From assembly GCA_005888635.1 (NCBI GenBank), contig VBAW01000037.1, forward strand, positions 1 through 33,249: DNA of 33,249 bases, in the 5' to 3' direction. Shown in pieces: positions 1-33,249 of this stretch (the stretch's first letter is position 1; each line of letters starts with the position of its first letter). This DNA comes from Candidatus Bathyarchaeota archaeon. GTDB taxonomy: Archaea > Thermoproteota > Bathyarchaeia > 40CM-2-53-6. The notes beneath the pieces were generated by a model, which worked only from the letters and a program-made list of their open reading frames with translations, did not search any database and was not told the origin of the DNA. The position numbers were made by a program, and so were the translations under genes.

Positions 1-13
1 AGCCCGGGCGTTG

Positions 14-217
14 CTAGTTACTCTTCTTGCCCAGGTTGTGGTGCTTTACGTAAGCCCAGATTCTCTTGGTCATCTCAGAGGGGGAAATCTTCTGGCCCTC
101 GCGGCCACCTAGTACGGTAGCTAGGGCAGAGTCCAGCTCGATCCCATAACCTCCGAAGGATGCTTTCTTGGTTGGCGTCAGGTTCACCTCCCTGAACCGA
201 AATACACGGCGTATCAA
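14..217 (-). CDS. Short SWIB/MDM2-like domain protein
   Basis: Small protein of 67 residues if it starts at TTG 217. The C-terminal half (about residues 28-64, with the LATVLGG stretch and the motif KRIWAYVKHHNL) resembles the first half of the SWIB/MDM2 fold, a chromatin or transcription-associated domain. The second half of a normal SWIB domain is absent because a TAG stop follows directly. The start is doubtful: a strong Shine-Dalgarno sequence (AGGGAGGTGA, about 182-191) lies inside the reading frame, which fits initiation at codon CTG 181 or ACG 178 better than TTG 217. The function is unknown; a nucleic-acid or protein-binding role is inferred from the fold only. Confidence 0.55.
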   Translation of the reverse strand: MIRRVFRFREVNLTPTKKASFGGYGIELDSALATVLGGREGQKISPSEMTKRIWAYVKHHNLGKKSN

Positions 218-611
218 TTCCAGCAGGGCGTAGACTGGTCTGAAATCCGCATTGTAACTCCCATTCTACTCGCGGTCGTTACAGGCTTACGTTGCTAACC
301 GCGCACGCGCGATGGTATCTGGGACGAGATCCTGCGTTTTGCCTCTAGTCCGTGTTATCTCTAGGCATTTTGACGAGTGATCTTGGACCTGAAGAGATCT
401 ACTCATAGATGTTGACAAGAAGAGTCCGGATAGTTTTTGTTGCCAAATGCTCGTTATCCTTGCGGCTCCTGCTCGTATCTCGTATTGACAAACTCACGAT
501 TAAAGCCAGAATCAATGGTAGATTCGAAAAATAAGCCCATCCTTGAAGAGTTGTCAGTCTACCCCCCCTCCCGGGGGGTGGCTAGCAAAAATCTTGAGAC
601 CCCTTGCGGAG
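218..611. other. Intergenic spacer, 394 bp
   Basis: I see no convincing gene here. The 82-residue plus-strand frame at 437-685 runs antisense into the ecfT end and has no recognisable features. The spacer separates the ecfT 3' end from the SWIB-like gene and must hold the latter's promoter. It contains the GC hairpin listed separately. No tRNA, box C/D pair or riboswitch was recognised by eye. Confidence 0.6.
561..579 (-). terminator. GC-rich hairpin downstream of ecfT
   Basis: Perfect 7-bp inverted repeat: ACCCCCC at 561-567 and GGGGGGT at 573-579, with a 5-nt loop. It lies about 33 nt past the ecfT stop codon. In the ecfT transcript the sequence ATTTTT (around 590) precedes the hairpin rather than following it, so this is not a canonical intrinsic terminator. 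It could protect the mRNA 3' end or promote termination. The structure is certain, the role is not. Confidence 0.4.
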
Positions 612-1388
612 TTAGAGCACGGGTATCTTGTAATGGAAGTAGACCCAGAAGGAGACAGCGATCATGGCTAGAGACAGTGCGATGATCGCGTAGTCAGCTG
701 GTCGAAGTTTAAGCTGGAAGAGGGAAGTTCTGCCCTCTTTACCCGGGAATCCCCTAGACTCCAATGCCTCGGCAAGCTCAAGACTTCTCCGAATCGCGAT
801 CAACAACAGTGGAATAAGGATCGGGATATAATTCCGAACTCTCTTCAGCAGATTCCCTTTGTCCAGTTCCAGTCCTCTTGACCGTTGAGCATCAACGACT
901 GTCTGGGCGTCAACCGCCAAGGTCGGGACAAGCCTTACCGCTGTCGTGAATGTGAAGGACAGCGCGTTGGGGTATCCGAGCCATCGCCGAGACAACCATC
1001 TAACCGCTCCAATCCGATCCAACGCGAGTCCAAGATCATCCGGAGACGTTGTCATGAAGAAGAGGCTGAATGATGTGAGCAGGACTAGAAACCTGAGAGT
1101 TAGAGCTATCGCAGACAGATATGATCCCGTGAACAGGTTCACGACAAAGATGAGCCCTGAAAGAAAAACTCCCGCTCTAAGCGACAGGGCCCATCTTCTA
1201 GCCACCTTTCCCACAAGCAGCAGTGGAAGCTGGGAGAGGAGCAGTGCAATCATCACGTAAATGTTGGCAAAGAGCAACGCGGGAACTAAGACAGCGATCA
1301 CTATCAGGAATTTTGTCCGCGGATCCAGCAGGTGAACTGGAGTCTTCAGCGTTGAGAACTTGAATCCTTCAAGAGTTCTGAGCGACAC
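612..1388 (-). CDS. ecfT: ECF transporter transmembrane subunit EcfT
   Basis: Integral membrane scaffold of an energy-coupling factor transporter (CbiQ/EcfT family). It couples ATP hydrolysis by the EcfA pair to a substrate-binding S-component. At 258 residues it is of usual length. The hydrophobic segments at about 28-55, 70-110 and the C-terminal end (235-253) are membrane helices. The two coupling-helix motifs expected for EcfT appear as QRSRG (around residue 168) and ALESRGFPG (around 210). The GTG start overlaps the upstream ATPase gene by 20 nt and is preceded by GGAGG. The substrate cannot be deduced because no S-component lies in the window. Confidence 0.93.
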
Positions 1389-2211
1389 GGACCTTCGCCT
1401 CCGAAAGTTTCTCCTCTAACAATATCCTGGCTCTGTGAACGTCAACAACATCGCTTGGAAGCCCATATTTCGTTAGTTCGCCGAAAAGCCGGCTCATCTG
1501 TGGCCTGACCAGAGACGCCTTCTTTACCAGTTCATCCTTTGACAGGACAGAATCAGCCGGACCCTGGGCGACGATCCTTCCTTGCGACAAGAGTATGACC
1601 TTCGGATTGGATTCTGCAACGAACTCGACATCGTGGGTAATCATAACCACAGCCTTCCCCTGCGAGTACAACTGGAGGATGAAGTTGCGCAGCCGCTCCT
1701 TCTGCTGGTAATCCTGACCGATCGTAGGCTCGTCCAGAATCAGATAATCCGGCTCGGTCGCGAGGATGGCGGCAAGTGCGACTCTCTTCCTCTCGCCTCC
1801 ACTGAGGAGGAACGGCGATGTCTCAGCATATTCTGACAAGCCCAGAGCCTCCAGGGTCCGTATCACTTGGTTGTGAACTACCTCCGGCGCGAATCCGAAG
1901 TTTTTCAGTCCGAAAGCAACTTCGTCCTTGACCGTCTCCGAAAATAGTAGATGGTCCGGGTTTTGAAAGACGAGCCCTACCTTCCTCGACAGTCTGGCCA
2001 CGCTAACCTTCCGCGTATCATCCCCGTCCACCAAGACCCTCCCTTGCGATGGTTTCAACAGCCCGTTCAGATGCTTGGCGAGAGTAGTCTTTCCAGCGCC
2101 GTTCTCGCCCATTATCGCGATGAAGTCACCACCCTCGAGGTTCAAGTCGATATCTTGTAAGGCTCTCTGACCAGAGCGGTAGGTGAACGAGACCTTCTCA
2201 AGGGTAATCAC
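1369..2211 (-). CDS. ecfA2: ECF transporter ATP-binding protein EcfA (second copy)
   Basis: ABC ATPase of 280 residues. It has Walker A GENGAGKT (35-42), a Q-loop in VFQNPDH, signature [13 protein letters not shown], Walker B YLILDEPT and the switch histidine in MITHD. It pairs with the neighbouring ATPase to power EcfT. The GTG start overlaps the TGA of the upstream ATPase (GTGA), and the 3' end overlaps ecfT, so translation is probably coupled across the three genes. A GGAGG lies 12 nt upstream of the start, slightly far. The C-terminal extension of about 50 residues after the core is common in EcfA proteins. Confidence 0.93.
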
Positions 2212-3074
2212 TGACTCATCATTCCTCCTAAGGATGACGCAGCGTCTTCTACCCGGGTCGGAACTTTCCCCGACACCAATCCGTCACGTCGAAGCGCAGC
2301 CCACAGAAGACTCACTCGGGGAATTCCAACACCCAATCCGGCCAGCAGATCGAACTTTTCGTCGAGAGTTTCTTCGAGATCCCCGTCGGCGACGATCTTC
2401 CCAGCGTCCATGACAACGATCCGCTCAGCGTATCTCGCGACGAGATCCAGACGATGCTCCACAACAACAATGGTGAGTCCCAGCTCTCTCCGCAGGTCAT
2501 CTGTAGCCCTCATCACTTCTTCTGCAGTCCGAGGATCAAGGAACGATGTAGGTTCGTCTAGGACGATCACTGAGGGCTTCATCGCTAAAACCCCTGCGAG
2601 AGCCACTCTCTGCTGCTGGCCCCCGGACAGCTCGTAGGGCGCCAGATCTCTCAGCGGCAGGGTGCCGGTTACATTCATCGCCTCATCTACTCTCTGTCTA
2701 ATCTCTTCCCTGCTCAAACCCAGATTCTCGGGCCCGAAGGCGATATCCTTCTCTACTGTCAGGGCGAACAATTGATTCTCAGGATTCTGAAACACGTACC
2801 CCACTCTACGGGAGAGTTCACTTGTGAGCTGAGTCGTCACACTTAGACCGTCGACAAGCAATTCACCCGTCCATTCTCCCTGATAGAAATTGGGAATCAG
2901 CCCGTTTAGACACCGACAGAGGCTTGTCTTTCCACAGCCGCTAGGGCCGGTTAGAAGTATGAACTCGTCTTCTCTGATGGATAGATCTATGCCTTGAATG
3001 GCCGCCCTTCGCGCGCCGACGTACTGGAACCCGAGATTTTTCGCGATAATGATCTCTCTGGGGGCATTGGCCAC
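2208..3074 (-). CDS. ecfA1: ECF transporter ATP-binding protein EcfA (first copy)
   Basis: ABC ATPase of 288 residues with Walker A GPSGCGKT (43-50), VFQNPEN Q-loop, signature LSGGQQQRVALAG, Walker B VIVLDEPTS and the switch histidine in VVEHRLD. It is the first gene of the three-gene ECF block, 58 nt downstream of the DHH phosphoesterase gene. The block could therefore be read from its own promoter or as the tail of the long exosome operon; I see no strong TATA box in the gap. The start is GTG 3074. The family role (transport of vitamins or metal ions with an S-component) is known; the substrate here is not. Confidence 0.93.
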   Translation of the reverse strand: MANAPREIIIAKNLGFQYVGARRAAIQGIDLSIREDEFILLTGPSGCGKTSLCRCLNGLIPNFYQGEWTGELLVDGLSVTTQLTSELSRRVGYVFQNPENQLFALTVEKDIAFGPENLGLSREEIRQRVDEAMNVTGTLPLRDLAPYELSGGQQQRVALAGVLAMKPSVIVLDEPTSFLDPRTAEEVMRATDDLRRELGLTIVVVEHRLDLVARYAERIVVMDAGKIVADGDLEETLDEKFDLLAGLGVGIPRVSLLWAALRRDGLVSGKVPTRVEDAASSLGGMMSQ

Positions 3075-3132
3075 GACCTACTCACTTTCGGGTTGCTACT
3101 CTATCTTGGAAGATTCCGACTAGCGTGCTATA

Positions 3133-4176
3133 TTAGGTCTGGAATGGCCCAGCAGACTCTCTGAGAACATCAACACAGATTTTCAAGATATCCTGTACCT
3201 GCCCAGGAACCGATAACCCGGCTGCTGTAGGATGACCGCCTCCAACCCCTCCTAGCTTCTTCCCGATGGGGATCGAAAGGTCTCTCGCCAAGTGGACCCC
3301 TGTCTTGTTGTGGAAATCCTCTGTAGCTCTCATGTTTACGCGAACTCTGTCTTTAGATTCTCCCGCTACAAAAGCGACGTGAGCTCCAAGGGACAATAAC
3401 GCACGCGCGGCTGATGATTGATAAGAACCTAGGTCGGACGTGGCGACAATCCAGTTGCCCATCAAGATTATTTGGGATCGTCCTGCGGCTTTGAGACGAG
3501 CGACACGTTCGGATCTGCTCATCGGAGTTGACAGGATTTCTGATAGCCGTCTCGGGTCCGCCCCAGCCTTAACCAGCCCAGCGGCGACGTTGAAGGTCGA
3601 TTCTCTTGCCAGCAAGAAGTGCTTCGTCTCGACGAATATCGCGGCAAGCAGCGCCCGCGCTTCTGCCATGCCAGGCTCCGTCTTGGAGGCGCGAAAGAGT
3701 TGGTACACTACTTCGGCGGCTGCAGCAGCAGACTCGTCTACGATCATCAACGAGGCGATCTTCGTGGTGTCGGGGTGTGGATGATGGTGATCAATTACAA
3801 TTATTGGTATCTCGCCATGCAGGATCTTTTCTCCGATCTTTCCTAGCTGGTCTGGTGTGTTTGTATCGATTAAGATGGCCGCGTCCATGCCTGGGGGGAG
3901 GATTCCGTCGGGCGTGGCTATTCCCAAGTTTTCAAGCAGTTGTTTCGTTGAGGAGCTTACTCCTTCTGGGCAGACAATCTTTGTCGAGATCGCAGCTGAG
4001 AGCGTCTTCAGCAACGTTTGAAGCGCGAATGCGGAACATGTAGCGTCAGGATCCGCATTCTGGTGACAGAGTATGGCAATGACGTTTGATGATTTGATGT
4101 TGGAGATGAGCGATCGGAGATTCGAAGCCCAGCTGGTCCTTTCGATCTCGGTGGACTTCAGAGGATTATCTCTCAA
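3133..4176 (-). CDS. DHH-family phosphoesterase (NrnA-like)
   Basis: Predicted metal-dependent phosphoesterase of 347 residues, related to oligoribonuclease/pAp phosphatase NrnA. It has the DHH motifs in order: HQNADPDA (38-45), an aspartate in ILIDTN (104), DHHHPHP (129-135), and the DHHA1 motif GGVGGGHPTAAG near the C-terminus. Such enzymes degrade short RNA or nucleotide products, which fits its place at the end of the proteasome-exosome operon. The start TTG 4176 overlaps the prefoldin stop (TTGA), with no clear ribosome binding site, so a slightly later start is possible. A second DHH protein of the RecJ type is encoded at 26884-28329. Confidence 0.88.
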   Translation of the reverse strand: MRDNPLKSTEIERTSWASNLRSLISNIKSSNVIAILCHQNADPDATCSAFALQTLLKTLSAAISTKIVCPEGVSSSTKQLLENLGIATPDGILPPGMDAAILIDTNTPDQLGKIGEKILHGEIPIIVIDHHHPHPDTTKIASLMIVDESAAAAAEVVYQLFRASKTEPGMAEARALLAAIFVETKHFLLARESTFNVAAGLVKAGADPRRLSEILSTPMSRSERVARLKAAGRSQIILMGNWIVATSDLGSYQSSAARALLSLGAHVAFVAGESKDRVRVNMRATEDFHNKTGVHLARDLSIPIGKKLGGVGGGHPTAAGLSVPGQVQDILKICVDVLRESAGPFQT

Positions 4177-4538
4177 TTAGACGAGCTGGTTGGTCTGAGC
4201 TTCTCCTGCAGTTTCCCTTGAAGCTCCTTGATTCTTTCCTTGGTTCTCTCTTCCTGGCGACCAAGCACTGTAATCCTGGTTCCCAGCAGCTCTTTTCTCT
4301 CTTTGAGCTCTGTCAAGAGTGTCTGCCGGTCCGACTTGACCAGGAGGCTTCCCACGCTCTTGTATACGGGAGTCTGGTCAGTAACCTTGTCGAGTTCCGA
4401 GACGGCCTTGTCTGTTTCTGAGGCTTCGATCTCAAGCTGTTGTTTCTGGGTCATTACCGCCTGCAATGTCTGCTGTAGTTGCTGTAGTCTGCCGAGTTGT
4501 TCTTGTAACTGTGGTGGAAGCTCAACCTCTTCGGTCAA
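4173..4538 (-). CDS. pfdB: Prefoldin beta subunit
   Basis: Archaeal prefoldin beta, 121 residues, the usual size. Two long amphipathic coiled-coil segments (about 8-55 and 75-115) flank the short beta-hairpin region around PVYKSVGSLLVK (54-68), which is the family signature. The chaperone assembles as an alpha2-beta4 hexamer in the cytosol and hands unfolded proteins to the thermosome. TTG start with AGGTAG about 5 nt upstream. The 3' end overlaps the DHH gene by 4 nt. Its position in the exosome superoperon is conserved in many archaea. Confidence 0.93.
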   Translation of the reverse strand: MTEEVELPPQLQEQLGRLQQLQQTLQAVMTQKQQLEIEASETDKAVSELDKVTDQTPVYKSVGSLLVKSDRQTLLTELKERKELLGTRITVLGRQEERTKERIKELQGKLQEKLRPTSSSN

Positions 4539-4562
4539 AAGTACTACCTGATGATCTCGAAA

Positions 4563-4913
4563 TCATTCACCGTTTCTCTCCCTATAAAAGGGTGCAACAA
4601 CATTCACGGTCTTTACTGCTACGGTGACGAACCGGAGAAAAGTGTTGGACGCTGCTCGCAACGCGACGATATCATCTGCGAAGATTTGCAATTCCAGAGT
4701 TCTGCCCCTCCGTTTCACGGAGACATGGGATCTGAATCCTGATGGTTGCTTTGTCTCAGGCAGGAGAGATCTGTAGACGGTTTCGGCGACTTTCGATGAT
4801 GGCAGGCCGATTTCTATCGTGATCTCTGCAGAAGCGTTCTCGGATCTACTCTTCCGCGGGAGTCTCCGCTTCTCCCTGGGCTTGCTGTTCGCTCTTCGCC
4901 TCAACTTTCTCAA
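4563..4913 (-). CDS. pcc1: KEOPS subunit Pcc1 (first paralogue)
   Basis: Pcc1/CTAG-family small protein, the dimerisation subunit of KEOPS, which makes t6A on tRNA position 37. The core starts near AEITIEIGLPSS and contains VAETVYRSLLPE and ALRAASNTFLRFV, matching the family pattern of two helices packed on a beta sheet. The longest frame (116 residues, TTG 4913) adds a very basic N-terminus that overlaps the eL37 tail by 68 nt. That part is probably not real, but no ATG or GTG exists further in, so the true start is uncertain. A paralogue lies at 26633-26887, and Kae1 and Bud32 are also in the window. Confidence 0.85.
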   Translation of the reverse strand: MRKLRRRANSKPREKRRLPRKSRSENASAEITIEIGLPSSKVAETVYRSLLPETKQPSGFRSHVSVKRRGRTLELQIFADDIVALRAASNTFLRFVTVAVKTVNVVAPFYRERNGE

Positions 4914-5286
4914 CAGGCTCAGCTGGAGCCCTCCTTCTCCTCGCTCTTGGCTTCTTTATCGCGACGACCATCGACGGGGCAACTCGGGCACCGCCTCTAA
5001 GACTGTCAAGCTCCGTGGACAACGTGGAAGGACTCATGAGTCCTCGCGTAGCTCGAGCAGCTATTTCTCCAAGCTTTGTCGTCGGAGCGTAGGCACCTCC
5101 CGCGAACTTGTATCCGCATTTTCTGCAGTGCCAGACTCCTACACTCCATCTCTTTACACTCCTAAACATACACCTAGGACATTCGTGTTTGGAACGGAGA
5201 CCAGTAACTATTGCAATGTACCGGCGTCGAGTAACCGTACCATATCGTGCGCCGAAACCGCCTGCTAAGCCGGTTTTGCGAGTCAT
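4846..5286 (-). CDS. rpl37ae: Ribosomal protein eL37 (L37Ae-type, zinc ribbon) with long tail
   Basis: Large-subunit ribosomal protein of the L37Ae (eL43) family. The first 85 residues have the family features: basic N-terminus (GGFGARYGTVTRRR) and a zinc ribbon with Cys36, Cys39, Cys54 and Cys57, followed by FAGGAYAPTT. The usual protein has about 90 residues; this one has 146. The extra C-terminus is low-complexity, first basic (RARRRR) and then acidic and Glu/Ala-rich. The ATG start overlaps the rrp42 stop. The RNA polymerase subunit P gene that often follows eL43 in this operon is missing; the next gene is pcc1. Confidence 0.93.
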   Translation of the reverse strand: MTRKTGLAGGFGARYGTVTRRRYIAIVTGLRSKHECPRCMFRSVKRWSVGVWHCRKCGYKFAGGAYAPTTKLGEIAARATRGLMSPSTLSTELDSLRGGARVAPSMVVAIKKPRARRRRAPAEPVEKVEAKSEQQAQGEAETPAEE

Positions 5287-6104
5287 CAGCCTTTCGCCGC
5301 GGCCATTACCTTGGCCCGGTTCTCTGCTGCCTTTGCAACTGCCAAGTTGACGGCCCTTTTCAATTCATCCGGGATAAAGCCATAGAGTCCTCCCTTCTGC
5401 ATCGCACATAGGTGGCCGTTCTTGTCTATCGTCACTGTTAGCCTCGCGCTCATCACCTGCTCCTCTTCCAGTGATGGATCTACGACGATTGTCTTGTCGA
5501 TCTTGGCGAAAGTAACCGCGACTGGGTGATTGTTGAGGGGTAGTTGATGATGTCCGCCCTTTTCGATCACTTCATCGCCCTTCATTTCCATCTTGGCGAC
5601 CTTTGAATTGGCGAGTGCTGCTAGGGCGGCCATGGATGCTGCATCAATCAGATTGCCGTCGTGATCGAGCACGTAGACGTCAACGTAAACAACTTGGACC
5701 TTCTTTCCTTTCTGGATTACCAGGGATTTCAGATCGATAGCCTTGGACTCTCTTATCCCTCTGTCAACGACCCTGGAGAGTTCGATCGCCGCTTCGCTGG
5801 GGGGCCCCATCTCGAAGGATGGCGACGCGAGCGGGACTAGTTCCGCGTTCACGGTAAGGACTCCTTCTTCTGGGGTGTCTGGGAAGGGCTCGCCAGTCTC
5901 GATCTTTATCCCCGCAAGAACTTTTGATTTGCCTAGGTAGACTTGGGCTGAACCGTTTGCCTTTTCAATAAGCCCTACTTGGATCTGGATTGGTCTGTAG
6001 CTTTCTAGCCCTCTCTCGTCAATCCGTTTGCCCTTTGTAACCAGATCCACCACAGTCTTCTGTTCCAATTTGGCCACTGGTGGAAGTTGGGGAGTTGCTG
6101 ACAC
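5286..6104 (-). CDS. rrp42: Exosome complex subunit Rrp42
   Basis: RNase PH-fold protein of 272 residues, the non-catalytic partner of Rrp41 in the hexameric exosome ring. It starts with the typical region around GKRIDERGLESYRPI, followed by GSAQVYLGKSKVLAGIK. It lacks the catalytic aspartate context seen in Rrp41. The C-terminal helix (ELKRAVNLAVAKAAENR) matches family length. The GTG start overlaps the rrp41 TAG stop by one base, and the stop overlaps the eL37 start, so translational coupling is likely. GGAG lies 11 nt upstream of the start. Confidence 0.95.
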   Translation of the reverse strand: MSATPQLPPVAKLEQKTVVDLVTKGKRIDERGLESYRPIQIQVGLIEKANGSAQVYLGKSKVLAGIKIETGEPFPDTPEEGVLTVNAELVPLASPSFEMGPPSEAAIELSRVVDRGIRESKAIDLKSLVIQKGKKVQVVYVDVYVLDHDGNLIDAASMAALAALANSKVAKMEMKGDEVIEKGGHHQLPLNNHPVAVTFAKIDKTIVVDPSLEEEQVMSARLTVTIDKNGHLCAMQKGGLYGFIPDELKRAVNLAVAKAAENRAKVMAAAKG

Positions 6105-6880
6105 TAGGCGACTATCTCCGGTTCCTCTCTTTCCTCAACCGCGTCTTTGATGGTCGCGTACTTCTTCTTGAGAGTCTCTCTCTGCATACTGTGTATTGTC
6201 TTGCAAGCTTCCATGGCCATAGATAGTCCCTGCTCAAACTCGGCAGTAGTGAGATTACCGTCCATTTGTAGAAGTGTCACAAGCCCCATGTTGGGTACGA
6301 GGGCAACTGGTAGATCTGCGTCCCCGTACTTGTCTTCCGCGTCAGACAAGTCAAGCGCCATCTTTCCTTGAATCTTTCCCACTGCACAAGCCGCAACCAA
6401 TTCCTTCATCGGGATTCCGGCATCAGCAAGCGCGAGTGAAGCTGCTGTGATCCCGGCGCAGCGCGATCCACCGTCAGACTGGAGTACTTCTATGAAAACA
6501 TCTATCGTAGTTCGAGGGTACAGGTCCGTTAGGACGACTGGTTCGAGAGATTCTCGGATGACTTTGGAGAGCTCCATTTCGCGTCTAGAAGGCGCGGGCG
6601 ATTTTCTCTCGTCAACTGAGAATGGCGCCATGTGGTACCTGCATCTTATGACCGCTCTTTCCGGCATTGCGATGTGTTTGGGATGAGCTTCTCTCGGACC
6701 ATACACCGCGACAAGGATCTTGTTCTTTCCCTGTTCTATGTAGGCGGAGCCATCGGCCTTGTCTAGGAGTCCGACTTCTAGTTTCAAGGGCCGTAATTGG
6801 TCTAAGCGACGGCCATCGATCCGCAAACCTTTCTCATCGATCAGTTTTTCAGGCTGTTTGGGTTCCGGCAACTTGTTCAA
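6104..6880 (-). CDS. rrp41: Exosome complex exonuclease Rrp41
   Basis: Catalytic RNase PH-like subunit (258 residues) of the archaeal exosome; it degrades RNA phosphorolytically 3' to 5'. It has GLRIDGRRLDQLRPL near the N-terminus, the RNA/phosphate-binding arginine region (RCRYHMAPFS, REMELSKVIRESLEP), GSRCAGITAASLALADAG, and the active-site acidic stretch EDKYGDADLPVA. The TTG start at 6880 lies inside the rrp4 3' end (32-nt overlap). A shorter start is possible because the conserved region begins near KLIDEKGLRIDGR. Confidence 0.95.
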   Translation of the reverse strand: MNKLPEPKQPEKLIDEKGLRIDGRRLDQLRPLKLEVGLLDKADGSAYIEQGKNKILVAVYGPREAHPKHIAMPERAVIRCRYHMAPFSVDERKSPAPSRREMELSKVIRESLEPVVLTDLYPRTTIDVFIEVLQSDGGSRCAGITAASLALADAGIPMKELVAACAVGKIQGKMALDLSDAEDKYGDADLPVALVPNMGLVTLLQMDGNLTTAEFEQGLSMAMEACKTIHSMQRETLKKKYATIKDAVEEREEPEIVA

Positions 6881-7562
6881 CCATCCTAGATTTCGATATC
6901 ATTTCCCTTATCCGGTCGGTAAGTCCTCTCGTATGTGCTTCACGTTCAACCATGTATATGGCTTCTACCGCGACTCTCTCGTCCTCTGGAGACTTGCCCC
7001 AGACGAGCACGACTCCGTTCTGACCTACAGTAATCTGGCATCTCGTCTCGTTCTTCAGCATACTAATCATCGAGCCCTTTCTTCCAATAAGGCGCGGAAT
7101 CTTAGCGGCACTTATCTCGACGACCCGGCCTGTTGATATTTTCCCGAGTCCCGGACCTTTTGCGGTTAGGAGAGGATCTCTGGTTCTGTCAAAGTCGAGT
7201 ACTTCTGCTAACACCATGTCTCCAACATCGAAGCTGGACGAAAGATCCCGTCGCCTCGGCCCTCTTGGACCAGGCGTCTCAGAGGCAGGGAGCATTGCCT
7301 CGTAAGGTGCCCGAATGTCCACAGACCATCCCGATAATCCAATGTCGACTATTCGACCGCCGACTAAGTCACCTGCACGTGGGAAGTATCCGCCCTTTAA
7401 GGGAACAACGAAGACTCTGTTACCGTCCACTTCCAAGATCCCGATGCAAGCCGAGAATATCTGGGTTCCAATCTTGTACGCATTGTCCCCAAGGAGATGA
7501 TCGCCCTCTGCGAGAAGTTCTCCTGGAGCCACCACTTGTTTTGGTTCTGCTACAAGGACCAA
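6849..7562 (-). CDS. rrp4: Exosome RNA-binding subunit Rrp4
   Basis: Exosome cap protein of 237 residues that guides RNA into the Rrp41/Rrp42 ring. The N-terminal domain contains VVAPGELLAEGD. The S1 domain (about 65-145) contains YFPRAGDLVGGRI. The KH domain follows, with the GxxG loop in IGRKGSMI and RCQITVGQNGVVLVWG. TTG start with AGGTAG about 6 nt upstream. The gene begins 12 nt after the SBDS stop. The order SBDS-rrp4-rrp41-rrp42 is a well known archaeal arrangement. Confidence 0.95.
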   Translation of the reverse strand: MVLVAEPKQVVAPGELLAEGDHLLGDNAYKIGTQIFSACIGILEVDGNRVFVVPLKGGYFPRAGDLVGGRIVDIGLSGWSVDIRAPYEAMLPASETPGPRGPRRRDLSSSFDVGDMVLAEVLDFDRTRDPLLTAKGPGLGKISTGRVVEISAAKIPRLIGRKGSMISMLKNETRCQITVGQNGVVLVWGKSPEDERVAVEAIYMVEREAHTRGLTDRIREMISKSRMVEQVAGTQTA

Positions 7563-7574
7563 TCTCCGCTACCT

Positions 7575-8264
7575 CTATGTTAAGACCTTCGACTGAATAG
7601 TTCCCTGGGTCAGTCTCCCAACTTTGTCAATGAATGAGCCATACATCCCCGCAGGCATTTCAATAACGGCCATTAGAGAGCCGTCTGACTGCCACTCCTC
7701 CCGACTGACAGTCCCGAAGCTCTTGAACGCGTTATATGCTCTCGCTGCATGCTCAGGAAAAACCTTGACAGCGATACGCATCTGCTCCATCTTCAAAGGA
7801 AGAATGGGTCTCAACTCTTCAATAACCAACTTCGCCTGTTCTTCAGCACTCTTGTAAGGATCGATTGAGAGACGAACCTGTCCCATTGCTTGCTCGATTC
7901 TCAACGGCGGATGGGGAGTCCCGGTTCGAGGATCGATGGCGTTGCGGGTGATTATGGTCACGATCTGTCGTCTCTTTTCCTCAATGAGCTGCCGGCGCTG
8001 TTCAGTGGTGAGCTGTAATTCGCCGCTCTTCATTACCTCCTCGGCGATTTTTTGTGGGTCGGTCGAACCGAAGTGTTTCTGAAGCTTCTCTTCAGAGGCC
8101 CTAGTGCCCTTACTTGAGTCTGAGTATATTTCCTCGATTAGAAGCACTTGTGAGATGGGCACTTGTTTTCCAAGCTTGTAGTCTAATGCTGGCTCGGGTT
8201 TTACCAGTATTTCGAAGTGGTCTTGTCCTTTTGTTAGGCGAGCGGTTGTGTACTTGTCACTCAT
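7575..8264 (-). CDS. sbds: Ribosome maturation protein SBDS
   Basis: Archaeal SBDS orthologue, 229 residues, usual length. The N-terminal domain carries KYTTARLTKGQDHFEILV, the middle helical domain includes RQIVTIITRNAIDPRTGTP, and the C-terminal ferredoxin-like domain ends with IEMPAGMYGSFIDKVG. In eukaryotes SBDS, with an EF-2-like GTPase, releases eIF6 from the 60S subunit; the archaeal protein is assumed to act in late large-subunit maturation. The ATG overlaps the psmA TGA (ATGA). Its place between proteasome and exosome genes is conserved. Confidence 0.95.
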   Translation of the reverse strand: MSDKYTTARLTKGQDHFEILVKPEPALDYKLGKQVPISQVLLIEEIYSDSSKGTRASEEKLQKHFGSTDPQKIAEEVMKSGELQLTTEQRRQLIEEKRRQIVTIITRNAIDPRTGTPHPPLRIEQAMGQVRLSIDPYKSAEEQAKLVIEELRPILPLKMEQMRIAVKVFPEHAARAYNAFKSFGTVSREEWQSDGSLMAVIEMPAGMYGSFIDKVGRLTQGTIQSKVLT

Positions 8265-9010
8265 TTGCCAGCCGGAGCCTTTTTGCTAGCATCCATCCTT
8301 CGAAGATACTTGTCAACCTCCTCAACGGGGAGTTTCTGGAATTTTCCAGTCTCCCGCGGGATAATCGCGACTCGAATCTTCTGTGGCTCCGCCTTGCCTT
8401 CTAGCACCTTTGTCATACACTTCATTCCTAGCAAGAGAGCTTCATCCATTGTGAGGTTGTCCCGATATTCCGCTTCAAGGATCTCGTTTGCAGCGTCGCC
8501 GCCAGCCCCTATAGCCCAAGCCCGATAGGCGAAGAACGCTCCACTGGGATCTGTCCAGAATAGTCTGCTGCCTTTCTTGTCAACTCCTCCAAAGAGCATT
8601 GAGATGCCGAAGGGTCTTACTCCCGCATGCTGAGTGTAGAGCTGTTTGATCTCGCCGATTCGCCTTGTCAGGATTTCAATGTCGATGGGCTCGTCATACA
8701 TCAGCTTGTTGCTCTGAGCATAGATTCTGGCTTGATCGACTAGAATGTGAGCGTCGCAGCTCAGACCAGCGACGGCGGTTCCGACGTGCTCGTCAATTTG
8801 GAATATCTTCCACATGAACGATAAATCTTGAAGTTTAGATCCGGCTCTCTCTTCCGCCGCGAGCACGACTCCCTCTGGTGAGGCGATTCCAAGAACGGTC
8901 GCGCCTCGCTTAACGGTCTCGCTTGCGTATTCTACCTGGAAGAGTCTCCCGTCAGGGGAGAACACGGTAATGGCCCGATCGTATGCACCGGGCACAGCAA
9001 ACATCGACAA
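8261..9010 (-). CDS. psmA: Proteasome subunit alpha
   Basis: Alpha subunit (249 residues) of the archaeal 20S proteasome. It forms the outer heptameric rings that gate the chamber. The N-terminal signature YDRAITVFSPDGRLFQVEYA is followed by KRGATVLGIASPEGVVLAAE and the conserved SGAFFAYRAWAIGAG. The TTG at 9010 sits 6 nt after AGGTG, whereas ATG 9004 would be 12 nt away, so TTG is favoured. It is the first gene of the exosome superoperon, with a BRE/TATA promoter 46-60 bp upstream. No beta subunit gene is in the window. Confidence 0.96.
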   Translation of the reverse strand: MSMFAVPGAYDRAITVFSPDGRLFQVEYASETVKRGATVLGIASPEGVVLAAEERAGSKLQDLSFMWKIFQIDEHVGTAVAGLSCDAHILVDQARIYAQSNKLMYDEPIDIEILTRRIGEIKQLYTQHAGVRPFGISMLFGGVDKKGSRLFWTDPSGAFFAYRAWAIGAGGDAANEILEAEYRDNLTMDEALLLGMKCMTKVLEGKAEPQKIRVAIIPRETGKFQKLPVEEVDKYLRRMDASKKAPAGK

Positions 9011-9055
9011 ATTTTACACCTGGATAGATTTCGGAGAAGCGAACTCTTGGGTGCG

Positions 9056-9070
9056 TACTAAAACCTTTCC
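9056..9070 (-). promoter_or_regulatory. BRE/TATA promoter of the psmA-exosome operon
   Basis: On the minus strand GGAAAGG (9070-9064, BRE-like) is followed by TTTTAGTA (9063-9056, TATA-like). The box centre is about 50 bp upstream of the psmA start, which gives a predicted leader of about 24 nt containing the AGGTG ribosome binding site. The same 50-bp geometry recurs at the aIF2-gamma and malic enzyme genes. Confidence 0.6.
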
Positions 9071-9216
9071 CACGATCCGTTTCTCCGATTATCAAAACGC
9101 GGGGTCGGCCCGTCGCAGAGAATATCATCCCGTGGAGAGGTCATGCTGGGACTGGCGTCCTCATTCCCCAAGATAACTGTCAAGGACTATGTAATATCGT
9201 CTAGCCTAACAGGCCC

Positions 9217-9684
9217 TCATTGGTCGGTCGGGTCTCCCAAACCGTTTTCGAGAGACTCCAATAGTTGTTTGATTTCCTCCTCGGGTTCCAGATTGGACTT
9301 GATTCTCCTCCGAAACGACAATTGGATCTTAATTGGGTCCTGATCCTTCATTCTAATTATTCCCCGGAAGACTTGTTCCTTGTCCAGACGCAAATGTAGC
9401 CCGCCACTAGCGTCGAGGTGACTGCCCAATGCGCCGAGAATTGATGCACGATCAAAACTCGGCAGACTCTTCCACAGATGGTCCAAGAATGACCGAGCGG
9501 GTGCACCCCGAATGGACAGTTCAACCGTTCGAATCTCGTTACCATAATGTCCATGGAACCTTCGTGTCTCCGCCTTAGAAGGAAGAGCCCCCTCAGGAAA
9601 AACCCGGCTCAATGATTGAAGAACCCGATCTACATCTTCTGTTGCGTGGACGATTGACGATATCTTCGCGGAAATAACTTCCAA
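9217..9684 (-). CDS. Predicted exosome-associated RNA-binding protein (COG1325-like)
   Basis: Protein of about 155 residues with the pattern of the archaeal COG1325 family (predicted exosome subunit, ribosomal L5-like fold). It begins EVISAKISSIVHATED, has GHYGNEIRTVELSIRG in the middle and HLRLDKEQVFRG towards the end. The longest frame starts at TTG 9714. TTG 9684 is preferred because GGGTG lies 8 nt before it and because the likely TATA box at 9720-9727 would place the transcript start near 9697, inside the longer version. The role in RNA binding is inferred from the family and from its position just upstream of psmA and the exosome genes. Confidence 0.75.
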   Translation of the reverse strand: MEVISAKISSIVHATEDVDRVLQSLSRVFPEGALPSKAETRRFHGHYGNEIRTVELSIRGAPARSFLDHLWKSLPSFDRASILGALGSHLDASGGLHLRLDKEQVFRGIIRMKDQDPIKIQLSFRRRIKSNLEPEEEIKQLLESLENGLGDPTDQ

Positions 9685-9719
9685 CTCCGGAACACCCTCG
9701 GCTCCCTTGTACAAGCTTC

Positions 9720-9727
9720 GTTAAAAT
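9720..9727. promoter_or_regulatory. Shared TATA-like element between COG1325 gene and pth2
   Basis: The sequence TTAAAATA reads as TATTTTAA on the other strand, so it can serve both directions. For pth2 it lies about 30 bp before the ATG, giving a nearly leaderless mRNA. For the minus gene it gives a start near 9697. This is by eye only and no BRE is clear. Confidence 0.4.
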
Positions 9728-9753
9728 ACTGTGATAATTGGGATATCTGGGAA

Positions 9754-10119
9754 ATGTCGCAAGAGTTCGCATACAAGCAAGCGCTGATAATCCGATTAGA
9801 CCTGAAGATTGGTCGGGGAAAGATTGCTGTCCAGTGTTCTCATGCTGCAGTAGGCGCCGCTGAAGACGCGCGCACACGCTTTCCCCAATGGTGGAAGGGA
9901 TGGCTAGGAGATGGTCAGCGAAAGATAGCTCTTAAGGTGCCCGACCTCGACGCATTGTTGAATCTTGAGAACAATGCAAGGAGGAATCGGCTTCCCGTCT
10001 GTCTCGTCCGGGACAGGGGTCTCACTCAAGTGCCTCCAGACACGGTTACCTGCGTCGGAATAGGCCCTGCCCCTTCGAACCTAGTAGACAATCTAACTGG
10101 TGATCTGGCCCTTCTTTGA
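9754..10119 (+). CDS. pth2: Peptidyl-tRNA hydrolase, archaeal type (Pth2)
   Basis: Recycles peptidyl-tRNA released prematurely from ribosomes. At 121 residues it is the usual Pth2 size. Family motifs: KQALIIRLDLKIGRGKIAVQ with the catalytic-site lysine and the following CSHAAVGA, QRKIALKV, LPVCLVRDRGLTQVPPDT and TCVGIGPAP. The ATG start follows a GGGAA sequence closely. The last 27 nt overlap, tail to tail, the gene on the other strand at 10093-10482. Confidence 0.95.
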   Translation: MSQEFAYKQALIIRLDLKIGRGKIAVQCSHAAVGAAEDARTRFPQWWKGWLGDGQRKIALKVPDLDALLNLENNARRNRLPVCLVRDRGLTQVPPDTVTCVGIGPAPSNLVDNLTGDLALL

Positions 10120-10482
10120 CCTCACGGAGTCAGCGGAATCTTCCGGGACTCCGTGCCTGTGCGAGAGTATCTCGTATCGCCTCTTTGCATCAGCAACATA
10201 CTCTGTGAACTCCGTGTCGATTGTTTCTTTGAAACTGGACCCGGTTTTTTGGAACAGCTTTCTAAGTATTATGCGTTCAATGACTTTCGAGGCCCCGCCA
10301 AGTGACTTTCTCAGTCCGGCCACAAAGTCCGTCACGCGACCTGGAATCTCTTCACGCGGGAGGGAACATATCGTCAGGAGATACTGATACATTGCTTGGC
10401 GTGGCTCATTACCAAGGACAGAGAGCCCTTCGTCAATACACTCTAGGAGAAGCTGCTCGAAAGGCTGGGCGCGCGTAGTCAA
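10093..10482 (-). CDS. Helical NitrOD5-like domain protein
   Basis: 129 residues, predicted mostly alpha-helical and soluble. The region at about 15-85 (EGLSVLGNEPRQAMYQYL, REEIPGRVTDFVAGL, GGASKVIERIILRKLF) resembles the NitrOD5 output domain described for thaumarchaeal signalling proteins; this is recognition from memory and is moderate. The last 25 residues are charged and overlap pth2. The TTG start overlaps the stop of the membrane sensor (TTGA), so the two are probably co-translated and may form a sensor-output pair. It has no DNA-binding motif I can name. Confidence 0.6.
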   Translation of the reverse strand: MTTRAQPFEQLLLECIDEGLSVLGNEPRQAMYQYLLTICSLPREEIPGRVTDFVAGLRKSLGGASKVIERIILRKLFQKTGSSFKETIDTEFTEYVADAKRRYEILSHRHGVPEDSADSVRSKKGQITS

Positions 10483-12353
10483 GCCCTGATTTCCCCAGAG
10501 GACTCCCTAGCACCTAACAATGGCTCCTCGTCATAGCTTCTTTCTTGTCGGGCTCCCTGTAGCTTGATGACCTTGAGACCTTCGAAATTGAAGCGCAGCT
10601 GTGATCGGAACAGACCTTGTACCGCTCCTAGAGCTCTTGGTTCAAGTGCGCCATAGTTTATCAGCACTAGAATTGAAGCTGTCTCGTTTTCCGTCATTTC
10701 TACTACAGATGAGAGGACACCATAGGCTTTCTCAAATCCTTGTGAGAGAATGATATCTGTGAAAACATCGAACACTATTCCGATTCTCTTCTTTGAAAGG
10801 GCTTGCAGGAGCTTGTCCACTGCATCTAGAAGAAGCGAGGTATCTCGCTCGGGCAGTAAGACTTGTTCATCGGAAAGTCTTGCAGGACTCGAGGTCTTTG
10901 TGCTGAAGCTGAAGAGACTGATGTTTCTCTGATCTCTGAACTCACGGTAAATGGGGCTACCCGCACTGGTGAAGATTGCGATCGATTCAACGTTTGCTTG
11001 GAACTCTCTCACGAATTTTTGGACGATTTCTTCGTAGTCGCTGGTGGGCTCATATTCTAGCAGCAGTCGGTTTCCTAGAATATCTTGATGCTTCATATTG
11101 AACATGCTCGAAAAAGTGTCTTGTTGCATCGCCAAGTCAATCACCCGCGCGGTCGGGTTGACTCTCTGGAGCAAATCAAGTATTCCCGCGTGGGCTCCAT
11201 CTACGTTCAAAGCCCAGATTCGTCCAACGTGTCTGGATCTGGGAGTAGAGTCTGGGATCGTTATCGTGCCAATTAGGTCCTCACAGCGATCTAGGTCAAG
11301 TTCATCAAGATCCACTAGTTCTCTCCTTTCACCCGAAACAAACGAAGGTAAAGGACCGTCTAGCTCCCCTGATGATATCGATTCTATCGGTTGGATAGTA
11401 ACCGAATGCTCCCCAGGGGTGGAGCTTAGTAGGCCCGAGCCTTTCAGTATGGCACGGTAGAATGGCACTTCAGCCTTTGTAACCTGACAAACTACGTCCT
11501 GCCCTGTTGCTAATCCATCCTTCACAAACGTCTCGACTAGGTTTCTCCGATCGGATTCGGTATTATAGAGCACTATCGTGTCAATGCGGGGGTTAGAGTA
11601 CACAGCCCGGCTTACAGTCTCTCCTGACGTTACGATCCTTCCGAGGATTGTGGGTTCACGTAAGGCAAAGGCAATCAGCACAAAGAGAAGACTATCGGCG
11701 ACAGATCCGATGCTCTGGGATGTCGGAAGGAAGAGCCCACCTGCCGCAACTTGGAAAAGCGTTAGCACACCGAAGCAAGCCCAACAGAGGCTGATGATTT
11801 TCATGGATAGAGAGGCTTTCCTGTCTTGAACGGTTTTCGACTGGTGGAAAAATGAGAGAACGGGCAGGGAGACGAAACAGACTAGCAGAAGAGCGCTCGT
11901 TGCAACGTACCAGATCTGATATGAGAAATAATAGTAGGTCACTCCCCCAAAGGAGGTTTGATTTAGCGACCAGGGATTGAAGATAAAACCAGATGCAGTC
12001 CAGACTAGGACGGCCGTCAGGAAGATCAGGAAAGGCAATGGCGGTTTTGAAACAAATCTTCTCAGTCTCCAGATTCGTCGAGGATCGGTCTCGTCACAGT
12101 TTCGTAGGAGATATGACGCGACTCCGATAGAAGTTGCCATGATCGCTGTTAATGCGACGTCAATGAGTGGGGATACTGGGACCTCAAAGGCGTGAGCGTA
12201 CGTACTCTCGGCGAGAAATAGAATAAACCCTACATTTGCGAGAGCTATGAAGAATCCTGAATCCAGAAAGTACGTTTTCTTTGCGCGAAGAATGAAGTAT
12301 AACGCTGAGCATGAAGCGGTAAGCGCCAGAAAGTCTAGGACGTTAATCAGAAT
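10479..12353 (-). CDS. Seven-helix membrane sensor with degenerate KaiC/DUF835-like cytoplasmic domains, ATT start
   Basis: From ATT 12353 the protein has 624 residues. Seven hydrophobic segments are visible: about 3-22, 33-49, 62-85, 105-125, 145-168, 184-208 and 215-231. Two cytoplasmic alpha/beta domains follow. The first begins near RIDTIVLYNTESDRRNLVETF. The second (GNRLLLEYEPTSDYEEIV onward, with RIGIVFDVFTDIILSQGF) resembles DUF835/MEDS-type degenerate RecA folds and has no Walker A. The first conventional start, ATG 12140, falls inside helix 3 and would delete two and a half helices. GAGGT lies 4 nt before the ATT. An ATG at 12374 overlaps the AbrB stop (ATGA) but meets an in-frame TAG two codons later. 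It is probably a membrane sensor acting with the downstream NitrOD5-like protein. Confidence 0.7.
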   Translation of the reverse strand: MLINVLDFLALTASCSALYFILRAKKTYFLDSGFFIALANVGFILFLAESTYAHAFEVPVSPLIDVALTAIMATSIGVASYLLRNCDETDPRRIWRLRRFVSKPPLPFLIFLTAVLVWTASGFIFNPWSLNQTSFGGVTYYYFSYQIWYVATSALLLVCFVSLPVLSFFHQSKTVQDRKASLSMKIISLCWACFGVLTLFQVAAGGLFLPTSQSIGSVADSLLFVLIAFALREPTILGRIVTSGETVSRAVYSNPRIDTIVLYNTESDRRNLVETFVKDGLATGQDVVCQVTKAEVPFYRAILKGSGLLSSTPGEHSVTIQPIESISSGELDGPLPSFVSGERRELVDLDELDLDRCEDLIGTITIPDSTPRSRHVGRIWALNVDGAHAGILDLLQRVNPTARVIDLAMQQDTFSSMFNMKHQDILGNRLLLEYEPTSDYEEIVQKFVREFQANVESIAIFTSAGSPIYREFRDQRNISLFSFSTKTSSPARLSDEQVLLPERDTSLLLDAVDKLLQALSKKRIGIVFDVFTDIILSQGFEKAYGVLSSVVEMTENETASILVLINYGALEPRALGAVQGLFRSQLRFNFEGLKVIKLQGARQERSYDEEPLLGARESSGEIRA

Positions 12354-12370
12354 GTTGACCTCAGGCTATT

Positions 12371-12565
12371 TCATTCTCTTTTCTCATCAACGATTTGGTT
12401 TTCGTCTTTCTTGAGTTCGTAGACTAGTTTGACCGAATCCTGATTCTCGTTGAGGCTTAGCTGAAAGTCAGATGATGAAGCAACCCCGAGTAAGCGCGCA
12501 ATGTCAACTGGAATCAGGAGGTAGAGGCTATCTCTCAGCTTGACGGGACGGACCTTCAGTGTCAC
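12371..12565 (-). CDS. AbrB/MazE-like DNA-binding protein
   Basis: 64 residues. The N-terminal 45 residues (KVRPVKLRDSLYLLIPVDIARLLGV) show the swapped-hairpin AbrB/SpoVT pattern, a dimeric DNA-binding fold of antitoxin and transition-state regulators. The last 15 residues are charged. GTG start; no toxin gene of the usual kind follows. It is the first gene of a probable operon with the membrane sensor and the NitrOD5-like gene. A perfect 9-bp palindrome lies 7 nt upstream of the start, which suggests autoregulation. Confidence 0.72.
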   Translation of the reverse strand: MTLKVRPVKLRDSLYLLIPVDIARLLGVASSSDFQLSLNENQDSVKLVYELKKDENQIVDEKRE

Positions 12566-12571
12566 GCAGAG

Positions 12572-12595
12572 TCAACTTTGTAGGCGCAAAGTTGA
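12572..12595. promoter_or_regulatory. Perfect 9-bp palindrome, candidate operator
   Basis: Arms TCAACTTTG (12572-12580) and CAAAGTTGA (12587-12595) with a 6-nt spacer, immediately upstream of the AbrB-like gene. It is a plausible operator for a dimeric regulator. It could also form an RNA hairpin over the translation start. A terminator for the upstream TackOD1-like gene is less likely because no T-run follows on the minus strand. Confidence 0.6.
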
Positions 12596-12638
12596 ACGGA
12601 GGGATGGGAATGCTGGAACCAGTGAGCATGATGTGCGG

Positions 12639-13649
12639 TTACAGCTGCAAATCTCCCAACGATTCTTCGTTGCCGGAGAGTCCTGCCCATCCAAACTTGT
12701 CCTTGATTTGGTCTGCCGCCTGCTGCGAGTTTTCTGCTTCTATCGTAGAGATTCTGTAGAGACCAGCCAGCCTCTTCGCTTTCTCGGTTAGCCCTGGGAT
12801 AGCGACGAGAATCGACTGAGTTGGAGTGACGTCGAAAATCTTCGCGTACATTGAAGCGACGGGCACTTCGTCGATCTGCTTCTCGCTGGCTATGAGATCA
12901 AGCACTAGCACTTCGGAAGAGCCTTTCGTTGCGACTGCGTCAAACCTGTGCAGCGTGCCGGATCGGCCGGCGATCTGGCCGGGCATCTCCACTTTAAACT
13001 GGAAATCTTCGAGGACAACTCCTATGGGTTTCATGATCAGATAGCTACGCTTGAATTCCTCCTCCGCCTCAGAACCGAGCCTGTAAGCATAGATGTTGAC
13101 GAATCCAGTGTCCCTTATGGTGAAAATGCGGCCACAGTTTCTGCATCGGTGTATTGGACTCGGCATGTCGGAGCGTTTTCCGCATTGACTACACTGAAAC
13201 CAAGCGCCAAGTTTCTGATAATCAACTCCTGCCTCGAGTAGCTCCTTGTTGCATTTCGGGCAGAGCAGGCCTCCCTCCACGAGAAAGTTGTCGACGCTGT
13301 CTATGTTTCCACATGCGGTATGTTCCAGAAGAGTCTTACGTTCGATATCTATGGAATTGCAGTTAGGGCAGACATAATCGTTACTTACGTTGACAGATAA
13401 GCACGAAGGACAGACAAGAATTTTCTCGTGAAACTTGCGCTTGAAAATGCCCACGTCCCAGAGCTTTTCAACCAACTGTTTCGCGGCGCCCGAATCTCCC
13501 TCGACAATCTCCTCCACCTCTGGGTATCTGACGGTCTGATTCAGATCGAAGCTCGGGACCAGCTCAACTATTTCTCCTCTAACGAACTTACTTAGAAGTA
13601 GCTGTACCGATGGATCCTGATACAGGGCTAGCCTATCCTTCGATGTCAC
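12639..13649 (-). CDS. TackOD1-like zinc-ribbon protein with nuclease-fold-like C-terminus
   Basis: 336 residues. The middle part carries many metal-binding pairs: Cys80/83, Cys94/97, His110/Cys113, Cys130/133, Cys153/156 and Cys169/172, which fits the thaumarchaeal output domain TackOD1. Residues 225-315 (TLHRFDAVATKGSSEVLVLDL, SILVAIPGLTEKAKRL) look like a PD-(D/E)xK nuclease fold with Asp237 and Asp251, but a clear catalytic lysine pair is not obvious, so it may be inactive. The N-terminal 70 residues are a helical region. The GTG start is 150 bp from the divergent KaiC-like gene. It probably acts as an output or DNA-binding component; the function is unproven. Confidence 0.65.
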   Translation of the reverse strand: MTSKDRLALYQDPSVQLLLSKFVRGEIVELVPSFDLNQTVRYPEVEEIVEGDSGAAKQLVEKLWDVGIFKRKFHEKILVCPSCLSVNVSNDYVCPNCNSIDIERKTLLEHTACGNIDSVDNFLVEGGLLCPKCNKELLEAGVDYQKLGAWFQCSQCGKRSDMPSPIHRCRNCGRIFTIRDTGFVNIYAYRLGSEAEEEFKRSYLIMKPIGVVLEDFQFKVEMPGQIAGRSGTLHRFDAVATKGSSEVLVLDLIASEKQIDEVPVASMYAKIFDVTPTQSILVAIPGLTEKAKRLAGLYRISTIEAENSQQAADQIKDKFGWAGLSGNEESLGDLQL

Positions 13650-13799
13650 GCCTGGCGACGCCTAGTTATGTTATCGCAGACTCTTCTGCCAAACCGAACC
13701 GGGTCTCCAGCGATATGCGTTCAATGTACCCTTTTCGTGAAGGTTAGCGTATCAGAATGAATATGCTTTCGAGACCTCGGTGGGAGCTTTGGAAGATTC

Positions 13800-14564
13800 A
13801 TGGCCGACACTGCGGCCGATCGATCGGCCAATTCTAGGACGCCAACCGGAATCCCGGGACTCGATAAGCTGCTGACTGGCGGCCTGCCCAAGAATAGAAC
13901 CATTCTTCTATGCGGCGGTCCAGGAACTGGAAAGACGATTATGTCATCACAATTTCTGGTCAACGGAATACTAGACTACGAAGATCCGGGAGTCTATGTC
14001 AGTCTCGACGAGAACAAAGTTCACGTTTTTGAAGAGATGTTGGACTTCGGATGGGACTTTGAAGACTTAGAGAGTAACAAGAAGCTCATCTTTCTAGAGG
14101 CTTCCCCAATTAGATATCTTCCAGCCGAAATCAAAGTTGGAAAATTGACTGTCGGTCGGAAGGAATTTTCGATGGCAACGCTGATCGAAATGATAAAGAC
14201 TAGCGTAAAGGAAATCGGCGCAAAACGGATCGTTGTTGATCCGGTAACAACCCTAGTCTTCCAATATGACGGAGTTGTTGCTCAACGCAATGCGCTGGTA
14301 GAGTTGATGGAAGCGCTCGCCGACACTGGCGCAACATGCCTGATCACGACAGAACTAAGACGACCCGGATTTGAAAGAAGCATAGATTACGAGGAATATC
14401 TAGCGCATGGCGTGATTCTGTTGCAGCAGTTGCAGGTGGGAAAATCGCTCCTGAGAGTTATCCAGATCGAGAAGATGCGCAAGACCCCTGTTGACAATCA
14501 GCCGCGACCATACAGGATTACCGACACGGGAATCGAAGTATTCCCAAGAGAAAGCGTTCTCTAG
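13800..14564 (+). CDS. KaiC/RAD55-like ATPase
   Basis: Single-domain RecA-superfamily ATPase, 254 residues. It opens with the KaiC-type GIPGLDKLLTGGLP (17-30), Walker A GGPGTGKT (39-46) and the Walker B region RIVVDPVTTLV. The position of the KaiC catalytic glutamate pair reads DEN (VYVSLDENKV). The C-terminal part (LLRVIQIEKMRKTP, GIEVFPRES) matches stand-alone archaeal KaiC homologues, which act in signalling rather than circadian timing. It is the only plus-strand gene of the island, divergent from the TackOD1-like gene and tail to tail with the next KaiC gene; both stop codons share CTAG at 14561-14564. Confidence 0.88.
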   Translation: MADTAADRSANSRTPTGIPGLDKLLTGGLPKNRTILLCGGPGTGKTIMSSQFLVNGILDYEDPGVYVSLDENKVHVFEEMLDFGWDFEDLESNKKLIFLEASPIRYLPAEIKVGKLTVGRKEFSMATLIEMIKTSVKEIGAKRIVVDPVTTLVFQYDGVVAQRNALVELMEALADTGATCLITTELRRPGFERSIDYEEYLAHGVILLQQLQVGKSLLRVIQIEKMRKTPVDNQPRPYRITDTGIEVFPRESVL

Positions 14565-15628
14565 CTCTGCAAGCCGCTGCTAGTCGGCATGATCAATCCC
14601 AAACCCGGATCTCTGTTGTACGGTGTCCACGTAGTCACATGACGTGCACCCTTCATCTTTGGGACTCGAATGTATCTAGCGAGCCCGTCCTTTGTATCCT
14701 CTGCTTTCATTTCTATCACGCCGTCTACCTTGTCCTGAATACCCGCGATGATTGCAGGATGAAAGGCCTTCCTGGAAAGAGATGTTACGCAACTTGCTTT
14801 ACAACTTCGGATCTTTGCAACTAGAGTGTGGAGAAAGTCGAATGAGGGCCTGACTCCACTCCTCTGCAACAAGGTGGTCAAAGAATCCATTGCCAGCAGG
14901 GTGTTGCTCGGGTCACGGGATTCAGAAAGTGCTTTGGAGACGACGATACTCAGGTCAGAGAGGCGCTGAGGGTCCTCGCTATACTGCTCTTTGCTCTTTA
15001 CCCCTACAAGAAAAGAGTAGCAGTCGATGAAAACGAGTCTGCGGCGTCCTTCAATTTCGTATTTTTGTGGATCTATCCCCATCATACGCATGGATTCTCG
15101 CACGCTATCTGGAAAGTCGTCGAGGCTTGCGTAGACAACGTTCCTATCTTTCTTGAGTGCCTCGACAACAAGCTGGGTAAGCAGTGTTGTCTTTCCAGTA
15201 GCGGGATCTCCCATGACCAAGACAACGGAGGTCGAAGGATAGCCCTCGGGGAGGAGTTCGTCAACTATTCCTATCCCAGTCATTTCTCTTGATGAAGATC
15301 TCTCCGTCTCGTCTCCGGATGGAGGCGATATCAGTCTCTTTGATATCTCTCGTTGCAACTCTTGATCTCTCGCCTTGTTGAAGGAGACCGTCCTAACTTC
15401 CTTGAGAAGTCCGAGCTCGACAAGATCCGACACGTCTCGGTCTATCTCCTTCGGGTTCCGATGGATCTTATTGGCGATTCCTTCAACAGTGTCAGTAGAT
15501 TCAGGGTTTTCGTGGAAAAACATTAGGAGTTCGGCCTTTGTCTCTGAACCGATCAGTTTCTCTATCAGATCTGCTTTTGGGGACCCCTTATCGAGCCGAC
15601 CGCTACTTTTGTTCTCCAGAGGGGGCAC
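14561..15628 (-). CDS. Winged-helix/KaiC-like ATPase fusion
   Basis: 355 residues. The first 95 residues form a probable winged helix-turn-helix (TVEGIANKIHRNPKEIDRDV, LVELGLLKEVRTVSF). The rest is a KaiC-like ATPase with GIGIVDELLPEGYP, Walker A GDPATGKT, YASLDDFPDSV and Walker B-like LLAMDSLTTLL. The combination suggests a DNA-binding ATPase whose regulatory output depends on nucleotide state. It lies 19 nt downstream of another KaiC-like gene and is probably in the same operon. The GTG start overlaps a GAGGGTG sequence, so the exact start is uncertain (CTG 15619 is possible). Confidence 0.85.
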   Translation of the reverse strand: MPPLENKSSGRLDKGSPKADLIEKLIGSETKAELLMFFHENPESTDTVEGIANKIHRNPKEIDRDVSDLVELGLLKEVRTVSFNKARDQELQREISKRLISPPSGDETERSSSREMTGIGIVDELLPEGYPSTSVVLVMGDPATGKTTLLTQLVVEALKKDRNVVYASLDDFPDSVRESMRMMGIDPQKYEIEGRRRLVFIDCYSFLVGVKSKEQYSEDPQRLSDLSIVVSKALSESRDPSNTLLAMDSLTTLLQRSGVRPSFDFLHTLVAKIRSCKASCVTSLSRKAFHPAIIAGIQDKVDGVIEMKAEDTKDGLARYIRVPKMKGARHVTTWTPYNRDPGLGLIMPTSSGLQS

Positions 15629-15647
15629 CCTCAGATCCAGTATCGTA

Positions 15648-16388
15648 TTACCGGATCTTGTCGGGTGGGATCGGGGTCGGTGCTAGGGCGAATCCCTCTC
15701 GGGTGATATAGTAATCATAGCCTTCAAGGCGGTGTTCTGTCCCTCGCATCTTGGGAATGTAGATGCGCCGTCGCACTCTCGAATTGTCAAAGCTGGCGTC
15801 AAGAACGATGAGGCCGTCTCCCAAGAATTCCTCGAAGTTCGTGCCCAACTGTTGCTTTCCCCACGGGACTTCGCTTATCATCAGTGTTGTGCAGTTGGCC
15901 GCTTCCAAGAATTTTAGCATGATGTGGAGGAAGCTCCTAGCCTCGGCTGTGCTTTCGAACGCTGTCATTAGGGCCGACAGGGAGTCGAATACTAGCCTTC
16001 TAGCATTGATGCTATGCAAGGCTTCGAGCACGGTCTCTAGTGCGGTGCTTACGCCTGCCTTCATGGTGGATTGTAGTGAGACTAGTTGGAGTTTTCCTTC
16101 CTTCTCTAGCCGATCAAGGTCCCAGCCGAAACGTCGAGCGTTGCGCTTCAGTTTTTCACCGCTCTCTATGACGGAGGCGTAGACTCCATTCTCGTTGCAC
16201 CTGACTGCTCCGTGGTAGAGGAACTGCAGACCGAGGGTGGTTTTTCCCGTTCCGGGCTGACCAGCAACGATTATTGTGTCTCCCCTAGCTAATCCGCCTT
16301 CGATTATCTTGTCCAGGCTCGGGATGCCTGTTTGGGCCCTTTCATCGTTCTGCTGTAGGGTTGGGGCGATGGGTCTGCGGGTCTCCAT
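15648..16388 (-). CDS. KaiC/RAD55-like ATPase
   Basis: 246-residue single-domain KaiC homologue: TGIPSLDKIIEGGLARGD, Walker A GQPGTGKT (about 44-51), VYASVIESGEKL and Walker B RRLVFDSLSALM. A C-terminal KMRGTEHRLEGYDYYI motif is typical of archaeal KaiC-like proteins. The start ATG overlaps the stop of the upstream winged-helix gene (TAATG) and has GGAGG 10 nt before it. It is probably an ATP-dependent signalling or oligomerising component. It differs from the other two KaiC proteins in the window enough that they are not recent copies, judged by eye. Confidence 0.9.
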   Translation of the reverse strand: METRRPIAPTLQQNDERAQTGIPSLDKIIEGGLARGDTIIVAGQPGTGKTTLGLQFLYHGAVRCNENGVYASVIESGEKLKRNARRFGWDLDRLEKEGKLQLVSLQSTMKAGVSTALETVLEALHSINARRLVFDSLSALMTAFESTAEARSFLHIMLKFLEAANCTTLMISEVPWGKQQLGTNFEEFLGDGLIVLDASFDNSRVRRRIYIPKMRGTEHRLEGYDYYITREGFALAPTPIPPDKIR

Positions 16389-16615
16389 TACTTCTCATCC
16401 TCCAAGGACCAGAGTTTGACTGGTCCGACTTGTCGGAAGTTGACCATTCGCTTAGCTCTAAGGACATGCAGATACTTCGATGCGGTGGACCGGTTGACCC
16501 TGAGGTCTCTGGCTATCTCGCCGATTGAACTGCTGGGTCTCTCACCAAGGGTGTGAACGATCTTATCTTCGATAATATCTAGGTGACCATCTTCAACTTC
16601 TAATCTGGTTGTCAA
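16388..16615 (-). CDS. Small winged-helix DNA-binding protein
   Basis: 75 residues, nearly all winged helix: IIEDKIVHTLGERPSSSIG (helix 1-2), EIARDLRVNRSTASKYLHVL (recognition helix-turn-helix), then the wing RMVNFRQVGPVKLWSLE. It resembles ArsR/IclR-type one-domain regulators. It is the first gene of the wHTH-KaiC-KaiC operon, so it may control its own operon and bind the KaiC partner. TTG start at 16615 lies in the second of two GTCAACT repeats. Confidence 0.82.
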   Translation of the reverse strand: MTTRLEVEDGHLDIIEDKIVHTLGERPSSSIGEIARDLRVNRSTASKYLHVLRAKRMVNFRQVGPVKLWSLEDEK

Positions 16616-16629
16616 CTCTGACTGTCAAC
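16611..16629. repeat. Tandem GTCAACT repeats at the wHTH gene start
   Basis: GTCAACT occurs at 16611-16617 and again at 16623-16629, a 12-bp period, about one helical turn. The repeats overlap the start codon and the region just upstream of the winged-helix gene. A related sequence (AGTTGACTCTG on the minus strand) lies beside the AbrB palindrome. It may be an operator, but could be chance. Confidence 0.35.
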
Positions 16630-16733
16630 TGAGAGCGTCAGCCCTGATTATCATAAAGCGCGTGTTACCGGCACAGCAAGCTAACAGTCATCCCGAAGCC
16701 GCTAAATGCTAATCTGCTCTAGACTAGGGATTG

Positions 16734-17537
16734 ATGAAAGCTCCAGTCGTAGTCAAGCTTGGAGGATCTGCAATTACTGTCAAGTCAAAGGCTTCCACTG
16801 CAAGGCTCGAAGTAATTCACAATGCGATCAAGGAAGTCGTCTCCTACTCGGGGCCAATGGTTCTCCTCCATGGGGGAGGCTCTTTCGCCCATCCCTTCGT
16901 CTCAAGGGCTGCGCTCAGAAATGGGTTTAGACAGAAATCTCAGCTATCTTCAGTATCCGAAATCGAACTAAATCTCGACCAGCTGACGAGAATAATTGGG
17001 ATAGGTCTCCTGCTTCGGCATAGGCCGTTCGTTCCGTTGGCACCGATGAGCTTCATGACGCTCAGACAGGGGCAGGTAGGCAGATCGTTTCTCGATCCCA
17101 TTACGGCTGCGTTGCGCCTTGGCTTGATTCCTCTAATTCATGGTGACGTCGCATTCGATGAAATACGAGGTTGCGGTATTGTGTCGGCTGACCGAATTGC
17201 CTCCCTCCTCGGTGAGAAGATGGGAACTTCGAGGGTCCTATTCGGTTCTGATGTAGACGGCCTCTATGACGGAAATCCCAAGACCTCCGCGAAAGCTGAA
17301 CTAATCGTCGAAGTCAATCGAAGTAACTACATCCGAGTGTTGAAAGGATTGAAACCAACTAGTGATGATGTAACAGGTGGCATGCGCGGGAAGGTGCTGC
17401 AGGCGCTTAGGCTGGCTAAGCACGGCTGCGAGAGCTATATCTTCAATCTCACGGAATCGGGAAACTTGGGAAGCCTGCTCAGGGGATCTTCATCCATTGG
17501 GACAAGATTCGTCCCTTGGAGAAAAGCGCGTCAATAA
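16734..17537 (+). CDS. ipk: Isopentenyl phosphate kinase
   Basis: Amino acid kinase-fold enzyme of 267 residues that phosphorylates isopentenyl phosphate to IPP in the archaeal (alternative) mevalonate pathway. Motifs: KLGGSAIT near the N-terminus, LLHGGGSFAHP with the catalytic histidine region, LIHGDVAFDEIRGCGIVSAD, and FGSDVDGLYDGNP near the nucleotide site, with DDVTGGMRGKV later. ATG 16734 is used; a TTG codon directly before it would add one residue. It is convergent, with a 7-nt overlap, with the prenyl synthase gene that uses its product. Confidence 0.94.
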   Translation: MKAPVVVKLGGSAITVKSKASTARLEVIHNAIKEVVSYSGPMVLLHGGGSFAHPFVSRAALRNGFRQKSQLSSVSEIELNLDQLTRIIGIGLLLRHRPFVPLAPMSFMTLRQGQVGRSFLDPITAALRLGLIPLIHGDVAFDEIRGCGIVSADRIASLLGEKMGTSRVLFGSDVDGLYDGNPKTSAKAELIVEVNRSNYIRVLKGLKPTSDDVTGGMRGKVLQALRLAKHGCESYIFNLTESGNLGSLLRGSSSIGTRFVPWRKARQ

Positions 17538-18541
17538 GATCTCGCTACTACTTGATCTGCGAGATCAGATAAGGCATCTTTGAAGGGGGAAGGCTTCAAG
17601 ACGGATAAGCTCGCCTTGGCGTCTTCAAGATATTTCATCGCTATCTCCCTACACTCCCTTTCTGCAGGAGTCTTGTTCACCATACTTCTGGCCTTCTTGA
17701 GCATCTGTGTCGAAACTCTTTCAGATCCGACTATCTTCTTCAACTCCTCGCGGTCTTTCCGAGAGAGGAATCTCAACGCGATCAAGATTGCGGCGTTTCC
17801 GAGTTTGTGTTCAATGATGTCCTTGGCTTGTTGTTTCCCTGTCTTCTCTCCACAAATATCCAAGACGTCGTCCATTACTTGGAATGCGAGTCCTGCCTTC
17901 CACCCGTAAGTGCCGAGAGCATTTACGATGCGGGTTTCTGCGTTAGCGGCGTAAGCACCTACTTGGCCCGCCGCTTTGAATAGAGAGGCGGTCTTTTTTC
18001 CGACCATGTCCAAATATGTCTTGAAAGTCGGTTTGGAGATTCTGTTTTTTATAAGGTAAGGGTCGGTTCTGCCTGCTTGTTCAAGTAACAGATCCAGTCT
18101 CTCTCCATCGATTATTTCTTTCATAGTCTTCACCGCAACCTTTCTGACGTTCCTATTGGCTGGTAGATCTTCGATCAAGTCGTCTAGAACTTCACGGTAG
18201 AACATGGCAACTAACAGCGCGATCGAGTCCCCCATCACAACGCGTACCGTTGGCCTTCCTCGTCTGACTTCTCCTCGATCAATTAGATCGTCCATGACGA
18301 GTGAATAGTTATGGATCATCTCAACGACTGCTGCGGGCTTGATAGCTCGCTCGACTCTTCCGCCGGCTGCGGCGCAGCTTAGGACTACCATTGCTGCCCT
18401 CATCCGCTTTCCTGCAACTTCAAAGTGATAGCTGAGTGCAGGTCTAAACTCGGAAGGAGCACCGCGGCTTAAGGCATCGAGAATAACCGGGTCAGCCTGT
18501 TGACCTAGGCGAATGAATCGCGCGAGGCCTGAGGGGCTCAT
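17531..18541 (-). CDS. Geranylgeranyl-type polyprenyl diphosphate synthase
   Basis: Trans-prenyltransferase of 336 residues making C20 (or longer) chains for archaeal ether lipids. The first aspartate-rich motif is DDLID within VMDDLIDRGEVRRGRPT, and the second is DDVLD within FQVMDDVLDICGEKTGKQ. The N-terminal GKRMRAAMVVLSC matches the substrate-binding arginine region. Product length cannot be read with certainty. ATG start. The adjacency to isopentenyl phosphate kinase makes an isoprenoid locus, although the two genes are on opposite strands. Confidence 0.92.
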   Translation of the reverse strand: MSPSGLARFIRLGQQADPVILDALSRGAPSEFRPALSYHFEVAGKRMRAAMVVLSCAAAGGRVERAIKPAAVVEMIHNYSLVMDDLIDRGEVRRGRPTVRVVMGDSIALLVAMFYREVLDDLIEDLPANRNVRKVAVKTMKEIIDGERLDLLLEQAGRTDPYLIKNRISKPTFKTYLDMVGKKTASLFKAAGQVGAYAANAETRIVNALGTYGWKAGLAFQVMDDVLDICGEKTGKQQAKDIIEHKLGNAAILIALRFLSRKDREELKKIVGSERVSTQMLKKARSMVNKTPAERECREIAMKYLEDAKASLSVLKPSPFKDALSDLADQVVARSY

Positions 18542-18652
18542 TTCGACTCTTCAGTCAAATCCGAGGATTCTGCAGGCCCTGATACATCTGCTCGCCATGA
18601 GGATTCCCAGCCTGCTGCACCGTTCAATTCTTTGCTATGTCTTGGGACCAAA

Positions 18653-19075
18653 TTATTCTTGGAGCCCTGGGTGATGATGATCCATAAGGATAACTTCGTA
18701 CCAGTGACTCATACCATCAGAATAGAGATGGTAGGAATCCCGGACAGTCAAGTTCGGGTATCTTCTTACTACCCGTCTCTCGGCGACGGCCTGGAGGGAA
18801 ATGGATCTGGTGAACTTGGAAGATCCCATCGCTTTCTGTCTTCTTCCGGAAGTCGGCCTCGGTTTCCTCGCACCTCCACGTCTAACACGGACTCTAACCA
18901 TGACAATTCCGGGTTTTGCCTTGTATCCTAGGCGTCGGGCGGTCACGAGTTTAGTAGGCCGCGGAATTCTCTTCACGACGGGCTCCTTTCTCCAGCCGAT
19001 CGCGGACCGCCTGAGCCAGTCACGGAAATCGGGGGTGTCGTCGCGCCACCAGCCTTCCATGTGCGAATAGGCCAT
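18653..19075 (-). CDS. rpl15e: Ribosomal protein eL15 (L15e)
   Basis: Large-subunit protein eL15. Family motifs: WRKEPVVKRIPRPTKLVTARRLGYKAKPG, VRVRVRRGGARK and LRVLDSYWV-equivalent NLTVRDSYHLYSDG (read here in segments). ATG 19075 gives 140 residues starting MAYSHMEGWWR, which is like homologues. The longer GTG 19108 frame would add 11 residues (MFLSRAPRLDP) with no family counterpart, and a TATA-like TTATCA at 19117-19112 would lie only a few bases from it. Probable single-gene unit, divergent from the malic enzyme gene. Confidence 0.92.
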   Translation of the reverse strand: MAYSHMEGWWRDDTPDFRDWLRRSAIGWRKEPVVKRIPRPTKLVTARRLGYKAKPGIVMVRVRVRRGGARKPRPTSGRRQKAMGSSKFTRSISLQAVAERRVVRRYPNLTVRDSYHLYSDGMSHWYEVILMDHHHPGLQE

Positions 19076-19147
19076 AGGATCCAGTCTCGGCGCTCGGGAT
19101 AGAAACACATCTGATAAGGCTTACTCGACGGCGCGGAATTGAACACT

Positions 19148-19154
19148 GTTAAAT
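19148..19154 (+). promoter_or_regulatory. TATA-like box of the malic enzyme operon
   Basis: GTTAAAT centred about 51 bp upstream of the malic enzyme ATG at 19202, the same distance as the psmA and aIF2-gamma promoters. GAGGG lies 6 nt before the ATG as the ribosome binding site. No strong BRE is seen. Confidence 0.5.
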
Positions 19155-19201
19155 CTCACCTTCTTAGGGGACCGAGAATCCTCTAGAGTAGAGGGCTTCC
19201 G

Positions 19202-20557
19202 ATGGCTCAAGACGTCAAACTGTTGAAGCGTGCTTATGCGCCTGCCCGACTAGCAATGAAGTATCATCCTTACTATCATGGGAAGATTGAGATCAGCTCA
19301 AAGGTTCCTGTCAACTCCTATGACGACTTTGCGATATGGTATACGCCAGGCGTTGCGGACCCGTGCCGAGAGATTCAGCATAATCCGGAGAAGGTGTACG
19401 ATTATACTAACAAGTCGAACAGTGTGGCTATCGTAACGGATGGTACTAGAGTTCTAGGATTGGGTGATATTGGTCCTGAGGCTGGTCTGCCGGTGATGGA
19501 AGGCAAGAGTCTTCTGTTCAAGTATCTGGGAGGCGTAGATGCCTATCCAATTTGTCTTGGAACAAAGGTTCCTGAAGAAATAGAGAATGCAGTCCGGTGG
19601 CTGCAGCCTTCCTTCGGAGGAGTCAATTTGGAAGACATCTCGCAGCCAAAGTGCTTCGAAATTCTCGATGCGCTGAGGAGTGACTTGGGTATACCGGTCT
19701 GGCACGATGATCAACAAGGAACCGGGACGGTCGTATGCGCTGGCCTGATGAATGCGTTGAAGATTGTTGGAAAGAAGATGAAGGATTCCATGATTTGCAT
19801 GTTAGGAGCGGGGGCTGCGAGCATCGCGGTTGCAAGAATAATAGTTGAGGCAGGTGTCAATCCGGGAAACATAACTATGGTTGATAGTAAAGGGATCTTG
19901 AGCAAGGATAGAACCGACCTGAGTGAGGACTTCAAGGCCAAATGGGACATGGCTCTCAAGACGAATCGAGAAGGACGAACCGGAGGGTTGAGCGAGGCGA
20001 TTAAGGGAGCTGATGCATTATTGGCCATGTCATCCTCTGGTCCGGGGGTGGTTTCCGGCAAACTCATCGAGACCATGAACGATGAGGCGATTGTTTTTGC
20101 GTGCGCGAACCCGATTCCGGAGATCTGGCCTTGGGAGGCGAAGGAGGCGGGTGCAAGGATCGTTGCGACTGGTCGTTCGGATTTTCCTAATCAGGTGAAC
20201 AATTCTATTGGGTTTCCCGCGATATTCCGGGGCACGCTTGACGTGAGAGCGAAGATGATTAGCGATGAAATGTGTATTGCAGCTGCGGGAGAGATCGCGA
20301 AGGTCGCAGAAGAAAATGGTCTCTCCGAGGATAGAATAATTCCGAGCATGAGCGACTGGGAACTCTTCCCCAGAGAGGCGGCCGCTGTTGGGGCTCAAGC
20401 CGTGAAACAACGCCTAGCGAGAACGCGGCTAACTAAGAAGGAGCTCTATGAGAAGGCAGTCGGCATGATCACTCACGCGCGCAAGTCTACTGAACTGCTC
20501 ATGCGTCGAGGTCTTATCAAGAGCCTACCGCAGACTTCTCGCCGGAGAAGGAGATAG
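19202..20557 (+). CDS. NAD(P)-dependent malic enzyme
   Basis: Oxidative decarboxylation of malate to pyruvate. 451 residues. Motifs: [45 protein letters not shown] (two segments), [12 protein letters not shown] with metal-binding aspartates, the nucleotide-binding [14 protein letters not shown], and [15 protein letters not shown]. It matches the short prokaryotic malic enzyme type. The stop TAG is followed, in the same frame, by the NpdG coding sequence, so malate oxidation and cofactor exchange between NADPH and F420 may be linked. The basic tail RRRRR carries the ribosome binding site of the next gene. Confidence 0.95.
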
Positions 20558-20560
20558 GCG

Positions 20561-21244
20561 ATCACTCTCAAGATCGGAGTAATCGGCGGCACCGGGGACG
20601 AAGGCTACGGCCTAGCCCTGAGATGGGCGAAACACGGCTATGAAGTTATTATTGGATCGAGAGATGCGGACAAAGCCAAAGCGGCTGCAACAAAGATTCA
20701 GACAATTATAGGCAGCAGTTCTAGGGTCTACGGCCTCGTCAACCCGGAAGTAGCATCGAAAGCAGACATTCTAGTCATAACTGTTCCCTTCGCGGCGCTC
20801 CCTGACACCATCAAGTCGCTAAAATCTTCCATCAAGCCCGGGCAGATAGTAGTCAACGTGACGGTTCCGCTCGAAACCGCCGTCGGGGGCTCAGCGACGC
20901 GGACAGTCGGGGTCTGGGATGGGTCAGCGGGAGAGTTCACTGCTAGATATCTGCCGAAAGGAACAAAGCTGGTCTCAGCATTCAACAACGTAAGCGCCGA
21001 ACTATTGAACGATGTTTCCAAGCAAGTAGACTGCGACGTCTTAGTCTGCGGTGATGACGAGGATGCGAAGAAGGTCGTGCTAGAACTCGCCCGGGCGATT
21101 CCGGGGGTTCACGGTGTGGACGCGGGACCCTTGAGTAATTCGCGGACTGTTGAGCAGCTAACCGCGCTTCTTGTCTCACTGAACATCCGATATAATGTCA
21201 AGACGGCCGGGTTGAGAATTACCGGCCTTCATTCAAGCACTTGA
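20561..21244 (+). CDS. npdG: F420-dependent NADP reductase (NpdG), ATC start
   Basis: F420H2:NADP oxidoreductase of 227 residues. The Rossmann motif is VIGGTGDEGYGLALRWAKHG, followed by VIIGSRDADKAKAAA. NVTVPLETAVGG and GTKLVSAFNNVSAELLND match the F420-binding half. The region 20561-20857 is clearly coding and homologous, yet contains no in-frame ATG, GTG or TTG before GTG 20858, which would remove the whole nucleotide-binding motif. ATC 20561 lies 7 nt after GGAG (20550-20553) and gives the N-terminus (M)TLKIGVIGGTG, the expected one. The TAG of the malic enzyme lies two codons upstream in the same frame. Confidence 0.88.
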   Translation: MTLKIGVIGGTGDEGYGLALRWAKHGYEVIIGSRDADKAKAAATKIQTIIGSSSRVYGLVNPEVASKADILVITVPFAALPDTIKSLKSSIKPGQIVVNVTVPLETAVGGSATRTVGVWDGSAGEFTARYLPKGTKLVSAFNNVSAELLNDVSKQVDCDVLVCGDDEDAKKVVLELARAIPGVHGVDAGPLSNSRTVEQLTALLVSLNIRYNVKTAGLRITGLHSST

Positions 21245-21262
21245 TTTCCTCGTGGTAGTAAA

Positions 21263-22465
21263 GTGCAGGTTGGAATTGTAGGAAAGCCGAACGCGGGAAA
21301 AAGCACGTTCTTCAGCGCCGCCACACTGACGGTTGTACCGATCGCGAACTATCCTTTCACAACAATCAGACCCAATCGGGGGATCTCGTATCTTCGAACG
21401 AAGTGCGTCTGCAAGGATCTTGGGGTTGAAGATCAGCCTCGTAATTCTCGATGTATTGATGGTGAAAGGTTCATCCCTGTTGAACTGGTCGACTGTCCGG
21501 GTCTGGTACCCGGAGCCTCCACGGGAAAGGGCCTCGGAAATCAGTTCCTAGACGACCTTCGGAAAGCAGACGCTTTGATCCATGTTGTCGATGCGTCGGG
21601 TTCGACGGATTCTGAGGGAAAACCTGTCACGGCGGGGAGTCACGATCCACTCGAAGACGTCAGCTTCCTTGAGAGTGAGCTTGAGGCGTGGATGTACCAG
21701 ATACTCTCGAAGGACTGGGACAAAATCACGCGGAAGGGCAGTTTGACTGCTGAGGAGCTGGCCCAATCAGTCGCGGAAAGACTCAGTGGACTCGGTCTGA
21801 GGAAGTTTCAGGTCGAAGGAGGACTCAAGCAAGCCGGTCTTAACGAGAAGCCCTCGCAGTGGTCTCGTGAAGACACCATGCGTCTTGTTGGATTGTTAAG
21901 GAGAGAGTCCAAGCCAATGATGCTGGCGGCGAACAAGATCGACCTCCCCTCCTCCAAGAGCAATGTGCCACGGTTGGTGGCGTCTGGGAATCTTACGGTC
22001 GCTTCTTCGGCCGAGGCGGAACTCGCGTTGAGACGGGCAGCCGAGAAGGGGTTGATCTCCTACAAGCCTGGAGATTCAGATTTCTCTCCCGGAGCCTCCG
22101 TGAAGCTGACGTCGCAGCAAGAGGCTGCGCTAGAAATGATAAGGAAACAGGTGCTTTCGCCGAACGGTGCGTCCGGGGTCCAAGAGTGCATCAACTCTGC
22201 CTTCTTCAAGCTGCTGAACATGATAGTTGTCTATCCGGTCGAGGATCCGGAACGATGGACCGACCATTCTGGGAATGTTCTGCCTGATGCGATCCTTGTC
22301 CAGAAGGGATCGACCTTGAAGGATCTCGCGCTCCGGATTCATTCGGACCTAGGCGAGCACATTCTATACGGAGTCAACGCTAGGAGCGGAATGCGCCTCG
22401 GAGAATCATACGTCCTGAACCATGGGGATATTGTAAACATCGTCAGCGCGTCCGGGCGTAAGTAA
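21263..22465 (+). CDS. YchF/Obg-family GTPase with TGS domain
   Basis: P-loop GTPase/ATPase of 400 residues, archaeal YchF type. G1 is GKPNAGKST (8-16), with switch region NYPFTTIRPNRG, G3 VDCPGL, and NKID as G4. The insert around 80-200 includes the helical region unique to this group. The C-terminal TGS domain (about 330-400: ILVQKGSTLKDLALRIHSDL, GESYVLNHGDIVNIVSA) is complete. It is ribosome-associated in related organisms; the exact role is unknown. The GTG start is 18 nt after the npdG stop, so the three plus-strand genes from malic enzyme on probably form one operon. Confidence 0.92.
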   Translation: MQVGIVGKPNAGKSTFFSAATLTVVPIANYPFTTIRPNRGISYLRTKCVCKDLGVEDQPRNSRCIDGERFIPVELVDCPGLVPGASTGKGLGNQFLDDLRKADALIHVVDASGSTDSEGKPVTAGSHDPLEDVSFLESELEAWMYQILSKDWDKITRKGSLTAEELAQSVAERLSGLGLRKFQVEGGLKQAGLNEKPSQWSREDTMRLVGLLRRESKPMMLAANKIDLPSSKSNVPRLVASGNLTVASSAEAELALRRAAEKGLISYKPGDSDFSPGASVKLTSQQEAALEMIRKQVLSPNGASGVQECINSAFFKLLNMIVVYPVEDPERWTDHSGNVLPDAILVQKGSTLKDLALRIHSDLGEHILYGVNARSGMRLGESYVLNHGDIVNIVSASGRK

Positions 22466-22665
22466 CCAGACAAGGCATTTCTGATCTCCCAAAGAGCTAT
22501 TTTGTGTCGCGAGGAGCAACTACTTTTGACATTTTCTGACGAGGGGTCCCGCCAGTTGAAGCTGATCCGGGCGAGCCTCACGTTTCAGGGCGCAGAATAG
22601 AACAGTCGACCGTTTCTCTGATCGCAGATTAAGCGTAGAGGTCAGCGTGAAGATCCTGCGATCTC

Positions 22666-22711
22666 AAATCGCCCGCCCCGTTTTCAGATTAGGGCTTGTT
22701 CCGGGCGATTT
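22666..22711. repeat. 10-bp perfect inverted repeat
   Basis: AAATCGCCCG at 22666-22675 is exactly complementary to CGGGCGATTT at 22702-22711, separated by 26 nt. It would form a stable stem in RNA. The role is unknown. Confidence 0.55.
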
Positions 22712-22801
22712 GTCCGGTAAGAGAATCTGATGGTTCTGTAGAGTTCTCGAGATTTGAGTAGGCCCCGGAGGGGTCGAAGAGATTTTCGTGGTGAATGAGA
22801 A

Positions 22802-22809
22802 TTTTTTTT
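22802..22809 (+). terminator. T8 tract, candidate archaeal terminator
   Basis: A run of eight T on the plus strand, the usual archaeal termination signal, about 25 bp after a small GC hairpin (GGCCCC / GGGGTC). It is positioned to end transcripts from the malic enzyme-npdG-ychF operon or from an RNA in the spacer, before the convergent gene at 22888-23232. Confidence 0.5.
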
Positions 22810-22887
22810 CTTACAGGTTCCAGCAGAGCTTAAGCGGTGAGCTGACCGAGCAAGACAAGAATCACGTGTGAGACCGTTTCAGCCCTA

Positions 22888-23232
22888 CTAACCCAAAGCG
22901 ACGTGCCCAGAACTGGACGAAAAGGAATCGATACGATGCCTGACCAGTCCATGAACATACCAGACACGACTTTCACGCCCATCAGCTTCAACGGTTTTTG
23001 TCGAGAGCGTCTTCTCTCCAGAATGGTTGGTCCAGTGCGACAAGCCCTCCTCCAGTTCAGCTACAGGTATGTCCGGAAACGCTACGGTGAGCTGTTCGAA
23101 AGTTAGCTCAGCAATAGGATTGAGATATGGATCACCAAAGCGCTCTTCGAACACTTCGACTATTCGCTCGATCGGCAGGGCACGTTCAATGGCTGGTACG
23201 TGATGGTGTTTCATCTTAGATTGTTTGCCCAA
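22888..23232 (-). CDS. Hypothetical protein
   Basis: 114 residues if started at TTG 23232; 108 from ATG 23214 (MKHHHVPAIERAL). Not recognised. The sequence has an amphipathic helix (IERIVEVFEERFGD), a second one (PVAELEEGLSHW) and a polar C-terminal tail with a serine run. The composition is soluble. It stands alone between the spacer and the GlmU-like gene, so context gives no function. It could be spurious, but its helix-like pattern favours a real gene. Confidence 0.45.
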   Translation of the reverse strand: MGKQSKMKHHHVPAIERALPIERIVEVFEERFGDPYLNPIAELTFEQLTVAFPDIPVAELEEGLSHWTNHSGEKTLSTKTVEADGRESRVWYVHGLVRHRIDSFSSSSGHVALG

Positions 23233-23369
23233 CGGTCTGCCCCAGCCACCTAAGAAGTCAGGGTTTCGCAGTGATTTGGCGATTCTAGTACTCGGTCGTT
23301 GAAGTCAAAGTTTCTACTCTCTGGTCGGTTCGCCGCCGGGTGTGCCATGTGAAACGAGGGATAGAACTG

Positions 23370-24614
23370 TCAGGATGTTTTGTACCTTGCGTTAGAAGGA
23401 ACATCCCGGTCAACGATTGCGCCAGGTCCGACCCAGGCCCCTCGACCTACCTTGACCCCCGGAAAAATCGACGCGTTGATCCCGGTCTTCGCCCCGTCTC
23501 CAAAAACGGCTCCAAGCTTCTTTCTCCCACTATCTACCCAAGAACCACGGACCTTTGACTTGATCTGAGCTTCGTCAAATCGCAGATTGGCGGTTATGGT
23601 GCCCGCTCCGAGGGAGCATCCCGCACCCAGGATGCTGTCTCCAACGTAGGAGAGATGCGGGATTTTTGTGTTCTTCATTACTATGCTGTTCTTTATCTCG
23701 CATCCCGCCCCAACCTTCACGTCGTCTCCGAGCGACGAACAGGGTCGCAAGTAAGCGTTCGGACCTATCTGGCACTTCTTTCCCACGTGAACCGGCCCCT
23801 CCAAATAAGAGCCTGACTTCACAACCGACCCTTCCTCTAGAACTGCTAAGCCTCGAATGTGAACCCCTTTCTCTACCGTCCCTTTTGAAACGGGTCTCTC
23901 AGATTCTACAGCCCACTCGTTGGCTTCGAGCAGATCCCAAGGATAGCTAATGCCCAGCCATCTCCGTGGGCCTAGGTCCTGCGCATGCACGGGCAGTCCA
24001 TCGCTCATGAGAATTTTCAGCGCGTCAGTCAATTCCAATTCTCCCCGTATCGACCGTTTCGTCTTTCTTATCGCGCTGAATATCGACTGGTCCATCAAGT
24101 AGATACCGGCGTTCACCGGCCCGGGTTCAGCCTTGGACGCCTTCTCTCGTATCTCTGTGACCAGGCCTCGTCTGGATTGCAGCTTGCCGAAAGGGGAAGA
24201 ATCTTGAACATTGGCCGTTCCAATTGAGATGCCTTTGTTCCGTCTGGCTTTTGCCAAGAAGTTTCTGGGGACGCTGGTATCATAGTAGTCGTCTCCGTAG
24301 ACGACTAGAAACGTGTCCTCGCCCCGTAGCTCTCGGCTACATGTTCCGAGAGCGTCTGCTGTTCCTTTCGGAGTTTTTTGATTAACGTATCTTATTTCTG
24401 AACCAATGGCTTCTCCCTTTCCAAGTCTATCGCGGATCTTCTCGTTGCGGAATCCCACGACTAGGATTATTTGGCGAATGCCAGCACGTGCCAGCGCCTC
24501 CAAAGTTCGCTCTAGAATCGGTTTGTTGGCGATCGGGAGGAGTGGCTTTGGAGTGTCTTCGGTGAGCGGCCAGAGTCTCTCGCCTCGGCCCGCAGCCAAG
24601 ACGACCGCCTTCAA
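23370..24614 (-). CDS. Bifunctional sugar-1-phosphate nucleotidylyltransferase/acetyltransferase (GlmU-like)
   Basis: 414 residues in two domains. The N-terminal nucleotidyltransferase has LAAGRGERLWPLTEDTPKP with the catalytic GxGxRxxPxT/KP pattern, VVYGDDYYD and PVNAGIYL. The C-terminal left-handed beta helix of hexapeptide repeats starts near GVHIRGLAVLEEG and includes VGDSILGAGCSLGAGTITAN and KVGRGAWVGPGAIV, an acyltransferase. Archaeal relatives make UDP-GlcNAc or dTDP-glucose; the adjacent phosphohexomutase favours UDP-GlcNAc. TTG start directly after the mutase stop. Last gene of the uS15 operon. Confidence 0.92.
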   Translation of the reverse strand: MKAVVLAAGRGERLWPLTEDTPKPLLPIANKPILERTLEALARAGIRQIILVVGFRNEKIRDRLGKGEAIGSEIRYVNQKTPKGTADALGTCSRELRGEDTFLVVYGDDYYDTSVPRNFLAKARRNKGISIGTANVQDSSPFGKLQSRRGLVTEIREKASKAEPGPVNAGIYLMDQSIFSAIRKTKRSIRGELELTDALKILMSDGLPVHAQDLGPRRWLGISYPWDLLEANEWAVESERPVSKGTVEKGVHIRGLAVLEEGSVVKSGSYLEGPVHVGKKCQIGPNAYLRPCSSLGDDVKVGAGCEIKNSIVMKNTKIPHLSYVGDSILGAGCSLGAGTITANLRFDEAQIKSKVRGSWVDSGRKKLGAVFGDGAKTGINASIFPGVKVGRGAWVGPGAIVDRDVPSNARYKTS

Positions 24615-25955
24615 CTAGGCCTTCCCCGTCAGGACCCGTTTGACTAAAGAGAGCGTTTCTTTCATTATATGATTCGCCCTTGTTCGCTGCTTTGACTCAG
24701 TTGTAATCCGTATGACTGGTTCTGTGCCGCTCTCTCGGACCAAGACCCAAGAATCGTCAGAGCTTACCCGGACTCCAAACTTTGTCTCAATGGTGGAGTC
24801 CTTTCCGATAACTTTCTCAAGTTCTCGTGAGAGACTCGTTACTGAGCTCGCGGACATTTTCTTTGTGACAATGACGCTCTTCCGGACCATGAAGTATTCC
24901 GGAATCTCATTGACCGCTTCGGAGACTGAGAGATCAAGCGTTTCAAGTTGCTTGAGGTAAAGGAGCCCCGAGAGGATTCCGTCCGGACAGAGATTGTATT
25001 CTCCGTGAATCCAGGCGCCTGAAGGTTCACCCGCGAACGAGGCTCCTACCTTTTTCATTTCGACTAGGAGCTTTGCGTCTCCTACTGGACCTCGCATGAG
25101 TTTTGCTCCGTATTTGACCGCGGCCTCTTCGATCGCCATAGAGGCATCAACCGGGACGAGAAATGGTCCTTTCAACTTCCTTGCAAGGCAGGTGATATAG
25201 GAGCCGAGTACTCTATCTTGAAGCGGACAATTACCTTTCTCGTCGATTATGTAGACTCTGTCCCCGTCACCATCAAATGCAACGCCCGCGTTAGCCTTGG
25301 CTGCTGCTACTACATTGCACAAGGAGGCTTCGCTATCTCTCGTCGGTTCAGAACCACGACTCGGAAAATTCCCGTCTGGGAAAGAGTTCATCGCCGTGGC
25401 TTTTGTGGATGATTGACGGTATATTTCCGGGGCTAGCTGGCATGTCGCGCCATTCCCGGGGTCCAGGACGATGCGCCATTCTTTTTCGAACTGTATGTGA
25501 CTGAGACGTTCTTTGTACTCAGTTGGTTTCGCCGTCTCAATTTCGTGCAGTTTGACCTTTGGATTTTTCGCGTTACTCTTTGGGTTGGTCCGAGATCGAA
25601 TGGTCTCGTCGTCAAACGTCTCGCCTTTCGAATTGAATATCTTGAAACCGTTGTATTCTGGAGGGTTGTGGCTCGCCGTTATCATGACCCCTCCGGATTC
25701 GTGGGTATGGCCAGACTGGTAGGCTAAGGCGGGTGTTGGAATCATGTCGTAGTCCGTGATCCGCGCGCCTTGCTCGAGGGCTGCGGAAAGGAACGCGGAT
25801 CTTAGTACTGAGCTTGAGAGTCTTGGGTCTCTTGCGAGTGCTAGTTTGAGACCGAGGTCGCGCGTTATTATCTTGGCGAGTTCGAAAGCTGTGTCCGGGT
25901 CGATGGTTTCCCCATATTTGCCCCGGATTCCAGAGCTTCCGAATTGAAGCGTCAA
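24615..25955 (-). CDS. Phosphohexomutase (GlmM/phosphomannomutase family)
   Basis: Alpha-D-phosphohexomutase of 446 residues. N-terminal QFGSSGIRGKYG, active-site serine in MITASHNPPEYNGFKIF, metal loop DGDGDRVYI, sugar loop GEPSGAWIHG and the phosphate-binding RESGTEPVIRI near the C-terminus. It interconverts hexose-6-phosphate and 1-phosphate; with the GlmU-like neighbour a phosphoglucosamine mutase is likely, though phosphomannose or glucose activity cannot be excluded. The TTG start has no clear ribosome binding site and lies 9 nt after the eS1 gene, so it is probably co-transcribed. Confidence 0.93.
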   Translation of the reverse strand: MTLQFGSSGIRGKYGETIDPDTAFELAKIITRDLGLKLALARDPRLSSSVLRSAFLSAALEQGARITDYDMIPTPALAYQSGHTHESGGVMITASHNPPEYNGFKIFNSKGETFDDETIRSRTNPKSNAKNPKVKLHEIETAKPTEYKERLSHIQFEKEWRIVLDPGNGATCQLAPEIYRQSSTKATAMNSFPDGNFPSRGSEPTRDSEASLCNVVAAAKANAGVAFDGDGDRVYIIDEKGNCPLQDRVLGSYITCLARKLKGPFLVPVDASMAIEEAAVKYGAKLMRGPVGDAKLLVEMKKVGASFAGEPSGAWIHGEYNLCPDGILSGLLYLKQLETLDLSVSEAVNEIPEYFMVRKSVIVTKKMSASSVTSLSRELEKVIGKDSTIETKFGVRVSSDDSWVLVRESGTEPVIRITTESKQRTRANHIMKETLSLVKRVLTGKA

Positions 25956-25964
25956 TCGATTCGA

Positions 25965-26627
25965 CTATTCTGCGGGCGTCTCGGCAATTGGTGCTACAAT
26001 TTCTTCTTCGACAGGCTTTACTTCAGGTGCCTTTTGCATTGCTTCTAGAGGCATTGAGAGTAGTTTTGATTTCCTCACGCCTACGTGTCGGAGCGGGCAG
26101 ACCTTCTTGGCCTCGTTGTACACATCGGACCCCATTTTTCCGAGGACCATTTCATGGCAGATCTGGGAGTAGGTGAGCTGCGATGCTTTCTGCGCGACAA
26201 TCTTCCCCATCACCTGTCTTACAGCGTGTTCTTGGGAGCCTTTGATGCGTCCGTGGCTGAATGCGACGATGTATACTCTCGTCAGGTACTTGTCGATCGT
26301 GCTGGCGGTGAAAATGCCGTCCATTCTTGTGCTGCCCCTTCTAACGAGGCTTCTGAGATAGTCAGTTGAGTATTCATGGCTCTTGAGGATCGTGTCGCAT
26401 CGGTCGCCCGTATTTGCGACGACTAGGAAGTAGAGTTTGGTTGATTGGTGAGCAAAATCGTTCGTAATTTCGTAGAGTGTTGTTTCAACCACTCTTCCTA
26501 TGAGTTTCTTAGGGTCCTCAACGGGAATACTGGCGACGCTCATCTCTCCGAAATAAGACGGGGTGAATACGGAATACCATTCCTTTGCTCTCCACTTGTC
26601 TCTTACCTTCTTTGTGGCTTTTGACAT
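25965..26627 (-). CDS. rps3ae: Ribosomal protein eS1 (S3Ae)
   Basis: Small-subunit protein, 220 residues. Characteristic parts: KVRDKWRAKEWYSVFTPSYFG, VGRVVETTLYEITND (here IGRVVETTLYEITND), LRSLVRRGSTRMDGIF and KVCPLRHVGVRKSKLL. The C-terminal 25 residues are acidic and Pro/Glu-rich. ATG start 5 nt after the Pcc1 paralogue. In archaea eS1 often lies with uS15 and the RecJ-like nuclease, as here. Confidence 0.95.
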   Translation of the reverse strand: MSKATKKVRDKWRAKEWYSVFTPSYFGEMSVASIPVEDPKKLIGRVVETTLYEITNDFAHQSTKLYFLVVANTGDRCDTILKSHEYSTDYLRSLVRRGSTRMDGIFTASTIDKYLTRVYIVAFSHGRIKGSQEHAVRQVMGKIVAQKASQLTYSQICHEMVLGKMGSDVYNEAKKVCPLRHVGVRKSKLLSMPLEAMQKAPEVKPVEEEIVAPIAETPAE

Positions 26628-26632
26628 GAGTG

Positions 26633-26887
26633 TTAGTTCGTCTTATCCTTCACGATTCCATGTAATGTTGATCTCGCGGCTTGAATACAGCGCAAAACGT
26701 CATCCAAGGTGGATATGAAGGTTTCAATCTTTCCTGAGTGCGTGATTGTGAAATACGCATTTTTCGCGGAAACTCGGGGCTCGATTTTCAGGCCTTCCAT
26801 CCCAATGTTGTCCGGTTCTATGGATTGAACGATTGATTCTGCCATTGCTCGACTAGCGACACGTATTCGAATTCTCGCCCTGATCAT
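26633..26887 (-). CDS. KEOPS subunit Pcc1 paralogue (second copy)
   Basis: 84-residue Pcc1-family protein: MIRARIRIRVASRAMAESIV, LKIEPRVSAKNAYFTI and FISTLDDVLRCIQAARSTL. It is a true-length family member, unlike the extended first copy at 4563-4913. Archaea commonly have two paralogues, one of which (Pcc2) was reported as the fifth KEOPS subunit. I cannot decide from sequence which paralogue plays which role. The ATG overlaps the RecJ-like stop (ATGA), so the two are translationally coupled. Confidence 0.85.
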   Translation of the reverse strand: MIRARIRIRVASRAMAESIVQSIEPDNIGMEGLKIEPRVSAKNAYFTITHSGKIETFISTLDDVLRCIQAARSTLHGIVKDKTN

Positions 26888-28329
26888 GCGAGCACCTCGT
26901 CCAACGACTTTTCGAGATCGCCAAGGAGTCCGTCCAGCTCGCTACTCTGGATTGTCGCTCCCGCGGCGATTGCGTGTCCTCCCCCGACTCCACCATATTT
27001 TGGTGATAGATTTTGGAGAATCTTTCCGAGGTTTACTCCTTTCTGGACGAGCTGCTCTGTTGCCCTCGTCGAGACTTTTGCTTCCCCGGACCGGGTCAGA
27101 GTCGTTACGACGGTCACTTTTGATTCGCCGAAGAGTTTTGATGAGGAGATTAGAGAAGATACTGCCCCGGTCATGCTTTCGTCGATTATGCCTTTTCCGT
27201 TGACGATCACGACATTCTTCCCTGTTCTAGTTGCATTGGGTGCTGTTGCGACCCAATTCATGTATTTCGAGAGTTGGGTCTTGTACTCAGAGTAGAGTTG
27301 CTGGGCCTGCTGGTATGATTCTCCACGGTCTCCTATTCCAATTGCGATTCCTAGCCCTGCCCGGTTCATCCTTCCGCACGAGTTCAGCAGCGTTGCGAAT
27401 TCTCTCGCGTCCCGGAGAGATGTGCCAGGTTCTTCCCTGGTCAACGTGTAGACTGATCCGATGAGATTCAGGACAATCTCTCCTGGGAATTTGGAGGAAA
27501 TGGTATGTTCTATGATCTTGTCGACGATCCTACTCTTTTCTTCTAGAGACAGATCGGAGATAGTCCGCCATCTGTCGTCTACCTTTGTCGGAATGCCAGC
27601 CGCATCTAGAAGGGCGAGACATCGATCTTCTTCGCCGCTGAGGCCGGGGAGAAATGGGTCTGTTGTCGAGGCAATCGCGCGATGGATGGGTCGAGTTTGT
27701 CGTCCGAAGAAGATGAGGTCTTTTGTTACCTCGATCACCTTTGACTCTATCGCATCTTTCAGGATGTCCGCGTTCAGACCCTTGAATCGTCGCTCCGGCC
27801 CTTTGTCCTGCTGATCTCCCAGAGCACCCACGATGGCCATCGCTGAGAGATCGGTGTTTCGGGAATCCAGCGCTTTCGCCAGCAGGTAAGCCGTGCCGGC
27901 ACCGCTAATCTCCTCGGATCCGTCGAATCCCAGAATGTGCGTGTTGAAGTGGTGTAAGTTAGATCCGGGTTCTCCGAGGGGCTGATGATGGTCAGCGACG
28001 ACAATGTCTCGGTTTCTGAGAATCTTTGAGATAATCTCCAGATAGCCACTACCAATGTCCGTGAAAATTACTAGATCAGATTCTATCGCTTCGATCTGGT
28101 CTAGTATTCTCTCGTTGACACTGTCGATGATCCTCAAGTGCGGGACGGACCCTAGTCGGTTGACTGCGCTCAGCATGATGCTGCCCGCGCTGATCCCGTC
28201 AGCGTCGAAGTGGCTGGCGAGTAGGATGGTGTGGTCTGAGGCTTTTTCTCTTATCAGGGAGGCCTTTTCAGATGCTTGTTTGTGGAGGCGGGCGAGCTTG
28301 TCTCCATCGCTACTTGAGCGAGGCTGCAA
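26884..28329 (-). CDS. RecJ-like single-stranded DNA nuclease (archaeal DHH, GAN-type)
   Basis: DHH/DHHA1 protein of 481 residues. Motif I is SHFDADGISAG, motif II VIFTDIGSG, motif III VADHHQPLG, and the DHHA1 motif is YGGVGGGHAIAAGA. The arrangement fits archaeal RecJ/GAN nucleases, which associate with the replisome through GINS. The operon position next to uS15 and eS1 is typical. TTG start overlaps the uS15 stop by 20 nt with no clear ribosome binding site, so a later start is possible. It differs from the shorter DHH protein at 3133-4176. Confidence 0.9.
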   Translation of the reverse strand: MQPRSSSDGDKLARLHKQASEKASLIREKASDHTILLASHFDADGISAGSIMLSAVNRLGSVPHLRIIDSVNERILDQIEAIESDLVIFTDIGSGYLEIISKILRNRDIVVADHHQPLGEPGSNLHHFNTHILGFDGSEEISGAGTAYLLAKALDSRNTDLSAMAIVGALGDQQDKGPERRFKGLNADILKDAIESKVIEVTKDLIFFGRQTRPIHRAIASTTDPFLPGLSGEEDRCLALLDAAGIPTKVDDRWRTISDLSLEEKSRIVDKIIEHTISSKFPGEIVLNLIGSVYTLTREEPGTSLRDAREFATLLNSCGRMNRAGLGIAIGIGDRGESYQQAQQLYSEYKTQLSKYMNWVATAPNATRTGKNVVIVNGKGIIDESMTGAVSSLISSSKLFGESKVTVVTTLTRSGEAKVSTRATEQLVQKGVNLGKILQNLSPKYGGVGGGHAIAAGATIQSSELDGLLGDLEKSLDEVLA

Positions 28330-28756
28330 CCGGCTTGTGCTCCCATTCCTTGGGGATTCTCCCTACGCTTCGGTAATAGCTGGATAGCCTATGAATTTTC
28401 GACTCTAAGAGAGCAAGGTCCCGTTTGTTGGGATAGTCCTTCCGGTTCCTCTCTAGGTGCCTTGTCACATTAGTTGCTCTCCTTACCAAGAGCTCCAAGT
28501 CTTCAGGGATCTTCGGCTTGTTCTCTTGGGGGATTAAATGCTCAAGGCGTTTCCCAACAACCTGGGAGACTAGTGGAATGCCGTATCTGTCGCGCAGGAT
28601 TTGACCTATGATACTGGGAGGATTTCCTTCTTTGGAGAGCTTGAGAACCAAATCCTCAACCTCTTCGGGTTGATACTTGAACCAAGCGGGCGGACGTCTA
28701 CTGACCGGTCGGGTTGAGCCTGAGCTTCCTCTCTTTCCAGAGTACATGCGAGCCAT
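28310..28756 (-). CDS. rps15: Ribosomal protein uS15
   Basis: 148 residues, archaeal/eukaryotic-type uS15 with the N-terminal extension ARMYSGKRGSSGSTRP. Core features: PAWFKYQPEEVEDLVLKLSKEG, IGQILRDRYGIPLV and the final LLESKIHRLSSYYRSVGRIP. ATG start. First gene of the operon that continues through RecJ, Pcc1, eS1, the mutase and the GlmU-like gene. A TATA-like TTAAATA lies about 58 bp upstream. Confidence 0.96.
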   Translation of the reverse strand: MARMYSGKRGSSGSTRPVSRRPPAWFKYQPEEVEDLVLKLSKEGNPPSIIGQILRDRYGIPLVSQVVGKRLEHLIPQENKPKIPEDLELLVRRATNVTRHLERNRKDYPNKRDLALLESKIHRLSSYYRSVGRIPKEWEHKPVAASLK

Positions 28757-28810
28757 GATGTTTGACTTGTCCCTTTCCGCCGTTTCTGAAGGTGGGACGA
28801 TGTCCCGCTT

Positions 28811-28817
28811 TATTTAA
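28811..28817 (-). promoter_or_regulatory. TATA-like box upstream of uS15
   Basis: Minus strand TTAAATA centred about 58 bp upstream of the uS15 ATG, in the short gap after the PIN gene stop codon. By eye only. Confidence 0.45.
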
Positions 28818-28823
28818 GTCGAG

Positions 28824-29264
28824 CTAGAAGTGAAACCTTTCGGCAACGAGGCCTCGTCGCGTTCTCGGGTAGATCACTGGAACATCTTGGGAAGCAAGCG
28901 CCGAGCGGAGTCCTCTGTCGACTGTTGCCATCCCCGTCTGCGTTTTCTCGGTCAACGCGCATGCAATTAGGGCTGCGTCTACGTTGGTAGGACCCACCTT
29001 ATGCTCTATGACTGGAATCCTTCTCTGTGCGAGAAAATCGAGGCTGGCACTCGCAAAGGCATGAGTTGATGCGGAGGCCTTTCTGGCAAGACGTTCTAGT
29101 TCAAAGACGACTATGTCGAGGACCAGAATTTTCACATTCCCCGGCACAGCAGTCCTGATCTCCTCCTCGGGATCTCGATGCTGTTTGAGCATGGTTAGTA
29201 GAAAGCTGGTGTCGAGTAGGATCTGAACGGAGTGTCTGGTCTTACCGGAAGGTCCCGAAACCAA
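28824..29264 (-). CDS. PIN-domain protein (Fcf1/VapC9-like)
   Basis: 146 residues. PIN fold acidic residues visible: Asp18 in LLDTSFLL, Glu in VVFELERL, Asp in NVDAALIACAL and Asp in MATVDRGLR, so a metal-dependent RNase is likely. Close relatives next to aIF2-gamma in archaea are Fcf1-like, possibly acting in rRNA processing. TTG start with GGGGAG about 8 nt upstream. There is no antitoxin-like partner beside it, so a toxin role is less likely. Confidence 0.85.
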   Translation of the reverse strand: MVSGPSGKTRHSVQILLDTSFLLTMLKQHRDPEEEIRTAVPGNVKILVLDIVVFELERLARKASASTHAFASASLDFLAQRRIPVIEHKVGPTNVDAALIACALTEKTQTGMATVDRGLRSALASQDVPVIYPRTRRGLVAERFHF

Positions 29265-29336
29265 TCTGTTCTCTCCCCTTCTGGGGAACCAATCGGTGAC
29301 TTCCGGATAAACCGTTAGAATTGTATTTAGGATCGG

Positions 29337-29525
29337 CTAGCGCGCGGAGTGAGCCATAAGGGTGCAACATTTGCAGCGTTTGTCAAGGCATTGGCCTTGT
29401 AGGCCATGCTTACAGGTCTCGCAGATGCAGAGGCTTCTACCTTCTTGATTCTTGTTCTTCGTGTGAACTAGGAAGCGTTGGAGGCTAATTGTGAATCTTC
29501 GGGGAAGGGGAGCCGAGCTAAACAT
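29337..29525 (-). CDS. Small Cys-rich protein, possible zinc binder
   Basis: 62 residues. The C-terminal 30 residues carry seven cysteines and two histidines (CICETCKHGLQGQCLDKRC, KCCTLMAHS), a pattern that suggests one or two metal sites. The N-terminal half is basic without clear features. ATG start, no clear ribosome binding site. It sits between aIF2-gamma and the PIN gene on the same strand. Not recognised; it may be a real small zinc protein. Confidence 0.45.
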   Translation of the reverse strand: MFSSAPLPRRFTISLQRFLVHTKNKNQEGRSLCICETCKHGLQGQCLDKRCKCCTLMAHSAR

Positions 29526-29694
29526 CTGAAGTCAGGAGCTAGTGAGTCAAAGTGTGGCAAAGCCACTGTTGAACCAGTGTTGTATCGTTCAGGTTCTGAG
29601 CCGAGTCTCGAATGGATTCTATTGTGGAATGCGAATCAACCCAAGATTGCCAAGATGGTATAACCACTAACCGACAGAGGTTTCCGCTTTATTC
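29526..29694. other. Intergenic region downstream of aIF2-gamma
   Basis: 169 bp between the aIF2-gamma stop and the Cys-rich small gene. No tRNA, terminator T-run or conserved gene was recognised. Confidence 0.5.
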
Positions 29695-30915
29695 CTACCT
29701 AATCGTTCCGAACCCGATGAGCCTCCAGCTATCCCCGATCCGACGACTCAGAGCCACCTTCGAACCAGCTTCCGCGCAGATTGGCTTCTTCAACGAAACG
29801 TCAGCCAGATCTTCGCGTGCGGAAACCACGATGCCAGATGTTACTGCTGTCCCGGCGTTGAGAACGAGCGGTTCGTTGGTCTTGATTTTTTGAACTGGCA
29901 TTAGCTGTTCTGTCCCAACGGCTTTCTCGAAGAGGTCTACGCTCAAGCTGACTTTTTCCAGAATTGGAGGAAGCGTTCCGGCTCGACCAAGAACATTCCC
30001 TACCAGGCCGTCTGATTTCGTAACTGACGGGTCTAGGTCTGTTCCTACCGCGACCAATCCTCCTGGGGTGGCGGTTTTTACTTCCCCTCCTCCGGCTTGT
30101 AGTGCTCCGACTTTTGCGATTAGTGGTTCGTAGACAGTCTTGTTTGTCGACTCCGTCTTTATGCCGGGTCTGATTTCGATCTCGTCGCCTCTCTTGAATA
30201 CTCCCTGAACTATCGAGCCTCCTACGACTCCTCCGACTAGTTGTTCAGCTTCTGTTCCAGGTTTGTTCACGTCGAATGAGCGGAGGATGGACATTCTCGA
30301 ATCGACGGAGTGGTCTCTCTTGGGGGTTGGAATCTTCTCTTGGATCGCCCAGATGAGGGCGTCCATGTTGAGTTTGTGTTGGGCGGAGACTGGTATTACC
30401 GGAGAATCCTCTGCGACGGTTCCTTTGGTGAAATTCTTGATCTCCTCGTAGTTGGCTTTCGCTCTCTGCCTATCAACAACGTCTATCTTGTTCTGAACTA
30501 CGATCATATTGCGAAGACCGATCATCTGGGCGGCGAGCATGTGCTCCCGGTCTTGCGCCTGCGGGGTCTTCACGTTGGCTGAGACGACGAACATAGAGCC
30601 ATCCATTATTGCTGCGCCTGAGAGCATCGTGACCATGAGACTGTGATGGCCCGGGCAGTCAACGAAGCTTACAGTTCGCAGAAACTTGGTCGGACCGTGA
30701 CCGTTTGGACATGTCTTACTCGTTGAATAGCTGGCTGGCGGCTCGCAGGTGGGGCATTCGTAAAATGACGCGTCGGCGTATCCTATTCGGATTGTGATTC
30801 CTCTACGCAGTTCTTCAGAGTGTCTAGAAGTCCATACTCCGGTCAGGGATTGAACGATGGTGCTCTTGCCATTGTCCACGTGTCCCAATGTACCAATGTT
30901 AATCTCAGGCTGGAT
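29695..30915 (-). CDS. Translation initiation factor aIF2 gamma subunit, ATC start
   Basis: GTPase subunit that delivers initiator Met-tRNA, 406 residues from ATC 30915. N-terminus (M)QPEINIGTLGHVDNGKST; G1 is GHVDNGKS, G3 is FVDCPGHH, G4 NKID. A zinc-like site ECPTCEPP...TCPNGHG follows. Domains 2 and 3 contain RSFDVNKPGTEAEQL and WRLIGFGTIR. The first conventional start codon, TTG 30888, lies inside the G1 motif and would delete the conserved QPEINIGT. No ATG, GTG or TTG occurs between there and the upstream stop TGA (30990-30988). ATC 30915 has GGAAGTG 7 nt before it and a TATA box 52 bp upstream, as for other genes here. Confidence 0.92.
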   Translation of the reverse strand: MQPEINIGTLGHVDNGKSTIVQSLTGVWTSRHSEELRRGITIRIGYADASFYECPTCEPPASYSTSKTCPNGHGPTKFLRTVSFVDCPGHHSLMVTMLSGAAIMDGSMFVVSANVKTPQAQDREHMLAAQMIGLRNMIVVQNKIDVVDRQRAKANYEEIKNFTKGTVAEDSPVIPVSAQHKLNMDALIWAIQEKIPTPKRDHSVDSRMSILRSFDVNKPGTEAEQLVGGVVGGSIVQGVFKRGDEIEIRPGIKTESTNKTVYEPLIAKVGALQAGGGEVKTATPGGLVAVGTDLDPSVTKSDGLVGNVLGRAGTLPPILEKVSLSVDLFEKAVGTEQLMPVQKIKTNEPLVLNAGTAVTSGIVVSAREDLADVSLKKPICAEAGSKVALSRRIGDSWRLIGFGTIR

Positions 30916-30956
30916 CTGTTGACACTTCCAACTGGTAGACTCAGAATGAGTCCATC

Positions 30957-30976
30957 GGGGAAAGTTTAACCTTTCG
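30957..30976. promoter_or_regulatory. Overlapping divergent promoter of aIF2-gamma and kae1
   Basis: One near-symmetrical element serves both directions. Minus strand: CGAAAG (BRE) then GTTAAAC (TATA, 30970-30964). Plus strand: GGGGAAAG then TTTAAC. The box centre is about 52 bp from the aIF2-gamma ATC and 42 bp from the kae1 ATG. Confidence 0.6.
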
Positions 30977-31008
30977 AGAGATGCCGATCAGCCTAAACGT
31001 GATTATCG

Positions 31009-32001
31009 ATGATGTGTCTCGGCATCGAGTCTACCGCTCATACTTTTGGCGCTAGTCTCGTTGACAGTGATGACAGAATTGTCACCAACGTCAACTCCAC
31101 ATACAGACCTCCACCGGGAGTCGGTATTCATCCGAGAAAGGCCGCGGAGCATCTTGCCACCGTAGCAGATGACATAGTCAAGACTGCTCTGTCGACAAAG
31201 GAGGGTAGTTCAATTGATCCAGATGTAATCGCCTATGCTGCAGGTCCCGGACTGGGACCCTGTCTCCGGATAGGTGCAACCGTTGGACGAGCTCTATCGA
31301 CATATCTCAAAAAACCACTTGTCCCTGTTCATCATGGTGTAGCTCACCTCGACATCGCTATGTCGATCACGAAAGCCCGCGACCCACTCGCAGTCCTAGT
31401 CTCTGGTGGTCACACCTCGATTCTTGTTCACGTGGGGAAAAGGTGGAGGGTGTATGGTGAAACTCAAGATATTACTCTCGGAAACCTTCTAGACATGTTC
31501 GCCCGCGAAGCCAAACTTCCATCTCCGGGTGGACTCTCAGTTTCAAGGGAAGCAACGAAGGGAGAAAACCTGATCAAACTACCGTACACTGTGAAGGGAA
31601 ACGATGTAGCATATTCGGGGCTGCTGACGGCCGCGGCGACTTCGTTGCGCAGGCAGGGAAATCTTGCCGATCTCTGTTTCTCACTCCAAGAGACAGCGTT
31701 CTCAATGCTTAGCGAAGCAGTCGAGCGAAGCCTAGTCCAGACTCGACGAAGCGAAGTCTTGCTTGCCGGAGGGGTTGCAGCTAGTCAGAGGCTGAGACAG
31801 ATGATTGGCTTGGTCGCTGAAGATCACGGCGCGTCCTTCCACCCCGTACCTATTGAGTACTCTGGCGATTGTGGAGCTCAGATAGCATGCTCCGGGCGAC
31901 TCGCCTACGAATCCGGCATCACAGTCAGAATATCAGACAGCTTTGTCACTCCGAGATGGCGTATGGATGAGGTTGATGTTCCATGGATACCGAGAGCCTA
32001 A
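31009..32001 (+). CDS. kae1: KEOPS catalytic subunit Kae1 (tRNA t6A synthase)
   Basis: ASKHA-fold threonylcarbamoyl transferase, 330 residues. N-terminal GIESTAHTFGASLVD, metal-binding HHGVAHLD (His pair), LVSGGHTSIL, DMFAREAKLPSPGG, LLAGGVAASQRLRQ and YSGDCGAQIA match the Kae1/TsaD family. It forms KEOPS with Bud32, Cgi121 and Pcc1-type subunits. Two ATG codons in a row begin the gene. The 3' end overlaps bud32 by 19 nt, so they are coupled. Confidence 0.95.
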   Translation: MMCLGIESTAHTFGASLVDSDDRIVTNVNSTYRPPPGVGIHPRKAAEHLATVADDIVKTALSTKEGSSIDPDVIAYAAGPGLGPCLRIGATVGRALSTYLKKPLVPVHHGVAHLDIAMSITKARDPLAVLVSGGHTSILVHVGKRWRVYGETQDITLGNLLDMFAREAKLPSPGGLSVSREATKGENLIKLPYTVKGNDVAYSGLLTAAATSLRRQGNLADLCFSLQETAFSMLSEAVERSLVQTRRSEVLLAGGVAASQRLRQMIGLVAEDHGASFHPVPIEYSGDCGAQIACSGRLAYESGITVRISDSFVTPRWRMDEVDVPWIPRA

Positions 32002-32639
32002 CCTCTACACCCCTCCACAGAGGAGCGGAGGCTGATCTATCTCTTGCAACAATTGGACCCTGGAAAGTTATCGTCAAGCGCCGTGTGAGGAAAGAATACA
32101 GGAATCCAATTCTTGACGAGCGGATTAGACACGACAGGACAATCTCGGAGGCATCCGTAATCCACGAAGCAAAAGCAGCAGGAGCCAGAGTTCCCAGCAT
32201 TGTCGGCGTAGATATTGAGAACAATGCCATCGTAATGACTCACCTGGATGGTACAGTCGCTCGGGAATGTTTCGATGACATGGGCAAGAGTGAGGCTCAG
32301 AAACTTCTCCGATCAATAGGGGAACAAATAGGACTCCTGCACAAGGCAGGAATTGTTCACGGGGATCTCACAACTTCAAACGTAATTGTGTCCCCATTCG
32401 GCGCGCCCTTCATCGTCGATTTTGGAATGTCGCGTCGATCAGTCGAGCCTGAAGATCGTGGGGTCGACCTCCATCTTCTCCGGCGGTCGATAATTGCAAG
32501 CCATCGCCAGAATCCTTCATCCATGATGAATTCGATGATTCGTGGATACGAAAAGACCACAGGTAAGAAGGTTGCCAGTTCTACTTGGCGAAAAGCCCGT
32601 GAGATAGCTAGGAGAGGGCGATATTTTGCGATCCGATAG
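31983..32639 (+). CDS. bud32: KEOPS kinase subunit Bud32
   Basis: Small RIO-type protein kinase/ATPase of 218 residues. Features: IVKRRVRKEYRNPILDERI (ATP site lysine and the typical Bud32 motif), EASVIHEAKAAG, catalytic GIVHGDLTTSNVIV, and DFGMSR in place of DFG-GLS. The basic C-terminus (REIARRGRYFAIR) is typical and contacts tRNA or Cgi121. In some archaea Kae1 and Bud32 are fused; here they are separate genes overlapping by 19 nt. The 3' end overlaps the next gene by 14 nt. Confidence 0.94.
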   Translation: MDTESLTSTPLHRGAEADLSLATIGPWKVIVKRRVRKEYRNPILDERIRHDRTISEASVIHEAKAAGARVPSIVGVDIENNAIVMTHLDGTVARECFDDMGKSEAQKLLRSIGEQIGLLHKAGIVHGDLTTSNVIVSPFGAPFIVDFGMSRRSVEPEDRGVDLHLLRRSIIASHRQNPSSMMNSMIRGYEKTTGKKVASSTWRKAREIARRGRYFAIR

Positions 32640-33240
32640 GAACACCGTCTGGTTCATGACAGAGAACCCAGACAAGTTTCGAGAAGCAAAATCAATCCTA
32701 GAAGCCCAAGGAATCCAGATTCGACAGCTCAAACGACCAAAGGTCGAAGTGCAGGATTCGAGTCTAGAGAAGATCGCAAGGTTCGCAGTCAAGACAGCCT
32801 CCGTTGATCATACAGGATTATTGCTGGTAGAAGATTCAGGATTATTCATCGATGTTTTGGGAGGATTCCCTGGCCCCTTTTCGTCATACGTCTACAAGAC
32901 GATAGGTTTGAAAGGCATCCTCAGTCTAATGCATGATCAGCGGAAAAGAAACGCCCACTTTCAAACCTCGATAGCCGTTGCTTCCACCAACGTTTCTCCC
33001 AGGGTCTTCACTGGGACAGTTAGAGGGTCCGTGTCGAGAGAGATCAGAGGGACTGCCGGCTTTGGGTATGATCCGATATTCATTCCGGAAGGTTTCAGAG
33101 AGACATTTGGCCAGACCAAGGCGGGCTTCAAGAACAAGACCTCTCATAGAGCTAGGGCTTTCCTAAAATTCGCAAATTGGTATAATCGGTCCCGGACCGG
33201 CCGACATCGCGTTAGAACTCATAAGAGAGCCCTAAAATAA
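32626..33240 (+). CDS. XTP/dITP diphosphatase-like NTPase (HAM1 family)
   Basis: 204 residues. HAM1/RdgB pattern: FMTENPDKFREAKSIL at the N-terminus, LLVEDSGLFIDVLGGFPGPFSSYV, and GFGYDPIFIPEGFRETFGQ. It hydrolyses non-canonical nucleotides such as dITP and XTP. TTG start with GAGGG 7 nt upstream, embedded in the bud32 3' end. It is the last complete gene of the window. Co-occurrence with kae1 and bud32 in one operon is seen in archaea. Confidence 0.93.
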   Translation: MRSDRNTVWFMTENPDKFREAKSILEAQGIQIRQLKRPKVEVQDSSLEKIARFAVKTASVDHTGLLLVEDSGLFIDVLGGFPGPFSSYVYKTIGLKGILSLMHDQRKRNAHFQTSIAVASTNVSPRVFTGTVRGSVSREIRGTAGFGYDPIFIPEGFRETFGQTKAGFKNKTSHRARAFLKFANWYNRSRTGRHRVRTHKRALK

Positions 33241-33249
33241 CGCCCAAAT

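Follow-up and report, generated by a model that had tools for sequence, protein, structure and literature searches.

A probable KaiC-based transmembrane signalling cassette in a gene island of a soil Bathyarchaeota archaeon

The genome of the soil organism Candidatus Bathyarchaeota archaeon is nearly devoid of two-component genes, and encodes dozens of KaiC-like proteins (29 matches to KaiC, against two to HATPase_c and a single receiver domain). This raises the question of how a signal from outside the cell could reach KaiC. The window analyzed here (the whole 33,249-nucleotide stretch of contig VBAW01000037.1) carries an island of regulatory genes in which a membrane protein with an inactivated KaiC domain is encoded together with intact KaiC ATPases and a putative adaptor, and so offers a testable answer. 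We consider it probable that the island represents a KaiC-based transmembrane signalling cassette plus outputs, and that the same cassette occurs elsewhere in the class in compact form and with exchangeable inputs.

Composition and arrangement of the island

The first-pass annotation had listed eight adjacent regulatory or sensory genes, and all eight ORFs were verified at 10093-16615 (table 1). It had also claimed that histidine kinases and receivers are absent from the island; profile searches matched neither domain among the island proteins, and the sole receiver of the genome, which adjoins a HATPase_c gene, lies outside the island together with that neighbor. The three predicted KaiC-family proteins all exceeded the PF06745 cut-off of 26.6 bits (KaiC1 219, KaiC3 197 and wHTH-KaiC 101 bits), with conserved Walker A motifs (GGPGTGKT, GQPGTGKT and GDPATGKT), and the small winged-helix protein was recovered as an ArsR-type wHTH.

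Table 1. Features of the island and their positions in the window.
Feature	Position	Strand	Basis or remark
NitrOD5-like small helical protein, 129 aa, putative "death-domain-like" adaptor	10093..10482	-	TTG start; hhalign
Membrane receptor (7 TM + MEDS-like + C-terminal DUF835-like pseudo-KaiC)	10479..12365	-	hydrophobic segments, motif, fold
AbrB/MazE-type swapped-hairpin candidate, 64 aa	12371..12565	-	pattern only
TackOD1 protein: N-terminal helices and CxxC zinc ribbons (PF18551), predicted C-terminal PD-(D/E)XK-like fold	12639..13649	-	
Divergent TackOD1/KaiC1 intergenic region	13650..13799	.	conserved 19-bp element inside
KaiC1, single-domain KaiC ATPase, Walker motifs intact	13800..14564	+	PF06745
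wHTH-KaiC, N-terminal winged-helix-like region and KaiC domain, DUF7504-like	14561..15628	-	PF06745
KaiC3, single-domain KaiC	15648..16388	-	PF06745; tree
Winged-helix protein, 75 aa, ArsR-type HTH_5	16388..16615	-	25.2 bits vs cut-off 22

The overlaps that had been taken to tie these genes into an operon are present: TTGA (10479-10482), in which the TTG start of the NitrOD5-like gene overlaps the sensor stop, TAATG at about 16388, where the wHTH stop overlaps the KaiC3 start, and ATGA. They do not, however, join the whole set. The eight genes occupy both strands and make up three or more transcription units, and not one operon, because KaiC1 lies on the plus strand, divergent from the TackOD1 gene and tail-to-tail with the wHTH-KaiC gene. 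KaiC3 and wHTH-KaiC form one short operon, and the wHTH gene is co-operonic with KaiC3. This unit is separate from the sensor, about 3.3 kb from which KaiC3 is located; KaiC1 is likewise in a separate unit. At the other end of the island, the 3' end of the NitrOD5-like gene overlaps the convergent pth2.

The membrane receptor and its putative adaptor

The ATG of the ATGA overlap cannot simply start the sensor, because AAA TAG follows in frame. Reassignment of TAG/TGA at this position was considered and was unsupported, since TAG terminates other genes here (e.g. KaiC1). The ATG-started receptor ORF covers 10479-12140 and leaves TM1-2 upstream of its start; the seven hydrophobic segments (approximately residues 5-235 counted from 12365) are complete only with the frame extended upstream to 12365.

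The Walker A motif GxxxxGK[ST] was found in none of nine sensors of the family, and the RecA-like domains were therefore classified as pseudo-KaiC. In a fold search, the best PDB matches of the predicted sensor structure were two-domain (tandem) KaiCs, for a model of low overall confidence (pLDDT 66, pTM 0.40). With seven segments in the extended frame, no P-loop and a model like a tandem KaiC, the earlier description of a 7TM sensor with degenerate RecA-like domains was upheld. Domain 1 of the window sensor reached 17.4 bits against MEDS (PF14417), under the curated cut-off of 29.8, which was passed by a homologue (L195, 59.3 bits) and a paralogue (L089, 45.6 bits); domain 2 stayed below the curated 33.1 bits of DUF835 in every case. 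An HMM of the receptor C-terminal domain, built from the domain's own family, also recovered bona fide wHTH-KaiCs (E about 1e-6). With so shallow an alignment for the family, a comparison of the sensor profile with that of two-domain KaiCs fell short of significance, and the fold search and this class-wide C-terminal HMM were used in its place. MEDS and DUF835 are known as iKaiC domains of archaeal response regulators (PMC5847659), whereas the window sensor is a 7TM protein that carries a MEDS-like domain followed by a DUF835-like domain and has neither REC nor HK. The sensor has paralogues in the genome, neither of which is adjoined by a KaiC or NitrOD5-like gene.

The small protein encoded next to the sensor had been called NitrOD5-like. 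The Pfam model of NitrOD5 (PF11537) had no match anywhere in the genome of the window, and direct assignment on this basis was rejected, but a relation via intermediate sequences holds: hhalign gave 99.6% to a sequence set that itself weakly matches PF11537. Everywhere in the family the gene adjoins the sensor: 19 genomes show the pair, and in G016 the two are split by a contig break. Outside the family it is located directly beside a two-domain KaiC in 7/10 loci (chance <1e-6). Fusions were also observed, one of a NitrOD5-like domain to MEDS (L116, a single case; MEDS E=1e-35) and one to KaiC (L134).

Recurrence of the core genes across the class

Gene order is kept, wherever contigs permit, in 19 relatives from the same soil Bathyarchaeota family. 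This synteny is unbroken from the exosome genes through malic enzyme and includes unrelated housekeeping genes; local synteny alone therefore proves little, because the flanking housekeeping DNA is equally conserved, and it was rejected as proof of linkage. The continuous synteny, the use of both strands, and the lack of a tie for TackOD1 and the AbrB-like protein outside the family would all suit a positional accident, i.e. unrelated regulators parked in a stable stretch of housekeeping genes, with the exosome/proteasome/pth2 cluster on one side and IPK-GGPS on the other.

Against this, the sensor, KaiC and NitrOD5-like genes recur elsewhere in the class as a tight cluster, in further families and with other flanking genes. 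Relatives of the window receptor, recognized by profile, were found in tight same-strand operons of the order KaiC, 7TM receptor, NitrOD5-like gene (L195, L196, L199, L202, L209, L213 and L214) in families f20, f21, f22 and f67. At three further loci (L197, L212 and L216) the order is KaiC, NitrOD5-like gene, one-TM receptor. Families f11, f20 and f21 have one-TM receptor variants with extracellular domains, and in some receptors CARDB/Laminin_G extracellular domains stand in for the 7TM part. What stays constant across all receptor variants is a KaiC domain at the C-terminus that lacks the P-loop. A KaiC1-like gene also lies beside wHTH-KaiC in family f4 (G028 and G023), in a different orientation. 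These results refute positional accident for the core three genes and make it quite unlikely as an account of the island.

In the KaiC tree, KaiC3 falls inside the clade of receptor-operon KaiCs (support 95/95) and is likely, on this phylogenetic ground, to be the cognate ATPase of the sensor. All parts of the cassette (KaiC, receptor/pseudo-KaiC and NitrOD5-like protein) are in the window, with KaiC3 in the cognate clade, and its predicted core, which the first-pass annotation had not picked out, consists of KaiC3, the sensor and the NitrOD5-like protein. The earlier proposal of a membrane sensor acting through KaiC without a histidine kinase withstood the refuting condition set for it, a lack of conserved neighbourhood in every related genome, as the neighbourhood is conserved in the family. 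It gains more support from the recurrent cluster, although not from the operon overlaps.

KaiC1 stands apart from KaiC3 in the tree, which would be expected if the island held two independent KaiC systems, one of KaiC3, sensor and NitrOD5-like protein and the other of wHTH-KaiC and KaiC1, with separate signals and outputs; the two sets do occur separately in other families. Yet they are found together in every genome of the family where the contig permits, and KaiC3 shares its short operon with wHTH-KaiC, so that two systems appear somewhat doubtful.

The closest PDB structure to KaiC1 is circadian KaiC, as a timing device of the cyanobacterial style would predict. Profile searches found no KaiA or KaiB domain among the island proteins, KaiC1 and KaiC3 are single-domain proteins, and the KaiC family is broad, with clock members a minority. 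A clock is accordingly very improbable, and the least credible of the alternatives.

Candidate outputs, proposed mechanism and known systems

The TackOD1 protein had been described as TackOD1-like with a nuclease fold. It scored 126.6 bits against PF18551 (cut-off 32, E=1.1e-36), and most of its Cys pairs vary little or not at all across 20 homologues. In a structure search, its C-terminus was predicted to adopt a restriction-endonuclease-like fold, with matches to EndoMS/NucS and Can2/Card1-type nucleases, and this part of the description also stood. The catalytic triad is not conserved (F-D becomes F-S/T, and the lysine of (D/E)xK is absent), so that the active site of this predicted nuclease-like fold is degenerate. 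The nuclease matches could point to a defence or DNA-repair island; the variable catalytic positions, the wide distribution of TackOD1 (50/61 sampled genomes of the order and class) and a match of the same fold to RPB5, a non-nuclease, make this very improbable. Outside the family, TackOD1 was never found beside KaiC or a sensor, and it was rejected there as a KaiC partner.

The 64-aa protein is strongly conserved within the family, but its designation as AbrB-like was not backed by profiles: no AbrB-family match was obtained in Pfam or NCBIfam, and the resemblance is one of pattern only. The putative outputs TackOD1, AbrB-like protein and wHTH are attached to the core by family-level synteny only.

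The intergenic region between TackOD1 and KaiC1 contains a conserved 19-bp element, GCGTATCAGAAYGAATATG, at 13747-13765. An exact copy occurs nowhere else in the genome, and a regulon was rejected on account of this single site. Since the element is unique, conserved and located in a divergent promoter, local autoregulation through it may be suggested.

That receptor, putative adaptor and ATPase occur jointly in many related archaea points to transmembrane signalling free of histidine kinases. The 7TM receptor would sense a signal at or outside the membrane, and its MEDS-like and DUF835-like cytoplasmic domains, which have a KaiC fold by computation and have lost the P-loop, may provide a docking site where the assembly of a catalytic KaiC ring, with KaiC3 as the likeliest candidate, is seeded or gated. 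The NitrOD5-like protein, in view of its pairing with KaiC and the one fusion, could be the adaptor between pseudo-KaiC and KaiC. The state of the ring might then be read by wHTH, wHTH-KaiC, KaiC1, TackOD1 and the AbrB-like protein, the last two among the readers that would bind DNA or recruit partners. The route offered is thus from pseudo-enzyme docking at the membrane to an ATPase ring and on to a DNA-binding partner. Elsewhere in the class it would operate in the compact form of KaiC, receptor/pseudo-KaiC and NitrOD5-like protein, with the inputs exchanged. More tentatively, these three may constitute a general modular system of transmembrane signalling in archaea of the Bathyarchaeota class, with 7TM, 7TM-MEDS or lectin-/CARDB-like ectodomains as inputs, which would take the role of histidine kinases in bacteria and would not previously have been defined as a system.

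The cassette is best read as a variant of the KaiC-hub model of Makarova, Galperin and Koonin (2017, mBio), which, as represented in papers that cite it (PMC5847659, PMC13286277), places KaiC ATPases, inactivated KaiC and death-domain-like adaptors in archaeal signalling networks. The same kinds of component are present in the window; relative to the model in that form, the cassette is a defined unit that recurs in several families within one class, and its membrane receptor, whether polytopic or single-pass, ends in a pseudo-KaiC. TackOD1 and NitrOD5 have been described as output domains fused to REC (PMC5847659), whereas the TackOD1 and NitrOD5-like proteins of the window are stand-alone, and the TackOD1 C-terminus is here assigned, unlike in that description, to a PD-(D/E)XK-like fold.

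A KaiC beside a small helical death-domain-like protein is also known from archaeal type IV pilus loci (arCOG01174 and arCOG03758; PMC4858521). No pilus genes were seen beside the copy in the window, which differs by the added membrane pseudo-KaiC receptor; the pair is presented without a receptor in the available part of that paper. In Haloferax, the KaiC-like regulators CirA and CirD act on motility and cell shape (PMC13286277). These euryarchaeal motility regulators, unlike the window proteins, are described without a receptor cassette in the available part of that source, and share with the window KaiC-like proteins that influence the regulation of gene expression.

Organization of the island and its sensor

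The eight ORFs of the island, which belongs to a soil archaeal genome, cover positions 10093-16615; seven lie on the minus strand and KaiC1 on the plus strand, and they likely form three transcription units (see table). Family matches above the cut-off were obtained for three KaiC proteins, one TackOD1 protein and one ArsR-type HTH protein.

Within the family, the gene order was constant wherever contigs permitted (18 genomes of the genus, the window's own included, plus G018 and G020). Since the flanking exosome, proteasome, pth2, IPK, GGPS and malic enzyme genes were equally unchanged, this synteny is weak evidence. No sensor cluster was found in G019, which represents another genus of the family but is only 67% complete. 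Among the large parts, the sensor is conserved least (51-54% to most members of the genus), whereas the averages for KaiC1 and KaiC3 are about 91%.

The reading frame of the sensor extends to 12365 and includes seven hydrophobic segments, followed by two alpha/beta domains, neither of which has a P-loop. The best PDB match of its predicted structure, a model of low overall confidence, was a two-domain KaiC. TM1 is conserved at the protein level although the window clade has no ATG, GTG or TTG upstream of it. The coupled ATG of that clade, which shares bases with the stop codon of the AbrB-like gene, runs directly into AAA TAG, and in the sister clade a coupled GTG or ATG precedes an in-frame TGA at codon 4. 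The N-terminus may arise from a start codon or, alternatively, by recoding.

Receptor cassettes across the class

When 257 genomes of the class were searched with a profile of the sensor, homologues turned up in several families that do not belong to the window's order. The set then retrieved comprised 28 loci. In seven of these, the KaiC, receptor and NitrOD5-like genes were consecutive on one strand, tens of bases apart or overlapping. Other loci had no KaiC near the receptor homologue; an example is L204-L207, four copies in one genome, of which the two examined had no TM segment. Unlike the family synteny, these recurring cassettes are independent evidence.

The invariable part of the receptors is the C-terminal P-loop-less domain, an HMM of which also picks up true wHTH-KaiCs (about 1e-6). 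The input part varies, being 7TM, 7TM with MEDS (an inactivated KaiC domain; 59 bits in the L195 receptor), or one TM segment with ectodomains matching CARDB or Laminin_G_3.

Location and arrangement of island features, receptor loci and related genes
Feature	Location	Strand	Observation
Unit 1		minus	TackOD1, AbrB-like, sensor, NitrOD5-like
Unit 2 (KaiC1)	13800-14564	plus	divergent from TackOD1
Unit 3		minus	wHTH, KaiC3, wHTH-KaiC; tail-to-tail with KaiC1
Sensor start region	12335-12375	minus	no ATG/GTG/TTG ahead of TM1 in window clade
wHTH/IPK intergenic region	16616-16730		blocks ATCATAAG, TGTTACC and GTCA-CCCGAAG, conserved in most of 16 loci
KaiC, receptor, NitrOD5-like	L195, L196, L199, L202, L209, L213, L214	one strand	
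Cassette KaiC of L214	L214:6917-7609		reading frame interrupted by a stop, leaving two frames; may be decay or assembly error
KaiC, NitrOD5-like, receptor	L197, L212, L216		
KaiC/NitrOD5-like pair	L217		divergent from receptor
KaiC, receptor	L198, L201, L219		contig stops after these genes
KaiC, receptor	L220, L222		only these two
NitrOD5-like, tandem (own genome, contig C32)	L095:4982-6966	same strand as KaiC	two genes directly upstream of KaiC
wHTH, NitrOD5-like, wHTH-KaiC (G022, another family)	L102:8288-10166		the island's kit rearranged
Paralogous 7TM-MEDS-pseudo-KaiC receptor (two genomes)	L092:1222-3114; L089:17164-19056		just downstream of transcription factor B-like gene
Third receptor paralogue (two genomes)	L091:4765-6507; L089:6389-8233		beside succinate dehydrogenase-like and HIT-family-like genes
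Receiver domain (own genome)	G000:C56:183652-184331		adjoins best HATPase_c match

Proposed adaptor, KaiC partner and signalling

In 7 of the 10 loci from outside the family, the NitrOD5-like gene immediately follows a two-domain KaiC (chance < 1e-6, by a binomial on KaiC density that treats the loci as independent, some coming from related genomes). A fusion of the protein with MEDS occurs in L116, and L134 carries a related domain joined to KaiC. Direct comparison of the family protein with REC-NitrOD5 was negative; it is tied to the named NitrOD5 family via intermediates (family versus stand-alone set, 99.6%; stand-alone set versus REC-NitrOD5, 78%). NitrOD5 was placed among archaeal death-domain-like domains by Galperin et al. 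(PMC5847659), and a pairing of KaiC with a DEATH-like protein was described by Makarova et al. 2016 (PMC4858521).

Maximum-likelihood analysis of 35 KaiC domains, covering part of the genome's 29 KaiCs, placed KaiC3 inside a 20-row clade (95/95) with cassette KaiCs and two-domain KaiCs, and KaiC1 clustered with a paralogue and with the KaiC that adjoins wHTH-KaiC in family f4. Because of this placement, KaiC3 is proposed as the putative partner of the sensor; a second conserved pair would consist of wHTH-KaiC and KaiC1.

Computation established the gene content and strands, the recurring cassette, the P-loop losses and the clade of KaiC3; the signalling scheme is inferred. A signal would be perceived at the membrane by the receptor, KaiC would dock on its pseudo-KaiC, the NitrOD5-like protein would act as an adaptor, and putative DNA-binding proteins would serve as outputs. 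The underlying concept was reportedly published as a hypothesis by Makarova and colleagues in 2017, work outside our literature search; as far as searched, a receptor cassette with exchangeable inputs has not been described as a system.

TackOD1, possible control regions and related genes

The TackOD1 model was good (pLDDT 86.5), with N-terminal helices, zinc ribbons and a C-terminal domain whose fold matches AF1548, EndoMS and Can2. Several homologues have S or T in place of the acid of the H-x-F-D motif, a (D/E)xK lysine is not conserved, and the invariant K270 and D273 sit in the helix after the motif. TackOD1 is probably no ordinary nuclease.

The TackOD1/KaiC1 intergenic region holds a 19-bp element that almost all of 20 loci retain and that has a single exact copy in the genome, a pattern consistent with local control. 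The conserved blocks between wHTH and IPK are a possible wHTH operator.

The position of the paralogous 7TM-MEDS-pseudo-KaiC receptors in L092 and L089 suggests a link to basal transcription factors. The receiver domain on contig C56 is the only one in the window's own genome and apparently belongs to a single lone two-component pair.
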